Assembly (NCBI RefSeq): GCF_009769735.1
Contig: NZ_WSRO01000002.1
Span: 5,344,001 to 5,408,000, forward strand
Reading direction: 5' to 3'
DNA: 64,000 nt
Source of the DNA: Streptomyces sp. BA2
Lineage (GTDB): Bacteria > Actinomycetota > Actinomycetes > Streptomycetales > Streptomycetaceae
Under the pieces are notes generated by a model. The model ran no database searches. It saw only the letters and a list, made by a program, of their open reading frames with translations, and was not told where the DNA came from. Made by a program: the position numbers and the translations under genes. This document shows positions 1-64,000 of this stretch, piece by piece. Each line of letters opens with the position of its first letter. Positions within the stretch are counted from its first letter, which is position 1.

Positions 1-1
1 C

Positions 2-733
2 CACGAGATCGGCACGCACTTCAACGGGCACTTCTGCGCGGGCAGCGGCACGGTCGCCAACTGGACGCCCGCGCAATGGCAGAGCGAAATCGACCAGGCC
101 ACCTCCTTCGTCAAGGAATGGCGCACGAATACCGGCTGGACCGACCTGCCGTCGCTGCCTTTCGACTACGACAAGGAACTCGTCGGCGGCCGTACGCCCT
201 GCCTCCTCGGCCAGGAGAACCTGCTGCCGACGGCGAAGAAGCTCGGCTGGCGTTACGACGCCTCGTCGCCCGGCGGCCGTCAGCGCTGGCCCCAGAAGAA
301 GATGGGCGTCTGGGACCTGCCGCTGCAGGCGATGCCGTTCCCCGGGCACTCCTTCGAGGTCCTGTCCATGGACTACAACATCCTGGCCAACCAGTCGCAG
401 AACTCCACGAAGGCGCCGCCGGCCAACTACCCGGGCTGGCGCAAGCAGGCCACCGAGTCCTACATCGCCGGATTCAAGCGCGCCTACGAGACCAACCGTG
501 CGCCGTTCTTCATCGGCAACCACTTCGAGGAGTGGAACGGCGGCATCTACATGGACGCCGTCGAGGAAGCCCTGAAGCACATCGCGGGGAAGAAGGACGT
601 ACGCCTGGTCTCCTTCCGGCAGTTCGTCGACTGGCTCGACGTCCAGGACCCGAAGGTCCTCGCCGAGCTGCAGGGCCTCGAGGTCGGCCAGGAACCCGTG
701 GGCGGCTGGAAGGGGCTCGGAAAGGCGGTCTGA
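2..733 (+). CDS. Polysaccharide deacetylase-like protein, 5' truncated by window start
   Basis: Only the C-terminal 243 residues are present; the reading frame is open to the first base, so the start lies outside the window. The first residues read HEIGTHFNGHFC, matching the His-x-x-x-His metal-binding region of the secreted polysaccharide deacetylase-like proteins seen in Streptomyces. Aromatic-rich segments follow (WTPAQW, FFIGNHFEEWNGG). This fold usually removes acetyl groups from cell-wall or extracellular glycans at the cell surface. No signal peptide can be judged because the N-terminus is missing. The gene stops 66 bp before the TlpA gene and is probably a separate unit. Confidence 0.7.
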   Translation, partial: HEIGTHFNGHFCAGSGTVANWTPAQWQSEIDQATSFVKEWRTNTGWTDLPSLPFDYDKELVGGRTPCLLGQENLLPTAKKLGWRYDASSPGGRQRWPQKKMGVWDLPLQAMPFPGHSFEVLSMDYNILANQSQNSTKAPPANYPGWRKQATESYIAGFKRAYETNRAPFFIGNHFEEWNGGIYMDAVEEALKHIAGKKDVRLVSFRQFVDWLDVQDPKVLAELQGLEVGQEPVGGWKGLGKAV

Positions 734-799
734 AATGGGACTTTCCGCAACCCCGGGGGGTGCGGAAGATCCCCGAAACAGACATGCGAAACTTTTCAC

Positions 800-1429
800 A
801 TGAGTGCCGCCTGCCGCGCCCCCCACAGCACGAACCGCAGCCGTAGCCGCAGCCGCGCCGCCCTTCTGGGCGCTGGGGCCGCGGTCGCCGCGCTGACCCT
901 GTCGGCGTGCAGCTCCGGCGGCACGTCAGGCGGCTCCGGGAACACGAACTTCGTCACCGGCTCCGACGGCATCGCCACCGCCGGCAAGGGCGAGCGCCAG
1001 GACGGGCCGAAGCTCGAGGGGGAGACCCTCACGGGCAAGCACCTCGACGTCGACGACTACAAGGGCAAGGTCGTCGTCCTGAACGTGTGGGGTTCCTGGT
1101 GTTCGCCCTGCCGGGCCGAGGCGCCGAACTTCGCGAAGGTCTCGAAGGAGACCAAGGGCAAGGACGTGCAGTTCATCGGGATCAACACCCGTGATCCGCA
1201 GAAGGGTCCCGCGCTGACGTTCGAGAAGGAGTGGAAGATCTCCTACCCGAGCCTGCACGATCCGATGGGCAAGCTGATGCTGCGCTTCCCCAAGGGCACG
1301 ATGAACCCGAAGTTCATCCCCTCCACGATCGTCCTCGACCGCGAGGGAAAGATCGCGGCACGCTCGCAGCAGGCGCTCAGCGAAGACAAGCTGCGCAAGA
1401 TGATCGACCCGCTGATCGCGGAGGAGTGA
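800..1429 (+). CDS. TlpA/ResA-type thioredoxin-like lipoprotein
   Basis: 209 residues. An Arg-rich N-terminus, a hydrophobic stretch and a lipobox LSAC (Cys37) predict a membrane-anchored lipoprotein. The thioredoxin domain carries the active motif WCSPC (Cys101, Cys104). TlpA/ResA proteins reduce the disulfide of apocytochrome c CXXCH motifs on the outer face of the membrane before haem attachment, taking electrons from CcdA. CcdA is the next gene, 7 bp downstream, followed by ResB and CcsB, so this is the first gene of a cytochrome c maturation operon. No clear Shine-Dalgarno precedes the ATG; a later in-frame start cannot be excluded but would damage the signal sequence. Confidence 0.88.
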   Translation: MSAACRAPHSTNRSRSRSRAALLGAGAAVAALTLSACSSGGTSGGSGNTNFVTGSDGIATAGKGERQDGPKLEGETLTGKHLDVDDYKGKVVVLNVWGSWCSPCRAEAPNFAKVSKETKGKDVQFIGINTRDPQKGPALTFEKEWKISYPSLHDPMGKLMLRFPKGTMNPKFIPSTIVLDREGKIAARSQQALSEDKLRKMIDPLIAEE

Positions 1430-1436
1430 TCTCCCG

Positions 1437-2204
1437 GTGATGTCCACTCTCGCCGCCGTCGGCGAAGCGAACCAGACCGTCATGAACGGAGCGCTCGTCC
1501 TCGCGCTGCCCATCGCGGCCCTCGGCGGTCTCGTCTCCTTCTTCTCCCCGTGCGTACTGCCGCTCGTGCCGGGCTATCTGTCGTACGTCACCGGGGTCGG
1601 CGGCACGGACCTCGCGGAGGCCAAGCGGGGGCGGATGGCCGCGGGGGCCGGGCTCTTCGTGCTCGGGTTCACCGCCGTCTTCGTCTCCACGGGCGCGCTC
1701 TTCGGGTTCGTCGGGCAGAACTTGCAGGACTACCAGGACGTCATCACCAAGGTGCTCGGCGTCCTGATGATCGCTCTCGGCATCTTCTTCATGGGGCTCA
1801 TGCCCTGGCTGTCCCAGCGGGAGTTCCGCTTCCACAAGAAGCCGGCCGCGGGGCTCGCGGGGGCTCCGGTGCTCGGCGCGCTGTTCGCCGTGGGCTGGGC
1901 GCCCTGCGTGGGGCCCACGCTTACGTCCGTCAACTCCCTGGCCCTCGACCAGGGCAGCGCGGGGCGCGGGGCCATACTGAGCGTCGCGTACTGCGTGGGG
2001 CTCGGGCTGCCGTTCATCCTCGCGGCGGTCGCCTTCCGCAAGGCGCTCGGTGCCTTCAGCTGGGTGAAGAAGCACTACGTCTGGGTGATGCGCATCGGCG
2101 GCATCATGATGATCGCGACCGGGCTGCTCCTCGTCACCGGAGTGTGGGACAGCATCGTGCAGCAGATGCAGGTCTGGTCCAACGGCTACACGGTGGGGAT
2201 CTGA
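1437..2204 (+). CDS. ccdA: CcdA-family cytochrome c biogenesis transmembrane thiol reductase
   Basis: 255 residues, mostly hydrophobic with about six membrane segments. The paired motifs FFSPCVLPLVPGYLSY (Cys39) and GWAPCVGPTL (Cys157) are the two conserved redox cysteines with flanking prolines typical of CcdA/DsbD. The protein passes reducing power from cytoplasmic thioredoxin to the extracytoplasmic TlpA-like lipoprotein encoded just upstream. Start is GTG 1437 or the adjacent ATG 1440. It lies 3 bp before resB, so translation is probably coupled along the operon. Confidence 0.93.
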   Translation: MMSTLAAVGEANQTVMNGALVLALPIAALGGLVSFFSPCVLPLVPGYLSYVTGVGGTDLAEAKRGRMAAGAGLFVLGFTAVFVSTGALFGFVGQNLQDYQDVITKVLGVLMIALGIFFMGLMPWLSQREFRFHKKPAAGLAGAPVLGALFAVGWAPCVGPTLTSVNSLALDQGSAGRGAILSVAYCVGLGLPFILAAVAFRKALGAFSWVKKHYVWVMRIGGIMMIATGLLLVTGVWDSIVQQMQVWSNGYTVGI

Positions 2205-2207
2205 TCC

Positions 2208-4049
2208 ATGAGCAAGACCGAAGCCCCTGAAGAGCAGAGTGATCTGGGCGCCGCGGGCTCCCAGCTGTCCACCGCTCCCGTGGACCGGGCGATGCCCGGC
2301 TCCTTCGGGGGCCGGCGCGCTCCCGGCGCCGCCGGGTGGCTCGTCTGGACCGGCCGTGAGGTTGTCGGCTGGGTCCGGTGGATGTGGCGGCAGCTGACCT
2401 CGATGCGGGTCGCGCTGCTCCTGCTGCTGCTTCTCTCGCTCGGCGCGATCCCCGGCTCGCTGATCCCGCAGACCAGCATCGACGAGCTGAAGGTCCAGGA
2501 CTTCAAGAAGGCGCACACCACGCTCGGGCCGCTCTACGAGAAGTTCCAGCTGTTCGACGTCTACAGCTCCGTGTGGTTCTCGGCGATCTACATCCTTCTC
2601 TTCGTCTCCCTCATCGGCTGCATCGTGCCCCGCACCTGGCAGTTCGTGGGCCAGCTGCGCGGCCGGCCGCCGGGCGCGCCCAAACGGCTCGACCGGCTGC
2701 CCGCGTACACCACGTGGCGCACCGAGGCCGGGCCCGATGAGGTCCACGAGGCCGCGCTCGGTCTGCTCAAGGGGCGGCGCTTCCGCGCGGACCTGACGGC
2801 GGGCAAGGGTGCCGCGGGGGCGTCCGTCGCCGCGGAGAAGGGCTACCTGCGTGAGGCGGGCAACCTCTTCTTCCACATCTCGCTGATCGTGCTCCTGGTG
2901 GCCTTCGCCGTCGGCGCGCTGTTCAAGTCCGAGGGCGGCAAGCTCATCGTCCAGGGGGACGGGTTCTCCAACACCCTCACCCAGTACGACAACTTCAAGT
3001 CCGGCAACCTCTTCAACACCGACGACCTGGCGCCGTTCAGCTTCAAGCTGGACAGCTTCGAGTCGTCGTTCGAGAGGAAGGGCCCCGAGAAGGGGACGGC
3101 CCGCACCTACCGGGCGAACGTCACCTACAGCGAGGGCATCGACGGCCCCGAGAAGAAGCAGGCCATCGAGGTCAACAAGCCGCTCGAGGTCGACGGCTCG
3201 AAGGTCTACCTCATCGGCCAGGGCTACGCCCCGACCGTCACCGTGCGCGACGGGAAGGGCAAGGTCGTCAGCAGGCAGTCCACGCCGCTCCTTCCGATCG
3301 ACTCCAACGGCACGGCCACCGGCGCGATCAAGATCCTCGACGGCTACCGCGACAAGAACGGCAAGAAGGAACAGCTCGGCTTCAACGCCTTCTTCGTGCC
3401 GACGTTCGCGGGCGCGGGCCAGGGCCAGATGTTCTCCCAGTTCCCCGCACTGGACTACCCCGTGCTCGCGCTGTCCGCGTACCACGGAAGCCTCGGTGTG
3501 GACTCCGGTCTGCCGCAGAACGTCTATCAGCTGGACACCAGCAAGATGGCCAAGTTCAAGGACTCCAAGGGCGAGCTCCTCAAGCAGCGGATGCGGCCGG
3601 GCGAGACGATGAAGCTGCCTAACGGCGCCGGCTCGATCACCTTCGAGAAGGACATCAAGCGCTGGGCGACCTTCCAGATCTCCCAGCAGCCGGGCAGCAT
3701 GTGGGCGCTCGTCGGGGCGGTCTCCGCCATCGTCGGCCTCGCCGGATCGCTGTTCATCCAGCGCCGCCGCGTGTGGGTGCGGGCCGTGCGGGGCGCCGAC
3801 GGCGTCACCGTCGTCGAGATGGCAGGGCTCGGCCGCAGCGAGTCCGCCAAGCTGCCCGAAGAGCTGGGCGACCTCGCCGCGCACCTTCACGAGAAGGCGC
3901 CGAGCGCGCCCGAACCCGACCGTGCCGATCAGGCAGAGCAAGCCGAGCACGCCGATCAGGCCGAGCAAACCGATCATGCCGACGATTCCGATGCCGAGCA
4001 TGGTGACTCCACCCCCCAAGTTGTTCCTGCCGAAGGGGCTGAGAAATGA
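2208..4049 (+). CDS. resB: ResB-like cytochrome c biogenesis protein
   Basis: 613 residues. Three N-terminal membrane helices (near residues 63-85, 105-127 and 217-240), a large extracytoplasmic domain, and a C-terminal helix near 497-518 give the ResB topology. With CcsB it forms the system II haem-handling and cytochrome c synthetase complex. The C-terminal 45 residues are an acidic tail of repeating DQAEQAEHAD-like units, low in complexity and likely disordered. The stop codon overlaps the ccsB start (ATGA, 4 bp), a sign of translational coupling. Confidence 0.93.
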   Translation: MSKTEAPEEQSDLGAAGSQLSTAPVDRAMPGSFGGRRAPGAAGWLVWTGREVVGWVRWMWRQLTSMRVALLLLLLLSLGAIPGSLIPQTSIDELKVQDFKKAHTTLGPLYEKFQLFDVYSSVWFSAIYILLFVSLIGCIVPRTWQFVGQLRGRPPGAPKRLDRLPAYTTWRTEAGPDEVHEAALGLLKGRRFRADLTAGKGAAGASVAAEKGYLREAGNLFFHISLIVLLVAFAVGALFKSEGGKLIVQGDGFSNTLTQYDNFKSGNLFNTDDLAPFSFKLDSFESSFERKGPEKGTARTYRANVTYSEGIDGPEKKQAIEVNKPLEVDGSKVYLIGQGYAPTVTVRDGKGKVVSRQSTPLLPIDSNGTATGAIKILDGYRDKNGKKEQLGFNAFFVPTFAGAGQGQMFSQFPALDYPVLALSAYHGSLGVDSGLPQNVYQLDTSKMAKFKDSKGELLKQRMRPGETMKLPNGAGSITFEKDIKRWATFQISQQPGSMWALVGAVSAIVGLAGSLFIQRRRVWVRAVRGADGVTVVEMAGLGRSESAKLPEELGDLAAHLHEKAPSAPEPDRADQAEQAEHADQAEQTDHADDSDAEHGDSTPQVVPAEGAEK

Positions 4050-5152
4050 ATCTCGCCACCACCCTCGCCGCCGAACCGAACGAGAACCTCGCGAGCATCA
4101 GCAATGTGCTGATCTACTCCGCGATGGCCGTCTATCTCCTTGCCTTCTTCGCGCACATGGCGGAGTGGATCCTCGGCAGCCGCAGCAAGGTCGGCCGCAC
4201 GGCCGCCGCGCTGACCCCCCGGACCGAGACCGCCGCCAAGGCGCCCGGCGTCACCGTCAAGGCCAAGGGCGGCACCGCCGTCCTCGACCGCCCGAAGTCG
4301 GCCCCCAAGGTCGTCACCCGCTCCGTCACCGGAACCCGCGATGTGCCGGACGGTCCTGGTGCGGCGGCCGGTGACGAGAAGGGGGACCTCTACGGCCGTA
4401 TCGCCGTGTCCCTCACCGTGCTCGCGTTCCTCGTCGAGTTCGGCGGTGTGCTCACCCGCGCCCTTTCGGTGCAGCGGGCGCCGTGGGGCAATATGTACGA
4501 GTTCAACATCACCTTCTCCACCATGGCCGTGGGTGTGTACCTCGTGCTGCTGGCGCTGAAGAAGAACGTCAGCTGGCTCGGCCTTCCGCTGATCACCACG
4601 GTCCTCCTCGATCTCGGTCTCGCCGTCACTGTCTTGTACACCGCCAGCGACCAGTTGGTTCCCGCCCTTCACTCGTACTGGTTGTGGATCCACGTCTCCA
4701 CCGCGATCTTCTGCGGCGCCGTCTTCTACGTGGGCGCGGTCTCGACGATCCTTTACCTCTTCCGCGACTCCTACGAGAACAAGCTGGCCTCCGGCGGGAA
4801 GCCGGGCCGCTTCGCGACCTCCGTCCTGGAGCGCCTCCCGGCCGCGGCCACGCTCGACAAGTTCTCGTACCGCGTGAACGCCGCGGTCTTCCCGCTGTGG
4901 ACGTTCACGATCATCGCGGGCGCGATCTGGGCGGGCGACGCGTGGGGCCGCTACTGGGGCTGGGACCCCAAGGAGGTCTGGTCCTTCATCACCTGGGTCG
5001 CCTACGCCTGCTACCTCCACGCACGCGCAACAGCAGGCTGGAAGGGCCGCAAGGCCGCCTACCTGGCCCTGATCGCCTTCGGCTGCTGGCTGTTCAACTA
5101 CTACGGCGTGAACATCTTCGTCACCGGCAAGCACTCGTACGCGGGTGTCTGA
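4046..5152 (+). CDS. ccsB: CcsB/CcsA cytochrome c-type biogenesis protein
   Basis: 368 residues with a long linker between the first helix and the CcsA core. The Trp-rich signature WGRYWGWDPKEVWS near residue 305 is the periplasmic haem-binding WWD motif, and conserved His residues are present in flanking helices (HSYWLWIH, HARATAGW). System II cytochrome c synthetase moves haem across the membrane and attaches it to apocytochrome c with ResB. Last gene of the operon; a 62-bp gap separates it from the next gene. Actinobacteria use this system to mature the cytochrome bcc complex, which accepts electrons from menaquinol made by genes elsewhere in this window. Confidence 0.93.
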   Translation: MNLATTLAAEPNENLASISNVLIYSAMAVYLLAFFAHMAEWILGSRSKVGRTAAALTPRTETAAKAPGVTVKAKGGTAVLDRPKSAPKVVTRSVTGTRDVPDGPGAAAGDEKGDLYGRIAVSLTVLAFLVEFGGVLTRALSVQRAPWGNMYEFNITFSTMAVGVYLVLLALKKNVSWLGLPLITTVLLDLGLAVTVLYTASDQLVPALHSYWLWIHVSTAIFCGAVFYVGAVSTILYLFRDSYENKLASGGKPGRFATSVLERLPAAATLDKFSYRVNAAVFPLWTFTIIAGAIWAGDAWGRYWGWDPKEVWSFITWVAYACYLHARATAGWKGRKAAYLALIAFGCWLFNYYGVNIFVTGKHSYAGV

Positions 5153-5214
5153 CGCGGGCATCTGACCGCTCCGCCGGGAGTGCGGAACGGCTCGTACCGG
5201 GTCAGGCTTGGGCC

Positions 5215-5742
5215 ATGACGGCGATGATCGGGCAGGGCGTAAGCAGGACGGAGAGCTCCAGCGGTACCGGGAAGCCGGTTCAGCATCTTCATCAGGAGCT
5301 TCACCTTCCCCACCCGGTGGAGAAGGTCTGGGCGGCGGTGGCCACCCCGGAGGGTCTTCCGGGGTGGCTGGCCGCCGCTGATGTGTTCGAGCCGCGGCTC
5401 GGTGGCGCAGTCTCGCTGCGGTGGCTCAACGGGGACGAGGCGGCCACCCACTCCGGGCACATCACCGCGTGGGACCCGGAGCGGGTCGCCGAGTACACGA
5501 TCGACCTGCACGGACGGTGCCGCTTCCACCTGGAGGCGGCGCACGCTCAAGCGCAGGCCACGACCCTCCGCTTCACGAACGAGTTCGCCGGCGACGACGA
5601 GCTGCGCCTCGACTGCCTCGCCGGGTGGCACAACCACTTCGAGTTCCTCGTCGACGCGCTCGACGGGCGGCCGAAGGACTGGTCTACGTGGAGCCTGGGC
5701 CGGTGGAATGAGCTGCGGCACGCCTACGGGCAGAGCGAGTGA
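5215..5742 (+). CDS. SRPBCC (START/AHSA1-like) domain protein
   Basis: 175 residues. The core from about residue 28 reads HQELHLPHPVEKVWAAV, then GLPGWLAA and later WHNHFEFL, the usual order in SRPBCC/AHSA1 small-molecule-binding proteins. The family forms a helix-grip cavity for hydrophobic ligands; no ligand can be inferred here. The ATG at 5215 is chosen because the longer in-frame extension runs through the real ccsB gene in another frame. It is followed at 6 bp by the stop of the convergent oxidoreductase gene. Confidence 0.8.
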   Translation: MTAMIGQGVSRTESSSGTGKPVQHLHQELHLPHPVEKVWAAVATPEGLPGWLAAADVFEPRLGGAVSLRWLNGDEAATHSGHITAWDPERVAEYTIDLHGRCRFHLEAAHAQAQATTLRFTNEFAGDDELRLDCLAGWHNHFEFLVDALDGRPKDWSTWSLGRWNELRHAYGQSE

Positions 5743-5747
5743 TCAGT

Positions 5748-6779
5748 TCAGCCTGCACCTGCCACCCTCAGCAGCAGCTTTCCCGTGCTCGTGCGCGCCC
5801 CCATCAAGCGGTGCGCGTCGGCCGCGTCCGCCAGGGGGAACTCCGCCGTCACCGGCAACTCCACCGTCCCGTCGGCCACCTTCGCGAAGGCCCGCGCGGC
5901 GACCTCACGCAGGGCCTCGGGCGCCGACTTGGCGAGGGAGAGGATCGAGAAGCCGAAGACTCCGAGCCCTGTCCCGTACAGCTCCGGCTGGCCCACCCGC
6001 CACGGCTCCGCCGAGCTCGCGTTGCCGAACGAGACGAGCCGCCCGAAGACGGCGAGCGCGGCGAGGCCGCCGCGGAAGGTGTCGCCGCCGACCGGGTCCA
6101 GGGCGAGGTCCACCCCTCGTCCGCCGGTCGCCGCGCGCACCTCGGCGGCGAAGCCGTCCCCGGAGTCGCTGGAGTCCCTGGAGTCCCCGGAGCCCCCAGA
6201 GTTCTCGATGAACACCTCGTCGTATCCGTGCTTCAGCGCGTACTCCGCCTTCGCCTCGCTCGATACGACGCCGTACACCGCGCCCGCCCCGCCCGCCTTC
6301 GCCAACTGGCCCACCACCGTGCCGATTCCGCCCGCCGCGCCCTGAACGAGAACCGTCTCGCCCGCTCGCAACCGGCCCACCTCGTGCAGCAGCGCGTGTG
6401 CCGTGGGCAGGACCGTGGGCAGCGTGGCGGCCGTGCGCAGGTCCACGCCGCTCGGCAGGGCGAAGACCGTCGTCGCATCGGCGAGCGCGACCTCCGCGTA
6501 CGCCCCGCCGTCGGTGAGCGCGGCGACCTCCTGGCCGACCTCGAAGCCCTCGGCGCCCGCGCCGAGTGCCCGGACGTGCCCCGAGACCTCCAGGCCGGGC
6601 ACGTAGGGGAGCGAGGGGACGCGGTAGCCCTCGCCGCGCGCCTTCAGGTCGGCGAAGTTCACGCCGGTGTAGGCGACGTCCACGGTGATCTGGCCCGCGC
6701 CCGGCTCGGGGATGCCCCTCGTGTCCACCGCCTTGAGGACCTCGGGGCCGCCGTACTCCTGGAGCTGGATCGCGCGCAT
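5748..6779 (-). CDS. Zinc-independent MDR oxidoreductase (quinone oxidoreductase-like)
   Basis: 343 residues. An N-terminal GroES-like domain (MRAIQLQEYGGPEVL) is followed by a Rossmann domain with the dinucleotide motif GAAGGIGTVVGQLAKA near residue 150, matching the NADPH:quinone reductase branch of medium-chain dehydrogenases. No cluster of four structural zinc cysteines is seen. An unusual Ser/Asp-rich insertion (SGGSGDSRDSSDSGDG) sits in the Rossmann domain near residue 195. The gene is divergent from an ArsR-type regulator and shares its operator region, so it is the likely regulated target. Substrate unknown; members act on quinones or reactive enals. Confidence 0.88.
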   Translation of the reverse strand: MRAIQLQEYGGPEVLKAVDTRGIPEPGAGQITVDVAYTGVNFADLKARGEGYRVPSLPYVPGLEVSGHVRALGAGAEGFEVGQEVAALTDGGAYAEVALADATTVFALPSGVDLRTAATLPTVLPTAHALLHEVGRLRAGETVLVQGAAGGIGTVVGQLAKAGGAGAVYGVVSSEAKAEYALKHGYDEVFIENSGGSGDSRDSSDSGDGFAAEVRAATGGRGVDLALDPVGGDTFRGGLAALAVFGRLVSFGNASSAEPWRVGQPELYGTGLGVFGFSILSLAKSAPEALREVAARAFAKVADGTVELPVTAEFPLADAADAHRLMGARTSTGKLLLRVAGAG

Positions 6780-6793
6780 GGGTGAGCACCCTT

Positions 6794-6849
6794 CGAGTGT
6801 TCAATGGGAAGCGAACACTCGGAGTGTATGGTTCTCATCGAACACTCGG
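6794..6849. promoter_or_regulatory. Tandem palindromic operator between oxidoreductase and ArsR-type regulator
   Basis: Two copies of GAGTGT-N14-ACACTC lie head to tail: 6795-6820 and 6822-6847. The arms of the first extend to CGAGTGTTC (6794-6802) and GAACACTCG (6813-6821), and GAACACTCGG recurs at 6840-6849. The identical spacing and 27-bp period make chance unlikely. The site sits between the divergent start codons at 6779 and 6890, where the encoded ArsR-type repressor would control both genes. Binding is inferred, not shown. Confidence 0.8.
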
Positions 6850-6889
6850 CAAGGGGCTGAGGGCAGGAAGGGACAGGAAGGGATCGGAC

Positions 6890-7213
6890 GTGGCGAACAC
6901 TCACCACCGCGCGGCGCCGGTGCACGTCCACCCGGACGAGGTGCCCGTGCTGACCGCGCTCACCGCGCTCGCCGACCCCGTACGCCTCGAACTGGTACGG
7001 GAGTTGGCGTCGTCCCCCGACTGGACCCGCGCCTGCGGCAGCTTCGACGTACCCGTCGGCAAGGCCGCGCTGAGCCATCACTTCGGGGTGCTGAGGGGAG
7101 CCGGCCTCGTCGAGCAGCGGGACGAGGGGCCCCGGCGGGTCAACCGGCTCCGCCGGGAGGAGTTCGAGGCGCGCTTCCCCGGGCTGCTCGCGCTGGTCCT
7201 GCTAACCGACTAG
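6890..7213 (+). CDS. ArsR-family winged-helix regulator
   Basis: 107 residues from the GTG at 6890, chosen for the upstream GGAAGGG and because the longer reading from 6782 would translate the operator itself. The domain reads LTALADPVRLELVRELA, then KAALSHHFGVLRGAGLVEQRDEGPRR, the ArsR helix-turn-helix and wing. No CxC metal-binding pair is present, so a metal sensor is unlikely; a redox or organic ligand is more probable. Divergent from the MDR oxidoreductase across a tandem palindrome that is probably its operator. Confidence 0.85.
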   Translation: MANTHHRAAPVHVHPDEVPVLTALTALADPVRLELVRELASSPDWTRACGSFDVPVGKAALSHHFGVLRGAGLVEQRDEGPRRVNRLRREEFEARFPGLLALVLLTD

Positions 7214-7222
7214 TCGGCCGGA

Positions 7223-7696
7223 TCAGTCGACGCCGTCGCCGACACCGATGTCCTCGCGCCACAGCTCCGGCCGTGCCGCCACGAAGTCCCGCATCATCGT
7301 CACGCACGCGGGATCGTCGAGGATCACGATCTCCACGCCGTGCTCCGCCAGCCAGTCGTGGCCGCCGTGGAACGTCCGGGCCTCGCCGACGACCACCCGC
7401 GAGATCCCGAACTGCCGCACCAGGCCGCTGCAGTACCAGCAGGGCGAGAGCGTCGTGACCATCGTCGTCCCGCGGTACGTGCGCTGCCGCCCCGCGTCCC
7501 GGAACGCCGCCGTCTCCGCGTGCAGGGACGGATCGCCGTCCTGGACGCGGCGATTGTGCCCGCGCCCCAGCAGCGCCCCGTCCGCGCCGTAGAGCGCGGC
7601 GCCGATCGGGATGCCGCCCTCCGCGAGGCCCTGCCGGGCCTCCTCGACGGCGGTCGCGAGCCATGCGCGGGCCTGTGCCTGATCCAAGTGGTCCAT
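7223..7696 (-). CDS. FCY1-like cytosine deaminase / CMP-dCMP deaminase fold
   Basis: 157 residues from ATG 7696, which follows a strong GGAGGAAGG. Zinc-site motifs are HAE (59-61) and PCWYC (85-89). The spacing and surrounding sequence (GGIPIGAAL, LGRGHNRR, TTLSPCWYCSG, and a C-terminal REDIG) closely follow yeast cytosine deaminase Fcy1, including the acidic residue near the C-terminus that contacts the pyrimidine. Predicted reaction: cytosine to uracil and ammonia, pyrimidine salvage. Another nucleobase or isocytosine-like substrate is possible. It converges on the ArsR-type gene with a 9-bp gap. Confidence 0.85.
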   Translation of the reverse strand: MDHLDQAQARAWLATAVEEARQGLAEGGIPIGAALYGADGALLGRGHNRRVQDGDPSLHAETAAFRDAGRQRTYRGTTMVTTLSPCWYCSGLVRQFGISRVVVGEARTFHGGHDWLAEHGVEIVILDDPACVTMMRDFVAARPELWREDIGVGDGVD

Positions 7697-7800
7697 GTGC
7701 GCACCTTCCTCCGGTGCCATCGTCCCCGCCGATGACCCCATCGGCAGGACGCCCCACTGGCTCGTGGACCAGCGCATACGCCCGCTCGTAGCTTCAGGGC

Positions 7801-8727
7801 ATGAACTCCATGACCTCAGAGAACAAGGGCACGGCCCAGCTCACCGCCGCGATGGTGCTCTCCGGCACCCTCGGGATCTTCGTCGTCGAGTCGGGTGCTT
7901 CGGCCTTCAACGTCGTGTTCTTCCGCGTGCTGTTCGGCGCCCTTGCCCTCGGTGCCTACGCCTTCGCCCGCGGCTACTTCCGCGACCACGGCCTCACCCC
8001 GAAGAAGCTCGGACTCGCGGCGCTCGGCGGCGCGTTCATCGTCTTCAACTGGGTGTTCCTCTTCAAGGCGTACGAGGCGACCTCGATCTCCCTGGCCACC
8101 GTCGTCTACCACACGCAGCCGTTCCTGCTGGTGCTGATGAGCGCCCTCATCTTCCGTGAGCGGCTGACCAGGCATCAACTCATGTGGCTTGCAACCGCCT
8201 TCGCCGGTCTCGTGCTCGTCTCCGGGGTGCGTCCCGGCGACCTCGGCTCACTCGCCGGCATCGGCCTCGCGCTCCTCGCCGCCCTGCTCTACGGCCTCTC
8301 CACCCTCGTCACCAAGCGCATCACCGGTGTGCGACCCCACCTGATCGCCCTCGTTCAAGTCCTTGTCGGCATACCGCTGTTGCTGCCCTTCGCGGACTTC
8401 GGCGCGATGAGCGGCACCGGCGCAGGCTGGGGCTGGCTCGTCGGGCTCGGCGTCATCCACACGGGACTGATGTACGTCCTGATGTACGCGGCGTACGCCA
8501 AGCTGCCCACCGCCAAGATCGCCGTACTCGCCTTCACCTACCCGGCGGTCGCGATGGTCGCCGACTGGGCCGTCTACGGGCACCACATCGGGCTCGTCCA
8601 GGCGCTCGGCGTACCACTGATCGTCCTCGCGAGCCTGAAGGTCAACCGCGTCAAGTCGCCCAGGACAGTCGCTAGTTCACCGGCTCCGCTGCCTGCTCCC
8701 GCACCAGCCGCACCGACTGCTCGATGA
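7801..8727 (+). CDS. DMT-superfamily transporter with two EamA domains
   Basis: 308 residues, about ten hydrophobic helices in two homologous halves, as in EamA/RhaT-type exporters. Examples are the N-terminal TAAMVLSGTLGIFVVES and the second-half IGLALLAALLYGLSTLV. Substrate is not evident; relatives export amino acids or metabolites. The C-terminus is Pro/Ala-rich and overlaps the 3' end of the convergent LysR gene by 56 bp, so the two genes share coding sequence on opposite strands. Confidence 0.88.
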   Translation: MNSMTSENKGTAQLTAAMVLSGTLGIFVVESGASAFNVVFFRVLFGALALGAYAFARGYFRDHGLTPKKLGLAALGGAFIVFNWVFLFKAYEATSISLATVVYHTQPFLLVLMSALIFRERLTRHQLMWLATAFAGLVLVSGVRPGDLGSLAGIGLALLAALLYGLSTLVTKRITGVRPHLIALVQVLVGIPLLLPFADFGAMSGTGAGWGWLVGLGVIHTGLMYVLMYAAYAKLPTAKIAVLAFTYPAVAMVADWAVYGHHIGLVQALGVPLIVLASLKVNRVKSPRTVASSPAPLPAPAPAAPTAR

Positions 8728-9583
8728 ACAGCCGCACATGCGCGGGAAGCCGCTTGCCCGAGCGCCACGCCAGCTGCGTGTGCAGGACGAACGGCGGCTC
8801 CCACGGCAGCGCGACGAGCACCCCCGAAGCCAGCTCGTCCCGCACCGCCATCCGCGGCAGCAGCGCCACCCCGAGGCCACCGGCGACACCCCGCTTGGTG
8901 GCCTCGATCGTGCCGAACTCCATGAAGGGCGGCGGAGCGCCGTTCCGTACCCGCAGCTCGTCCTCGAACAGATCCCGGTAGGGGCAGCCCGGCTCCGTCC
9001 CCACCAGCTGCACCGCCGCAAGATCGCCCGTGACGAGCGAGTCGCCCCCGTGCCCGGCCAGCGGATGCGTGGGCGCGCAGACCAGGACCAGCGGCTCCTC
9101 GGCGAGGACCTCGGTCTCCAGGCCCGCGTGCTCGGTCTCCCGCTCCATCAGGAACCCGACGTCGTACGTACCCTGCCGCAGCGCATGGCGGGTCTCGTCG
9201 CCGAGCGTGGGGCGCAGGGAGAGCTGCACCTTCGGGTAGCGGTGGTGGAAGAGTTCGAGCAGCGGGGGCAGGCGGTAGGACGTCAGCGACTCCATCGTGC
9301 CGACCGCGATGGCGCCGCTCGGCTCACCGGCGTCCACGACCGCGGTCCGCGCCTCGTCCGTCAGCTCGATGATCTGCCGGGCGTAGGGGAGCAGGCGCTC
9401 GCCCGCCTCCGTGAGGCGGATGCGGCTGCCGAGCCGGTCGAAGAGCTCGGTGCCGAGTGAGGACTCCAGGGAGCGGATCTGGCTGGTGACGCTGGACTGG
9501 GCGTACTTCAGCTCGGCCGCGGCCTGCGTGAAGCTGAGGACGGTCGCGACCTTCTCGAAGGTGACGATCAGCCGTAGTTCCAT
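8672..9583 (-). CDS. LysR-family transcriptional regulator
   Basis: 303 residues from ATG 9583. The N-terminal winged helix reads FEKVATVLSFTQAAAELKYAQSSVTSQIRSLE, a textbook LysR helix-turn-helix, followed by the periplasmic-binding-like effector domain. The ATG overlaps the stop of the upstream gene in a TGATG arrangement, implying coupled translation. Its 3' end overlaps the EamA transporter gene on the other strand; it may regulate that exporter, though the shared promoter layout typical of LysR pairs is absent. Confidence 0.9.
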   Translation of the reverse strand: MELRLIVTFEKVATVLSFTQAAAELKYAQSSVTSQIRSLESSLGTELFDRLGSRIRLTEAGERLLPYARQIIELTDEARTAVVDAGEPSGAIAVGTMESLTSYRLPPLLELFHHRYPKVQLSLRPTLGDETRHALRQGTYDVGFLMERETEHAGLETEVLAEEPLVLVCAPTHPLAGHGGDSLVTGDLAAVQLVGTEPGCPYRDLFEDELRVRNGAPPPFMEFGTIEATKRGVAGGLGVALLPRMAVRDELASGVLVALPWEPPFVLHTQLAWRSGKRLPAHVRLFIEQSVRLVREQAAEPVN

Positions 9584-9915
9584 CAGCCGTCGCTGCCCTT
9601 GTCCTTCTTCTTCCCGTCCGGGTCCTCGTCCCTGAGGGACTTCAGGAACTCGGGGTTGTCGTCCGGCGCCACCCACTGACCGCCGCGGCCGCCGCGCCCG
9701 GGACGCGTGACACCCCCGGCGGCAGGCGTCTTGCGCACCTTGCCCGTGACGAACCAGGCGATCGGGCCGAGGAGAACCTCGCCGAAGAGCAGCACGATGA
9801 TGACCCAGACCACCTTCGGCAGATGCCTGATCTCCTTCTCAGGAGTGTTCAGGACATCGATGAAGGCGTAGATCCACACCGCCAGGACCAGCAGGAACGG
9901 CAGATACCTGAGCAT
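9583..9915 (-). CDS. Small membrane protein with PLD nuclease N-terminal (PLDc_N) domain
   Basis: 110 residues from ATG 9915 (MLRYLPFLLVLAVWIYAFIDV). Two membrane helices with the conserved LPKVVWVIIVLLFGEVLLGPIAWF pattern match the PLDc_N family, small integral membrane proteins of unknown role. The tail is a soluble, charged sequence. The stop codon overlaps the LysR start codon. A longer reading from 10041 would overlap the divergent UbiD gene and lacks conserved sequence, so it is not used. Confidence 0.8.
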   Translation of the reverse strand: MLRYLPFLLVLAVWIYAFIDVLNTPEKEIRHLPKVVWVIIVLLFGEVLLGPIAWFVTGKVRKTPAAGGVTRPGRGGRGGQWVAPDDNPEFLKSLRDEDPDGKKKDKGSDG

Positions 9916-10004
9916 GATTGCGCGATTCCCCAAGCGACGAAGGAAGGGCGGCGTGCGAACCCCGGTGACCCGGCCAGGGTAGCCGGTGGCCGATACTGGG
10001 ACGC

Positions 10005-11462
10005 ATGGCTTATGACGATCTTCGCTCCCTGCTCCGTGCACTGGAGCGCGAGGGCGATCTCAAGCGCATCAAGGCCGAGGTCGATCCGTATCTGGAGGTC
10101 GGCGAGATCACCGACCGGGTGCAGAAGTCCGGCGGCCCCGCGCTCCTCTTCGAGAACGTCAAGGGCTCCTCGATGCCCCTCGCGATGAACGTGTACGGGA
10201 CGGACCGCCGCCTCCTGAAGGCGCTCGGCCTGAAGTCGTACAGCCAGATCAGCGAGAAGATCGGCGGCCTCCTCAAGCCGGAGCTGCCGCACGGCTTCGT
10301 CGGCGTGCGCGAGGCGTTCGGGAAGCTCGGCGCGATGACGCACGTACCGCCGAAGAAGGTGAAGTCCGACAACGCGCCCGTGCAGGAAGTCGTCCTCACC
10401 GGCGACGACGTCGACCTGGAGAAGCTGCCCGCGCTCTTCACCTGGCCCGAGGACGGCGGCTCCTTCTTCAACCTGGGCCTGACCCACACCAAGGACCCGG
10501 ACACCGGGGTGCGCAACCTCGGCCTGTACCGCCTCCAGCGCCACGACAAGCGCACCATCGGCATGCACTGGCAGATCCACAAGGACAGCCGCAACCACTA
10601 CCAGGTGGCCGCCCGCAGGGGCGAGAAGCTGCCGGTCGCGATCGCCTTCGGCTGCCCGCCCGCTGTCACGTACGCGTCGACGGCGCCGCTGCCCGGCGAC
10701 ATGGACGAGTACATGCTGGCCGGGTTCATCCAGGGCAAGCGCGTGGAGATGGTCGACTGCAAGACGGTCCCGCTCCAGGTCCCCGCGCACGCCGAGGTCG
10801 TCATCGAAGGCTGGCTCGAGCCGGGCGAGATGCTCCCCGAAGGCCCCTTCGGCGACCACACCGGCTTCTACACGCCGCAGGAGGACTTCCCCGCGCTGAA
10901 GATCGACTGCGTGACGATGCGGAAGCGTCCGCTGCTCCAGTCGATCGTGGTGGGCCGCCCGCCGACGGAGGACGGCCCGCTGGGCCGCGCCACCGAGCGC
11001 TTCTTCCTGCCCCTCCTCAAGGTGATCGTCCCGGACATCGTGGACTACCACCTGCCCGAGTCCGGCGGCTTCCACAACTGCGCGATCGTCTCGATCGACA
11101 AGAAGTACCCGAAGCACGCGCAGAAGGTCATGCACGCCATCTGGGGCGCCCACATGATGTCGCTGACCAAACTGATCGTCGTCGTGGACAAGGATTGCGA
11201 CGTCCATGACCTGCACGAAGTGTCCTGGCGCGCGCTCGGCAACACCGACTACGCGCGCGACCTGACGGTGGCCGAAGGTCCCGTCGACCATCTCGACCAC
11301 GCCTCCTACCAGCAGTTCTGGGGTGGCAAGGCGGGCATCGACGCGACGAAGAAGCTGCCCGAAGAGGGATACGTACGGGACGGAGGCTGGCCGAACATGG
11401 TCGAGTCCGACCCGGAGACGGCGTCGAAGGTCGACCGCCGCTGGAAGGAGTACGGGCTCTAA
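10005..11462 (+). CDS. UbiD-family decarboxylase of menaquinone (futalosine) pathway
   Basis: 485 residues with UbiD hallmarks (DDLRSLLRALEREGDL at the N-terminus, PEDGGSFFNLGLTHTKDPDTG, EGPFGDHTGFYTP). UbiD enzymes use prenylated FMN to remove carboxylate groups from aromatic acids. Here it is directly followed by a UbiA prenyltransferase (2 bp) and a UbiX flavin prenyltransferase, then mqnE. In Streptomyces this set acts late in menaquinone synthesis on 1,4-dihydroxy-6-naphthoate-derived intermediates. No strong Shine-Dalgarno precedes ATG 10005, so the mRNA may be leaderless. Confidence 0.9.
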   Translation: MAYDDLRSLLRALEREGDLKRIKAEVDPYLEVGEITDRVQKSGGPALLFENVKGSSMPLAMNVYGTDRRLLKALGLKSYSQISEKIGGLLKPELPHGFVGVREAFGKLGAMTHVPPKKVKSDNAPVQEVVLTGDDVDLEKLPALFTWPEDGGSFFNLGLTHTKDPDTGVRNLGLYRLQRHDKRTIGMHWQIHKDSRNHYQVAARRGEKLPVAIAFGCPPAVTYASTAPLPGDMDEYMLAGFIQGKRVEMVDCKTVPLQVPAHAEVVIEGWLEPGEMLPEGPFGDHTGFYTPQEDFPALKIDCVTMRKRPLLQSIVVGRPPTEDGPLGRATERFFLPLLKVIVPDIVDYHLPESGGFHNCAIVSIDKKYPKHAQKVMHAIWGAHMMSLTKLIVVVDKDCDVHDLHEVSWRALGNTDYARDLTVAEGPVDHLDHASYQQFWGGKAGIDATKKLPEEGYVRDGGWPNMVESDPETASKVDRRWKEYGL

Positions 11463-11464
11463 AG

Positions 11465-12388
11465 ATGAGTGCTGATTCAGCGACCCCGGAACTCTTCGGG
11501 CCCGAGCCCGCCCCGCCCGGCAAGGTCAAGGCGTTCCTGCGCCTCGTCATGATCGAGCACTCGGTCTTCGCCCTGCCCTTCGCCTACATCGCCGCGCTGA
11601 CCGCGATGTTCCAGCTGGACGGGAACATCCACTGGGGCCGGCTGCTCCTCGTCACCATCTGCATGGTCGGCCTGCGCACGTTCGCCATGGCCGCGAACCG
11701 CGTCATCGACCGGGAGATCGACGCCCGTAACCCGAGGACCGCCCACCGCGAGCTCGTCACGGGCGCGGTCTCGGTGAAGTCCGCCTGGACCGGCGCGCTG
11801 ATCGCCCTCGTCGTGTTCCTCGGCGCCGCCGCCCTGCTCAACCCGCTGTGCCTGGCGCTCGCGCCCGTCGCGGTGATCCCGATGGTGGTCTATCCCTACG
11901 GCAAGCGGTTCACGAACTTCCCGCAGGCGATCCTTGGCCTTGCCCAGGCCATGGGGCCGGTCGGCGCCTGGATCGCGATCACCGGCGAGTGGTCCTGGCA
12001 GGCGGTCATCCTCGGCCTCGCGGTGGGCATCTGGATCGGCGGCTTCGATCTGATCTACGCCTGCCAGGACGTGGAGACGGACCGCGAGGTCGGCGTGCTC
12101 TCGGTGCCCGCGCGGTTCGGCATCGCCAAGGCCATCTGGGGTGCGCGCGCCTGTCACCTGGTGACCACGGCGCTGTTCGTCTGGTACGCGGCGGACACCG
12201 GAGCGGGCGTCTTCTTCTGGCTGGGGCTCGCGGTGGTCGCCGGGGCGTTCGTCTACGAGCACAACATCGTCAAGCCGCACGACCTCTCGCGGCTCAACCG
12301 CGCCTTCTTCCAGGTCAACGGCTTCATCGGCATCGCGCTCTTCGTCTGTGCGCTGCTCGATCTGCTGGTGCGCGGCCTGACCGTCTAG
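11465..12388 (+). CDS. mqnP: UbiA-family prenyltransferase MqnP
   Basis: 307 residues, nine or so membrane helices. The first Asp-rich motif NRVIDREID (near 79-87) and the second DVETDREVG near 204-212 bind the prenyl diphosphate through magnesium. It attaches the polyprenyl chain to the naphthoate ring in the futalosine route. Two bases separate it from the UbiD gene, and the UbiX gene follows at 9 bp, so the three form one operon. Confidence 0.92.
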   Translation: MSADSATPELFGPEPAPPGKVKAFLRLVMIEHSVFALPFAYIAALTAMFQLDGNIHWGRLLLVTICMVGLRTFAMAANRVIDREIDARNPRTAHRELVTGAVSVKSAWTGALIALVVFLGAAALLNPLCLALAPVAVIPMVVYPYGKRFTNFPQAILGLAQAMGPVGAWIAITGEWSWQAVILGLAVGIWIGGFDLIYACQDVETDREVGVLSVPARFGIAKAIWGARACHLVTTALFVWYAADTGAGVFFWLGLAVVAGAFVYEHNIVKPHDLSRLNRAFFQVNGFIGIALFVCALLDLLVRGLTV

Positions 12389-12397
12389 GCTCACAGC

Positions 12398-13078
12398 GTG
12401 AAGCAAGGAGATACGCAGCGTAAGCCTTGGATCGTGGGGGTTTCCGGTGCCTCGGGGACCCCGTACGCCACAGCCGTGCTGCGGGCGCTGCTCGCGGCCG
12501 GGGAGAGCGTGGACCTGGTGGTCTCGCGGGCCTCGCGCCTGACGATCCTCGACGAGACGGGCATCGCCTTCCGGGACGCGCACTGGCAGGACGACCTGCG
12601 GGAGTGGCTCGGGCGTGGTGCCGACGGGAAGCCCGGGACCTTCGACGTGCCGGTGGACGACGTGCGGTACTGGGCGGCGGGGGATCTGGCCGCCGGGCCT
12701 TCGTCGGGGTCGTACGCGACCAAGGGGATGCTGATCGTGCCCGCGTCGACGGCGTGCGTGGCCGGGGTGGCGCTGGGACTCTCGAAGGATCTGCTGCAGC
12801 GGTCGGCGAGCGTGACGCTCAAGGAAGGCCGCCGGCTCGTGGTCTGCGTACGCGAGACGCCGCTGAACGGACAGACGCTGAAGCACTTGGTGACGCTGGA
12901 CGAGGCGGGCGCGGTCGTGCTGCCCGCCTCTCCGGCGTTCTACGCGGGGGCGACGCACATCCAGGATCTGGTGGACTTCGTCGCCGGGCGGACGCTGGAT
13001 GCGGCAGGCGTGCCGCATCAGCTGTACCGCCGTTGGAAGGGAGAGCTCGGTTCGGGCTCCGCCCCTTCGGCGGACTAG
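12398..13078 (+). CDS. ubiX: UbiX-family flavin prenyltransferase
   Basis: 226 residues. The N-terminal WIVGVSGASGTPYATAVLRAL and later STAPLNG-like region (RETPLNGQTLKHLVTL) identify UbiX, which builds prenylated FMN from FMN and dimethylallyl phosphate. The product is the cofactor of the UbiD decarboxylase encoded two genes upstream. Start GTG 12398 lacks a Shine-Dalgarno; a TAGGCT at 12386-12391 ends 6 bases before it, fitting a leaderless internal transcript. Confidence 0.92.
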   Translation: MKQGDTQRKPWIVGVSGASGTPYATAVLRALLAAGESVDLVVSRASRLTILDETGIAFRDAHWQDDLREWLGRGADGKPGTFDVPVDDVRYWAAGDLAAGPSSGSYATKGMLIVPASTACVAGVALGLSKDLLQRSASVTLKEGRRLVVCVRETPLNGQTLKHLVTLDEAGAVVLPASPAFYAGATHIQDLVDFVAGRTLDAAGVPHQLYRRWKGELGSGSAPSAD

Positions 13079-13198
13079 CACCTGGTCGCGCACTCCTGAG
13101 TGCCTTTTTCTGAAGATTCATAGGGCATAGACCCTGTTGTGCCTTAGATTCTGAACATAGACTCGCGGTATCGCTGAATAATGAAAGGCATCGCACCT

Positions 13199-13654
13199 AT
13201 GGACGCCGTGGACAGGCAGCTCATCCAGGCTCTGCGCGAGAACGGCAGGGCCTCGTACGCCGAACTTGGCCGTCTCGTCGGCCTCTCGGGACCGAGCGTC
13301 ACGGACCGGATCAACCGCCTCGAAGCGGCGGGTGTCATCACCGGCTACCGCGCGACCGTGGACTCCGCATCGCTCGGCCTGGGCGTCATCGCCCTCATCG
13401 GCATCTCCCTCTCGGACGCCGCCGACCACGAGGACGTGGCGCGGCGCCTGAAGGACCTGCACGAGATCGAGGACTGCTGGTTCATCGCGGGCGACGACTC
13501 GTACATGCTCAAGGTCCGGGCGAGTGACGTGGACGGCCTGGAGAAGACGATCCGCAGGCTGAGCGGCACGAAGGGCGTCTCAAGGACGCGTACGACGATC
13601 GTGCTCTCCACGAAGTGGGAGAACCGCGTCGGGGAGCTGCCCGAAGAGGAGTGA
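13199..13654 (+). CDS. Lrp/AsnC-family transcriptional regulator
   Basis: 151 residues from ATG 13199 (MDAVDRQLIQALRENGRASYAEL), the usual Lrp beginning; ATG 13181 in frame would add six residues. An N-terminal helix-turn-helix (ELGRLVGLSGPSVTDRINRLEAAGVI) is followed by the ligand-binding RAM domain (residues about 70-140). It lies between the UbiX and MqnE genes, and may respond to an amino acid. The AT-richer 13100-13180 stretch upstream probably holds its promoter. Confidence 0.9.
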   Translation: MDAVDRQLIQALRENGRASYAELGRLVGLSGPSVTDRINRLEAAGVITGYRATVDSASLGLGVIALIGISLSDAADHEDVARRLKDLHEIEDCWFIAGDDSYMLKVRASDVDGLEKTIRRLSGTKGVSRTRTTIVLSTKWENRVGELPEEE

Positions 13655-13717
13655 GCTCCGGGGCGTACCGTTGGCGGGAGTTTGTGGCGGGTCGTAGGGA
13701 GAGGTAAGGGCGAGGGC

Positions 13718-14881
13718 ATGGACGCAGGTCTCAAGCGCGATCTTGAGCAGAAGGTCCGGGACGGTGAGCGGCTGTCCCGCGAGGACGGCATCGCCCTCTA
13801 CGAGTCGGACGATCTCGCCTGGCTCGGCGGTCTCGCCCACGAGGTGCGCACCCGCAAGAACGGCGACGTCGTGCACTTCAACGTCAACCGCCACCTCAAC
13901 ATGACGAACGTGTGCACCGCCTCGTGCGCGTACTGCTCGTTCCAGCGCAAGCCGGGCGAGAAGGACGCGTACACGATGCGCATCGAGGAGGCCGTCCGCC
14001 TCGCCAAGGCGATGGAGGGCGAGAACCTCACCGAGCTGCACATCGTCAACGGCCTGCACCCCAACCTGCCGTGGCGGTACTACCCGCGTTCGCTGAGCGA
14101 GCTCAAGAAGGCGCTCCCGAACGTCTCGTTGAAGGCGTTCACCGCCACGGAGATCCACCACTTCGAGACGATCTCCGGGATGTCGGCGTCCGACATCCTG
14201 GACGAGCTGATCGAGGCGGGCCTGGAGTCGCTCACCGGCGGCGGCGCGGAGATCTTCGACTGGGAGGTCCGCCAGCACATCGTCGACCACCGCACCCACT
14301 GGGAGGACTGGTCGCGCATCCACCGCCTCGCGCACGAGAAGGGTCTCAAGACCCCGTGCACGATGCTGTACGGCCACATCGAGGAGCCCCGGCACCGGGT
14401 CGACCACGTGCTGCGCCTTCGTGAACTCCAGGACGAGACCGGCGGGTTCCAGGTCTTCATCCCGCTGCGCTACCAGCACGACTTCGTGGACATGAAGGAC
14501 GGCAAGGTCAGGAACCGCCTCCAGGCGCGGACGACCATGGCGTCGGGCGCCGAGGCCCTGAAGACCTTCGCGGTCTCGCGCCTCCTTTTCGACAACGTCC
14601 CGCACGTCAAGGTCTTCTGGGTCATGCACGGCCTGCAGACGACGCAGCTCGCGCTGCAGCACGGCGCGGACGACATGGACGGCTCGGTCGTCGAGTACAA
14701 GATCACGCATGACGCGGACAACTTCGGCACGCCGAACAAGCTGACGCGCGAGGACCTGCTCGACCTGATCCGCGAGGCGGGCTTCCGCCCCGTCGAGCGG
14801 AACACGCGCTACGAGTCGATCCGTGAGTACGAGGGTCCTGACCTGTCGCTGCGAGAGACGCCGCAGGCGATGCGGGTCTGA
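13718..14881 (+). CDS. mqnE: Aminofutalosine synthase MqnE
   Basis: 387 residues from ATG 13718; the in-frame ATG at 13682 has no better ribosome site. The radical-SAM cluster CTASCAYC (Cys66, Cys70, Cys73) binds the 4Fe-4S centre. NVNRHLNMTNVC before it and the FIPLRYQHDF region are typical of MqnE. It joins the enolpyruvyl-benzoate product of MqnA to S-adenosylmethionine, forming 6-amino-6-deoxyfutalosine. MqnA is in this window at 54753-55661. Confidence 0.95.
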   Translation: MDAGLKRDLEQKVRDGERLSREDGIALYESDDLAWLGGLAHEVRTRKNGDVVHFNVNRHLNMTNVCTASCAYCSFQRKPGEKDAYTMRIEEAVRLAKAMEGENLTELHIVNGLHPNLPWRYYPRSLSELKKALPNVSLKAFTATEIHHFETISGMSASDILDELIEAGLESLTGGGAEIFDWEVRQHIVDHRTHWEDWSRIHRLAHEKGLKTPCTMLYGHIEEPRHRVDHVLRLRELQDETGGFQVFIPLRYQHDFVDMKDGKVRNRLQARTTMASGAEALKTFAVSRLLFDNVPHVKVFWVMHGLQTTQLALQHGADDMDGSVVEYKITHDADNFGTPNKLTREDLLDLIREAGFRPVERNTRYESIREYEGPDLSLRETPQAMRV

Positions 14882-14900
14882 CGGCCTCCCTGCTGACGAC

Positions 14901-14927
14901 GAGCCCCGGCCGGTGAGGCCGGGGCTC
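14901..14927 (+). terminator. Rho-independent-like hairpin after mqnE
   Basis: An 11-bp perfect stem GAGCCCCGGCC / GGCCGGGGCTC with a 5-base loop begins 20 bp after the mqnE stop. No long T tract follows, as is common in Streptomyces. Confidence 0.8.
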
Positions 14928-14955
14928 GCTGCGTTGTCCGCGATGCGGAACACGG

Positions 14956-14991
14956 TTGAGGCACGGGGTGGGTAATAGTTAATCTAGCTCT
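14956..14991 (+). promoter_or_regulatory. Promoter for leaderless GNAT mRNA
   Basis: TTGAGG (14956-14961) and TAATCT (14980-14985) are 18 bp apart, and the ATG at 14992 lies 6 bases past the -10 box, so transcription should begin at or next to the start codon. No ribosome-binding sequence is present. Confidence 0.6.
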
Positions 14992-15516
14992 ATGACACTT
15001 ACCTTCCGGCTGGACCCGGAGATCGACCCCGCCCTCCGTGACGGCGTCCTCGCCCTCTGGGTCGACGTGTCCAACGCCGACGGGGCCGTCGGTTTCGTAC
15101 CGCCCGTGACGGTCGACGACATCCGGCCCGAGTGGCTCAAGCGCCTGGCCCAGCTGAGCAAGGGAGAGACCCGGCTGCTCGTCGGGTACGACGAGGACGG
15201 CGCCGTCGCCGCGACCGCCTTCCTCGCGTACAACACGCACCGGCTGATGACGCACTGGATCTGGCTGTACGTGGTGATGGTGCATCCCAAGCACCAGGGC
15301 AAGGGATACGGGCGCGACCTGATGGCCGCCGCGGCAGACGCGGCACGCGGGCTCGACGGCATCGAGGCGATACGGCTGACCTGCCGGGGCGGCACGGGAG
15401 TCGACCGGTTCTACGAGTCGTGCGGATACAAGGAGGTCGGGCGTGTGCCCGGCGCGATCCGCGTCGCCCCCGGTGACGACCGGGACGACATCACCATGCT
15501 TCTCCCGCTCGGCTGA
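14992..15516 (+). CDS. GNAT-family N-acetyltransferase
   Basis: 174 residues. The acetyl-CoA-binding loop reads VMVHPKHQGKGYGRDLM (about 98-114), and the C-terminal GVDRFYESCGYKEVGRVPGA completes the GNAT fold. Substrate is unknown. The gene has its own promoter after the mqnE terminator and lacks a Shine-Dalgarno. Confidence 0.88.
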   Translation: MTLTFRLDPEIDPALRDGVLALWVDVSNADGAVGFVPPVTVDDIRPEWLKRLAQLSKGETRLLVGYDEDGAVAATAFLAYNTHRLMTHWIWLYVVMVHPKHQGKGYGRDLMAAAADAARGLDGIEAIRLTCRGGTGVDRFYESCGYKEVGRVPGAIRVAPGDDRDDITMLLPLG

Positions 15517-15622
15517 CGGTTCGCGCGAGGGCTCACCCCCTTGCCGGGCGCGACCCCTCGCGTGCTTCACTGGAGGGGCTCGTCCTACTCGGGCCTATTT
15601 CGGAACGGAAGAGTGGATTGAC

Positions 15623-15916
15623 ATGCTCCGCTACACGCTGATGCGCCTCGGGGTCTTCGTGGGCTGCTTTTTCGCGGTCTGGGGACTTGTCTATGTCGGG
15701 GCCCTGCCGAAGGGGCTCGGGGACTCCAACCTCCTCTGGGTCCTGCTGCTCGCCCTCGTCATCTCCGCGCCCATCAGCTTCGTGGTGCTGCGCAAGGAGC
15801 GCGACCGTGCGTCGGTCCAGGTCGTCGAGCGCGTGGAGCGCACCAAGGCCAACCTGGAGGCGAACCGCACCCAGGAGGACCTCGCCGACGACGCGGCCCG
15901 TGCTGCGAAGTCATAG
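15623..15916 (+). CDS. DUF4229 small membrane protein
   Basis: 97 residues from ATG 15623. Two membrane helices (MRLGVFVGCFFAVWGLVYV and LLWVLLLALVISAPISFVVL) are followed by a charged tail rich in Arg and Glu (ERVERTKANLEANRTQEDLADDA). This matches DUF4229, an actinobacterial family of unknown function usually conserved next to menaquinone genes. A strong terminator follows. Confidence 0.82.
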   Translation: MLRYTLMRLGVFVGCFFAVWGLVYVGALPKGLGDSNLLWVLLLALVISAPISFVVLRKERDRASVQVVERVERTKANLEANRTQEDLADDAARAAKS

Positions 15917-15983
15917 GCGTCCTAGTCGCCCTAGGCGTCCTTTAAGGGTCGCCAGTGTCGTAAGTTTCGTCACAAAGCCCCTC

Positions 15984-16023
15984 AACCCCGGCAATGGAGC
16001 GCACCGCTCCAGGCCGGGGTTTC
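15984..16023 (+). terminator. Rho-independent terminator after DUF4229 gene
   Basis: Outer stem AACCCCGGC / GCCGGGGTT and inner stem GGAGC-G / CGCTCC form a long interrupted hairpin, followed by TTTCTT at 16019-16024. Confidence 0.85.
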
Positions 16024-16080
16024 TTGCGTCCCGGGGGTGACTCTGCCTCTGATTGGCCCCGTCTGACCCAAACAAGACCT

Positions 16081-16117
16081 TTGATGTTCTCAAAGTTCAA
16101 GTGTTAACGTGTTCGAC
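16081..16117 (+). promoter_or_regulatory. Promoter of leader peptide and symporter transcript
   Basis: TTGATG (16081-16086) and TAACGT (16105-16110) are 18 bp apart. The leader ATG at 16118 begins 7 bases after the -10 box, so the transcript is probably leaderless. Confidence 0.6.
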
Positions 16118-16225
16118 ATGAAGACAGCAGCCGCGCACCGCATCGCCATGAGCGTTCCGCTCGTGGCGCGCCTGCATGTCGATCTCTGCCGCTGCATGTC
16201 CGCGGCCTGTCGTTGCCGTCGTTGA
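16118..16225 (+). CDS. Cysteine-rich leader peptide upstream of DAACS symporter
   Basis: 35 codons (or 25 from the internal ATG 16148). The end reads LVARLHVDLCRCMSAACRCRR then stop, with four Cys codons in the last thirteen. The RxHVDL core followed by Cys/Arg residues matches the short leader peptides annotated before sulfur and amino acid genes in actinobacteria, where ribosome stalling at Cys codons senses cysteinyl-tRNA supply. It ends 121 bp before the symporter GTG. Function here is inferred from sequence pattern and position. It is too short for standard gene calling. Confidence 0.7.
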   Translation: MKTAAAHRIAMSVPLVARLHVDLCRCMSAACRCRR

Positions 16226-16346
16226 ACAGCGCGAGCGACAAGCATCAAGTGACATCTGCATTGCAGCGGCGCCGTTACGGCCGTTCCTTCTGACCCCTCG
16301 CGGTCGCCGCTCCCTCACGTCCCCCGCCATTACCCGGAGTGTGTCC

Positions 16347-17708
16347 GTGTCCGCGAACTCCCCCGTATCCCCGGCCGACAAGGTCGAGCAGCCGAAGTCC
16401 GGCTCCCGGATACCCAAGTTCCTCAAGCTGCCCTTCTGGGCCCAGATCCTCGGCGGTCTGGTCCTCGGTGTCCTGCTCGGCTGGCTGGCCCGCAGCCAGG
16501 ACGTGTCCTGGCTCGTCACCACCCTGGACAAGGTCGGAAGCACCTTCATCGGGCTCCTGAAGCTGGCGGTCGCCCCGCTCGTCTTCTTCGCGATCCTGGT
16601 GTCGATCACCAACCTGCGCAAGGTCAACAACGCGGCGCGGCTCGCCTCGCAGACGCTGGTCTGGTTCATGATCACGTCGCTGATCGCGGTCGTCATCGGC
16701 CTCGCGATCGGGCTCATCACGAACCCGGGCGCCGGCACCGGCCTCACCCCGAAGGACGGCGCCAAGCCGGAGACCTCGGGCTCCTGGATCGACTTCCTCA
16801 CCGGGATCATCCCGACGGACGTCATCACGCCGTTCACCGAGCTCAACGTCCTGCAGATCGTCTTCATGGCCGCCGTCGCCGGTGTCGCCGTACTGAAGAT
16901 CGGTGACAAGGCGCAGCCGATCCTGGACCTGAGCGAGTCGGTGCTCGCCCTCCTCCAGAAGGCCCTGTGGTGGGTCATCAAGCTCTCGCCGATCGGCACC
17001 ATCGGCCTCATCGGCTTCGCCATCGCCGACTACGGCTGGGACCTGATCAGCAAGTACGCGACGTTCACCGCCGACATCTACATCGGCTGCGCCCTGGTGA
17101 TGTTCGGCGTCTACCCGCTGCTGCTCTCCACGGTCGCCAAGGTCAACCCGCTGCAGTTCTTCAAGGGCGCCTGGCCCGCGATCCAGCTCGCCTTCGTCTC
17201 GCGCTCCTCGGTCGGCACGATGCCGGTCACCCAGAAGGTCACCGAGCGGCTCGGCGTACCGAAGGAGTACACGTCCTTCGCGGTGCCGTTCGGCGCCACC
17301 ACGAAGATGGACGGCTGCGCCGCGATCTACCCGGCGATCGCCGCGATCTTCGTCGCGCAGATCTTCGACGTGCAGGTGGGCATCAAGGAGTACCTGCTCA
17401 TCGCGTTCGTCTCGGTGGTGGGTTCCGCGGCGACGGCCGGTCTGACCGGCGCCACGGTCATGCTGACGCTGACCCTGTCGACGCTGGGCCTCCCGATGGA
17501 GGGCGTGGGTCTGCTGCTCGCCATCGACCCGGTCCTGGACATGATGCGCACGGCCACGAACGTGGCGGGACAGGCCGCTGTTCCGGTGATCGTCGCCGCC
17601 CGCGAGAAGATTCTCGACCGTGAGGCCTACGAGAACGCGTCGGCTTCGCCGCTCGACGAGTTCGACGGGTCTGTCGACGAGCCCCAGGCGGTGCCTGCCG
17701 CCGCCTGA
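16347..17708 (+). CDS. DAACS-family symporter (glutamate/dicarboxylate or cystine)
   Basis: 453 residues from GTG 16347, 8 bases after GGAG; GTG 16341 is also in frame. About eight helices, with the re-entrant loops SRSSVGTMPVT (HP1 region) and a following FGATTKMDGCAAIYPAI. In glutamate carriers the latter is usually NMDGT; here Lys replaces Asn and Cys replaces Thr, and the GCAxIYPA pattern resembles, from memory, the cystine carrier TcyP of the same family. With the polycysteine leader upstream, cystine import is an attractive alternative to dicarboxylate uptake. A longer reading from 16176 overlaps the leader and has no conservation. Confidence 0.85.
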   Translation: MSANSPVSPADKVEQPKSGSRIPKFLKLPFWAQILGGLVLGVLLGWLARSQDVSWLVTTLDKVGSTFIGLLKLAVAPLVFFAILVSITNLRKVNNAARLASQTLVWFMITSLIAVVIGLAIGLITNPGAGTGLTPKDGAKPETSGSWIDFLTGIIPTDVITPFTELNVLQIVFMAAVAGVAVLKIGDKAQPILDLSESVLALLQKALWWVIKLSPIGTIGLIGFAIADYGWDLISKYATFTADIYIGCALVMFGVYPLLLSTVAKVNPLQFFKGAWPAIQLAFVSRSSVGTMPVTQKVTERLGVPKEYTSFAVPFGATTKMDGCAAIYPAIAAIFVAQIFDVQVGIKEYLLIAFVSVVGSAATAGLTGATVMLTLTLSTLGLPMEGVGLLLAIDPVLDMMRTATNVAGQAAVPVIVAAREKILDREAYENASASPLDEFDGSVDEPQAVPAAA

Positions 17709-17730
17709 CGTCCCCCGGCTCGACCGCGAC

Positions 17731-17764
17731 GTGCCCCCGTACCCATGTCTGGGTACGGGGGCAC
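17731..17764. terminator. Bidirectional terminator between symporter and ABC operon
   Basis: A 15-bp perfect stem GTGCCCCCGTACCCA / TGGGTACGGGGGCAC with a 4-base loop sits between two convergent stop codons (17708 and 17792). Confidence 0.9.
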
Positions 17765-17791
17765 GTCCGGTGCGGGGGTCGTTTCTTCCGG

Positions 17792-18583
17792 CTACTTCGG
17801 GTCGCGGTTGTAGATCGCCTTCGACCAGTGGTAGCCGAGCGCGGAGAGCGCCACGCACCAGGCGATCGTGATCCACCCGCTGTTGCCGATCTCGCTGCCG
17901 AGGAGCAGGCCGCGCAGGGTCTCGATGGCCGGGGTGAACGGCTGGTACTCGGCGATCGGCTGGAACCAGCCCGGCATGGAGTCGACCGGGATGAAGGCGC
18001 TGGACAGGAGCGGCAGCAGGATCATCGGCATCGCGTTGTTGCTGGCGGCCTCGACGTTCGGGCTGGCCAGTCCCATGCCGACGGCGACCCAGGTCAGTGC
18101 CAGGGCGAACAGGACGAGCAGCCCGAACGCGGCCAGCCACTCCAGCGCCGTCGCGTCCGTGGACCGGAAGCCGATGGCGACGCCGACGGCGCCCACGAGG
18201 ACCACGCTGGCGACCGCCTGCAGCACGCTGCCGACGACGTGCCCGATGAGTACGGATCCGCGGTGGATGGCCATGGTGCGGAAGCGGGCGATGATGCCCT
18301 CGGTCATGTCCATGGAGACGGAGACGGCGGTGCCGACGGTGGTGCCGCCGATGGTCATCAGCAGGATGCCCGGGACGATGTAGGCGATGTAGTCGGAGCG
18401 GTCCGCTCCGCCGCCGCCGATGCCCGCGCTCATCACGTCGCCGAAGATGTAGACGAAGAGCAGCAGCAGCATGACCGGGGTGAGCAGGACGTTCAGGGTG
18501 AGGGAGGGGTAGCGCCGGACGTGCAGGAGGTTGCGTCGCAGCATCGTGGACGAGTCGCGGACGGCGAGGGAGAGGGAGCTCAT
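17792..18583 (-). CDS. ABC-2 type permease (DrrB-like)
   Basis: 263 residues, six helices, with a cytoplasmic N-terminus (LLHVRRYPSLTLNVLLTPVM). It matches the DrrB branch of ABC-2 exporters. The start ATG 18583 overlaps the stop of the ATPase gene by 4 bp, so the two subunits are made together. Such pairs export drugs or lipids; the cargo is not evident. A longer reading up to 19012 runs through the ATPase gene in another frame and is rejected. Confidence 0.9.
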   Translation of the reverse strand: MSSLSLAVRDSSTMLRRNLLHVRRYPSLTLNVLLTPVMLLLLFVYIFGDVMSAGIGGGGADRSDYIAYIVPGILLMTIGGTTVGTAVSVSMDMTEGIIARFRTMAIHRGSVLIGHVVGSVLQAVASVVLVGAVGVAIGFRSTDATALEWLAAFGLLVLFALALTWVAVGMGLASPNVEAASNNAMPMILLPLLSSAFIPVDSMPGWFQPIAEYQPFTPAIETLRGLLLGSEIGNSGWITIAWCVALSALGYHWSKAIYNRDPK

Positions 18584-19581
18584 CGGACGTTCTCCTTGGG
18601 CTGGTTGGGGATGCCGGCCGGGCCGGTCAGGGCGAAGAAGACGTCGTCGAGGTCGGGGGTGTGCACGGTCAGTTCGTCGGCCTCGATGTCGGCGGAGTCG
18701 AGCCAGTCGAGGATGGAGCGCAGCTCGCGCTGGGTGCCGTCGCTGGGGATCTGGAGTGACAGGGCTTCGTCGTCGCGGGTGACTTCGTGCAGTGCCGCGG
18801 CGGCCGACTGGTAGGCGGTCGGGTCGGTGAAGCGGAGGCGTACGTGGCCTCCGGGGATGAGCCGCTTGAGTTCTTCGGCGGTGCCTTCGGCGGCGATCTT
18901 GCCGTCGTTCAACACCGCGATGCGGTCGGCGAGTTCGTCGGCCTCTTCCAGGTACTGGGTGGTGAGGAAGACGGTGACGCCGTCGGAGACGAGCTCGCGG
19001 ATGATGCCCCACATGTTGTGGCGGCTGCGGGGGTCGAGGCCGGTGGTGGGTTCGTCGAGGAAGATGATCCGCGGGTTGCCGACCAAGGTCATGGCGATGT
19101 CCAGGCGGCGCTTCATGCCGCCGGAGTAGGTGGAGGCGGGCTTCTTGGCGGCCTCGGTGAGGTCGAAGCGTTCAAGGAGTTCGGCGGTGACCCGTCGGCC
19201 TTCGCGTCGTGAGATGTGGTGCAGGTCGGCCATGAGGAGCATGTTCTCCTCGCCGGTGATCAGTCCGTCGACGGCGGAGAACTGGCCGGTGACACCGATC
19301 GCGGCGCGCACGCCGTCCGGTGATGTGGCGATGTCGTGGCCCGCGACTTGGGCCTGGCCGCCGTCGGCGGTGATGAGGGTGGAGAGGATCTTCACGGCGG
19401 TGGTCTTGCCGGCGCCGTTCGGCCCGAGCAGCGCGAACACCGACCCCGCGGGGATGCTGAGATCGATGCCGTCGAGGACCGTCTTGTCGCCGTAGGACTT
19501 GCGCAGGCCGACGGCGGAGACTGCGGCCGAGGGCGGGGTGCCGTTGTTCTGGCTGGACGTGGACATGACAGATGAAGGCAT
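18580..19581 (-). CDS. ABC transporter ATPase (DrrA-like)
   Basis: 333 residues. Walker A GPNGAGKTTAVKIL (near 55-68), signature YSGGMKRRLDIA, Walker B IIFLDEPTTGLD and the C-terminal DrrA extension (LDDVFFALTG) are all present. GGGAGGG lies just before ATG 19581; an in-frame ATG five codons later is possible. It forms an exporter with the downstream permease, and is downstream of the DUF4097 and RHH genes on the same strand, a grouping common in Streptomyces. Confidence 0.92.
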   Translation of the reverse strand: MPSSVMSTSSQNNGTPPSAAVSAVGLRKSYGDKTVLDGIDLSIPAGSVFALLGPNGAGKTTAVKILSTLITADGGQAQVAGHDIATSPDGVRAAIGVTGQFSAVDGLITGEENMLLMADLHHISRREGRRVTAELLERFDLTEAAKKPASTYSGGMKRRLDIAMTLVGNPRIIFLDEPTTGLDPRSRHNMWGIIRELVSDGVTVFLTTQYLEEADELADRIAVLNDGKIAAEGTAEELKRLIPGGHVRLRFTDPTAYQSAAAALHEVTRDDEALSLQIPSDGTQRELRSILDWLDSADIEADELTVHTPDLDDVFFALTGPAGIPNQPKENVR

Positions 19582-19688
19582 GGGCCCTCCCGATCGAAGG
19601 CTGAAGTGGGTGAAGGGGATGCTGTGTGTGAGGTGCTGCTGCGCGTGGGGGTGCTGCTGTGCGTCTGTGGTGCCTGCGTTGTCAGGGG

Positions 19689-20537
19689 TCAGGCGAGGGG
19701 GCGGGCGCGGACGATGTCGATGTTTCCGTGCCGGGTGCGGGCGCGGATCTTGACGGTGTCCTCGCTCTCCTCCGGGCCCTCGGACGAGGTGAGCAGGTTG
19801 CGCACCTGCCCCTTGTCGGAGCTGACGTCGAGCCAGGCGGCCGTGCCCTCGCGGATGCCGACCTCGATGGCGCCGTAGTTGGTCTCCAACTGGACGGTGC
19901 CGCGGGCGGCTTCGGCGATGCGCAGGGCGCCGTGTGCGTTGGTCGCGGTGACCGAGCCCTCGGCGCGCGCGACCTCGATGGCGCCGTTGGCGCCGCTCAC
20001 CCGCAGGTCGCCGGTCGCGGTGCCGACGGTGGTGTTGCCGTGCGAGTTCTTCAGTACGGCGGAGCCTTCGACGAGGCCGACGCGGATGCTGCCGGAGCTG
20101 GTGGTGATCTCGGCCGCGCCCTCGGCCCGGTCGACGGTGATCGAGCCGTGGGAGACGGTCAGGTTGAGCGGCCCGGTCGTGTCGAGGCGCACGTCGCCGC
20201 CCGAGGACTTCACGCGGACCTTGCCGAGCCTGCCCTCGCCGAGCACCTGGGTCCAGGAGCCGCTCACCTCGACGTGTGAGCCGGTGGGCAGTTCGACCGT
20301 CACGTCGACGGCGCCGGTGGGGCCGATGATGAGGCGCTCCTTCGTCCTGATGTTCAGAACGCCGCTCGCGTACGTGACCTCGGTCTGCTCGGCGGCCCGC
20401 ACGTCCTTGTCCCTCTTCGGGTTCTGGGCCGCGACCTCGACGAGGGTGTCAGGCCGGTCGCCGGCGGTGAACCGGATGGAACCGGCCCCCACGTGCGCCA
20501 TGACCGAGATCGGTTCGGGAGTGTCGAAAGAAGGCAT
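19689..20537 (-). CDS. DUF4097-family beta-repeat protein
   Basis: 282 residues made of repeated short beta-strand units (GSITVDRAEG, GSIRVGLVEG, GNTTVGTATG, GAIEVARAEG, GALRIAEAARG, GAIEVGIREG), the right-handed beta-helix pattern of DUF4097. No signal peptide or membrane segment, so it is likely cytoplasmic. Function of the family is unknown, though it often sits next to transport or sensor genes. It lies 90 bp after the RHH regulator and 107 bp before the ABC ATPase gene, in the same direction. Confidence 0.88.
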   Translation of the reverse strand: MPSFDTPEPISVMAHVGAGSIRFTAGDRPDTLVEVAAQNPKRDKDVRAAEQTEVTYASGVLNIRTKERLIIGPTGAVDVTVELPTGSHVEVSGSWTQVLGEGRLGKVRVKSSGGDVRLDTTGPLNLTVSHGSITVDRAEGAAEITTSSGSIRVGLVEGSAVLKNSHGNTTVGTATGDLRVSGANGAIEVARAEGSVTATNAHGALRIAEAARGTVQLETNYGAIEVGIREGTAAWLDVSSDKGQVRNLLTSSEGPEESEDTVKIRARTRHGNIDIVRARPLA

Positions 20538-20627
20538 GGCTGTCCCGTCCTCTTGAGTCTTTGGGGCGTCCCCGCTGGTGGGACGTGGTGTGGGTGAAGT
20601 GGTGGGAGGGGCGGGACCGGGGCGCGG

Positions 20628-21146
20628 TCAGCGCACCCAGCCCGTGATGCTCTGTCCGATCGTTTGTGCCTTCTGCGTCGTACGCGGCCGGGTGTCGCCG
20701 TCGACCGCGGCCGACACGGCGCGGATCAGCCACGCGTTGACCGAGAGGCCCTCGCGCCCGGCGGCCTCCTCGGCGCGGGCCTTGAGGTGGGCCGGCAGGC
20801 GCAGGTTGACGCGGGCGGTGCCGCCTTCGTCGCCGTCGGCCGGAGCCGGGGTCTTGAACGGTTCGACGGGCGTGGATGGCTCCACGGTGGCGCCACTGTC
20901 GCCGGGCGGCAGCGTCACCACGAAGTCGGGGTCGAGCCCACGCAGCCGTACGTCGACCGAGCCGGGGGCGAGCTCGCGGGTGATCTCGTCCATGGCGGCC
21001 GAGAGTACGTTGAGCATGGTCAGCCGGGTCGCCGACTCCAGGGGAGCGGTGAGCCGGTCGGCCAGCTCGCGAGCGTCTTCCCCGCCGGCTTCGGCGGCCA
21101 CCGCGAGTTCGCGGCGGAGGGTGTCGACATACGGGGTGAGGTCCAT
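20628..21146 (-). CDS. Ribbon-helix-helix (HicB/Arc-like) DNA-binding protein
   Basis: 172 residues. The C-terminal part (about 110-152) reads ARVNLRLPAHLKARAEEAAGREGLSVNAWLIRAVSAAV, the RHH fold with the beta-strand that contacts DNA. The N-terminal 90 residues are helical then an extended strand region (VDVRLRGLDPDFVVTL) of unknown role. The ATG lacks a Shine-Dalgarno and lies 6 bases after CATGAT (21153-21158 on the reverse strand), so the mRNA may be leaderless. It heads the DUF4097-ABC operon and is the best candidate to bind the phased heptamers just upstream. Confidence 0.82.
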   Translation of the reverse strand: MDLTPYVDTLRRELAVAAEAGGEDARELADRLTAPLESATRLTMLNVLSAAMDEITRELAPGSVDVRLRGLDPDFVVTLPPGDSGATVEPSTPVEPFKTPAPADGDEGGTARVNLRLPAHLKARAEEAAGREGLSVNAWLIRAVSAAVDGDTRPRTTQKAQTIGQSITGWVR

Positions 21147-21156
21147 GACGTCATCA

Positions 21157-21245
21157 TGGCACCATCATGGCGCCACGCGCAAGCCCGGTGGCACCGTGTG
21201 GCACCGTGTGGCGCCGCGTGGTGTCGAGTGGTGCCATCTGGCGCC
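21157..21245. promoter_or_regulatory. Helically phased array of eight TGGYRYC heptamers
   Basis: TGGCACC 21157, TGGCGCC 21168, then TGGCACC 21189, TGGCACC 21199, TGGCGCC 21209, TGGTGTC 21219, TGGTGCC 21229 and TGGCGCC 21239. The last six have an exact 10-bp period; the first pair are 11 bp apart and 21 bp from the next. All fall on one face of the helix. The array fills the gap between the RHH gene and the divergent TetR gene. RHH proteins bind such short repeats cooperatively; that assignment is inference. Confidence 0.85.
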
Positions 21246-21305
21246 GAGCGTGCCGACCGTAGGCTGGACCTTCTGTGCACAGGCTGTGTGGGAGGGGGCG
21301 CCGGG

Positions 21306-21983
21306 GTGGGCGACATGAAGGCCGGGGTGGCCGGGGTGGCCGGGGGTGCTGTGGGGAAGCGGCAGAAGCGGATGCCGCGGGCGGTGCGGGAGCAGCAGAT
21401 GCTGGACGCCGCGGTGCGGATCTTCGGGCAGCGGGGTTACCGGGCGGCTTCCATGGACGAGATCGCGGAGGTCGCGGGGGTCTCGAAGCCGCTGGTGTAC
21501 CTGTACCTGAACTCCAAGGAAGAGCTGTTCACGGCGTGCATCCGGCGGGAGGCCGCGGCGTTGGTCGCGGCGGTGCGGGACGGGGTGAGCGGGGGCGGTC
21601 CTGCCGACCGACAACTGTGGTCCGGCTTGCGGGCGTTCTTCACGCATACCGCGGAGCGGCCCGACGCGTGGGTGGTCCTGCACCATCAGGCGCGGACGCA
21701 GGGGGAGCCGTTCGCCGCCGAGTTCACCGTGATGCGCGAGGAGATCGTGGCGTTCGTGACGTCACTGATCGCGGAGGCGGCGCGGGAGGCACACCGGAAG
21801 CCGGAGCTCGCGGAGCGCGAAGTGGCGGGCTTGGCGCAGGCGTTGGTGGGGGCTGCGGAGTCGCTCGCCGGTTGGGCGAACGGTGACCCTTCGGTGTCCG
21901 CGAAGGAAGCCGCGGCGACGCTGATGAACTTCGCGTGGGCGGGGCTGGGGGAGTTGATGGAGGGGCGGCGGTGGGTTCCCTAA
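21306..21983 (+). CDS. TetR-family transcriptional regulator
   Basis: 225 residues from GTG 21306, 8 bases after GGAGGGG. The helix-turn-helix reads FGQRGYRAASMDEIAEVAGVSKPLVYLYLNSKEELF (about 39-75). The C-terminal ligand domain is all-helical. Its 3' end overlaps the convergent MaoC gene by 4 bp. In actinobacteria TetR proteins next to such lipid genes repress them in response to acyl-CoA, so the palindromes between FabG4 and FadA2 are a possible target. It may also be controlled through the heptamer array upstream. Confidence 0.88.
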   Translation: MGDMKAGVAGVAGGAVGKRQKRMPRAVREQQMLDAAVRIFGQRGYRAASMDEIAEVAGVSKPLVYLYLNSKEELFTACIRREAAALVAAVRDGVSGGGPADRQLWSGLRAFFTHTAERPDAWVVLHHQARTQGEPFAAEFTVMREEIVAFVTSLIAEAAREAHRKPELAEREVAGLAQALVGAAESLAGWANGDPSVSAKEAAATLMNFAWAGLGELMEGRRWVP

Positions 21984-22783
21984 CGGATGGCCCCGCTGAG
22001 GTGGATCTTTCCGGTGGTGCCGCGGAGCTCGAAGTGGGGGCCGTCGGCGGCGTAGGTGACGGTGCCGGGTAGCAGCACGGGAGCCTTGAAGTCGACGCGT
22101 ACGTGCGCCGTTTGCTGCGTCTCGTGTTCCGCGAGGCAGCGGGCCGCGGTCCACATGCCGTGAGCGATGGCTCGGGGGAAGCCGAAGAGGCGTGCGGTGA
22201 GGGGGTGCAGGTGGATGGGGTTGCGGTCGCCTGAGACGGCGCCGTAGCGGCGGCCGAGGTCGCGGGGCAGGGCCCACTCGGCGAGGGCGGGGAGCGGCTC
22301 GCTGTCGCGCGGGGCGCTGGGCGTGGTGGGCGTGTCGGTGCGATGGCGGGCCAGGTAGGTGCTGCTGGACGTCCATACGGTGTCTCCGTCGACGCGGGCC
22401 TCGGTGACGAGGGTGGCTTCGGTGCCGCGGCGGTGCGACGCCAACTGGCCCGCGTATACGACGAGTTCGAGGCTGTCGTCGGTGGTCAGGGCGCGCTGCT
22501 GGGTGATCTCGATGGACGTGTGGACGAGGCCGAGGAGAGGGAGCGGAAAGGCGCGGGTGGTCATGAGGCGCATGGCCAGGGGGAAGCTGAGGACGTGGGG
22601 GTAGGTGAGGGGGAGGGTGTGCGGGGTGCTGCGGTAGCCGCAGAGGCGGGAGTAGGCGGCGAGGTGCGCCGCGTCGGGCCGCACGCCGCTGAGGGTTGGC
22701 CGTGAGGCCGGGAGGGGGGCGTCGGGCCGGGGCCGCTTGAAGGGGGAGAGGACGGCGCCTCGGAGGAGCAGGGGGGCGAGCAT
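21980..22783 (-). CDS. MaoC-like hydratase/dehydratase (HtdX-like)
   Basis: 267 residues from ATG 22783, preceded by GAAAGGA. The C-terminal hot-dog domain reads YGAVSGDRNPIHLHPLTARLFGFPRAIAHGMWTAA (about 181-215), with the Asp/His hydratase pair of (R)-specific enoyl-CoA hydratases. The N-terminal half is a second, degenerate hot-dog. HtdX of Mycobacterium tuberculosis has this layout and also neighbours fabG4 and fadA2. Predicted reaction: reversible hydration of enoyl-CoA or dehydration of 3-hydroxyacyl thioesters. Confidence 0.87.
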   Translation of the reverse strand: MLAPLLLRGAVLSPFKRPRPDAPLPASRPTLSGVRPDAAHLAAYSRLCGYRSTPHTLPLTYPHVLSFPLAMRLMTTRAFPLPLLGLVHTSIEITQQRALTTDDSLELVVYAGQLASHRRGTEATLVTEARVDGDTVWTSSSTYLARHRTDTPTTPSAPRDSEPLPALAEWALPRDLGRRYGAVSGDRNPIHLHPLTARLFGFPRAIAHGMWTAARCLAEHETQQTAHVRVDFKAPVLLPGTVTYAADGPHFELRGTTGKIHLSGAIR

Positions 22784-22899
22784 GGGGGTCCTTTCGGCGG
22801 GCGGGTGGCTTGCGGGGTTCCGGGGCGCGGGTGCGCTGCGGGGCTGGTGCGTGTGCGGCGGGTGCGTGCGGGGGGTACGGCAACGGTCTGTCTGTGGGT

Positions 22900-23016
22900 G
22901 CGGGGCCGCGCCGGTATGTCCGTCCTCGCTATCGTCCGGTGGCCGTGGGGTTGCTTCGGCTCCGGAGACTTCGGGAGCCGTGCTCCGGGCAGACATACCG
23001 GCACGGCCCCTCGCGT
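22900..23016. repeat. 117-bp hairpin repeat, copy A
   Basis: Over 90% identical to copy B, 171 bp downstream. The unit is bounded by GCCGGTATGTC (22910-22920) and its reverse complement GACATACCGGC (22992-23002), with an inner inverted repeat CGGCTCC (22957-22963) and GGAGCCG (22974-22980). Nested inverted repeats could form a cruciform or RNA hairpin. Confidence 0.85.
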
Positions 23017-23070
23017 GGGCTGCCGGCTGCGGGTCATCGTGCGTTGCTGCGGCGTCGCTCCGGCTGTGGG

Positions 23071-23187
23071 GCGGGGCCGCGCCGGTATGTCCGTCCTCGC
23101 TATCGTCCGGTGGCCGTGTGGGTGCTTCGGCTCCGGAGTCTTCGGGAGCCGTGCTCCGGGCAGACATACCGGCACGTCCCCTCGCGT
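23071..23187. repeat. 117-bp hairpin repeat, copy B
   Basis: Second copy with the same nested inverted repeats. The few differences from copy A fall in the inner arm and near the end, consistent with an old duplication or spread of a small palindromic element. Confidence 0.85.
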
Positions 23188-23340
23188 CTCACTGCCGCCT
23201 GCGGGTGCGTGGGGGTCGGGCTCCCACGGGTGGGGCGCGTCGCTGCCCCAGCCGCCCCCGCTGGCCGACATCCCGCCCCCCCCGCCCGGAATGCAGCCCC
23301 CCGGCACCGCGGGGCAATCGGGTGGGTGGGTGGGTGGGAA

Positions 23341-23420
23341 AGCTTGTTCGTGCAGGGGCGGCTGCGGGGTGACGGGCGGGTGGGTGGGGGAGGCCTGTTC
23401 GGGCAGGGAACGCTGCGGGG
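23341..23420. repeat. Dispersed intergenic repeat with TTCGTCCAGGG-like motifs
   Basis: About 80 bp, roughly 80% identical to the reverse complement of 57457-57535. Each has two copies of a TTCGTSCAGGG-like motif separated by a GGTGGGTGGG tract, and each ends in GGGAACGCYGCGGGG. Both lie outside genes, next to a stop codon. Confidence 0.75.
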
Positions 23421-23446
23421 CCAGTAGGGGCCGGTCCATGCGAGGG

Positions 23447-24763
23447 CTACGCCCCGAGAAGGCTTTGGCCGCAGACCCGCAGCACCTGCCCGTTGACCCC
23501 GGCTGACGCCGGGGAGGCGAGCCAGGCCGTGGTCTCGGCGACATCCACCGGCAGGCCCCCCTGCCCAAGGGAATTCATCCTGCGGCCCGCCTCGCGGATG
23601 AAGAGAGGAACCGCCGCCGTCATCTTCGTCTCGATGAAGCCCGGGGCCACCGCGTTCACCGTCACCCCGTACTCGGCCAGAGCCCCCGGCGCGAGCGAGC
23701 GAACGAAACCGATGATCCCCGCCTTGCTCGCGGCGTAGTTCGTCTGGCCCGCATTTCCCGCGATCCCGGCGATCGACGCCGTGGCCACGACACTCCCGCC
23801 CCGGTTCAACGTCCCGGACTTGAGCAACGCGTCCGTCGTACGCAGCACACTCGTCAGGTTCACGGCCAGGACCGGATTCCAGCGGTCCGCAGGCATGTTG
23901 GCCAGCTTGCGGTCCCGCGTGATCCCCGCGTTGTGGACGAGGATGTCCAGACCGCCCGGCGCGAGCGCCGAAGCCATGCGCTCCCCGGCGTCGTCCGCCG
24001 TGATGTCCAGCGGCAGCGCCGTACCCCCGAGCCGATCCGCCACCCGTACCAAATCCGCCTGCACGGACGGCACATCGAGTACGACCACATGAGCACCGTC
24101 CCGCGCCAGCACCTCCGCCACCGCCTCGCCGATCCCCCGCGCCGCCCCGGTCACCAGTGCCGTACGGCCGGCCAGGGGGCGGTCCCAGTCGCAAGGAGAC
24201 CGCTCCGCTTCCCCCACCTCGATCACCTGGCCGCTGACATACGCCGACCTCGGCGACAGCAGGAAACGCAGTGTCGACTCCGCGGCCGCCGCCGAGCGCA
24301 TGCGGACCAGCGTCGCCGTGCGGCCCCTGCCCAGCTCCTTGCCCAGGGAGCGTACGAAACCCTCCAACGCCTGTTGCGCCGCCGCCTGGTGGTGGTCCGA
24401 CGGCGAGACCGGGGCGCCGAGGACCACCACGCGGCCGTTCTCCGCCACCGAGCGCACCACGGGGTGCAGCGCCGCGTGCGCGAGGGCGAGGTCGGGGGTG
24501 TCGCTAATGCCCGTTGCGTCCAGTACCACCGCCGTCGGGCGGGATGAGTCGGGCACGAGTTTGAGGTGCGTCCGCGCCAGGACCGAGGAGAGGTCCGGCA
24601 GGGCTGAGAGCCCCTCGCCCGCCGTCAGGTGGAGCAACTCACCCTCCAGATAAGGGCGTTCCGGCGTCCAGCGGCGCAGTGCCGACGGCTGGGGCAGGCC
24701 GAGCCTTCGAGTGAGGAAGCGGCCGGGTGCGGTGCCCGTGAAGTTCAGATAGCGGTCGGCCAT
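23447..24763 (-). CDS. fabG4: FabG4-type 3-oxoacyl reductase (two-domain SDR)
   Basis: 438 residues, about 200 longer than ordinary FabG. The N-terminal half is a degenerate Rossmann domain; the C-terminal half has the NAD-binding GAARGIGEAVAEVL, the NNAG-like VHNAGITRD, and the catalytic YAASK with an upstream Ser (ATASIAGI). This two-domain form matches FabG4 (Rv0242c), a high-molecular-weight reductase acting on 3-oxoacyl-CoA. Divergent from FadA2 across palindromic TTACT/AGTAA sites. Confidence 0.9.
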   Translation of the reverse strand: MADRYLNFTGTAPGRFLTRRLGLPQPSALRRWTPERPYLEGELLHLTAGEGLSALPDLSSVLARTHLKLVPDSSRPTAVVLDATGISDTPDLALAHAALHPVVRSVAENGRVVVLGAPVSPSDHHQAAAQQALEGFVRSLGKELGRGRTATLVRMRSAAAAESTLRFLLSPRSAYVSGQVIEVGEAERSPCDWDRPLAGRTALVTGAARGIGEAVAEVLARDGAHVVVLDVPSVQADLVRVADRLGGTALPLDITADDAGERMASALAPGGLDILVHNAGITRDRKLANMPADRWNPVLAVNLTSVLRTTDALLKSGTLNRGGSVVATASIAGIAGNAGQTNYAASKAGIIGFVRSLAPGALAEYGVTVNAVAPGFIETKMTAAVPLFIREAGRRMNSLGQGGLPVDVAETTAWLASPASAGVNGQVLRVCGQSLLGA

Positions 24764-24790
24764 TGTCCAACTCCCAGCTCGGTCGTAAAT

Positions 24791-24811
24791 TTACTTCAGA
24801 GTAAGGTTACT
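24791..24811. promoter_or_regulatory. Overlapping TTACT/AGTAA palindromes in fabG4-fadA2 promoter region
   Basis: TTACT (24791-24795), AGTAA (24800-24804) and TTACT (24807-24811) make two overlapping inverted repeats with 4- and 2-base centres. AT-rich TAAATTTA (24786-24793) abuts them. This is an AT-rich island in GC-rich DNA exactly between divergent starts at 24763 and 24836, fitting a TetR-type acyl-CoA-responsive operator. The regulator is not proven. Confidence 0.7.
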
Positions 24812-24835
24812 CAAGGGTCAGGAGCTGGTCGAGAC

Positions 24836-26134
24836 ATGAAACTGCCCACCACCCGCCGCGTGGCGGTCATCGGCGGCAGCCGCATCCCCTTCGCGCGCTC
24901 CGACGGCCCGTACGCGACCGCGTCCAACCAGGAGATGCTGACCGCCGCCCTCGACGGGCTCGTCGAGCGATACGGGCTTGAGGGGGAGGGCGCCGTAGGG
25001 GAGTTCGTCGCGGGCGCCGTCCTCAAGCACAGCCGCGACTTCAACCTCGCCCGCGAGACCGTCCTCGGCTCGCGCCTCGCGGCGACCACACCCGCGTACG
25101 ACATCCAGCAGGCCTGCGGCACCGGCCTTCAAGCCGTCATCGCCGCCGCCAACAAGATCACGCTGGGGCAGACGGAGTCCGCCGTGGCGGGCGGAGCGGA
25201 CACCGCCAGTGACGCCCCGCTCGGCGTCAACGACTCCCTGCGGAAGATCCTCCTGTCCGCCCGCCGCGCCAAGTCGGCGGGGGAGCGGGTCAAGGCCCTC
25301 GCCCGCGTGCGGCCCTCGCACCTCGTGCCCGACATCCCGCGCAACGCCGAGCCCCGCACCGGGCTTTCGATGGGCGAGCACGCCGCCGTGACCGCCCAGG
25401 CGTGGGGCGTCACGCGCGAGGCGCAGGACGAACTGGCCGCCGCCAGCCACCAGCGGCTTGCCGCCGCGTACGACAGGGGGTTCCTCGACGGTCTTGTCGT
25501 GCCCTTCCGGGGGCTTGAGCGGGATCAGAATCTGCGGCCCGGGTCGAGCGTCGAGAAGCTGGGGAAGCTGACGCCCGTCTTCGGGGTGAAGGGGCCTGCG
25601 AAGGGTCCTGCGAAGGTCCCCAACCCCACCATGACCGCCGGGAATTCGACCCCCCTGACCGACGGGGCCGCCGTCGCCCTGCTCGCGAGCGAGGAGTGGG
25701 CGGGGGCTCGTGGGCTCGAACCCCTTGCCTATCTGACCGCGTACGAGACCGCCGCCGTCGACTTCGTCGGCGGTGACGTCGCCGGTGGCGAGGACGGGCT
25801 GCTGATGGCGCCCGCTTACGCCGTGCCGCGGATGCTGGAGCGGGTGGGGCTCGGGCTCGCGGACTTCGACTTCGTCGAGATCCACGAGGCGTTCGCCTCG
25901 CAGGTGCTTGCCACGTTGGCCGCCTGGGAGAAGCGGGGGCTCGGCGTCGTGGACCGGGAGCGGCTCAACGTCGCCGGGTCCTCGCTCGCCACGGGGCATC
26001 CGTTCGCCGCTACCGGTGCGCGGATCGTTGCCACGTTGGCGAAGCTGCTGGCCGAGCGGGGGGCTCCTGGGCGTGGGCTGATCTCGATCTGTGCCGCGGG
26101 TGGGCAGGGGGTGACGGCGATTCTGGAGCGGTAG
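24836..26134 (+). CDS. fadA2: Acetyl-CoA acetyltransferase (thiolase), FadA2-like
   Basis: 432 residues from ATG 24836. The acylated Cys lies in QQACGTGLQAV (near Cys92), EIHEAFA and GHPFAATGAR give the other active-site positions, and the C-terminal CAAGGQG replaces the common CxGGGxG loop. The enzyme cleaves or forms 3-ketoacyl-CoA. Together with FabG4, MaoC and the acyl-CoA ligase it could run a short beta-oxidation or chain-extension cycle. The reading upstream from 24629 overlaps fabG4 and is rejected. Confidence 0.92.
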   Translation: MKLPTTRRVAVIGGSRIPFARSDGPYATASNQEMLTAALDGLVERYGLEGEGAVGEFVAGAVLKHSRDFNLARETVLGSRLAATTPAYDIQQACGTGLQAVIAAANKITLGQTESAVAGGADTASDAPLGVNDSLRKILLSARRAKSAGERVKALARVRPSHLVPDIPRNAEPRTGLSMGEHAAVTAQAWGVTREAQDELAAASHQRLAAAYDRGFLDGLVVPFRGLERDQNLRPGSSVEKLGKLTPVFGVKGPAKGPAKVPNPTMTAGNSTPLTDGAAVALLASEEWAGARGLEPLAYLTAYETAAVDFVGGDVAGGEDGLLMAPAYAVPRMLERVGLGLADFDFVEIHEAFASQVLATLAAWEKRGLGVVDRERLNVAGSSLATGHPFAATGARIVATLAKLLAERGAPGRGLISICAAGGQGVTAILER

Positions 26135-26148
26135 TCGCCCGCGTGGGT

Positions 26149-26177
26149 GGGGCGGGTTCTTTCCCCAAGCCCGCCCC
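26149..26177 (+). terminator. Hairpin after fadA2
   Basis: GGGGCGGG / CCCGCCCC, an 8-bp perfect stem with a 13-base loop, starts 15 bp after the stop and is followed by TT. Confidence 0.6.
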
Positions 26178-26229
26178 TTCCCGAAACCGGCTGCGCCGGG
26201 GCCTTGCGCACCGTCATCACCGGCCTCTC

Positions 26230-26300
26230 CGAGTTCGTCCTCAAACTCCCCCAAGCTCTTAAGGAGCAGGGGGCCCCCACGACGGGCTGGAAAATCCACC
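26230..26300. repeat. Streptomyces-type intergenic repeat with CCCCC..GGGGG hairpin
   Basis: TCCTCAAACTCCCCC followed by AAGCTC, TTAAG, GAGC and AGGGGG forms a hairpin (26248-26273), then GACGGGCTGG. From memory this pattern recurs many times between genes in Streptomyces genomes. No second full copy is seen in this window. Confidence 0.5.
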
Positions 26301-26324
26301 CCCCTCCTACAAGGAGTCCCGCCC

Positions 26325-28235
26325 ATGCCCCCCATCACCCCCCAGCCCGCTCTCGTAGAACCCCACCTGCGCCACCTCGACGGCGTCGTACGCGAAGTCT
26401 CCGTGCCGCCGTTCGCCTCCGTCGTCAGCAGTGGGTCCCTCGCCGACATCCCCTTCGACAACGCCCGTGAAGCCCCCACCGAAGCCGTGCTCTCCCGCAA
26501 GGGCGAGGGCGGGCGGTGGCGGGATGTCACGGCCGCCGAGTTCGCCGGTGAAGTCCTCGCCGTCGCCAAGGGGTTGATCGCCGAAGGGCTCGCCCCGGGC
26601 GACCGGCTCGCCATCATGGCGCGTACGACGTACGAGTGGACGCTGCTCGACTTCGCAGGCTGGGCGGCGGGGCTCGTCACCGTGCCCGTCTATCCGACCT
26701 CCTCCGCCTATCAGACCCGGTGGATACTCCAGGACTCCGGCGCCGTCGCCCTCGCCGTCGAGACCTCGGCGCTCGCCGCCTCGCTCGGGCCCGAGCGCGA
26801 CCGGATGCCCGACCTGGCGCATCTGTGGACCTTCGAGAAGGGGGACGTGCGGCGGCTCGCCGAGCTGGGGCGGAAGGCGGGGATCTCCGATGTCGAAGTG
26901 GAGGGCAGGCGGGCCGAGTTGGGGCCCGACTCCGTGGCCACGCTCATCTACACCTCCGGGACCACCGGGCGCCCCAAGGGCTGCGTCCTGACCCACGGCA
27001 ACTTCTTCGCCGAAGTCGACAACGCCATCGAGCTGCTCCACCCCGTCTTCAAGTCCGTCAGCAAGGAGCCCGCCTCCACGCTGCTCTTCCTGCCGCTCTC
27101 CCATGTCTTCGGGCGCATGGTCGCCGTCGGCTGTCTGCGCGCGCGGGTGCGGCTCGGGCACGCGCCCAGCATTCAGACCGAGGATCTGCTGGGCGATCTG
27201 GGCGGGTTCAAGCCCACCTTCCTGCTCGCCATCCCGTATGTGCTCGAGAAGGTCTTCAATACCGGGCGTGCTACCGCCGAGAAGATGGGCCGCGCCTCCT
27301 CCTTCGACCGCGCCGCCCGCATCGCCGTCCGCTACGGCGAGGCGGTCGAGGCGGAGCAGCACGGCACGGGCCCCGGGCCGGCCTTCGGGCTGCGGCTGGC
27401 CCGCGCGCTGTACGACCCGCTCGTCTACCGGCGGATCCGCGCTGCCCTCGGCGGCAAGGTGCGGTACGCGATCTGCGGCGGCTCACCGCTGGGGCGCCGG
27501 CTCGCCGCGTTCTACGCGGGGGCGGGCATCGAGATCTTCGAGGGGTACGGGCTGACCGAGACCACCGCCGCCGCGACCGTGACCCCGCCGCTGAAGCCGA
27601 AGCTCGGGACGGTGGGGTGGCCGCTGCCGGGCACGCGCGTGCGGATCGCGGACGACGGTGAGGTGCTGCTCGCCGGAGGGCAGGTCTTCGGCGGGTACTG
27701 GGACGGGCAGGCCGGGCGTGCGGTGCCCGCGAAGGGTGAGTGGTTCGCGACCGGGGACATCGGCGCCCTCGACGCCGACGGATACCTCTCCATCACCGGG
27801 CGCAAGAAGGACATCCTCATCACCACCGGCGGCAAGAACGTGGCGCCCGCCCCGCTGGAGGACTGGCTGCGCGCCCACCCGCTGGTCGGCCAGTGCATGG
27901 TCGTCGGCGACGACCGGCCCTACATCACCGCCCTGCTCACCCTTGAGGCGGACGGCATCGCTCACTGGTGCCGCATGAAGAAGAAGGTGCTCACGGAGCA
28001 CACGGGCCTGGCCGCTCTGGTGGATGACGCCGATCTGCGCGAGACCTTGCAGCGTGCCGTCGACGAGGCCAACAAGCTCGTCTCGCGGGCCGAGTCCATC
28101 CGGCGGTTCGCCGTGCTTCCCGTGGACTTCACGGAGGCGAGCGGCCATCTGACCCCGTCCCTGAAGCTGAAGCGGGACGCCATCGAGCGGGACTTCGCGG
28201 AGGAGATCGAGGGGCTCTACGGCCACGGACGGTAG
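26325..28235 (+). CDS. Long-chain acyl-CoA ligase (AMP-binding enzyme)
   Basis: 636 residues. The P-loop reads [20 protein letters not shown] (about 207-226), the adenylate motif YGLTET is near 407, and the C-terminal [29 protein letters not shown] hinge is intact. AAGGAG precedes ATG 26325. It activates fatty acids with ATP and CoA, feeding the thiolase and reductase encoded upstream. A second ligase of the same family is at 43031-44824. Confidence 0.92.
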   Translation: [636 protein letters not shown]

Positions 28236-28335
28236 TGGCCACGCGCGGTAGCGAATGTCACTCACTGTCACCTGAACGGGCGGGGCCGCTGCCCCGCGCT
28301 TAGGGTGATCGAGGGGCAGACCCAGGGAGGTTGCC

Positions 28336-30024
28336 GTGCGTGGAGCTGTTGCACTCGCCGGCGTGACAGCGCTGGCCGTCATGGGGACAGGGGCCTGGCT
28401 GCCGGGCACGGAAGCCGGGCTGCCTGGCACGGACGCCGGGCTGCCGACCGAGAGCGAGGCGCCCGAGAGCGAGGCGCCCCAGAGCGACGCGGCCGAGAGC
28501 GCGGCCGACGCCCCTTCGCCCACCCCTTCGCCCAACCTCTCCCGCTACTACACGCAGAAGATCAAATGGGGCGCCTGCGAGGGAGACGGGGCGGGTCTCA
28601 TGTCCGAGACCGACGCCACCGCCGTCCCCAAGGACAAGAGCATCCAGTGCGGCAAGATCACCGTCCCCCTCGACTACGCGAAACCCGGGCGCGGCACGGT
28701 CAAGCTGGCCATGATCCGCATCAAGTCCAGCGGCAAGCCCCGTGGCTCGCTCCTGCTGAACTTCGGTGGGCCCGGCGGCGCCGGAGTCTCCGGTCTGCTC
28801 AGCTCGCAGAAGGAGTTCGAGTATCTCGGCAAGGGGTACGACGTGGTCTCCTTCGACCCCCGTGGTGTGGGCGAGAGTTCGCCCGTCAGCTGCGGGGACG
28901 CGGGTGCCGAGGAGCCGCAGATGGAGGGGGACTCCGATGACCCCGGTGCCGTACTGGACGAGATGCGCAAGATCGCCGAAGCGTGCAAGAAGAAGTCCGG
29001 GCCCGTCCTTCCGTACGTCGGGACCGTCAACGTCTCGCGCGACCTGGACGTCATGCGCCAGGTGCTCGGCGACAAGAAACTCAACTACCTGGGCTTCTCG
29101 TACGGGACGCGGCTCGGCGCCGTCTACGCCGCCCAGTTCCCGAAGAACGTCGGGCGCATGGTCCTCGACGGTGTGGACACGCTGACCGAGGACGTCGCGG
29201 AGCAGGCCCTGGTGAGCGCGGAGGGACGGCAGACCGCCCTCGACAACTTCATCAACTGGTGCACGGACAACGCCGGTTGTGTGCTCGGCACGGACTCCCG
29301 TGCGGCACGCGACAACATGGCCGAAGTGATCAAGGGGCTCGACAGGTACCCGCTCCAGTCGTCGGACGGCGCGGAGTTCACCGGCCAGGACGTCGTGGAC
29401 GTACTCGGCCAGGCGCTCTACAGCAGGCAGTCGTGGCCCGCGCTCTCGCAGGCACTCGGCGCGCTGCTCGCGGACGGTGACCCCAGGGCTCTGCTGCGGA
29501 TGAGCGGGTCCTTGGCCCACCAGAACCCCGGCAGCGGACTCGCGGGGGTGCGCGGGCGGGCGCCGGAGGACGTTCCCGCCGACAACATGGCCGCCGCGCT
29601 GATGGCCGTGAACTGCGCCGACGACCCGGACCGGCCCGACGCGAAGAGCCTGGAGAAGGAGGTCGGCAAGCTCCAGGCGGAGTTCGAGTCGACGTCAGCG
29701 ATCTTCGGGCAGTCGATGCTGATGCCGGTCCTCTTCTGCTACGGGCGGCCCGCCGGTACGGACTACATCCGCGATGACGTACGCGACGTGAAGAGCCCCG
29801 ACTTCCTCCTCGTCGGCACCCGGGGCGACCCGGCCACGCCGTACCGCTGGACCGAGGAGACCGCGAAGCGGCTCGGCTCGGCGGCGGTCGTCCTGGACAA
29901 CAAGGGCGACGGGCACACCGGTTACGCCGGGTCGAAGTGCGTGCGGGAGAAGGTGGACGGGTTCCTGCTGTACGGGGAGATGCCGAGGAACGGGAGTTCC
30001 TGCGGGGCGGACGAGGAGGACTAG
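28336..30024 (+). CDS. Secreted alpha/beta-hydrolase, tripeptidyl aminopeptidase (SlpD/E, TAP) family
   Basis: 562 residues, GTG start. A short signal-like hydrophobic N-terminus is followed by a Glu/Ser/Pro-rich linker (residues about 40-75). Core motifs are the oxyanion GGPGGAGVSGL, the nucleophile elbow GFSYGTRLG (Ser near 256), the Asp in GTRGDPATPYRWTE, and His in GDGHTGYAG. The C-terminal TAP-like lid with paired cysteines (CADDPDR, KCVREK, SCGADEED) is typical of Streptomyces secreted tripeptidyl aminopeptidases that trim N-terminal tripeptides. Its own promoter is likely in the 100 bp upstream. Confidence 0.87.
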   Translation: MRGAVALAGVTALAVMGTGAWLPGTEAGLPGTDAGLPTESEAPESEAPQSDAAESAADAPSPTPSPNLSRYYTQKIKWGACEGDGAGLMSETDATAVPKDKSIQCGKITVPLDYAKPGRGTVKLAMIRIKSSGKPRGSLLLNFGGPGGAGVSGLLSSQKEFEYLGKGYDVVSFDPRGVGESSPVSCGDAGAEEPQMEGDSDDPGAVLDEMRKIAEACKKKSGPVLPYVGTVNVSRDLDVMRQVLGDKKLNYLGFSYGTRLGAVYAAQFPKNVGRMVLDGVDTLTEDVAEQALVSAEGRQTALDNFINWCTDNAGCVLGTDSRAARDNMAEVIKGLDRYPLQSSDGAEFTGQDVVDVLGQALYSRQSWPALSQALGALLADGDPRALLRMSGSLAHQNPGSGLAGVRGRAPEDVPADNMAAALMAVNCADDPDRPDAKSLEKEVGKLQAEFESTSAIFGQSMLMPVLFCYGRPAGTDYIRDDVRDVKSPDFLLVGTRGDPATPYRWTEETAKRLGSAAVVLDNKGDGHTGYAGSKCVREKVDGFLLYGEMPRNGSSCGADEED

Positions 30025-30067
30025 CGCCCGCCGGTGCCGGAGGCCGCCCTGCGGTTACCGTTCCCGC

Positions 30068-30727
30068 ATGCGCCGACAAGCCGAACAAGATGCCGCCACT
30101 CCCGGTCCCGTAACCCCCGATGACCTCGACCGGGTCGTCCAGCTCGCCCTCGCTACCCTCCGTGAGGCGCCCCCGGCCGCCTGGGACGGCAAGGCGGGGT
30201 CGCTGGAGTGGGACTGCTGGGAGACCGTGGAGCACCTCGCCGACGACCTCTTCGCGTACGCCGCTCAACTCGGCCCGCGACAGCTGCCCTTGGAGGGCGA
30301 GGTGCCCTTCATCTGGGAGTCCCGCAGGCCCGGAGGGCCCGCCAACGCCATTCACGCGGACCGGGCCGCGGGCCCAGCCGGGCTGCTTCAGGTCCTTGAG
30401 GCGAGCGGGGCACTGCTGATCGCCATGGTGCGAACCGCGCCCCCGGAGGCCCGCTCCTATCACGGCTACGGGATATCCGACCCGGAGGGATTCGCCGCGA
30501 TGGGGGCAGTGGAGGCCCTCGTCCACGCGTACGACCTCGCCGAGGGCCTTGGCCTTGAGTGGGCGCCGCCCGCCGACGTGTGCGCCCGGGTCCTCCACCG
30601 CCTGTTCCCCGACGTCCCCTCCGGCGAGGAGCCCTGGCCGACGCTGTTGTGGGCGACGGGGCGGGGCGAGCTGCCGGGGGAGGCGCGGCGTACGTCCTGG
30701 CGGTGGTACGGGGAGCCTCGGGGCTAG
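30068..30727 (+). CDS. DinB/maleylpyruvate isomerase-like mycothiol-dependent protein
   Basis: 219 residues. A four-helix-bundle start (WDCWETVEHLADDLFAYAAQL) and EALVHAYDLAEGLGL carry the His residues that bind the metal in mycothiol-dependent maleylpyruvate isomerase relatives. The family performs thiol-dependent reactions or metal binding in mycothiol-producing actinobacteria. Actual substrate unknown. Confidence 0.75.
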   Translation: MRRQAEQDAATPGPVTPDDLDRVVQLALATLREAPPAAWDGKAGSLEWDCWETVEHLADDLFAYAAQLGPRQLPLEGEVPFIWESRRPGGPANAIHADRAAGPAGLLQVLEASGALLIAMVRTAPPEARSYHGYGISDPEGFAAMGAVEALVHAYDLAEGLGLEWAPPADVCARVLHRLFPDVPSGEEPWPTLLWATGRGELPGEARRTSWRWYGEPRG

Positions 30728-30738
30728 GGCGGGCCGCT

Positions 30739-30773
30739 CCGGGGCCGGGAGGCGGCGAACCACCCGGCCCCGG
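30739..30773. terminator. Convergent terminator hairpin
   Basis: CCGGGGCCGGG / CCCGGCCCCGG, an 11-bp perfect stem with a 13-base loop, lies between the stops at 30727 and 30780 of converging genes. Confidence 0.85.
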
Positions 30774-30779
30774 CCTACG

Positions 30780-32120
30780 TCAGCCGGTCGGCGTGGCCGA
30801 CACCTCGGGGGAGAGTGCGGACTCCAGGCCGTCCGCGTTGACGGTGGCGACGGCGTAGTAGTACTTCGTGCCGCCGGTCAGCTCGCGGTCCAAGTACTCC
30901 GTGCTGCTTGTGGAGTGGGTGAACTCGGCGTTGTCCTTGGTGATGCCGGGACTCGTGGAGCGGTAGACGCGGTAGCCGGTAACCGGCGCCTCGTCGCCGC
31001 CGGACGGGACCCCGTACCAGTTGAGCCGCACGCTGCCCGCGCCCGGCGTGATCTCGTAGACCTGCGTGGCGCCCGGCGGACGCGGCTCCGAGTACGTCGG
31101 CTTGACCGACGCGGAGGCGGGCGAGGAGACGGAGTACGAGGACGTGGCGACGACGGCGTAGTAGTAGTCCCGCTCGCCCTCGTCCTCGCCCACCGTCGCG
31201 GAGTACTCGGTACTCGTCGTGGTGGCCACGCGGTTGGCCGGGTCGGTGATGTCCACCGGCGAGGTCTTGGAGCGGTAGACGGTGTAGGAGGAGACCGGCA
31301 CGTACGGGCTCTGCGTCCACGACAGCGTGAGCCGCTTGCCCACGAGCTGGGCGTTGCCCAGGGTGGGCGCCTTGGGAGCGGTGCTTGAGCCGACGGTCTT
31401 GGTGCCGTTCACGGCGTTCGACGCCTCGGACTCGTTCCCGACTGCGTCGACGCCCCGCACCTCGTACAGGTACGTGCGGCCCGCCTCGCCCTTCGTGTCA
31501 CGGAAGGTCAGCGACGTGATCGAACCGACCTTCGTGCGCCGGGCGTTGGGGGACTCGGCGCGGTACAGGACGTACTTCACCGAGTCCGAGTCACCGGTGC
31601 GCCAGGTCAGCGTCACTCCGCGCTCGTCCTCGCGGGCAACGGTGAGGTCGCGCGGCGAGAAGGGGGAGACGGTGTCCCGGGTGCCGCGGAGGGGTTCGGT
31701 GTAGGGCGAGAAGTGGCCCGCGTCGTCCAGGGCGCGGATCTTGTAGGCGTACGAGACGTCGGCGTCGCCCGCGGTGTCGCTGTACGAGCTTGCGGAGACG
31801 GTGTCGAGCAGTTCGTAGGGCCCGACCTCGTCCGGTTCAGTGCCCTCCGCCTCGGCCCGGTAGACCTCGTAGCCGGTGGCCGCGGAGAGCGAACTCCAGG
31901 ACAGGGAGACGGACTCGCGCCCGGACGTGACGTAGAAACCCTCGGGGGCGTCGTACAGGGGGTTCTCGGGCTGGTCCGGATCGTCGCCGACGGCCTTGAC
32001 GGAACTGGCGGCCGAGGCGGGCGCGGTCGCGTGCGCGGTTCCGGTTAATCCGAGGGCGAGGATGACGACGGCTGCCGCGGAGGCGACGGCTGCGGGTCTG
32101 AGAGGGCGGCGTTTGGACAC
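30780..32120 (-). CDS. Secreted fibronectin type III repeat protein
   Basis: 446 residues, GTG start. A signal peptide (about 1-32, ending THAHA-like TAHATA) is followed by four FnIII domains of about 95 residues, each with the SVSLSW, GVTLTW, RLTLSW or VRLNW strand and a GYEVYRA/YVLYRA/YTVYRS/YRVYRS motif. Such repeats are spacers or glycan/protein-binding parts of extracellular proteins; no catalytic domain is present. It may be an adhesin or an interaction module. Confidence 0.88.
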   Translation of the reverse strand: MSKRRPLRPAAVASAAAVVILALGLTGTAHATAPASAASSVKAVGDDPDQPENPLYDAPEGFYVTSGRESVSLSWSSLSAATGYEVYRAEAEGTEPDEVGPYELLDTVSASSYSDTAGDADVSYAYKIRALDDAGHFSPYTEPLRGTRDTVSPFSPRDLTVAREDERGVTLTWRTGDSDSVKYVLYRAESPNARRTKVGSITSLTFRDTKGEAGRTYLYEVRGVDAVGNESEASNAVNGTKTVGSSTAPKAPTLGNAQLVGKRLTLSWTQSPYVPVSSYTVYRSKTSPVDITDPANRVATTTSTEYSATVGEDEGERDYYYAVVATSSYSVSSPASASVKPTYSEPRPPGATQVYEITPGAGSVRLNWYGVPSGGDEAPVTGYRVYRSTSPGITKDNAEFTHSTSSTEYLDRELTGGTKYYYAVATVNADGLESALSPEVSATPTG

Positions 32121-32283
32121 GGCTGGCGTTCCCTTTCCGGTGGAACCACGTACGGACGTACGGGAGTTCGGGATGCAGTCGTGGGGGGAGTTGGTGGTGC
32201 CGTGGGGGCAAGGAACTGTAGCTGGGCATGACGGGGCTACGACAGGCGGCGCGCCTTTGCCTGTCGGCGGGACGTGCGGTGCG

Positions 32284-32535
32284 TCAGACCTCGGAGCGGG
32301 TTGCCTGGGCCAGGAAGGCGGTCCAGGCCGCGGGCCTGACGGTGAAGTTGGGGCCGCTGGGGTTCTTTGAGTCGCGTACGTGGATGGCGTGGGGGTGGGG
32401 GGATACCTCTACGCATTCGCCGCCTTCGCCGCCGCTGTGGCTGGACTTGCGCCAGGCGTAAGCGACTTCGAGGCATTCGCCTCCGCCGCCGCTGCTGTGG
32501 CTGGACTTGAACCAGGTGAGTTCCTCGGTGCTCAT
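32284..32535 (-). CDS. Tandem DUF397 protein
   Basis: 83 residues. Two consecutive DUF397 motifs are visible: LTWFKSSHSSGGGGECLEVA and AWRKSSHSGGEGGECVEVS, the second followed by HAIHVRDSKNPSGPNFTVRPAAWTAFL. One copy is normal, so this is a partial duplication. It overlaps the upstream XRE gene by 4 bp. DUF397 proteins partner XRE/DUF5753 regulators in Streptomyces development and antibiotic control (whiJ-like systems). Confidence 0.88.
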   Translation of the reverse strand: MSTEELTWFKSSHSSGGGGECLEVAYAWRKSSHSGGEGGECVEVSPHPHAIHVRDSKNPSGPNFTVRPAAWTAFLAQATRSEV

Positions 32536-33398
32536 AGTTCTCCCAGCATCTTCTCGATCAGGGTCAGCGAGTCACGGGGCGTGAGAGCCTCCGATTGCAG
32601 GATCCCATAGCGGACGGCCAGCACACGGACTTCCTCCAGAACGGTGATCAAGCGCGGGTACGTATGGATCTCCATGTACGCCACCTGCTGCTGCTTCTTG
32701 GGCGTCAGAAGCGTGAACGGCCCGTCCAGGCTTGGCTGTTCCTCCCGAGCGAGTGGCATCACCTGTAGTTGGACAGTCCGCATGCTTCCGATGCGCAGGA
32801 GCTTCCGCAGTTGCTCCTTGTGGACTGCCTTCCCGCCGATGGGCCTCAGCAGCACGCTCTCGTCCAGGATGAAGCTGAACGTAGGTGAGGGCCAGGGGTC
32901 GAAGATCTGCTGACGAGCGAGTCGGTCCGCCACCCGCTTCTCGATGGTCTCCTCGCTCAGCAGGGGCTTCCACTGGGTGAACATGGCGTGTGCGTACGCC
33001 TCGGTCTGGAGCAGGCCTGGGACGGACTGGTTGGTGTAGACGTACAGCTGGACGGCCAACGCCTCCAAGCTGGCGTACCCCCGGTACCACTCCGGGTGCC
33101 GCGTCCGTGCCCTCTTCTGCGCCTCCCGTACGTCATCCACAGCCGCCGCCAACACGCCCCTGGCGTCGAGCAATTCATCCGCCCTGATCAGGAACTCCGG
33201 CTGCGGAGTCCGGACCCCTCGCTCCATGGACGAGATCAGCGCCTCCCCGCAATGCGCCGCCTTGCCCAGATCCCGTTGGCTCAGGCCCGCGTGCTCACGC
33301 AGCACCTTGATCTGCTTGCCCAGCGCGCTGAAGAGATGCGCTGTGCCGTCCGCCTCGGCGGGCCGTTCCGGCCGCTCTTCCCGATCCGCACTCGCCAT
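32532..33398 (-). CDS. XRE-family regulator with DUF5753 (WhiJ-like)
   Basis: 288 residues. The N-terminal helix-turn-helix reads LGKQIKVLREHAGLSQRDLGKAAHCGEALISSMERG (about 26-61), and the rest matches the DUF5753 effector domain. It is followed by its DUF397 partner with a 4-bp overlap, and preceded divergently by an anti-sigma-like ATPase. These triads recur in Streptomyces; the ligand and targets are unknown. Confidence 0.9.
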   Translation of the reverse strand: MASADREERPERPAEADGTAHLFSALGKQIKVLREHAGLSQRDLGKAAHCGEALISSMERGVRTPQPEFLIRADELLDARGVLAAAVDDVREAQKRARTRHPEWYRGYASLEALAVQLYVYTNQSVPGLLQTEAYAHAMFTQWKPLLSEETIEKRVADRLARQQIFDPWPSPTFSFILDESVLLRPIGGKAVHKEQLRKLLRIGSMRTVQLQVMPLAREEQPSLDGPFTLLTPKKQQQVAYMEIHTYPRLITVLEEVRVLAVRYGILQSEALTPRDSLTLIEKMLGEL

Positions 33399-33521
33399 AT
33401 CCGTACCGCCCCGCAGTCACGGTCGACACCTCATACGCCCAACCAACCGCACTCATACAGCTACGCTCCGTCGCGGCGTCGTACATGGTCAGACTAGAGC
33501 GAACCGACCACGCTCGGTGAC

Positions 33522-33962
33522 ATGGAATCCCAAATCTCCACCCCCCAAATGCAGTTCGCGCAGCGACTCAGCCCCACCCGCAGAGGCGCCCGTCTCGCCC
33601 GCCGCCTCGCCGCTCACCAGCTGGAAGCCTGGGGCATCCCGCACGGCAGCGACCTCTCCGACGCGGCAGCGCACATCACCGCCGAGCTGGCTGCCAATGC
33701 CGTCACGCACGGCCACGTACCCGGAAGGGACTTCGAACTCCGGCTCCTCTACGCGGAGTCGGCGCGCACGCTGCGTATCGAAGTGTCGGACGCCCGCGGC
33801 GACCGCGTCCCACGGCTGTGCCCGCCGGACACCGAGGCGGAGTCGGGCCGGGGGCTCCGGCTGGTCGAAGCGGCTGCCGTGGCGTGGGGTGTCACGGAGC
33901 GCCGCATCGGCAAGACGGTCTGGGCCGAGCTCCGGGCCCCCGGCGGCGGACCGTGGTTGTGA
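33522..33962 (+). CDS. RsbW/AbaA-like histidine-kinase-type ATPase domain protein
   Basis: 146 residues. Only a GHKL ATPase domain is present, with the N box ITAELAANAVTHG (about 52-64), G1-type VSDARGDR and G2-like ESGRGLRLVEAAAVAWG. Such stand-alone domains act as anti-sigma factor kinases or regulatory ATPases. Divergent from the XRE/DUF397 pair (123 bp), the usual arrangement for this regulatory set. Confidence 0.87.
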   Translation: MESQISTPQMQFAQRLSPTRRGARLARRLAAHQLEAWGIPHGSDLSDAAAHITAELAANAVTHGHVPGRDFELRLLYAESARTLRIEVSDARGDRVPRLCPPDTEAESGRGLRLVEAAAVAWGVTERRIGKTVWAELRAPGGGPWL

Positions 33963-34188
33963 GGGAGTGGTGGAGCAGGTCGATCTTGTGGGCGGGGTAG
34001 TGGCAAGATCGCCACGAGCGCGCTTCGGCGCGCCGCGTGGCACGGGGGTGCATCACGCGGGCGGTCGGCCTTGTCCGGCTGTCCGATTGTTCGGCTGATT
34101 GCTGTGTGACCGTTCGGCTCTTCGGCTGTTCCAGGACATGGGCGTGTACCTCCGGCCCGCTGACCGTAATGCGTAAACGGAGGAACAC

Positions 34189-34560
34189 ATGAAGTCTCTG
34201 AAGCGACGGGGCATCACCGCCACCACCGCCCTGACCGCGGCGGTATTCGTCGTCGGGGCGTTCGGCGCCACCTCGGCGTCGGCCTCGGCACCGAGCACCA
34301 CCGCCACGAAGGCGGCGGCCATCTCCTGTGCCGGCGGGAACTACGTCAAGGCCCACGAGAGCGTGAAGATCCGCAAGTCGATGAAGGTCAACTCCACCGC
34401 TCTGGGGCTGCTGCCCAAGGGCAAGAAGGCCAAGCTCCTGAAGTGCCAGGTGGACCTCGCCGGCACCTACTCGCTGTGCGGCTGGAAGGACGACAACCGC
34501 TGGCACCACGTGAACTACCGGGGCATCAAGGGTTACGTGCCTCTCGCGTGCGTGGTCTAG
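34189..34560 (+). CDS. Small secreted SH3-like protein
   Basis: 123 residues. Signal peptide of about 35 residues ending in SASASA, followed by a short domain with four cysteines (ISCAGG, LKCQVD, SLCGWK, LACVV) and the SH3b-like strands YVKAHESVKIRKSMKVNSTALGLLPKGKK. Bacterial SH3 domains bind peptidoglycan or peptides. CGGAGGAAC-like AACGGAGGAAC precedes ATG 34189. Confidence 0.8.
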   Translation: MKSLKRRGITATTALTAAVFVVGAFGATSASASAPSTTATKAAAISCAGGNYVKAHESVKIRKSMKVNSTALGLLPKGKKAKLLKCQVDLAGTYSLCGWKDDNRWHHVNYRGIKGYVPLACVV

Positions 34561-34579
34561 AGCGTCCCTCCCTCTGACG

Positions 34580-34601
34580 ACGACCGGCGGACGACGGTCG
34601 T
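34580..34601 (+). terminator. Short hairpin after SH3-like gene
   Basis: ACGACCG / CGGTCGT, 7-bp stem with an 8-base loop, starting 20 bp after the stop. Weak; no T tract. Confidence 0.4.
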
Positions 34602-34688
34602 GAGCCCGACCGGACCGGGCACAGGATGTCGGGTCCGGCAGGGTGGCTCCTTCCTAGCGTGATGGGTGTGAAAGGGAAGGAGTCCGGG

Positions 34689-35555
34689 GTGCTGGAGCGG
34701 TTGAACCAGGCCATGGAGCACATCGAGGCCCGCCTCGATCAGCGGATCGACGTGGCCGATCTGGCGCGGACGGCGGTGACGTCGGAGTACCACTTCCGGC
34801 GGCTGTTCTCCGCGCTGGCGGGGATGCCGCTGTCGGAGTACATCCGGCGCAGGCGGCTGACCGTCGCGGGTGCCGAGGTGCTTGCCGGGGAGCGGACGCT
34901 CCTTGAGGTCGCCGTCCGCTACGGCTACTCGTCGGGCGAGGCGTTCGCGCGGGCGTTCCGCGGGATGCACGGCGTCGGACCCGGCGAGGCCAGGCGGGAC
35001 GGCGCGACGCTGCGCTCCCAGCCCCGGATGTCCTTTCGCCTCATCGTCGAAGGGAGCAGCAGCATGCAGTACCGGGTTGTGGACAGGGACGAGTTCCGTG
35101 TCGTCGGGAGGAAGGCGCGAGTTCCGCTCGTGCACGAGGGCATGAACCCGGCCATCGCGGAGTTCATCCGGGGGATCGGACAGGAGACGCTGGGGCGCAT
35201 CGAGAGCCTGTCGGACCAGGAGCCGCAGGGGATCGTCTCGGTGAGCGACGGTCTGGACCCGAGCCGCGCCGAGGGGACCGAACTCGACTACTGGCACGGT
35301 GTGGTGAGCCGGGCGGAGGCGCCGGACGACATGGACGTGCTGACCGTCCCCGCCGGGGCCTGGGCCGTCTTCGAGAGCGAGGGGCCGTTCCCGCAGACGC
35401 TCCAGTACCTGTGGCGGGACGTGTTCACGCAGTGGTTCCCGTCGAACCCGTACCAGAGCAGGCCGGGGCCCGAGATCCTGCGGACGCGCCTCTCGGACGA
35501 CGGGACGCGGGCGGACGCGGAGCTGTGGATTCCGGTGGAGCGGACGGCGGCCTGA
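34689..35555 (+). CDS. AraC-family regulator with GyrI-like effector domain
   Basis: 288 residues from GTG 34689, 6 bases after AAGGAG; in-frame starts at 34626-34668 lack a ribosome site. The N-terminal AraC double helix-turn-helix (VADLARTAVTSEYHFRRLF and VAVRYGYSSGEAFARAF) is followed from about residue 122 by a GyrI/effector-binding domain (QYRVVDRDEFRVVGRKARVP, and the C-terminal ADAELWIPV). This resembles Rob/SoxS-type multidrug-sensing regulators. Target genes are not evident. Confidence 0.88.
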   Translation: MLERLNQAMEHIEARLDQRIDVADLARTAVTSEYHFRRLFSALAGMPLSEYIRRRRLTVAGAEVLAGERTLLEVAVRYGYSSGEAFARAFRGMHGVGPGEARRDGATLRSQPRMSFRLIVEGSSSMQYRVVDRDEFRVVGRKARVPLVHEGMNPAIAEFIRGIGQETLGRIESLSDQEPQGIVSVSDGLDPSRAEGTELDYWHGVVSRAEAPDDMDVLTVPAGAWAVFESEGPFPQTLQYLWRDVFTQWFPSNPYQSRPGPEILRTRLSDDGTRADAELWIPVERTAA

Positions 35556-35556
35556 G

Positions 35557-35596
35557 CGTCGGTGCGCGGCGGGCGCCTGCCCGCCGCGCACCGACG
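35557..35596. terminator. 18-bp perfect hairpin terminator
   Basis: CGTCGGTGCGCGGCGGGC and its exact reverse complement are separated by GCCT. The stem starts at the AraC stop codon and lies just before the convergent DUF1876 gene, so it can stop transcription from both sides. Confidence 0.92.
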
Positions 35597-35603
35597 TCAC
35601 CGG

Positions 35604-35633
35604 CTCACCTCACCTCAGCTCACCTCACCTCAG
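35604..35633. repeat. Two tandem CTCACCTCACCTCAG units
   Basis: A 15-bp unit occurs twice head to tail, itself built from CTCAC/CTCAG pieces. It overlaps the stop codon region of the DUF1876 gene, so copy-number slippage could alter its C-terminus. Confidence 0.8.
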
Positions 35634-35900
35634 CGCGTGCGACGTCCTGCCCGAGGCCTCGTCGATCTCCTCGTGCGCCTTCGTCAGGAGCTGCATCGCC
35701 AGCTCGTTCAGCGCCCGCGCCCCCGCTATCTCCTCGCCGACCCGTGGCTGTGACGAGTCGGAGGGGTGCCGGCTCGCGTATCCGTGCGCCCGCACCTCGT
35801 TCCCGTCGGGGAGTCTTACGAGGGCTGCCGCACGGGTGCGGTGGGCGTCCTCCTCGAATTCCATCTCCACGTGCCAGCCCACAGCTGTTCTCATCACCAT
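35625..35900 (-). CDS. DUF1876 protein
   Basis: 91 residues from the ATG 8 bases after GGAGG; nearby GTG 35909 and ATG 35906 are alternative starts. The sequence TAVGWHVEMEFEEDAHRTRAAALV, then ELAMQLLTKAHEEIDEA matches DUF1876, small dsRBD-like proteins of unknown function widespread in actinobacteria. Confidence 0.82.
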   Translation of the reverse strand: MVMRTAVGWHVEMEFEEDAHRTRAAALVRLPDGNEVRAHGYASRHPSDSSQPRVGEEIAGARALNELAMQLLTKAHEEIDEASGRTSHALR

Positions 35901-35975
35901 GACCATCACCTCCGGAACACCTTCTTCCAGGGTGCCCCCGGCCGCCCGCGGTGGTCCAGCGGGCGGCTCGGGTGA

Positions 35976-37160
35976 CTACTGGCAGTTGCCCCGCGCCGGT
36001 TTTCCGGCGAAGCGGTCGGCCAGCCAGTTCGCCGCCAGCGGTGACTGCGTGATCACTCCGGAGACGTGCTCGCCCAGCGGGACCGTGTGCCACTCCACGT
36101 TCGCGCCCTTGGCGCACCAGTCCTTGCGGACCTGCTTGCCCACGCCGTACGGGATCAGCTCATCGGTGATGACGTGGTACTGGTAGACCGGCGCGTCCGG
36201 AGCCCGTGTGCCGACCGTCGAATCGCGCAGGCGCTGCTGCCAGTCCGGCTGGTCGAGGGGGTTCTTCACCGTCATGTCGGAGATCTTCTTGAAGGCGCCG
36301 AGCACCGCGCCGTCCGCCACGCAGCTGTTTCGCAGCGTGCCGATCAGCTTCTTGCCCGCCGGGTTGAGGTAGGACTCCAGGTTCAGCTCGGGGAAGGCCG
36401 CGTTCTGGCCGATGGCCGCCATGAAGATCAGGCCCGAGCCGTACGAACCGTCGTTGAAGTCCGCCACCTTCATCAGGTCGCCGGGCACACCGCCGGTAGC
36501 CGTGCCCTTGACCTTCAGGTCGGGGGCGTACGAACCGTGCAGCTCGGCCGCCCAGCTTGAGGCCTGGCCACCCTGCGAATAGCCCATGATGCCGACCGGG
36601 GTGTCCTCGCCGAGCCCGGCATCCGGGAGGCGGATCGCGGCGCGGGCGGCGTCGAGCATGGCATGGCCCTCGGCCCTGCCGACCGTGTAGGTGTGGTCGC
36701 CGGGGGTGCCGAGGCCTTCGTAGTCCGTCACGGCCACGGCCCAGCCGCGCAGGGTGAGCTGCTGGATGAGGTTGGCTTCGAGGGTGGTCCCCCGGGGGAA
36801 GCCGGCGCTCGGGGCGCAGTGGTCGCCCATGCCGATCGTGCCGACGGCGTACGTGATGAGGGGGCGGGGGCCCTTCCTGCCGTCCTGCGGCACGATGACC
36901 GTGCCGGAGACGGTGTTCGGCTCGCCCTTCGCCGTCGTCGACCGGTAGTTGATCTTCCAGGCCTTGGTGTGGGTCGGCTGGCCGGGGAGGGGGTGGAAGC
37001 TGCTGGGCGCGGAGCTGACGATGTCGCCGGGGGCGGCGGCGTCAGCCGGTGCGGCCTGTGCCGTCACCGGGGTGATGACCGAGAGGCCGAGCGCGGCCAC
37101 CACGGCCAGGGCTCTTGCGATGGTTCCTGCGCTGGTTCTTGCGCTGGTACGAACGTGCAT
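35976..37160 (-). CDS. Secreted lipase (LIP/secretory lipase family)
   Basis: 394 residues from ATG 37160. Signal peptide (about 1-36, ending AQAAPA). The alpha/beta-hydrolase elbow is GYSQGGQAS (Ser near 192), with Asp and His in the C-terminal HVITDELIPYG and GEHVSG. Paired cysteines (HCAP, NSCVADG, WCAKG, GNCQ) suggest disulfides. Matches the secretory lipase family that hydrolyses acylglycerols or esters outside the cell. A longer reading to 37220 adds no signal-like sequence. Confidence 0.9.
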   Translation of the reverse strand: MHVRTSARTSAGTIARALAVVAALGLSVITPVTAQAAPADAAAPGDIVSSAPSSFHPLPGQPTHTKAWKINYRSTTAKGEPNTVSGTVIVPQDGRKGPRPLITYAVGTIGMGDHCAPSAGFPRGTTLEANLIQQLTLRGWAVAVTDYEGLGTPGDHTYTVGRAEGHAMLDAARAAIRLPDAGLGEDTPVGIMGYSQGGQASSWAAELHGSYAPDLKVKGTATGGVPGDLMKVADFNDGSYGSGLIFMAAIGQNAAFPELNLESYLNPAGKKLIGTLRNSCVADGAVLGAFKKISDMTVKNPLDQPDWQQRLRDSTVGTRAPDAPVYQYHVITDELIPYGVGKQVRKDWCAKGANVEWHTVPLGEHVSGVITQSPLAANWLADRFAGKPARGNCQ

Positions 37161-37334
37161 GCGGCTCTCCCAACTGTCCTCAGTGGCTGGGGCATTCAGG
37201 CGACGACCGTAGTGACTCACGGGTAAGTCCGGCGCTGACGGGAGCGCTCAGCTTTGTTGACTCTGTGTCTCTGACACCGTTCCGGCGCTACGTTCATGGG
37301 GGGAGCCTTTCGGGCGTTGCAGAGAGGTGGGGGG

Positions 37335-37826
37335 ATGCTCGACAGCACGATGACGGCATTGGCAGCGGCGGCTGGTCTCGCCGTGGCGGGGGCCGCGGGC
37401 ACGGACGCGTGGTCCGGGATCAGGCAGGCGGTGGCCCGCTGGTTCGGGCGCGGCGACGAGGAACGGGAGCGGGCGGAGCTGGCCCGGCTCGACCAGACGG
37501 CGGTGGCGCTGACGGGGCCCGGCGGTGATGCCGCCCTGCGGGCCCGCATCGACGAAGAGGCCTCGTGGCGCACGCGCTTCGAGATGCTCCTCGAGTCCTT
37601 GGACGAAGCGAGGCGGCGCGAGGCGGTGGCGCAGTTGCAGGCGCTCGTCGAGGGCCACGGCACCGCACCGGGCCTCGGCCGGATCTCGGTGGCGGGGCCC
37701 GGCGCGACCTCCGTGGTCGGGTCGTACGAGAGCCATGGCGCGACGTTCAACATCAACGAAGTGCACGGCGGGCTGTGGCAGGGAGGCCCCGCGGGCCCTA
37801 CCCCGCCGGCTCCGCCCCAGGGCTGA
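37335..37826 (+). CDS. Small helical protein upstream of NB-ARC gene
   Basis: 163 residues from ATG 37335. An Ala-rich helix (LAAAAGLAVAGAAGTDAWSGIRQAVARWFGRG) is followed by charged helices and a C-terminal GATSVVGSYESHGATFNINEVHGG, the beta-rich tail seen in Streptomyces proteins often placed before NB-ARC or effector genes. Function is unknown. It overlaps or abuts the following NB-ARC gene depending on that gene's start. Confidence 0.65.
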   Translation: MLDSTMTALAAAAGLAVAGAAGTDAWSGIRQAVARWFGRGDEERERAELARLDQTAVALTGPGGDAALRARIDEEASWRTRFEMLLESLDEARRREAVAQLQALVEGHGTAPGLGRISVAGPGATSVVGSYESHGATFNINEVHGGLWQGGPAGPTPPAPPQG

Positions 37827-40747
37827 GCGGACCGGCTGCCGCAGGCCCGCCCCAAAGGGAGTGGCCGCATCTGGTCGGCGTGCTGCCGCAGGAGGCCCAC
37901 TGCTTCCAGGGGCGTGCCGTCGGCGGGCGCCTCGCCCGGGAGATGGCCGACGGAGGCACCGCCGTGCTCGGCCAGGTGCTCGCCGGGACCGGGGGCGTCG
38001 GCAAGACCCAGCTGGCGGCTCGCTACGCGCGTGACCTGCGGGACAGCGGTGAGATCGACCTGCTCCTCTGGGTCACCGCCGTCAACCGCGAGGCCATCGT
38101 CTCCGCGTACGCCCAGGCGGCCGAGGAGTGGCTCGGTCTGGCCCGCGCCGACTCCGAACAGGCCGCGGCCCGCTTCCTCGCCTGGCTCGAACCGCGCCCG
38201 GCGGGTGGCCCCAGCTGGCTGATCGTCCTCGACGACCTGGCCGACCCGGTCGACCTCCTCGCCGACCCCGCCCTGCACCGGGGCGGCCTGTGGCCTCCGG
38301 CAAGTCCACGCGGCCGCACCCTGATCACCACACGCCGCCGCGACGCGGTCCTGGCGGGCCACGGCCGCCGAAGCATCGAGGTGGGCCTCTTCGCACGGGA
38401 GGAGTCGGTCAACTACCTGACGCGGGTGCTGGACGCGGGGCATGAAGGGGCGGGCGCCGGGTGCGGTCATGCGGACAGTGGTGGGCGTGACGGTGACAAG
38501 GACCCCGGTGAGTGTGACCGGGCGCGGCCCCGCGGCGACTGTCCCGCACGGCATGATCCGCAAGACTGCGTGGCCCGGCTCGCCGGGGATCTCGGTGATC
38601 TGCCGCTCGCCCTCTCCCAGGCCGCCGCCTACCTTCTGGAGGCCAGGGACGTGACCTGTGCCGAGTATCGGAGGCAACTCTCCGCCCGCAGCCGCGAGTT
38701 GGAGCTGCTCTTCCCTGAGCGGGGCATGCTGCCCGACACCCAGACCGTCACCGTGACCGCCACCTGGTCCCTCTCCGCCGAGCGTGCCGATGCCATGCGC
38801 CCGCGAGGGCTCGCCCGGCCCATGCTCGCCCTCATCTCGCTGCTCGACCCGAACGGCATCCCGGCGGCCGTCCTCACCAGCCCACCGGCCCTCGCCCACC
38901 TCACCGCGCACCGCACCCCGCACTCAGAGGAAGCGGTGACTGCCGAGGACGCCGTCGGAGCGCTGCGTGCCCTGCACCGCATGAGCCTTGTCGACCACAC
39001 ACCCGGCGTCCCGCACCAGGCCGTCCGCGTGCACCAGCTCATCCAGCGGACCTTTCGCGAGTCCCTCCCGCACGACGTCCTGGAGGAGACCGCCGTCGCG
39101 GCGGCCGACGCGCTCGCAGCCGCCTGGCCCGACGTCGAACGTGACACCGCGCTCTCCCAGTTCCTGCGGGCCAACACCGATGTCGTACGACGGGTGGCCG
39201 AACCTGCCCTGTGGCGGCCGGGCATCCACCCCGTGCTCCTCCTCGCCGGAGACAGCGTCCAGGAGAGCGGCCAGGTCACGGCCGCCCTCGTCTACTTCCG
39301 CACCCTCGGACGGCTGGCCCACGACCGGCTCGGCCCCGACCACCGCCAGACCCTGCGCATCCGGCTCCAACTGGCCGACCTGCGCGGTATGGCGGGCTAC
39401 CCGGACGAGGCGCTCACCGGACTCCGGGAGGCACTCGTCGACTGCGAGCGGGTGCTCGGACCCCACGACCGCGACACCCTGCGCGCCCGGCACGAACTGG
39501 CCCACGCGCACGGCCTCGTGGGGGATGTCGCGGGCGCCCTGGCCAGCCTGGAGCAGATCCTCGTGGTCCGGCAGTGGGTCCTCGGCGATGACCACCCCGA
39601 GACCCTCGACACCCGGGGCTCGCTCGCCCTGTGGTGGGGCGACGCGGGGGACACGGCGGGGGCCATCACCGCACTGGAACAGCTCATCGTCGACCGGGAG
39701 CGTGTACTCGGCCGAGACCACCCCGACCTCTTCCGGGCCCGCCACAACCTCGCGCTCTACCGAGGCGAGGAAGGGGACAAGCGGGGAGCCGTGGCCGCGT
39801 ACCGGCAGCTGCTCGCCGACCGGGTCCGGGTGCTCGGCCCCGACCACGCCGAGACGCTGGGTACCCGCCGTGAACTCGCCTACTGGCAGCGGGACTCCGG
39901 CGATGTGACCACCGCTCTGGTCACCTTCGAGCTGCTGGTGTCCGACATGGACCGCGTCCTCGGACCCGATCACCTCGACACCCTCACCACTCGCCGCAGC
40001 CTCGGCTACACCTGGGGCGTCGCGGGGGACGCGGCGGGCTCCGTCATCGCATACCGGCAGGTCCTCGCCGACCTGCGGCGCGTCCTCGGCCCCGACCACG
40101 CGGAGACCCTGGCGACGGCCACCGTGCTCGCCGGGGGTCTCGTCGACCGGGGCCGTCAGCACCTCAGCGGAGGAAGCCCGCAGTTCCGGTACGCCAATCG
40201 GAACCTCGACGGCCCTTCCGTCTGGCACGCGCAGGCGCTCGCCTGCTTCGAGGAAGCCCGCGCGCTGACCGGGCCCGAGGAATCACCCGGTGTCTACGGC
40301 GGCATCCTGCACGACATCGCGGACACCCACCGGGGCGCCGGGAACTTCAAGGAGGCCGCCGAGCACTATCGGCAGGCCGTCTCGTACCGCCGGCGCGCCG
40401 ACCAGCCGGGCGAACTGGTCGCCACGATGTACGCCCTGGCGAACTGCCTCGCCACGATAGGTGAGTTGGCTGAGGCGGCGACCGTGCTGCGGCAGATCAC
40501 GGGCGAGGGCGCCTACGCGGAAGCGGTGTCCATGTACCGGTCCGTGCTCGCCCTGGTGGACCCCGAGACCGATCCCGGTTCGTACGCCGCCGCCCTGAAG
40601 GACATGGGGGACGCCCTCGCGGCACAGGGGCAACTGGAGCAGTCACATGTCGCGTACTCCCACCGCTGGGGAACGCCCGCGGATCAGCCCGAGCCCGAAC
40701 CAGGCTCGGACCCGGGCTCGCCCCCTGGCTCCCACGAGCCGTCGTAA
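37775..40747 (+). CDS. NB-ARC ATPase with TPR repeats (STAND/NLR-like)
   Basis: 990 residues from GTG 37775, or 955 from GTG 37880; no clear ribosome site supports either. P-loop GTGGVGKTQLAARYA (near 74-88), Walker B WLIVLDDLADP, sensor GRTLITTRRRDAV and GLP-like LGDLPLALSQAAAYL define an NB-ARC NTPase. From about residue 490, some eight TPRs with VLGPDHPDTL-type motifs follow (VLGPDHRQTL variants at 42-residue period). STAND proteins sense ligands and oligomerise; some Streptomyces forms regulate, some defend against phage. A Gly/Asp/Cys-rich insertion (about 230-260) splits the NB-ARC. The 3' end overlaps the convergent AraC gene by 64 bp. Confidence 0.85.
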   Translation: MAGRPRGPYPAGSAPGLSGPAAAGPPQREWPHLVGVLPQEAHCFQGRAVGGRLAREMADGGTAVLGQVLAGTGGVGKTQLAARYARDLRDSGEIDLLLWVTAVNREAIVSAYAQAAEEWLGLARADSEQAAARFLAWLEPRPAGGPSWLIVLDDLADPVDLLADPALHRGGLWPPASPRGRTLITTRRRDAVLAGHGRRSIEVGLFAREESVNYLTRVLDAGHEGAGAGCGHADSGGRDGDKDPGECDRARPRGDCPARHDPQDCVARLAGDLGDLPLALSQAAAYLLEARDVTCAEYRRQLSARSRELELLFPERGMLPDTQTVTVTATWSLSAERADAMRPRGLARPMLALISLLDPNGIPAAVLTSPPALAHLTAHRTPHSEEAVTAEDAVGALRALHRMSLVDHTPGVPHQAVRVHQLIQRTFRESLPHDVLEETAVAAADALAAAWPDVERDTALSQFLRANTDVVRRVAEPALWRPGIHPVLLLAGDSVQESGQVTAALVYFRTLGRLAHDRLGPDHRQTLRIRLQLADLRGMAGYPDEALTGLREALVDCERVLGPHDRDTLRARHELAHAHGLVGDVAGALASLEQILVVRQWVLGDDHPETLDTRGSLALWWGDAGDTAGAITALEQLIVDRERVLGRDHPDLFRARHNLALYRGEEGDKRGAVAAYRQLLADRVRVLGPDHAETLGTRRELAYWQRDSGDVTTALVTFELLVSDMDRVLGPDHLDTLTTRRSLGYTWGVAGDAAGSVIAYRQVLADLRRVLGPDHAETLATATVLAGGLVDRGRQHLSGGSPQFRYANRNLDGPSVWHAQALACFEEARALTGPEESPGVYGGILHDIADTHRGAGNFKEAAEHYRQAVSYRRRADQPGELVATMYALANCLATIGELAEAATVLRQITGEGAYAEAVSMYRSVLALVDPETDPGSYAAALKDMGDALAAQGQLEQSHVAYSHRWGTPADQPEPEPGSDPGSPPGSHEPS

Positions 40748-41748
40748 GGATGTGCCACCCGGTACGCCCCCGGCGTCGTCCCCGTCCACCGCCGGAAAGC
40801 CCGGTGGAAGGCCGTGTCCTCGGAGAAGCCGAGCCGTGCGGCGAGGTCGGCGATGGGCTCCGTGCCCTCGGCGAGGCCCGCGATCGCCGCGTCACGCCGC
40901 ACCGCGTCCTTCAACTGCTGGTACGAGGTGGACTCCTGGGCCAGGCGACGGCGCAGCGTCGCGGGGCTCACCGCGAGGCGTGCGGCGATCTCGCCGAGGG
41001 AGGGGAGTCGCGGGGACGTGCGCAGGGCGCGGGCGAGGGCGCGGCGTACCTGTTCGGCGACCGTCGTCCCGTACTCGCGCCGGGAGAGGAGGTCGAAGGG
41101 CGCACGGTTCAGCATGCCCTCCAGGGCCTCCTCGTCCCGTATCAGCGGCGCGGCCAGCCAGCGCTCGTCGAACCCGGCACCCGTGCGCGGCGCGCCGAAG
41201 CGGACCGGGCAGCCGAAGAGGAGCCCGTACTCGTCCTTGTGCGGGGGCGGGGGATGCCCGAACTCGGCCCAGTGGAGCGGGATGCGGCGTCCGATCAGCC
41301 AGCTGCACAGGCGGTGCCAGATGATGACGAGGCACTCGGCGAGGAAGTAGTCCCGTTCGAGGTCGTTGCGTACGGCGAAGACGGCGCTGCCCGTCCCGCG
41401 GTGCTCAAGGGTGAGGTCGGGGCCGCCCGGAAACAGCCCGTAGAAGGTGACGCCACGCTCCATGGCTGCGCCAAGGTCACGGCAGCCGAGGGACGCGTGG
41501 CACATCATCGCGAAGGTGCCGGGCCTGCTGACGGCCGAGCCGAGGCCGAGGAACTCGTCGCCGGTGGCGCGGTACAGCTCCCGGAAGAGGCGGGCGAACT
41601 GGACCTCGGTGATGCGGGCCCGGTCGTCGCCGAGCAGGAGCGGGGGGATCTGGGCGGTGCGGAGCAGCGGGACGGTGTCGATCCCGTGGCGCTCGGCGCC
41701 GTGCAGCATGGCGCGGATGTGGTGGACGGTGATGGTCCGGCTGGGCAT
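40684..41748 (-). CDS. AraC-family regulator (OruR/ArgR-like)
   Basis: 354 residues from ATG 41748, preceded by AAGGAAA. An N-terminal Arabinose-bd family domain (VPLLRTAQIPPLLLGDDRARI) and a C-terminal AraC helix-turn-helix (LGEIAARLAVSPATLRRRLAQESTSYQQL, LAARLGFSEDTAFHRAFRRWTG) are present. The extreme C-terminus is a Gly/Ser/Glu/Pro repeat (EPGGEPGSEPGS) that overlaps the NB-ARC 3' end, where the other strand encodes EPEPGSDPGSPPGS. Confidence 0.88.
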   Translation of the reverse strand: MPSRTITVHHIRAMLHGAERHGIDTVPLLRTAQIPPLLLGDDRARITEVQFARLFRELYRATGDEFLGLGSAVSRPGTFAMMCHASLGCRDLGAAMERGVTFYGLFPGGPDLTLEHRGTGSAVFAVRNDLERDYFLAECLVIIWHRLCSWLIGRRIPLHWAEFGHPPPPHKDEYGLLFGCPVRFGAPRTGAGFDERWLAAPLIRDEEALEGMLNRAPFDLLSRREYGTTVAEQVRRALARALRTSPRLPSLGEIAARLAVSPATLRRRLAQESTSYQQLKDAVRRDAAIAGLAEGTEPIADLAARLGFSEDTAFHRAFRRWTGTTPGAYRVAHPYDGSWEPGGEPGSEPGSGSG

Positions 41749-41789
41749 GGGGTTTCCTTCCCCCGCCACGCCCCTTCTCGAACCAGCCG

Positions 41790-41825
41790 CGCGGCTACGG
41801 GAAGGTGCACCGCCCCGTAGCCGCG
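41790..41825 (-). terminator. Terminator hairpin before AraC gene
   Basis: CGCGGCTACGGG / CCCGTAGCCGCG, a 12-bp perfect stem with a 12-base loop, just after the stop (41835, reverse strand) of the membrane-protein gene and upstream of the AraC start. Confidence 0.8.
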
Positions 41826-41834
41826 TCCCGGCTG

Positions 41835-42215
41835 TCAGACTCCGGCGAGGCCCGCGAGCACCCCGAAGCCGACGGGCAGCAGGAAGGCGATGCGCCCGTA
41901 CTCGGGCCGCCCCTTGTCCGCCCGGCGCAGGAAGGTCGCGAAGCCCGCGGTGACGATGCCGAACGTCGCCGCGTACAGCAGGGTGTCGCTGGTCGACAGC
42001 CCGCTCCAGCCGTCGGAGAACAGCGCCGTCAGCGTCATCGTGCCGCCGAACAGCGCGGCACCGGCCAGCGCGTCGCCGCCGGTGAACACCAGCGGCGACT
42101 CACCGCCGTGCCGCTCCTTGCGCCAGACCTGGAAGACCAGGACGGCGACCAGGACGACCTCGGCGGCGACGGCCAGCATGAACGAAGCCTTGAAGGTGGT
42201 TTCCATGATCTCCAT
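41835..42215 (-). CDS. Small integral membrane protein, function unknown
   Basis: 126 residues from ATG 42215 (or ATG 42206). Four helices: FMLAVAAEVVLVAVLVFQVW, ALAGAALFGGTMTLTALF, LLYAATFGIVTAGFATFL and IAFLLPVGFGVLAGLAGV. No family recognised. It follows the secreted protein gene by 17 bp on the same strand, so the pair may be one operon. Confidence 0.7.
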   Translation of the reverse strand: MEIMETTFKASFMLAVAAEVVLVAVLVFQVWRKERHGGESPLVFTGGDALAGAALFGGTMTLTALFSDGWSGLSTSDTLLYAATFGIVTAGFATFLRRADKGRPEYGRIAFLLPVGFGVLAGLAGV

Positions 42216-42232
42216 GGTCTCCTCGATTCCCC

Positions 42233-42781
42233 TCAGCCGCAGGCGGTGGCGACGGTGGAGATGCCGGTGACCTCGCCGAAGATGGCGACGAGCAGCTTGA
42301 GGCGCTCCTCCTTGTTGCCGGCCTGGACGATGAGCTTGGCACCCTTGAGCACGCCGCCGAACTTGGTGGCCTTGGTGACGAGAAGGGCGTTGCCCGCGAT
42401 GAAGGCGCCGATCGCGCCCACGCACTTGGTCACCTTCCAGGCGGTGTTCCAGCTCCGCAGCTGCACGCCCTGCGGGGCGGCCTGCCCGCTCTGCGGGGCG
42501 AGCTGGGCGATCGCCGCCTGCTGGGCCGCCTCGTCGCCCGGGTACATCGCCTCGACGAGCTGCTGGTTCGTCGGGTTCTGGGGAAGCGCCCCCAGTCGCT
42601 CCTCCAGACCCTCTTCGACGATCTCCGGGACGGCTTCGGCGGCTTGCTGTCCGGCGGCGCGGGTGTGGGCGGCCTCGGTGGCGGAGGCGATCGGTCCGGT
42701 GGCGGCGAGAGCGAGGGCCGCGGTGACGGAGAGGGCGGCGGTGCGAAGGGCAGTTCTGGATATGGAAGTGGATGTGGACAT
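42233..42781 (-). CDS. Small secreted or membrane-associated protein, function unknown
   Basis: 182 residues. Signal peptide of about 35 residues (LSVTAALALAATGPIASA). The C-terminal part has a hydrophobic Gly/Ala-rich segment (CVGAIGAFIAGNALLVTKATKFGGVLKGAKLIV) and two cysteines (Cys140-type KCVGA, TACG end). Small secreted proteins with such amphipathic segments can be toxins or surface peptides; this is only speculation. Encoded upstream of the small membrane protein. Confidence 0.65.
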   Translation of the reverse strand: MSTSTSISRTALRTAALSVTAALALAATGPIASATEAAHTRAAGQQAAEAVPEIVEEGLEERLGALPQNPTNQQLVEAMYPGDEAAQQAAIAQLAPQSGQAAPQGVQLRSWNTAWKVTKCVGAIGAFIAGNALLVTKATKFGGVLKGAKLIVQAGNKEERLKLLVAIFGEVTGISTVATACG

Positions 42782-43030
42782 GTGTGTTCCCCTTTGTGTT
42801 CATCGCGAGGCGATGGCCGACGCCGGTCGACACCGCCCTGGTCAGGGGCGGTTGGGCGGCGGGCTTGGGAGGGATACTGGTGCCGGAGCCCCAGGGGCAA
42901 CAAGGGTTTTGAGGATCTTCTGAGGGTCCTCTGAGGATCTTCGGGCCGCCGCGGCTTGAGCTCCGCGGCCAACCCCGCTGACGCTTCCCGTCATCCCTCC
43001 ACCGCCCGCACTGTCCCTAGCGTCGTACGC

Positions 43031-44824
43031 ATGCAGCCGACGGAGCGTCCCGAGACCCTGGCCGTCCTCACCGAGTGGGCGGCCGACCGGCACGGCAAGC
43101 TGCCCGCCCTCCGGTTCAAGTCCGCAGGCGGGGCGTGGGAGGAGGTCTCGTACGAGCAACTGCGGGAGCGTGTACGGGATTGCGGACGGGAGCTGCTGGC
43201 TCTCGATGTCCGCCCGGACGACCGCGTGGCGATCCTCGCCGAGACGCGCCCCGAGTGGACCTACGCCCACTTCGCCACGTTCGCGGCGGGCGCGGTGGTC
43301 GTCCCCGTCTACCCGACGGCGGGTGACGAGGAGGTCGAGTGGGTCATCGGGGACTCCGGCGCGGCGGTGGTGATCTGCGAGAACGCCGCACAGGCGGCGA
43401 AGATCGAACGCCTCCGGCCGCGGCTGCCGGGCGTACGGCACGTGCTGCTCATGACGGAGCGCGAGCGGCAGCCGGAACTGGACCCGTCGGACGCCCTGTT
43501 GGACGCCCTGTCGGACCGGGCAAGGACCCGCGTCCCCGCGGACCTCGCCACCATCATCTACACCTCAGGCACCACCGGCCTGCCCAAGGGCTGCCTCCTG
43601 ACCCACGGCAACCTGGGCGCAGTCCAGTCGGCCACCCTCCCGCTGATCCAGGGCGGCCCCGGCGACTCCACGTACCTCTACCTCCCGCTCGCCCATCTCC
43701 TGGCCCAGCTCATCGAGTTCACGACGCTCATCCAGGGCGGCGAGCTGTGCTACTTCGGCGGGAAGATCGAGAATGTCGTCACCGAGCTGGCGGAGGCGAA
43801 GCCCACCCATCTGCCGTCCGTGCCGCGCCTGTTCGAGAAGGTGTACTCCGTGGTCCTCTCCCTCGCGGAGTCCCAGGAGGGGGGCCGCGAGCGGTTCGAG
43901 GAAGCGGTACGCATCGGGGTCCTCGCGGCGGACGGCGCCCTGCCGCCCTCGCTCCAGGACGCGTACGAGGCGGCGGACAAGGCCCTCTACGGACTGGTCC
44001 GGCAGGCGCTCGGAGGGCGCGTCCGCTGGGCGCTGACCGGCGGCGCGCCCATCGCGCCGCACGTCGTCGACTTCCTTCGGGCGTGCGGGATCGCGGTCTA
44101 CGAGGGGTACGGGATGACCGAGTCGGCCGGCGTGATCAGCCTCAACCACCCGGGGGCGGTCCGTTACGGCACGGTCGGCCGCCCCGTAGCGGGCTGCGAG
44201 GTCCGCATCGCGGAGGACGGAGAGGTCCTGGCCCGGGGCGAGATGGTCTTCCCCGGCTACCACGCGGACCCGGCCGCGACGGGGGACGCCCTGGACGAGG
44301 AGGGCTGGCTGCACACAGGCGACCTGGGTGCGGTCGACGCCGACGGCTACCTCAGCATCACCGGCCGCAAGAAGGACCTGATCATCACTTCCGGCGGCAA
44401 GAACCTCACCCCGTCCCTCAGTGAACTGGCCGTCCAGCGCTCGCGTTTCGTGTCGCGAGCGGTCATGGTCGGCGACAAGCGCCCCTACCCGGTGGCCCTG
44501 ATCACGCTGGACACGGAGGAGGTCACAGCCTGGGCGGAACGGGAGGGCGTGACGCTGACGGAGCCCCTCGCGCAAGACCCCCGCGTCCGCGCCCTGGTCC
44601 AGGAGGTGGTGGACGAGGCGAACGAGGCGGTCTCGCACCCGGCCCGCATCCGCGAATTCGCCCTGCTGGATGAGGACTTCACGGTGGAGGGCGGGCTGCT
44701 CACACCGAGCCTGAAGGTGCGCAGGCGTGCGGTGACGGAGCGGTACGCGGGAGTGGTCGAGGAGCTGTACCGGGGCGGCGGTGCCTCGGCTACGACACCC
44801 CCGCCAGGCGCAACAGCGCCGTAG
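43031..44824 (+). CDS. Long-chain acyl-CoA ligase (AMP-binding enzyme), second copy
   Basis: 597 residues from ATG 43031. P-loop TIIYTSGTTGLPKGCLLTHGN (about 175-195), YGMTES near 360, and TGDLGAVDADGYLSITGRKKD near 425 are intact. TAGCGT (43018-43023) ends 7 bases before the ATG and no ribosome site is seen, so a leaderless mRNA is likely. Roughly half identical by eye to the ligase at 26325, with the same C-terminal hinge, but lacking the long insertion after the P-loop. Activates fatty acids to acyl-CoA. Confidence 0.92.
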   Translation: MQPTERPETLAVLTEWAADRHGKLPALRFKSAGGAWEEVSYEQLRERVRDCGRELLALDVRPDDRVAILAETRPEWTYAHFATFAAGAVVVPVYPTAGDEEVEWVIGDSGAAVVICENAAQAAKIERLRPRLPGVRHVLLMTERERQPELDPSDALLDALSDRARTRVPADLATIIYTSGTTGLPKGCLLTHGNLGAVQSATLPLIQGGPGDSTYLYLPLAHLLAQLIEFTTLIQGGELCYFGGKIENVVTELAEAKPTHLPSVPRLFEKVYSVVLSLAESQEGGRERFEEAVRIGVLAADGALPPSLQDAYEAADKALYGLVRQALGGRVRWALTGGAPIAPHVVDFLRACGIAVYEGYGMTESAGVISLNHPGAVRYGTVGRPVAGCEVRIAEDGEVLARGEMVFPGYHADPAATGDALDEEGWLHTGDLGAVDADGYLSITGRKKDLIITSGGKNLTPSLSELAVQRSRFVSRAVMVGDKRPYPVALITLDTEEVTAWAEREGVTLTEPLAQDPRVRALVQEVVDEANEAVSHPARIREFALLDEDFTVEGGLLTPSLKVRRRAVTERYAGVVEELYRGGGASATTPPPGATAP

Positions 44825-45104
44825 TCGCCGCCGCGCCGACCACCACCACGGCGAAGGGCGCCTTCCACCAGGCGAGCACCCCGCCCGCCAGTACGCCGAT
44901 GGGCCGCGCCCACCCGGCGAAACCGTGCCCCTCGGTGAGTGCGCCGGTGGCGAGGAGTGCGACGAGCAGGACGGTCGCACCGACAGTCAGCAACTCCTGC
45001 ATGCGGGCGGGCAGTTCGACCCGCCCGTGCAGCAGGGGGCCCGCGAGGCGGAAGGCGTACGTTCCAGCGGCGAGGACGAGGATGCAGGCGAGGTAGGCGT
45101 TCAC
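44790..45104 (-). CDS. azlD: AzlD-type branched-chain amino acid exporter subunit
   Basis: 104 residues, GTG start overlapping the azlC stop by 4 bp (GTGA). Four helices with the AzlD start YLACILVLAAGTYAFRLAGPLL. With AzlC it exports branched-chain amino acids or analogues. Its 3' end overlaps the convergent ligase gene by 35 bp. Confidence 0.9.
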   Translation of the reverse strand: MNAYLACILVLAAGTYAFRLAGPLLHGRVELPARMQELLTVGATVLLVALLATGALTEGHGFAGWARPIGVLAGGVLAWWKAPFAVVVVGAAATTALLRLAGVS

Positions 45105-45865
45105 GAGGCACTCCTCTCGGGGAGGGGGGACGGGCGCGAGGGGCGGACCGGTCCGCGTCGCGCCGCGAGCAGGCCCAGCAGGGCGAGCAGTACCGGCACC
45201 CCGGCGGGCAGCCACGGAGCCGCGGCGACCGCGATCACCGCACCGGCGGCCGCGGCCCGCCGCGTCATGCTGTCGCCGCGCAGCGCGGGAAGGACCAGGG
45301 CGAGGAGCACCGCGGGGAACGCGGCGTCCAGACCGAAGCGGGCGGTGTCGCCGATCGCTGATCCGGCGAGCGCGCCTCCGAGGACGCTGACGTTCCATAC
45401 GGCGAACAGGCCGAGCCCGGATATCCAGAACGCGGCCTTGCGCCGCTTCTGGTCGGGCTGCGCGAGCACGAAGGCCGCCGTCTCGTCGGTGATGAGGTGC
45501 GCGCCGAGGAACCGCGCGGCCCAGGACCGGCCCAGGCTGTCGGCGACGGCCAGGCTGAACGCGGCCGTGCGGGAGTTGAGCAGCAGGCCGGTGGCTGCGG
45601 CGGCGACAGGACCGCCGCCCGCCGCGAGGATGCCGACCGCGCTGAACTGGGCGGAGCCCGCGTACACGAGCAGCGACATCAGGACCGGCACCCAGACGGG
45701 CAGGCCGCCCGCGACGGCGATCGCGCCGAAGGAGACGCCGACGACGGCGTCGGCGAGCCAGACGAGGGCGATGTCGCGCAGGACGCCGCGGGGGAGGTGG
45801 GAGAGGCGTACGAAACCGTCGTTCGTTCGCTGGGGTGGGCTGTATGTTCGGTGTGGCGAACGCAT
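45101..45865 (-). CDS. azlC: AzlC-type branched-chain amino acid exporter
   Basis: 254 residues, about seven helices. YAGSAQFSAVGILAAGGGP and LLLNSRTAAFSLAVADSLG match AzlC signatures. Divergent from an XRE-cupin regulator whose start is 90 bp away, which probably controls it. No earlier in-frame start than 45865 is supported. Confidence 0.9.
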   Translation of the reverse strand: MRSPHRTYSPPQRTNDGFVRLSHLPRGVLRDIALVWLADAVVGVSFGAIAVAGGLPVWVPVLMSLLVYAGSAQFSAVGILAAGGGPVAAAATGLLLNSRTAAFSLAVADSLGRSWAARFLGAHLITDETAAFVLAQPDQKRRKAAFWISGLGLFAVWNVSVLGGALAGSAIGDTARFGLDAAFPAVLLALVLPALRGDSMTRRAAAAGAVIAVAAAPWLPAGVPVLLALLGLLAARRGPVRPSRPSPLPERSAS

Positions 45866-45930
45866 ACGTCGTAGGATGGATCGTGCGAGTGTCGTTCGTC
45901 AAGGCGAACGATCAGCCCGCTATAGCGAAC
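45820..45930. promoter_or_regulatory. GCGAAC/GTTCGC half-sites between azlC and XRE-cupin gene
   Basis: TCGTTCG (45892-45898) and CGAACGA (45905-45911) form a 7-bp inverted repeat with a 6-base centre. Further half-sites GTTCGC at 45825-45830 and GCGAAC at 45856-45861, 45904-45909 and 45925-45930 lie on both sides of the azlC start. Probable binding region of the XRE-cupin regulator. Confidence 0.6.
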
Positions 45931-45954
45931 GGCGATGAGGGAGTGACTGACGGC

Positions 45955-46536
45955 ATGACTGACGGCAAGGGCGACGGCACCGTCCGATCCCGGCTGCCCC
46001 GCGAATGGGTCGCGGCCGCGTTGCGCCGGGAGCGGGCCAAGGCGGGGCTCTCCCTCTCCGAGCTGGCCAAGCGCGCGGGCGTCGCGAAGTCGACGCTGTC
46101 CCAGCTGGAGGCGGCCACGGGCAACCCCGGCATCGAGACGCTGTGGGCCCTGGCGGTGGGGCTCGGCGTGCCGTTCAGCGTGCTGGTGGAGTCGCCCGCG
46201 CCCGAGGTGACGGTGATCCGGGCGGGGCAGGGCCCGACGATGCATGCCGAGCGCGCCTCGTACGCGGGGACGCTGCTGTCGGCGGGGCCCGCAGGCGTGC
46301 GGCGCGACATCTACCACGGGGCGATGGAGCCGGGCTCCGCCCGGGAGTCCGACCCGCACATTCCCGGCTCGGTGGAGCATCTGATCGTCAGCACGGGCCG
46401 ACTACTGGCGGGCCCGCAAGGCGAGACGGTGGAACTGGCCGCAGGGGACTACATGTCGTACAGGGGAGACGTCCCCCACGTGTACGAGGCCCTGACCCCG
46501 AACACAACGTTCGTACTGATCATGCAACACAACTAG
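45955..46536 (+). CDS. XRE-family regulator with C-terminal cupin
   Basis: 193 residues from ATG 45955 (GTG 45943 is a close alternative). Helix-turn-helix LRRERAKAGLSLSELAKRAGVAKSTLSQLEAATGNPGIETLWALA (about 24-68), then a cupin barrel with the VEHLIVSTGRLLAG and GDYMSYRGDVPHVYEA strands. Such regulators often control amino acid export or polyamine and sugar pathways by ligand binding in the cupin. Divergent from azlCD. Confidence 0.9.
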   Translation: MTDGKGDGTVRSRLPREWVAAALRRERAKAGLSLSELAKRAGVAKSTLSQLEAATGNPGIETLWALAVGLGVPFSVLVESPAPEVTVIRAGQGPTMHAERASYAGTLLSAGPAGVRRDIYHGAMEPGSARESDPHIPGSVEHLIVSTGRLLAGPQGETVELAAGDYMSYRGDVPHVYEALTPNTTFVLIMQHN

Positions 46537-46537
46537 A

Positions 46538-46580
46538 CCGCGCCCCAAAGGGGCGCGGGGAACTGCGCGACAAGCCACGA
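46538..46580. repeat. Dispersed repeat GGGGCGCGGGGAACTGCGC with 9-bp hairpin
   Basis: CCGCGCCCC / GGGGCGCGG (46538-46558, loop AAA) followed by GGAACTGCGCGAC. The same unit with near-identical flanks is at 54034-54064. The hairpin sits 2 bp after a stop and probably ends transcription of the XRE-cupin gene and the convergent RpiR gene. Confidence 0.8.
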
Positions 46581-46603
46581 CGGCGCAGCAGTCAAAAGCC
46601 GAC

Positions 46604-47524
46604 CTAAGACCGCTTCCGAGGCCCAGGGGCCAGCAACTGCTCACGCAGGGCCGTCAGTTGATGCGAGGTCTCCACGGCAAGCCCCTCATCCAGCGTAGCC
46701 AGCGCAAGCAGCAACGCATCCGCCACCACCAGCGCCGTCAACGCCTCCGTAGTGATGCCGGTAGGCGTATGCGGCGCCGTCAGGACCGCGTCCACCCGTG
46801 GCCCGTAAAGCTCCGCCAGCTCATCCGTGACCAGAACGACCCGCGCCCCCACCGCCCGCGCCCGCTCTATCAGGACCGTCAGCTCGGTCAGCGCCCGCCC
46901 CGGCTGGAAGATCACCACCGCGTCGCCCTGCCGCACGGCGAGCAGATGGTCGGCGAGCGCGAACCCCGTATCCCCGAAGTACCGCGCCCGGCGGCCGATC
47001 CTGCCCAGCGCCAACGCCAGGTGCCGCGCGGCGAGTTCGGATGCCGCGATGCCGTAGCAGTGGATCTCCGGGGCCTCGGCGAGGAAGCCCACCGCGTCCC
47101 GCAGCGCCTCGCCCGGCGTCAGGCGCCGCGCGTGCTCGATGCGTTCCTGGGCCTCGTCGAAGACGTCGCTCCAGATGTCGTCCAGATTCCGGCCCACGTG
47201 CGCGATGCGCTGCCGCAGGCGCACCTCGGGAGGCACTGCCGACGTGAAGTCCGAAGCCAGCTCCCGCTTGAGCGCGGGCAGGCCCGCATAGCCCAGGCGC
47301 TGCAGGGCGCGGACGACCGTCGCGTTGCTGGTGCCGCTCGCCGTGCCCAGCTCCTGCGCGCTGGCGAAGAGCAGCGACTCGGCGGGGGCGCTGACCACGT
47401 ACTGGGCGACGGCCCGCTCGGACGTCGAGAGCGTCTCCCACTGGTCGCGCACGGCGGCCCGCAGCTTCGCGAGCCCCGCGCCGCCAGTAGCGCCCGACCC
47501 CGTCTGATCCTCTGAAATTTCCAT
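46604..47524 (-). CDS. RpiR-family regulator with SIS domain
   Basis: 306 residues from ATG 47524; 47569 is a longer alternative that would enter the shared promoter. N-terminal helix-turn-helix (ERAVAQYVVSAPAESLLFASAQELGTASGTSNATVVRALQRLGYAG) and a SIS sugar-isomerase fold (about 125-270) that normally binds a phosphosugar. Divergent from the C45 acyltransferase gene across two GTRA-N6-TTAC sites, so it probably regulates that operon. Confidence 0.92.
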   Translation of the reverse strand: MEISEDQTGSGATGGAGLAKLRAAVRDQWETLSTSERAVAQYVVSAPAESLLFASAQELGTASGTSNATVVRALQRLGYAGLPALKRELASDFTSAVPPEVRLRQRIAHVGRNLDDIWSDVFDEAQERIEHARRLTPGEALRDAVGFLAEAPEIHCYGIAASELAARHLALALGRIGRRARYFGDTGFALADHLLAVRQGDAVVIFQPGRALTELTVLIERARAVGARVVLVTDELAELYGPRVDAVLTAPHTPTGITTEALTALVVADALLLALATLDEGLAVETSHQLTALREQLLAPGPRKRS

Positions 47525-47543
47525 TACAGCTATTGACTCTCGT

Positions 47544-47607
47544 GTGATGGCCGTTACTCTCCTGGGCAACGCATTCCAAAAGGAGAGCTACTCGTAATGC
47601 ACGTTAC
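47544..47607. promoter_or_regulatory. Two GTRA-N6-TTAC operator-like sites
   Basis: GTGATGGCCGTTAC (47544-47557) and GTAATGCACGTTAC (47594-47607) share the GTRA-N6-TTAC pattern and are 50 bp apart, between the divergent starts of the RpiR and C45 genes. A TTGACT (47533-47538) is a possible -35 element for the rightward operon. Confidence 0.6.
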
Positions 47608-47633
47608 AACAGCTCTCCGCCGCGAGGAGAACA

Positions 47634-48779
47634 ATGGCACCCCGCACCCTCCCCATCATCGAGATATCCGGCACCCCGATCGAACGCGGCCGCCAGTACG
47701 GCGAAGCCGTCCGCCCGCAGCTGCACACCGCCCTCGCCTATTACGAGGAAGCCTTCGGCCAGTCCTCGGGCCTGACCTGGGACCAGGTCGCCGCCCGAGC
47801 CGCCCGCTGGCTGGAGCCGGTCCGCGACTACGCACCCCACCTCGTCGAGGAGATGCGCGGCATCGCCGAGGGCGCAGGCGTCGAGCTCCCCGACATCCTC
47901 GCCCTCAACGCCCGCGGCGAGGTCATCTACGACCGCTCCTTCGCGCAAATGAAAGCGGATGAGGAACCCGCCGAGGGCTGCACCTCCTTCGCCGCATACG
48001 GAGAGGCCAGCGGCGACGGCCACGTATGGGCCGGGCAGAACTGGGACTGGCGGGCCGGCGTCGCCGACACCGTCGTCATGCTGCGCATCGTCCAGCCCCC
48101 GCACCCGACCCTGATCATGCAGGTCGAGGCGGGCCAGATCGGCCGCCAGGGCGCCAACTCGGCGGGCATCGCCCTCAACGCGAACGGCCTCGGCGGGCGC
48201 TTCAGCGACGCGATCGGCCTCCCCCAGACCGTCGTACGCCGCAGTGTCCTGGACCAGCACACCATCACCGACGCCCTGGACGTCCTCTGCCGCACCCGCG
48301 CGCACATCGCGTCCAACGCCCTGCTGACCTGCCGCGAGGGCTTCGCCGTCGACCTGGAGACGACCCCGGCCGGGCACGGCTGGATGTACCCCACCGACGG
48401 ACTCCTCGTGCACGGCAACCACTACCAGGCGGGCATCCCGGCAGCGATCGCCGCCGACTACCGCCCCATGTCGTCGGATTCGCTCGTCCGCGTCCCCCGC
48501 GCCGAACAGGGGCTCAAGTCCCTGCGCTCGTCCACCGGCGCCGACGAGTCGCGCAAGCTGATCAAGCAGGCCATGTCCGACCACCTCGGCCACCCCGAGT
48601 CGCTCTGCACCCACCCCGACCCGCGCAAGCCCGAGGTCAAGCACTGGTCCACGCTCGTCTCCTCCTGCGTGGACCTGACCAGCGGCGACTACCACGTCAC
48701 CGCCGGCACCCCCTGCGACCGCGACTACCAGCACATGCCCTGGAACCTCTACGACGGCCCGTACGGAGACAACAGATGA
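47634..48779 (+). CDS. C45-family autoproteolytic acyltransferase/hydrolase
   Basis: 381 residues from ATG 47634, preceded by GAGGAG. N-terminal GTPIERGRQYGEAV and the predicted self-cleavage site EEPAEGCTSFAAYG (Cys116), which becomes the catalytic N-terminal nucleophile, match peptidase C45 relatives of isopenicillin-N acyltransferase. Later NWDWR and HGNHY are typical. Members hydrolyse or transfer acyl groups on amides (penicillins, N-acyl amino acids). It overlaps the peptide-binding-protein gene by 4 bp, so it is coupled to uptake of its substrate or product. Confidence 0.9.
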   Translation: MAPRTLPIIEISGTPIERGRQYGEAVRPQLHTALAYYEEAFGQSSGLTWDQVAARAARWLEPVRDYAPHLVEEMRGIAEGAGVELPDILALNARGEVIYDRSFAQMKADEEPAEGCTSFAAYGEASGDGHVWAGQNWDWRAGVADTVVMLRIVQPPHPTLIMQVEAGQIGRQGANSAGIALNANGLGGRFSDAIGLPQTVVRRSVLDQHTITDALDVLCRTRAHIASNALLTCREGFAVDLETTPAGHGWMYPTDGLLVHGNHYQAGIPAAIAADYRPMSSDSLVRVPRAEQGLKSLRSSTGADESRKLIKQAMSDHLGHPESLCTHPDPRKPEVKHWSTLVSSCVDLTSGDYHVTAGTPCDRDYQHMPWNLYDGPYGDNR

Positions 48780-50431
48780 CGACGACCAGGAGCACCCTGA
48801 GGCGGCCGCTGGTCGCGAGCCTCGCCACCGCCACGCTCCTCACCGCCGCCGGATGCAGCGGCGCCGACACGGCCGCGACCGGAGGCAAGCCCGCCGACGC
48901 CGCCAAGCTGAAGCTGAGCGCGACGACCGCTGCCGCCAACGGCACGCTGGACAAGGCGAACTGGCTCCTTGAGGACGAGCCGGACTCGCTCGACCTCGAC
49001 ACCCAGGGATCGAGCGCGGGCCGCGTAGTCCTCACGAACGTCTGCGAGCGGCTCTACCAGCTCCAGCCCGACATGACGACGAAGCCCTTCCTCGCCGAGA
49101 AGGCCGATACGCCCGACGACAAGACCCTCGTTCTGACCGTCCGGGACGGCGTAACCTTCCACGACGGGTCGAAGCTGACCGCCGACGACGTGCTGTGGTC
49201 ACTGAAGCGGCACGCCGACCCGGACATGGAGCAGGCCGACGAGTTCGGCAACGTCAAGTCCATGAAGAAGACCGGCGACCGCGAGATCACCATCCGCTTC
49301 AAGACCCCCGACGCCCTCTTCACCAAGGCACTCGCGGGCGACGCGGGAATCGTCTGGAACAAGGAACAAGTAGCCGCCGCCGGCAAGGACTTCGGCACAC
49401 CGGGGCAGGGCGACGCGTGCAGCGGCCCGTACGAACTCAAGGGCTGGAAGTCCGGCGACTCGATCACCATCGAGGCGTACGGCAAGTACTGGGGCGAGAA
49501 GCCCCTGACCCGTCAGGTCGTCTTCCGCTGGGCGTCCGACAGCGCCCTTGTCAACGCCCTGAAGACGGGCGCCGCCGACGGGACGTACGCGGAATCCCCG
49601 AACACCGCATCCGCCCTGCGCACCAGCAAGGGCCTCGACCAGCACTACGGCCCGTCCACCGCCTCGCTCGTCCTCATCCCGACGGCCCGGGGCGGCCTGA
49701 AGGACCCGCGGATCCGGCGCGCGCTGTCCCTCGCGATCGACCGGACGGGGATCGCGAAGTCGGGGTACGGAGGGCTCGTCCAGCCGTGGGCCACACCCGT
49801 CGGCTCCGGCGCCTGGGGATACGAGAAGCCCGAATTCGAGGTCGCCCAGAAGAAGTTGGCAGCCGCCGCTCCCGCCACTCCCACCGCCGACGACCTGGCC
49901 GAGGCCAAGGAGCTCGTGAAGGAGGCGGGCGCGCCGACCGATCCCATCGTGATCGGCACGGACAGCAGCCAGGGACGGACAGTCGTCGCGAACGCCGTGC
50001 GTTCCGCGCTCCAGCGGATCGGCCTCAAGGGCCAGATCAAGACGGTCCCCACGGCCCAGTTCGAGGAGTTCTACAGCGACCCGGCCGCACGCGCCGACAT
50101 CGACGTCCTCGTCGGCGACTGGTACATCTCCAAGGCCGACCCCATGGGCTTCTACGACAACGGCCTCTCCGACTCCTCCAACAACTGGGTCGGCTTCAAG
50201 GACGCCACGTACGACAAGAAGGTCCGGCAGGCGCTGAGCACCCTGGACGACGCGAAGCGGGCCCAGCTCGCGATCGACGTACAGAAGCGGTTCGTGGACG
50301 CGGGGGTCTGGATCTCGGTCGCGCAGGTGCCGACGGCGCTCGTCGTCTCCGACAAGCTGACGGGACCGCCCGCCTCGCAGGCCTACCTCTACTACCCGTG
50401 GGCCGCCGAACTCGGCCTGAAGAAAGGCTAG
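48776..50431 (+). CDS. Peptide/amide ABC transporter substrate-binding lipoprotein
   Basis: 551 residues from ATG 48776. Lipobox LLTAAGC (Cys27), then the family 5 (DppA/OppA-type) solute-binding fold; ADDVLWSLKRHADP and WASDSALVNALKTGAADG are typical. Reading from 48026 in this frame is a shadow of the C45 gene. It binds peptides or related amides and feeds the permeases encoded next. Confidence 0.92.
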   Translation: MTTTRSTLRRPLVASLATATLLTAAGCSGADTAATGGKPADAAKLKLSATTAAANGTLDKANWLLEDEPDSLDLDTQGSSAGRVVLTNVCERLYQLQPDMTTKPFLAEKADTPDDKTLVLTVRDGVTFHDGSKLTADDVLWSLKRHADPDMEQADEFGNVKSMKKTGDREITIRFKTPDALFTKALAGDAGIVWNKEQVAAAGKDFGTPGQGDACSGPYELKGWKSGDSITIEAYGKYWGEKPLTRQVVFRWASDSALVNALKTGAADGTYAESPNTASALRTSKGLDQHYGPSTASLVLIPTARGGLKDPRIRRALSLAIDRTGIAKSGYGGLVQPWATPVGSGAWGYEKPEFEVAQKKLAAAAPATPTADDLAEAKELVKEAGAPTDPIVIGTDSSQGRTVVANAVRSALQRIGLKGQIKTVPTAQFEEFYSDPAARADIDVLVGDWYISKADPMGFYDNGLSDSSNNWVGFKDATYDKKVRQALSTLDDAKRAQLAIDVQKRFVDAGVWISVAQVPTALVVSDKLTGPPASQAYLYYPWAAELGLKKG

Positions 50432-51388
50432 GTGAGAGTCGTGCTCGCTCGGATCTCACGTCGGCTCGCGGGCCTCCTCGCCACCCTCTTCGCCGCCTCG
50501 TTCGTCATCTTCGCCGCCGTGTACGCGGCGCCGGGCGACCCCGCGGTGTTCCTCGCGGGCGGCCGGGACAAGCTGACGCCGGAGCGCCTGGCCCAGGTGC
50601 GCTCGCAGTACCACCTGGACGAGCCGCTGGTCGTCCAGTACGGCCGGTGGCTGTGGGACTGCGTCCACTTCGACCTGGGACGGTCCTTCAAGTACAGCGA
50701 CCAGGTGGCCGACCTGGTGACGGCCCGCTTCCCGACGACGCTCCAACTCGTCGCCTACGCCACGGTGTTGTTCGCCGTCCTGGGCGTCGGCGCCGGAATC
50801 CTGGCCGCGGTCAAGCGCTCCACGTGGGTGGACTCCGCCGTCGTGGGCGGCACGACGCTCGCCGCCTCGGTCCCTTCGTTCGTCGCGGCCATCGCCCTGG
50901 TGTCGCTGTTCGGCGTGCAGCTGGGGTGGTTCCCGGTCTCGGGCTCGGGAGAGGGCTTCGGGGGCACGCTGCACCATCTGACGCTGCCCGCCCTGTCGTT
51001 GGCGCTCGGCGCGCTCGCCATCATCAGCCGGGTCACCCGGCAGGCGATGGCGGACGCGGCGGCATCGGACCACGTAGAGGCGGCGCGCGCTTCAGGGGTC
51101 CCGGAGCGGGACATCATCCGGCGGCACGTCCTGCGCAACGCACTCGGGCCGATCATCACGATGTGCGGACTCGTCATGGCGGGAATGCTCGCGGGCACGG
51201 TGGTCGTGGAGACGGCGTTCGGCATCAGCGGAATCGGTTCGCTCCTCGTGGGCGCGATCAATACGCATGACTTCCCGGTGGCGCAGGCGGTCCTGCTGCT
51301 CATGGTCACCGGCTACATCGTGGTGACGACGCTGGTGGACGTGGTGCACCCGCTGCTCGACCCGCGCGTGAAGGAGGCACGTTCCTGA
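50432..51388 (+). CDS. Peptide ABC transporter permease (DppB-like)
   Basis: 318 residues, GTG start immediately after the previous stop. Six helices, DppB start LARISRRLAGLLATLFAASFVIF, and the EAA loop EAARASGVPERDIIRRHVLRNALGPII. Its stop overlaps the DppC start by 1 bp. Confidence 0.93.
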   Translation: MRVVLARISRRLAGLLATLFAASFVIFAAVYAAPGDPAVFLAGGRDKLTPERLAQVRSQYHLDEPLVVQYGRWLWDCVHFDLGRSFKYSDQVADLVTARFPTTLQLVAYATVLFAVLGVGAGILAAVKRSTWVDSAVVGGTTLAASVPSFVAAIALVSLFGVQLGWFPVSGSGEGFGGTLHHLTLPALSLALGALAIISRVTRQAMADAAASDHVEAARASGVPERDIIRRHVLRNALGPIITMCGLVMAGMLAGTVVVETAFGISGIGSLLVGAINTHDFPVAQAVLLLMVTGYIVVTTLVDVVHPLLDPRVKEARS

Positions 51389-52251
51389 TGGCTTCTACCG
51401 CTCCTGCTCCTGTTCCTGCTGTCGCGCTCGCGCCTTTGGGCGTACGTCGCCGGCGCCCCGTCGGGGTGATCGTGGCCGCGGGACTGCTCGGCCTGGTCGT
51501 CCTCGCAGCGGTGCTCGCACCGCTGCTCGCGCCCTACGCACCGGACGCGATCGACCTCTCGGCCTCGCTGGTCGGAACGTCCGGCGACCACCTCCTGGGT
51601 ACGGACTCGTCCGGCCAGGACCTGCTGTCGCGCGCCCTGTACGGAACCCGCACGAGCCTGATCGCCCCGATCCTGCTCCTCGCCGTCGCGGCCGTGCTCG
51701 GCGTCACGCTGGGCGTGCTCGCCGCGTGGCGCGGGGGATGGGTGGACGCGCTGGTCTCCCGGATCACGGACGTGATGTACGCGTTCCCGGGCCTGCTGTT
51801 CACCGTCCTGATCATCGCCGTCTTCGGCGCCGGAATGACGACATCCGTACTGGCGCTCGGCCTCGCCTTCACACCGACCATCGCCAAGTACGTGCGCTCA
51901 CTGGCACTTTCGGAGGCCCGCAAGCCGTACGTCGACGCCTACCGGGTGCAGGGGATGGGCGGCGCGCGGATCTGCGTCGCGCATCTCGTGCCGAACCTGG
52001 GCCGCGCGATCCTCGGCTACTTGGTCGTGCTGTTCGGAGAGGCGCTGATGTCGCTAGCGACCCTCTCGTACCTGGGCTTCGGCGCCCAACCCCCGTCGTC
52101 CGACTGGGGTTTGATGGTGCAGGAGGGGCAGGCGGCGGTAGTCCAGGGCGCCCTGCTCCCGGCTCTCGTCCCCGGCACGGCCATCGCCCTGGTCGTCGTG
52201 TCCTTCAACGTGGTCGGGGTCTGGGCCGCCGACCGGCTAGGGAGGCAGTGA
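51388..52251 (+). CDS. Peptide ABC transporter permease (DppC-like)
   Basis: 287 residues with the DppC/OppC N-terminal domain before six helices (LLGTDSSGQDLLSRALYGTRTSL, EARKPYVDAYRVQGMGGARICVAHLVPNL). It pairs with DppB in the membrane. Confidence 0.93.
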   Translation: MASTAPAPVPAVALAPLGVRRRRPVGVIVAAGLLGLVVLAAVLAPLLAPYAPDAIDLSASLVGTSGDHLLGTDSSGQDLLSRALYGTRTSLIAPILLLAVAAVLGVTLGVLAAWRGGWVDALVSRITDVMYAFPGLLFTVLIIAVFGAGMTTSVLALGLAFTPTIAKYVRSLALSEARKPYVDAYRVQGMGGARICVAHLVPNLGRAILGYLVVLFGEALMSLATLSYLGFGAQPPSSDWGLMVQEGQAAVVQGALLPALVPGTAIALVVVSFNVVGVWAADRLGRQ

Positions 52252-52254
52252 CCC

Positions 52255-53217
52255 ATGCTCCTTGAGATCGAAGACCTGACCTTGCGGCTGCCGGGCACGG
52301 CCAGGCCGCTCCTGGACTCGGTGTCCCTCACCGTCCGCCCCGGGGAAGTCGTCGGCCTGGTCGGCGAGTCGGGCTCGGGCAAGTCGACCACGGCGAAGGC
52401 GGCGCTCGGCCTGCTCCCGGCGGGTGCGGTGACGTCGGGTTCCGTCCACGTGAACGGCACCGAAGTCCTCACCCTCACGGGCGAGTCCCTGCGGACCCAC
52501 CGCGCGCGAACGGTGGCCATGGTCCACCAGGACCCCCGCGCCGCGCTCAACCCGGTGCGCCGCATAGGCGACTTCCTGGTCGAGAGGGGAGCGACGCGCG
52601 AGCGGGCGGTCGAGCTCCTGGACGCGGTGGGCCTCTCAAACCCCGAACGCCGCGTACGCCAGCGCCCGCACCAGCTCTCCGGCGGCATGCTGCAACGCGT
52701 GGTCATCGCGGGCGCGCTCGCGGCCGAGCCGAGCCTGCTCCTCGCGGACGAGGCGACCAGCGCGCTGGACGTCACGACGCAGGCGGAGATCCTGGCGCTC
52801 CTGCGCCAACTGCGGGCGACCCGGGACCTGGGCCTCCTCTTCATCACCCACGACCTGCACCTGGCGGCCGCGTACTGCGACCGCGTGTACGTCATGTACG
52901 CGGGCCGTGTGGTGGAACAGCGGTCGGCGAAGGCCCTGTTCGACACTCCGGCACACCCCTACACGCGGGGCCTGCTCTCCTGCTCGCCCACCCTGGGCGA
53001 CACGACCCACACCCTCCACCCGATCCCGGGCCGCCCACCGTCCCTCTCGGACACGTTCCCGGGCTGCCCGTTCGTGTCGCGGTGCGGGGATGCGGAGGAG
53101 GGGTGCGGGACGTGGGTTCCGGAGCAGCTGAAGCTGCCGGACGGAGGAACGGCGGCCTGCCCCGTCGTGGCTCCCGTTGTGCTGCCGAACACCGATGCGA
53201 GAGAGGTGAGCCATTGA
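52255..53217 (+). CDS. Peptide ABC transporter ATPase (DppD-like)
   Basis: 320 residues. Walker A GESGSGKSTTAKAAL, signature LSGGMLQRV, Walker B LLLADEATSALD and the C-terminal oligopeptide-transporter extension with four cysteines (SCSPTLG, FPGCPFVSRCG, GCGTW). Its stop overlaps the DppF start (TGATG). Confidence 0.93.
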   Translation: MLLEIEDLTLRLPGTARPLLDSVSLTVRPGEVVGLVGESGSGKSTTAKAALGLLPAGAVTSGSVHVNGTEVLTLTGESLRTHRARTVAMVHQDPRAALNPVRRIGDFLVERGATRERAVELLDAVGLSNPERRVRQRPHQLSGGMLQRVVIAGALAAEPSLLLADEATSALDVTTQAEILALLRQLRATRDLGLLFITHDLHLAAAYCDRVYVMYAGRVVEQRSAKALFDTPAHPYTRGLLSCSPTLGDTTHTLHPIPGRPPSLSDTFPGCPFVSRCGDAEEGCGTWVPEQLKLPDGGTAACPVVAPVVLPNTDAREVSH

Positions 53218-54014
53218 TGCCCCAGGACCTGCTGGCGGTGTCCGGCCTCAGCAAGAGCTACCCGCTGCCGGGCGGCGGCCGCCACCAGGCGGCGGAGAAC
53301 GTGACGTTCACGGTGAAGGAGGGCGGCTCCATAGGCATTGTGGGCGAATCGGGCTCGGGCAAGACGACAGTGGCCCGCATGCTGGTGGGCCTGGCCCGCC
53401 AGGACTCCGGCACGGTGAGGGTGAAAGACCGCCCCCGCGAGGCCCGTACACCCCGGAAGCGAACCGCACGCCTGACCAGGGCCAGGGAGATCCAGATGGT
53501 CTTCCAGGACCCCTACCTCTCCCTGGACCCCCGCCTCACCTCCACCCAGTGCCTCCGCACGGCCCTGCGGCTGCACGGCAGGGACGAGGGCCTGGCGGCA
53601 GGACTCCTGGACCAGGTGGGCCTCGGCACCCGGGAGGCCGGCGCCCGCCCCCGCGAACTCTCCGGCGGCCAGCGCCAACGCCTGGCCATAGCGAGGGCGC
53701 TGGCTGTGGACCCCCAAGTGCTGGTCCTGGACGAGGCGGTGGCGGCACTGGACGTGTCGATCCAGGCCCAGATCCTCCAACTGCTCGGCGAGATCCGCCG
53801 GGACACCGGGGTGGCCCTGGTCTTCGTCAGCCACGACCTGGCCGTCGTCCAGCACATCACCGACGAGGTCCTGGTGATGAGCCGGGGCAAGGTGGTGGAA
53901 CAGGGCCCGACGGCTCGGGTACTGACGTCACCGGAGGACCCGTACACAATCCGTCTCCTGGCCTCGGTCCCAAGAGAGGGCTGGAATCCAGGGGATGTAC
54001 TGAGCGCCCCGTAA
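53217..54014 (+). CDS. Peptide ABC transporter ATPase (DppF-like)
   Basis: 265 residues from ATG 53217. Walker A GESGSGKTTVARML, signature LSGGQRQRLAIARAL, Walker B VLVLDEAVAALD; the usual Thr/Ser in Walker B is Val (DEAVAALD). Last gene of the operon, followed by repeats and a terminator for the convergent cold-shock gene. Confidence 0.92.
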   Translation: MPQDLLAVSGLSKSYPLPGGGRHQAAENVTFTVKEGGSIGIVGESGSGKTTVARMLVGLARQDSGTVRVKDRPREARTPRKRTARLTRAREIQMVFQDPYLSLDPRLTSTQCLRTALRLHGRDEGLAAGLLDQVGLGTREAGARPRELSGGQRQRLAIARALAVDPQVLVLDEAVAALDVSIQAQILQLLGEIRRDTGVALVFVSHDLAVVQHITDEVLVMSRGKVVEQGPTARVLTSPEDPYTIRLLASVPREGWNPGDVLSAP

Positions 54015-54064
54015 GAAGCACGGGGAACGGTGCAGCCCCGTAAGGGGCGCGGGGAACTGCGCAC
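54005..54064. repeat. Tandem pair of dispersed GCCCCGTAAGGGGCGCGG-type repeat
   Basis: GCCCCGTAAGAAGCACGGGGAAC and GCCCCGTAAGGGGCGCGGGGAAC-type units lie head to tail at about 30-bp period; the second matches 46541-46571 across its length. Probably mobile or duplicated hairpin elements. Confidence 0.75.
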
Positions 54065-54124
54065 CCAGCCCCCACCCACCCGCAGAGAAAAGAGACCCCA
54101 AGGCCCAGGGGCCAGAAAAAGGCA

Positions 54125-54162
54125 GGAGCCCCGCCTTCCGCTCACGCGGGAGGCAGGGCTCC
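54125..54162 (-). terminator. Rho-independent terminator of cold-shock gene
   Basis: A bulged long hairpin (GGAGCCC, GCCT, CCGC pairing with GCGG, AGGC, GGGCTCC around loop TCAC). On the reverse strand it is followed by TGCCTTTTTC, giving a T tract downstream of the csp gene. Confidence 0.88.
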
Positions 54163-54234
54163 TTGGGTACTGCTATCCATGTCCGGATCAAGTCACCGGA
54201 ACTATCACACACCCCATCTGCATGGGGCGCCCCA

Positions 54235-54438
54235 CTACTGGGGGGTGACGTTCTCCGCCTGCGGACCCTTCGGGCCCTGCGTGACGTCGAAGCTCACGGC
54301 CTGATTCTCCTCAAGGGAGCGGAAGCCGTTTGCGTTGATCGCGGAGTAGTGGACGAAGACGTCGGGGCCTCCGCCTTCCTGGGCGATGAATCCAAAGCCC
54401 TTTTCGGCGTTGAACCACTTCACGGTTCCGGTAGCCAT
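54235..54438 (-). CDS. CspA-family cold-shock protein
   Basis: 67 residues. RNP1 [11 protein letters not shown] and RNP2 VFVHYSAI are intact, the ordinary bacterial length. An RNA chaperone that binds single-stranded nucleic acid. AAGGAGGG precedes ATG 54438. A 5' untranslated region of likely 100 bp or more (to about 54590) is present. An in-frame reading to 54570 lacks conservation. Confidence 0.97.
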
Positions 54439-55661
<1,223 letters not shown>

Positions 55662-55777
55662 TACGCGGTGGGAATGCCGGGGCCGTCGGGCGCGCGGGCG
55701 GACTACCCTGAGCTGCAGACAATGCGCGCGGCCCCTGTGGCCGCGGCTGTGCGGCGCGTCCGGGGGAGGCCTTCGTC

Positions 55778-57454
55778 ATGCACCCGCTCGATCCCGGCGA
55801 ACCGACCGTCATCGGGCCCTACCGGCTGCTCGGCCGACTGGGCTCCGGCGGCATGGGCCGGGTCTACCTGGGGCGCAGCTCGGGCGGCCGTACGGTCGCG
55901 GTGAAGGTCGTCCATCCGCATTTCGCGCTCGACGAGGAGTTCCGCGCCCGCTTCCGGCGCGAGGTGGACGCGGCGCGGCGGGTGGGCGGCGACTGGACCG
56001 CGCCGGTGCTCGACGCGGACCCGGAGGCGCCGGTTCCGTGGGTGGCGACGGGGTACGCGGCGGGACCCTCCCTGGCCGATGCGGTACGGGACCTGTCCCC
56101 TCTCCCCGCGCATTCCGTACGCGTACTGGTGGCGGGCCTCGCCGAGGCGCTGACGCACGTGCACGGTCTCGGGCTCGTCCACCGCGACATCAAGCCGTCG
56201 AACGTCATGCTCACGATGGACGGGCCGCGGCTGATCGACTTCGGCATCGCACGGGCGACGGACGGCACGGCCTCGCTCACGTCGACGGGTGTCTCCGTCG
56301 GGTCGCCCGGCTACATGTCGCCGGAGCAGATCCTCGGCAAGGGGGTCGCCGGGGCGGCGGACGTCTTCTCGCTGGGTGCGGTTCTGGTGTACGCGGCGAC
56401 GGGTTCGGCACCCTTTCCGGGTGACTCGTCGGCCTCCCTCCTCTACAAGGTCGTACACGAGGAGCCGGAACTGGGCGCGCTGGACGGGGATTTGCGGGAC
56501 CTCGCGCGTGAGTGCCTGACCAAGGACCCCGGTGGGCGCCCGACGCCGGGGGAGATCGCGAGTCGTCTCGCCCCCACGGGTGCGGACAGCCTGGTGGCGG
56601 CAGGGTGGCTGCCGGGGCCGCTGGTCGAGCGGGTCAGCAGGAGTGCGGTGCGGCTCCTGGACCTGGAAACACTCGGGGCCGGGGCCGCGGAACAGCCTTC
56701 GGGGCCGGTGCCGTTCGGCAGCTCGGTGGTGGGTGAGTCCGCCGGCGGTGAAGCGCCGGTGGGCAGCGGCTCCTTCGGCCCGCCGGACCCGTCGTACGCG
56801 CCTTCGTCGCCTCCTCCCGCGTACGTCCCCACCCAGACGTCAGCGCCCTCGGGGCCGCCCCCCGGCCGGGTGACCGTCTCGGTCGACGCGACGTCCACGC
56901 CGAGCGGGGCCGACGGGCGGGGCCGCAAGGTCAGTTGCACGCTTGTCCTGGGGGTGGCGGGGGCGCTGGCCGCGGTGACGGTCGGGTCCGTCTTCGTGCT
57001 GGGGCTGCTTCCGGGGAACGACAAGGGGTCGAAGGACGCGGGGCAGCCACCGGCGGCGAGCCAGGAGCCGCCGGGGGACGGCGGCGCCGACCAGGCCGAA
57101 GGCAAGGTCCCCGCCTCCTACCGCGGCACCTGGGAAGGCCAGGCGGTCGCGGCGGGCGGCGCTGTCCCCATGGGCACGTTCAGACTCAAGGTCGAGCAGG
57201 GCAAGGTGGGCGAACGCTTCGCGGTGATGACGCAGACGGATCAACTGGGCGGCAAGTGCGCGGTGGACCTCACCCTGAAGTCGGTCTCGGGCAAGGAGAT
57301 CGTGGCGCGGGGTAAGGGGCAGGCGGACAGCGCCGCGCAGTGCACGAAGAACTCGCACACGGTGCGGCTGCGCCCGAAGGGGGACCAACTCCTGTACCTC
57401 TCGGAGAACGAGAAGTCAGGCAACCCAGAGGCCAGCCTCTCCCGCCTGAACTGA
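55778..57454 (+). CDS. Membrane Ser/Thr protein kinase (PknB-like) with extracellular domain
   Basis: 558 residues from ATG 55778 after GGGGGAGG. Kinase motifs: Gly loop LGSGGMGRVYLG, VAVKVVHP (Lys), HRDIKPSNVM, DFGIARA, GYMSPEQ. Kinase ends near 275; a Pro/Ser-rich linker follows, one helix (about 388-410, LGVAGALAAVTVGSVFVLGLL), then an extracellular domain (about 445-558, SYRGTWEGQAV, CAVDLTL, QCTKNSH) that may sense a signal. The type VII ATPase gene converges from the right, 83 bp away. Confidence 0.95.
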   Translation: MHPLDPGEPTVIGPYRLLGRLGSGGMGRVYLGRSSGGRTVAVKVVHPHFALDEEFRARFRREVDAARRVGGDWTAPVLDADPEAPVPWVATGYAAGPSLADAVRDLSPLPAHSVRVLVAGLAEALTHVHGLGLVHRDIKPSNVMLTMDGPRLIDFGIARATDGTASLTSTGVSVGSPGYMSPEQILGKGVAGAADVFSLGAVLVYAATGSAPFPGDSSASLLYKVVHEEPELGALDGDLRDLARECLTKDPGGRPTPGEIASRLAPTGADSLVAAGWLPGPLVERVSRSAVRLLDLETLGAGAAEQPSGPVPFGSSVVGESAGGEAPVGSGSFGPPDPSYAPSSPPPAYVPTQTSAPSGPPPGRVTVSVDATSTPSGADGRGRKVSCTLVLGVAGALAAVTVGSVFVLGLLPGNDKGSKDAGQPPAASQEPPGDGGADQAEGKVPASYRGTWEGQAVAAGGAVPMGTFRLKVEQGKVGERFAVMTQTDQLGGKCAVDLTLKSVSGKEIVARGKGQADSAAQCTKNSHTVRLRPKGDQLLYLSENEKSGNPEASLSRLN

Positions 57455-57456
57455 AC

Positions 57457-57535
57457 CCCCCGCGGCGTTCCCTGGACGAACAGACCTTCCCCACCCAGCC
57501 ACCCGATCACCCCGCATCCGACCCTGGACGAACGA
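57457..57535. repeat. Dispersed intergenic repeat, second copy
   Basis: Reverse complement matches 23341-23420 at roughly 80%. It fills the gap between the convergent kinase and EccC stop codons, with two TTCGTCCAGGG copies on the reverse strand. Confidence 0.75.
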
Positions 57536-57536
57536 G

Positions 57537-60500
57537 CTACATCGGCGTAGTGACCGTCACCGGCTCCCCGCTGCCCGTGTACAGCAGGCCCTTGCCCGGG
57601 GCGATCGGGCCTCCGACCATGCTTCGGGTGGTCCGGATTCCGATCAGTTCGCCGCTCGACGAGTCCTGAGGGGACAGGAGAATCCCGCGGCGGCCCTTCT
57701 TCGCCTCGACCTGCCAGCCGGAGAAGCCACCGCACACCTCCTCCTCGTCGCCGCCGATGACGAGCCCGAGGCCTCGCTCGGAGCCCCGCTGCACCAACCG
57801 CTTGAACTCGCGTTCCGCGTCGCAGTCCTCCAGGACCTCACCGTCGTCGATGATCCACACGATCGGGTCCTCGGGGGACGCGGACTCCACGACCTCCTTG
57901 AAGTCGTCGCTCTCGATGTCGTCGTCGACGAAGACCTTCAGAATGCCCTCCTGGCCATCCAGTTCGCGCAGCGGCGACGGCCGCGGGGCCGCGATGACCA
58001 GACGTACGCCCTGTGTCATGTACGACCGCGCGATGTTCATCAGCGTCGTGCTGCGGCCCGACTTGGCCGGGCCCGCCACCACGAACGTCGGCACGCCCTG
58101 CGCGAGGTCGGGACCGAAGCCCATGATGTCGTCGCCGCCGATGCCAGCGAGGGCCCACAGCTTGGAGCGCGAGGCCTCCGGGTCGCGCATCTCCCACGCG
58201 TCCGCGAAGCCGATACGGCTCGGCAGGCTGTCCACGCGGAACGGCTTGCGCGAGCGCGGCACGTCCGCGTCCCGCGCGGCCGCCGCCTCGCCGATCTCGG
58301 AGAGCGCCGCGGCCTGGCCCTGGCCCGTGGAGTCCTCGGCGAGGAGCGCGAACTGCGTCTCCGTACCGTGCTCGTTCTTGAAGCCGCGGCCCGGCGGGAT
58401 CTCCTCCGGCACCTTGCGCGCGTTCATGCCGAGCATCGAGAAGTCGGAGCGGTCGGCGAGCCGCAGGCCGTACTTGTCCTCGGTGAGCGAGGCCATGCGG
58501 CCGATGAGGACCTGGCGGTCACCGGTGATGACCAGGTGGATGCCGACGCTCGCGCCCTCGCGCATCATCGCCTGCAGTTCGTCGGTCAGCTCACCGTGGT
58601 CGTACTCGCCGAGGGTCGGCAGCCAGCCCTCCCAGCGGTCCAGGAGCACGACGATGTGCGCGAGCCGCTCCTCCTCGGGCACGGCCGCCCGCTGCTCGCC
58701 GATGTCGGCGAAGCCCTTGTCGGCAAGAAGGTCCTGGCGGCGCGTCACTTCACCCTTGAGCCGGGAGATGAGGCGCACCGCGCGCTCGGTCTGGTTTCGG
58801 CTGACGACGGCGCCGCAGTGCGGAAGCCGGGTCAGCGCGTTGAGCGCGCCGTTGCCGCAGTCGATGCCGTAGAGGTGGACGTCGGCCGACGAGTGCGTAC
58901 GGGCGATCGAGCCCGCGATCGTACGGAGGATCTGCGAGCGGCCACTGCGCGGGGCGCCGCCGATGAGCAGGTGCCCGAACGTCTCGAAGTTGACCGCGAC
59001 CGGGCGGCGCGCCTGGTCGGAGGGGATGTCCTCCAGGCCGAAGGGCGCGGGGGCGAGGGAGCCCGGCTTGTCGCTCGCGACGGGCAGCGGGATCTCGTCG
59101 AGCTGGAGCTGCTCGGAGAGCGCGGGCAGCCACGGGCTGTGCTGGGCGGGGATGCCCATCGTCGCGTTCGCGTCGCGCACGGCATCCACGAGGACCTTGA
59201 GGTCGGTGATCTCCTCCTCCTCGCGCGCCTCGGCCTTGGGCTTCACCAGGGCGGCACGGCCCAGGTCCTCCCAGCCGAGCGAACCCGCCCAGGGTGCGAG
59301 CAGCGCCGGGTCGGTGGCGCCGGGCCTGCGGCCACCGACGCGCCCCGACTGGAAGGGCACGAGCGAGGCGTGACCCAGCCGTACGTACGCACGTCCTGGC
59401 GTGCTCTTGGCGATGTGGCCGGCCGCCGGGTCGTCGATGACGTCGGCGGACTCGGCGCCGTCCGTCACGCGCAGGGCGATACGGAGGTTGGTGTTGGCGC
59501 GGATCTCGGGCGACACGACGCCGGAGGGCCGCTGCGTGGCGAGGAGCAGGTGGATGCCGAGCGAACGGCCTCGCTGGGCGATGTTCACGAGGCCCGTCAC
59601 GAAGTCGGGCAGGTCACGCACCATCGAGGCGAACTCGTCGATGACGATGAGGAGTCGGGGCACGGGCGCGTGCGAGGGATCACGGCGTACGAGGTCCTGG
59701 TAGTCCTCGATGTCCTTGGCGTCGGCGGCGGCGAGGATGTGCTCGCGCCGCTTCAGTTCGGCGCCGAGGGATTCCAGGGCGCGTTCCACGAGGTGGGCGT
59801 CGAGGTCGGTGACCATGCCGACGGTGTGCGGCAGCTTCACACAGTCCTTGAACGCGGACCCGCCCTTGTAGTCGACGAGGACGAAGGTCATGTTCTCGGG
59901 GGTGTTGGCGACGGCCAGCGCCGCCACGATCGTCTGCAGCAGCTCCGACTTACCGGAACCGGTCGTACCGGCGATCAGGCCGTGCGGCCCGTCGCGCCGC
60001 ATGTCGATGCCGAAGGGCCCGTCGTACGACTCACCGATGACGGCCATCGTCGACTGGCCGCCCATCTGCCAGCGCGCGGTGATCTGGTCGGCCGTCGGCG
60101 GTTCCAGCTGGAGCACGTCGAGCAGCCGGCTGGAACCGGGCAGCGCCGAGTCCTCGGTCTCGCCGCTGATGTCGCGCAGCGGCGAGAGCGCGCGGGCGAG
60201 CCGCCCGCACCAGGCGGAGGAGACGAAGTCGGGGCGTACGTCACGGATGCGGGCGGCGTCGGTCTTCTCGACGCGCAGCCGCAGTTCGAGGGGCTTCTCG
60301 GCGCCCTGCTCGGCGTCGTCCCCGGCGGCCGTGTGCCAGGCCTGGAAGGAGGGGAAGCCGCCGGGAGCACCGGCGGCGGGCGTGGCCGCTCCAGGCGTGG
60401 ACGGGGCGGGCAGGCCGATCTCCTCGGCCTTCGGCTCGGCGATCACGATGGCCTGGCACTCGCCGGGCAGGAACCGCTCCTCGTCGTCGAGGCAGAGCGC

Positions 60501-62240
60501 GTACATCGAGACGGCGGGGCCCTCGCGCAGCAGCTTCACCACGCCGGGCATGGAACGCAGCCGTCGCGAGCCGTCCCACACCACGACGATGTCGGGGTCG
60601 CCGAAGGAGGTGGCGCCGCCGCGGTTGTTCTCCTTGGCGGCCTTCTGGCGGGCGGCGAGTATCTGGGTCAGCTCACCGATACGGGAGCCGACGGTCTCGG
60701 CGTCCGTCCCGATCAGTACGTTGGCGTCCTGCGACCCGGAGGGCCGCGAGTGCGGCAGCCAGCGCGTCCAGTCCCACGTCTCGCGTGCGGAGTTCTCGGT
60801 CAGTACGTAGAACTGCACGTCAAGGGGGCTGTGCAGGACCGCGGACTGCGCGACGGCCCAGCGGCCGAGCGCCTTCGCCGAGTCGCCGGGGCCCGCGATG
60901 CCGATGACCCCGAGATCGCGCAGCGAGAGCGCGACGGGTGCGTCCTCGATCTTCCAGGTGACCTCGCGCTTGTGGTCGTCCTGTTCGGGGTCGTCGAGCA
61001 CGACCTCGGAGTCGAGCCGCCCGGTGCCGACGCGCACGAGGAGATGGTCGGAGTCGGTGCGCCGCCGCTCCCACAGCCGCGTTCGGGGTCCGGTGCTGAG
61101 GGAGAGGATGCCGGCCGGGCTGAGAATGGCCTGCCGCTTGTCCATCCGCTCGGCGACGAGGGCTTCCTGCGCGTCCTTCTCGATCCGCTCTTTGTGTTCG
61201 TTGTACTCCTTGACCTGTTTGGCATGGGATTTCCGCCCATGCTTCTTGTCCATGAAGTAGTTTCCGAAAAGGATGAGCGGGCTGAGCAGCGCCATGATCA
61301 GGTAGTACCAGCGCCCGAAGATCATCACGGATACGACGGCACCGACGAGCGGCGTGAGTGCCATCAGCCAGGGCAGCGGACGCGCCTCGAAATCACGTAC
61401 CGGACTCGGCAGCCTGAATTTCGTCTGCCGCTCCGGCGGACGCAGTCGCGGGGGCCGGTTGTAGTCGAGTCCCGTGCCGTCCTCGGACCATTTCAGGGCG
61501 GCGTTGGGCGGCGCGTACCTGTCGAGTTCGAGCAGGGTGTTACCGACGGCGATCTGGGCGCCGAGTGGCCATTCGCCCTTGTCCCGCTTTTTGCCGCTGT
61601 TGTCCGTCCTGTTGTTCTTGTCGCGCTTTTTTCTCTTTTCCGGCTTGTCGCTCGTCTCGCCCTTCTTCTCGCTCTTCTTCTCGCTTTCCTCTGCCTCGCC
61701 GAACGGCTTCCCCTCAAGGGTCACGCCGTCTATGTCCCCATGTACGGCGACTTGGCAGGTGCCATCGGTTGCAACTGACAACGTCAGGGCGCGCGCGGGC
61801 AGTTCCGGATCGTCGATGCGGATGTACGAGGCGGGCCCGCTGCCGATGTCGTAGCGCCCGATGCCGAGCCGGTGCACGGCGCCGGCCGCGGGGCCGCCAG
61901 CGACGCGCAACTCGACGAGGCCGGTGGGTTCGCCGGGCAGGCAGCCCGCCGGATCGTGCAGGCTGACGACGGCGCCCTCGCGCAGCGCGGAGGTCCCGAT
62001 GGTCGCGGAGGCGTCGATGGGGTAGCCGTCCACGAAGACGACGGGTGCCCCGGCCTGGCCGCCGCCGGGCTGGAGTTGGTGCCCGCCGATCGGGATGATC
62101 TGGGCGTCACCGCCGCCGTACCCCACCTGTTGCGCCAGCTCCTTGGCGATGTCCCCGACGGAGGACTCAGGATCGGCGTCGAGCACGACATCGGCGTTCG
62201 CGCCGCCGAGCGGATCGACGACGGTCAGAGTCAGGCGCAC
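57537..62240 (-). CDS. eccC: EccC-like type VII secretion FtsK/SpoIIIE ATPase
   Basis: 1567 residues, GTG start after GGGGAGGA. An N-terminal ubiquitin-like/FHA-type region (VVDPLGGANADVVLDADPESS; GRYDIGSGPASYIRIDD) and a Lys/Glu-rich disordered tract (about 175-225) precede two membrane helices (about 287-325). Three FtsK ATPase domains follow: GTTGSGKSELLQ (near 760), with FVLVDYKGG; GGAPRSGRSQILR (near 1097); and GPAKSGRSTTLMN (near 1393), the last two degenerate as usual in EccC. Drives export of WXG100-type substrates. No EccB, D or E genes are visible in the window. Confidence 0.95.
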   Translation of the reverse strand: MRLTLTVVDPLGGANADVVLDADPESSVGDIAKELAQQVGYGGGDAQIIPIGGHQLQPGGGQAGAPVVFVDGYPIDASATIGTSALREGAVVSLHDPAGCLPGEPTGLVELRVAGGPAAGAVHRLGIGRYDIGSGPASYIRIDDPELPARALTLSVATDGTCQVAVHGDIDGVTLEGKPFGEAEESEKKSEKKGETSDKPEKRKKRDKNNRTDNSGKKRDKGEWPLGAQIAVGNTLLELDRYAPPNAALKWSEDGTGLDYNRPPRLRPPERQTKFRLPSPVRDFEARPLPWLMALTPLVGAVVSVMIFGRWYYLIMALLSPLILFGNYFMDKKHGRKSHAKQVKEYNEHKERIEKDAQEALVAERMDKRQAILSPAGILSLSTGPRTRLWERRRTDSDHLLVRVGTGRLDSEVVLDDPEQDDHKREVTWKIEDAPVALSLRDLGVIGIAGPGDSAKALGRWAVAQSAVLHSPLDVQFYVLTENSARETWDWTRWLPHSRPSGSQDANVLIGTDAETVGSRIGELTQILAARQKAAKENNRGGATSFGDPDIVVVWDGSRRLRSMPGVVKLLREGPAVSMYALCLDDEERFLPGECQAIVIAEPKAEEIGLPAPSTPGAATPAAGAPGGFPSFQAWHTAAGDDAEQGAEKPLELRLRVEKTDAARIRDVRPDFVSSAWCGRLARALSPLRDISGETEDSALPGSSRLLDVLQLEPPTADQITARWQMGGQSTMAVIGESYDGPFGIDMRRDGPHGLIAGTTGSGKSELLQTIVAALAVANTPENMTFVLVDYKGGSAFKDCVKLPHTVGMVTDLDAHLVERALESLGAELKRREHILAAADAKDIEDYQDLVRRDPSHAPVPRLLIVIDEFASMVRDLPDFVTGLVNIAQRGRSLGIHLLLATQRPSGVVSPEIRANTNLRIALRVTDGAESADVIDDPAAGHIAKSTPGRAYVRLGHASLVPFQSGRVGGRRPGATDPALLAPWAGSLGWEDLGRAALVKPKAEAREEEEITDLKVLVDAVRDANATMGIPAQHSPWLPALSEQLQLDEIPLPVASDKPGSLAPAPFGLEDIPSDQARRPVAVNFETFGHLLIGGAPRSGRSQILRTIAGSIARTHSSADVHLYGIDCGNGALNALTRLPHCGAVVSRNQTERAVRLISRLKGEVTRRQDLLADKGFADIGEQRAAVPEEERLAHIVVLLDRWEGWLPTLGEYDHGELTDELQAMMREGASVGIHLVITGDRQVLIGRMASLTEDKYGLRLADRSDFSMLGMNARKVPEEIPPGRGFKNEHGTETQFALLAEDSTGQGQAAALSEIGEAAAARDADVPRSRKPFRVDSLPSRIGFADAWEMRDPEASRSKLWALAGIGGDDIMGFGPDLAQGVPTFVVAGPAKSGRSTTLMNIARSYMTQGVRLVIAAPRPSPLRELDGQEGILKVFVDDDIESDDFKEVVESASPEDPIVWIIDDGEVLEDCDAEREFKRLVQRGSERGLGLVIGGDEEEVCGGFSGWQVEAKKGRRGILLSPQDSSSGELIGIRTTRSMVGGPIAPGKGLLYTGSGEPVTVTTPM

Positions 62241-62297
62241 GATCGTCCTCCCCTTGAGCCCCTTTTGACCGCTTCCGGAACGCGGTCACGGCGGCTG

Positions 62298-62374
62298 GTC
62301 CACAGTGCCTGTGAGGCTGTCCACAGTGCCTGTGACGATAGCCGCTCCACCCTTCCCACAGGCAACGGGCTGTG
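62298..62374. promoter_or_regulatory. Tandem CACAG-N3-CTGTG palindromes before eccC
   Basis: CACAGTGCCTGTG occurs at 62301-62313 and 62322-62334, exactly 21 bp apart, inside a repeated GTCCACAGTGCCTGTGA. A looser CACAG-N8-CTGTG is at 62357-62374. The 332-bp gap 62241-62571 is otherwise featureless. The spacing fits two helical turns, suggesting a regulator binding as paired dimers. Confidence 0.75.
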
Positions 62375-62571
62375 CACGAGCTCATAGCAGAGCTGTGACT
62401 CAACCGGGCTGCGCTCACTTCTGCCCCACCCGTAAGCTGCTGTCCCAAGAGCGGAAGATCGCACGAGCAACCGAGTGGCTTCGCACGCGGGGCGCACGGG
62501 CTCGAGCGGGCCCGCACTGGTGGAGCCAAGGGGGATGGCCCTGCGGCGAGTTGGATTGGATGTGAAGCCAC

Positions 62572-62877
62572 ATGGCCAAAGACGCCGATATCACCTATGA
62601 GGAGATGCGGACCGCGGCGGGCAAGCTGAACGACGCCAAGGACAAGATCGACGAGAAGCTCGACGCCCTCGAGCGCTTCGTCGAGAACCTGGTGAAGAAC
62701 GGCTACACGACTCGCAAGGGTTCGCAGGCCTTCGAGGACTCCTTCAAGGAGTTCAAGAAGGGTGCGAAGGACACCATCGAGGGCCTCACGGGCATGGGCA
62801 AGTTCCTGACCAGCGCCGCGAAGGCGTACGAGGACCTGGACGACGACCTCGCGAAGGGTGTCAAGGGCAAGGGCTGA
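62572..62877 (+). CDS. WXG100-like ESX protein lacking the WXG motif
   Basis: 101 residues, all-helical, with the length and pattern of WXG100 (YEEMRTAAGKLNDAKDKIDEKLDALERFVENL, then KAYEDLDDDLAKGVKG). Where WXG100 proteins have Trp-x-Gly, this has NGYTTRKGSQAFEDSF, with no Trp. Such variants can be secreted partners of EccC. Divergent from eccC. Confidence 0.8.
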   Translation: MAKDADITYEEMRTAAGKLNDAKDKIDEKLDALERFVENLVKNGYTTRKGSQAFEDSFKEFKKGAKDTIEGLTGMGKFLTSAAKAYEDLDDDLAKGVKGKG

Positions 62878-62982
62878 TCACGCCCTTGACCTGTTGAAGT
62901 ACACCGGTGCGATGGGCGGCCCGCGAAAAGCGGCGGCCCATCGCACCAGTCGTTTGTCGGTAATGGGACGCATGGGGGCACT

Positions 62983-63306
62983 GTGGGTGGCGGTGGCGGC
63001 CGGGCCAAGCTTGACCTTGACGTGATCAAGGGCATGGGCACCGGGCTCAACAACGTGAAGAAGGCCTTCGACGGCCTGGAAGATCTCGGCGGTCAGTATG
63101 AGGACGACTTCGGAAACGGCGATCTCGCCGACAAATTCGGTGATTTCGCGGACAACTGGAAGTTGAGCCGCAAAAGGCTGACGGACGAGGTCGACGCGCT
63201 CGCCCAGATCGCCAAGGCCGCCGCCGAAGCGTACGAGGACATCGACCACCAGCTGGCCGAGGCGATCCGCGGCGCGGATGACCCCAAGTCGAAGAAGAAG
63301 GGCTGA
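62983..63306 (+). CDS. Second small helical ESX-like protein
   Basis: 107 residues, GTG start. A helical protein (LDLDVIKGMGTGLNNVKKAFDGLEDLGG, ALAQIAKAAAEAYEDIDHQLAEAI) of WXG100 length; no Trp-x-Gly, only FADNWKLSRKRL. It shares the AYEDxD element with the preceding protein, so the two may form a heterodimer. Lies 3 bp before the next gene. Confidence 0.75.
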   Translation: MGGGGGRAKLDLDVIKGMGTGLNNVKKAFDGLEDLGGQYEDDFGNGDLADKFGDFADNWKLSRKRLTDEVDALAQIAKAAAEAYEDIDHQLAEAIRGADDPKSKKKG

Positions 63307-63309
63307 CCC

Positions 63310-64000
63310 ATGGCCGGACGCCCACGCGATTGGCACCCGGTCGCGGACAATGACCCCATCCCCGGTGACGCCGACCGGGTCGCGAACCTGGGAAAGAAGC
63401 TCCGCAAGACCGCCGACGAGCTCGAACGGCAGATCAAGAACATCAAGGCCGTCTCCGAGGTCGAGGCCTGGGACAGCAAGGCGGGCAAGGAGTTCCGCGA
63501 GAAGGCGCAGGGCAACGTCAAGAAACTGGAAGCGGCCTTCAAGCGGTACGACACCGCGGCGGACGCTTTCGGCAGTGAAGTGACGGAGGTCGGCGGCCGC
63601 TTCGAGGACAAGCTGCACGCCAAGCCGAAGAACTACGCCTCGGACCTGAACCGCGCCCAGGAGATGGCGGATCTGGCGCTCAAGGAGGCGCAGGACGCGG
63701 AAGAGCGCAAGAGCGCCAACCAGAAGAGCCTGGACGCCCTTTCGGACAAGGACAAGGACAAAGACAAGGACAAGAAGGACGGAAAGGACGACAAGAAGAA
63801 GCTCGAGGAGGCGCGGGACGCCGCGGGCGACGAGATCGAGGCAGCCCGGGAGAAGATCAACCAGGCCAAGAAGGTCCGCGACGACGCGGCGAAGCGCGCG
63901 CGTGACGCGATCGAGGACGTCATCGCCGACGATTCCCTGAAGGACGGCTTCTGGGAGACCCTCGTCGACAACATCAAGTCCGTGACGGAGCTGATCTCCA
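63310..64000 (+). CDS. Putative type VII secreted protein with WXG-like N-terminus, 3' truncated
   Basis: At least 230 residues; the frame is open to the window end, so the C-terminus is missing. It begins MAGRPRDWHPVADNDPIPGD, then EVEAWDSKAGKEFREKAQGNVKKLEAAFKRYD, the start typical of Streptomyces putative type VII secreted proteins. A long coiled coil (about 100-200) contains a DKDKDKDKDKKDGKDDKKK run. C-termini of such proteins often carry toxin domains; none can be seen here. Adjacent to the two ESX-like genes. Confidence 0.75.
   Translation, partial: MAGRPRDWHPVADNDPIPGDADRVANLGKKLRKTADELERQIKNIKAVSEVEAWDSKAGKEFREKAQGNVKKLEAAFKRYDTAADAFGSEVTEVGGRFEDKLHAKPKNYASDLNRAQEMADLALKEAQDAEERKSANQKSLDALSDKDKDKDKDKKDGKDDKKKLEEARDAAGDEIEAAREKINQAKKVRDDAAKRARDAIEDVIADDSLKDGFWETLVDNIKSVTELIS

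Follow-up and report, generated by a model that had tools for sequence, protein, structure and literature searches.

A conserved cysteine-codon leader before a Streptomyces DAACS carrier gene points to ribosome-mediated control of a probable cystine importer

What does a short, cysteine-containing open reading frame do directly in front of a symporter gene? This is the question raised by a locus of Streptomyces sp. BA2, which we analysed within a 64,000-nucleotide stretch of its genome (the window). Ribosome pauses in a leader that are read out downstream are familiar from Trp-type attenuators and from arrest peptides such as TnaC. The original prediction had proposed a similar device here, in which the expression of a DAACS carrier depends on the progress of ribosomes through the Cys codons of the leader, and the carrier imports cystine. 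We consider it likely, with a probability of roughly 70%, that a cysteine-responsive, ribosome-mediated attenuator controls this carrier and that cystine is the substrate.

In the model that we favour, a promoter overlapped by an operator would give rise to a leaderless mRNA, the first codons of which encode the short peptide. When Cys-tRNA is scarce, a ribosome would pause in a conserved block of this peptide, most likely with a UGU codon in the A site. We call this codon H+11, as all codons are numbered from the motif His (H+0). The pause would prevent leader RNA structures from masking the Shine–Dalgarno (SD) site of the carrier, so that the carrier is translated, and the translated mRNA would escape premature Rho-type termination or decay in a C-rich spacer. 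With ample cysteine the ribosome would complete the leader and depart, leaving carrier expression low.

The features of the locus all lie on the forward strand. The leader ORF (16118..16225, 35 codons), recognized from the sequence, the ORF list, profile scores and conservation, starts at the ATG at 16118 and ends with a stop codon at 16223-16225; a second in-frame start, GTG, lies at 16109. Its peptide has the C-terminal tail RLHVDLCRCMSAACRCRR. The candidate promoter (16081..16110) comprises a -35-like TTGATG (16081-16086), an 18-nt spacer and a -10 element TAACGT (16105-16110), and the 7 nt between the latter and the leader ATG are typical of leaderless transcripts. We infer the transcription start from this layout and from the conservation of a TAnnnT sequence 6-7 nt upstream of an in-frame ATG or GTG, which is found in 93 of 95 leader-bearing orthologous loci, as expected of a leaderless short ORF. 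A consensus sigma-70 scanner returned 0 sites in the promoter region of the window.

The gap from the leader stop to the carrier start is 121 nt. The carrier gene (16347..17708) begins with a GTG at 16347 behind a GGAG at 16336-16339; these SD and start elements (16336..16349) are identified by start-site counts, with a GGAG-N7-GTG arrangement in 73 of 94 carrier loci, and subgroup consensus folds add a short CGGA/UCCG hairpin able to mask the SD. The ORF, promoter-like element, leaderless distance and gap of the original prediction were thus all found where it had placed them, and the MDGCAAIYPA that it had read in the symporter is present. Its label 'polycysteine' overstates the case, because 75 of 93 leaders hold 3-4 Cys codons and 8 hold only two. 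An Rfam scan of the window gave no match at the gathering threshold. About 3 kb upstream of the leader lies a gene for an Lrp/AsnC-type regulator (13181-13654), the neighbours of which resemble menaquinone genes of the futalosine pathway (all named by eye).

Comparison between genomes establishes the leader and its leaderless layout well beyond this one strain. Among 150 genomes of the same genus, 101 have an ortholog of the carrier, and the upstream DNA of all 101 was examined; an RLHVDLCR-type leader ORF is found in 95. The other six are a contig end (L107), two altered leaders (L013 and L060) and three lost leaders (L062, L099 and L100). Read by eye, L060 has exchanged the Cys at H+4 for Gly, and L013 has a disrupted core and altered Cys positions. 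A pattern scan of named genomes yielded at least 118 loci with the leader motif. Among the matches listed, the carrier is directly downstream in 114 of 118, and the remaining four are three sequences that end soon after the leader and one chance match in another gene type. In a fresh, order-wide set the leader precedes 27 of 29 new carrier loci.

The two misses of the fresh set (L357 and L369) resemble L062, L099 and L100, since in all five streptomycete loci the leader is gone but the promoter region persists, together with a palindrome that we describe below. These are natural leader deletions, and the leader is therefore dispensable in those loci. Outside the genus the carrier occurs in 3 of 15 genomes, at 66-69% identity to that of the window, and all three loci have the leader, two of them being nearly identical. 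Conservation across the genus, named-genome and order-wide sets argues that the pair is old and selected. The leader-carrier arrangement is real and conserved across Streptomyces. A search for RxHVDL leaders before DAACS genes in related genomes, which the original prediction had called for, therefore came out clearly in its favour, and the lack of conservation that it had named as grounds for abandoning the idea is not what related Streptomyces display.

To what class does this leader belong? Its short ORF, which stands immediately ahead of a gene, encodes the core R-x-H-x-D-L-x-R-x5-C. This is the anatomy of NCBIfam NF042934 (cis_reg_atten, 'putative leader peptide'), a class with a R-x-H-x-D-L-x-R-x-x-S-A-x-C core that is found before actinobacterial sulfur-type genes. 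By this anatomy the window leader is a member of the actinobacterial Cys-leader class, though its score of 24.2 bits (23.1 in the genome search) is just below the cut-off of 27. Comparison places orthologous leaders from four genomes above the cut-off, at 29.4 (G118), 28.2 (G133), 29.4 (G159) and 35.9 bits (G150). The window leader has the UGU codon at H+11 (16208-16210), a class rule that comes from the present analysis and not from NCBI's definition. It differs from the class in its score, in additional Cys residues at H+4, at H+6 and after H+11, and in having a DAACS carrier as its target.

Seven other leaders in the genome of the window do exceed the NF042934 cut-off (L108-L114). According to family models, several of which score below NCBIfam's own cut-offs, five of them precede a sulfatase, a luciferase-like monooxygenase, a nitrite/sulfite reductase, a cysteine dioxygenase and an SsuC-type permease; the other two precede cysO-cysM and a rhodanese gene, both named by eye. 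In genome G118 such leaders stand before cysO-cysM, nitrite/sulfite reductase and rhodanese-like genes.

Canestrari et al. 2020 reportedly described polycysteine leaderless short ORFs of mycobacteria, the Ms4527A family (NF042936). The window leader, which has one fixed UGU instead of a poly-Cys run, reaches 15.8 bits with this model and so falls short of its cut-off of 45. What the two share, as far as excerpts of the literature go, is a leaderless, Cys-rich leader in a sulfur context, and Cys-rich leaderless ORFs of mycobacteria are cited as responding to cysteine (in excerpts of PMC13236596 and PMC9094748). Seliverstov et al. 2005 had proposed candidate cys leaders that, like ours, lack terminators and have a polyY spacer, suggested as a possible Rho-binding site (PMC1262725); in the excerpts of that paper, though, the candidates belong to cys and cbs operons of Mycobacterium, P. 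acnes and B. longum, and no Streptomyces cys leader or carrier is named. Our literature search, with limited coverage of subscription papers, returned no paper on the leader-carrier pair or on the UGU rule. The leader class itself is known; what is new here is the DAACS carrier as a leader target, the sensor-codon rule and a second, putatively transcriptional input. The original prediction had not included the fixed UGU codon, the conserved peptide in which it stands or the palindrome that overlaps the promoter. As a separate observation on leaders of this kind, the metL leader of metNIQ in S. lividans, termed methionine-dependent, holds three Cys codons, CMCRRMC (Table 4 in the excerpt of PMC8079986).

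The conserved peptide block RLHVDLCRCMSAAC (16169..16210), defined by carrier-leader alignments and the class motif, ends in the proposed sensor codon, UGU at 16208..16210. All 65 distinct class leaders encode the H+11 Cys by UGU, although the search pattern demanded a Cys at H+11, so that leaders with another residue there are uncounted. These leaders are protein-level HMM matches from the genus, from the order and, beyond the order, from 26 genomes that represent 16 actinobacterial families, and the rule held in all of the genomes sampled from those families. They come from 70 loci, with identical DNA counted once and two loci contributing two leaders each, and the family-search loci are the best-scoring matches, up to 30 per search. 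In 172 carrier leaders H+11 is UGU in 169, UGC in two and Arg in one, where the 172 are distinct DNA sequences from the genus orthologs and the listed matches of the named-genome scan, with L182 left out. The fresh set adds 27 of 27. The class set overlaps partly with the carrier set, since the window leader is in it, as are at least two other carrier leaders (L136 and L275).

UGU is otherwise a rare codon. Among 34 window ORFs, selected for length and base composition, it makes up 13 of 120 Cys codons; the flanks of nine class loci give 16 of 117, and the coding regions of 30 carrier genes 2 of 60. A binomial test against the 16/117 background gives p ~7e-57 if the relatedness of the rows is ignored. 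Nor do neighbouring Cys codons share the preference. The same 172 carrier leaders use UGC 154 times and UGU 18 times at H+4, and the class leaders have 68 UGC and 14 UGU at their remaining Cys positions downstream of the His. Usage at H+6 of the carrier leaders is mixed (81 UGU, 74 UGC), so a UGC bias is not general outside H+11. No further Cys codon occurs from the motif His to the stop in 21 of the 65 class leaders. Because H+11 is a near-invariant UGU although UGU is rare, comparison suggests a single dedicated sensor codon behind a conserved nascent peptide, and that peptide could provide an arrest-type context.

Might the RLHVDLC block and its UGU be kept instead for a reason at the level of RNA or DNA, such as a structure or a protein site, rather than for translation? 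The fixed UGU is itself compatible with this, and several other third positions of the carrier leaders are nearly fixed, on common codons, e.g. CTG in 167 of 172 at H-1. The Asp codon of the block (H+2) is GAU in 121 of 171 carrier leaders, and a mean effect on SD opening that we report below is non-zero. Against such a reading, every third position except H+11 varies across the class while the key amino acids stay, and the leader frame and start codon are conserved. Selection of UGU for RNA structure found no support either, since replacing U by C at H+11 shifts the fold energy no more than replacing C by U does elsewhere in third positions (means of 0.41 and 0.51 kcal/mol). We regard a nucleotide-level explanation as very improbable. 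As an aside, GAU at H+2 compares with 75 of 750 Asp codons in window ORFs, and the His codon of the block is CAU in 68 of 171 carrier leaders against 32 of 249 in window ORFs; this GAU/CAU excess (16175-16183 in the window) is weaker than the UGU rule.

How a pause at H+11 might reach the carrier is less clear-cut. A classical transcription attenuator was considered and rejected, as an intrinsic terminator is missing behind the leader: 0 terminator-like sites were found at 15900-16500 of the window, and none is evident in five subgroup consensus folds. This sets the locus apart from the Trp-type and TnaC systems, as does the proposed inducing signal, a lack of Cys. The same five folds contain a short SD hairpin only and lack a conserved long-range pairing between leader and SD. 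In a subgroup with the CASA leader and a short spacer (8 loci, e.g. L025, L029 and L045-L047) we observed a consensus hairpin, CUGACGU/ACGUCAG, that starts from the leader stop codon.

The spacer between leader and SD (16226..16335) is C-rich and G-poor by base counts over the loci, with 47% C and 24% G and C exceeding G in all 94 carrier loci measured. The same holds for the first 60 nt downstream of 58 of 65 class leaders, compared with 3 of 30 control regions upstream of cds1, and such a composition is expected of Rho-loading RNA. We folded the 92 of 95 loci for which both the leader start and the SD start were found. With a ribosome at H+11, the cost of opening the SD falls by 0.6 kcal/mol on average (p-values ignore the relatedness of the loci), and shuffled spacers give a change of about 0. 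Shifts of at least 0.5 kcal/mol are downward in 41 loci and upward in 15. A stall at H+4 produces a similar mean change, and in the window's own RNA a stall barely alters the cost, from 6.34 to 6.30 kcal/mol. The best-fitting, if weakly supported, read-out is an unmasking of the SD, after which the mRNA would be shielded from Rho or decay.

The claim of cysteine attenuation stands on the conserved leaderless leader, the class mates before sulfur-type genes and a reported co-induction to which we turn now, while it has to do without a terminator, a conserved long-range hairpin or, in the window's RNA, the fold effect. Cys sensing at the window locus is accordingly what we consider probable, with the stall site, the SD unmasking and the Rho step as its presumed parts.

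The window carrier is probably the ortholog of SCO4498 of S. coelicolor, because the published sequence 13 nt upstream of SCO4498, in the excerpt of PMC4991794, matches five carrier loci with one mismatch and at the same distance to the ATG. Genome G118 holds this upstream sequence. In the same excerpts (PMC4991794, Table 1) H2O2 raised SCO4498 expression 12.3-fold, alongside cysNDCHI, cysM, cysA, ssuABC and metNIQ, and the induced set also has genes without an evident sulfur role. By qRT-PCR the increase of SCO4498 was 2.5-fold only, and in an hsr mutant the excerpts report no gene as induced by H2O2 (PMC4991794). The authors credit the induction to SenR, which bound the DNA upstream of SCO4498 in an EMSA (PMC4991794, excerpts). 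A shared shortage of cysteine could explain the joint induction of SCO4498 and the sulfur operons, and the SenR reading of the authors is possible as well. On the former view, much of the H2O2-induced 'SenR' set of S. coelicolor may answer a cysteine shortage that is read by ribosomes.

Transcriptional control is also suggested by the promoter itself. An inverted repeat, CTTTGATGTTCTCAAAG (16079..16095), overlaps the -35 element and is a putative repressor operator on the grounds of its conservation over the loci. Comparison establishes this palindrome, CTTTGR-N5-YCAAAG: 85 of 101 carrier loci have it exactly, and 10 others have it with a single mismatch. In control stretches within coding DNA, the best match of each of 30 loci had 4 or 5 mismatches. 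Exact copies are likewise present at 101 of 114 carrier loci from named genomes, among the matches listed, and at 23 of the 29 loci of the fresh set. A third half-site about one helical turn upstream, with the consensus CAAAG and here CAAAC (16069..16073), emerges from column counts at -49 to -45 across 93 loci. Repression would presumably act at this palindrome.

The genome of the window has the palindrome at three further places, compared with one place for the pattern read backwards. One of them (L130, 1501-1517) precedes a gene that scores above the cut-off of the NCBIfam model for the L-cysteine desulfhydrase Cds1 (605.5 bits, cut-off 600). Of the 30 best-scoring cds1 orthologs (L316-L345), 12 are preceded by an exact palindrome and 1 by a copy with one mismatch; the upstream regions of 8 show three mismatches and those of 9 show four. 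Only 13 of these 30 are clearly above chance, because coding controls gave 3 to 5 mismatches. This suggests a shared, possibly cysteine-related regulator, as yet putative, of the carrier and cds1.

One may thus ask if a transcription factor at the promoter, acting through the palindrome or being SenR as published, is what controls the carrier, with the leader secondary or merely tuning the rate. The near-universal palindrome and its exact copies before cds1 agree with this, as do the EMSA and the induction lost in the hsr mutant, and the promoter region with its palindrome has outlived the leader in the five loci mentioned above. However, the palindrome is missing from the three leader-bearing loci outside the genus, three of the co-induced operons carry leaders in G118, and none of the four palindrome sites of the window's genome is at another leader. 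The last count also removes the palindrome as a general operator of leader operons. We think it unlikely that such a factor leaves the leader in a secondary role, and retain the attenuator as the main control.

The substrate of the carrier is the remaining part of the question. The protein belongs to the SDF family (Pfam PF00375, 346 bits, cut-off 27.9, E 3e-103) and is named in databases and papers as a proton, glutamate or dicarboxylate transporter. It has KMDGCAAIYPA where an archaeal aspartate carrier has NMDGT-ALYQG, with an insertion of one residue. The L-cystine symporter TcyP/YdjN of E. coli (b1729), which has the DAACS fold as well as the GCAxxYPA, SRSS and D..RTA.N motifs in common with it, reads GQNGCAGLYPA with the same insertion, and GltP, DctA and SstT lack the insertion. 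Comparison establishes this signature: among those listed, GCAxxYPA occurs in 112 of 120 homologs of the window carrier and 110 of 120 of TcyP, and it is absent from E. coli GltP, DctA and SstT and from three paralogs in the window's genome. The differences from TcyP are an identity of 29%, an apparently separate clade and KMDG in place of GQNG. In a tree of 14 rows (4 from the window clade, 4 TcyP, 3 further E. coli carriers and 3 own paralogs) the window carrier joins TcyP at 59/49 support, and a grouping with GltP/DctA also survives the test (p-AU 0.249). From the shared GCAxxYPA and insertion, the tree placement being without firm support, it follows that cystine is the likely substrate. 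The original prediction of a cystine importer is accordingly supported by the TcyP signature and left loose by the tree.

A leader that senses Cys by attenuation could also serve a carrier of glutamate or aspartate, of C4-dicarboxylates or of a sulfur-containing acid, aiding cysteine synthesis or redox balance. The best curated model for the carrier is DctA, at 213 bits against a cut-off of 513, and the closest solved structures are aspartate transporters. The D..RTA.N motif is conserved in the carrier, and its arginine is the arginine of acidic-substrate carriers; TcyP has this motif too (119 of 120 homologs listed). In a GlnR review SCO4498 appears under the name gltP, as a glutamate symporter. 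What speaks for cystine instead is KMDGC in the place of NMDGT, together with the extra residue and the YPA that TcyP also has, and the fact that the three paralogs group with DctA/GltP, and the window carrier not clearly so. Another substrate is possible, but we doubt it, and we keep to cystine. Either way, an unassigned Streptomyces carrier would be tied to cysteine supply.

In TnaC-like arrest peptides the nascent chain ahead of the stall codon is conserved. A more specific version of the attenuator would make the sulfur leaders cysteine-gated arrest peptides with one obligatory, wobble-read UGU, to which the carrier adds an operator shared with cysteine desulfhydrase. The nascent R-x-[HA]-V-D-L-x-R-x-x-[ST]-x-x would fill the exit tunnel just when the UGU reaches the A site. 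We offer this tentatively, with the odds leaning somewhat against it. If true, a single Cys codon would make a sensitive sensor of Cys-tRNA, and charged tRNA and a transcription factor would both set cystine uptake. The UGU rule yields a prediction of one nucleotide, UGU to UGC, on how leader peptides read tRNA charging.

A last observation concerns another exact copy of the palindrome in the window's genome (L129, 1501-1517). It lies between a gene for a MarR-type regulator and a VOC-type gene, both named by eye, and could be that regulator's own site.
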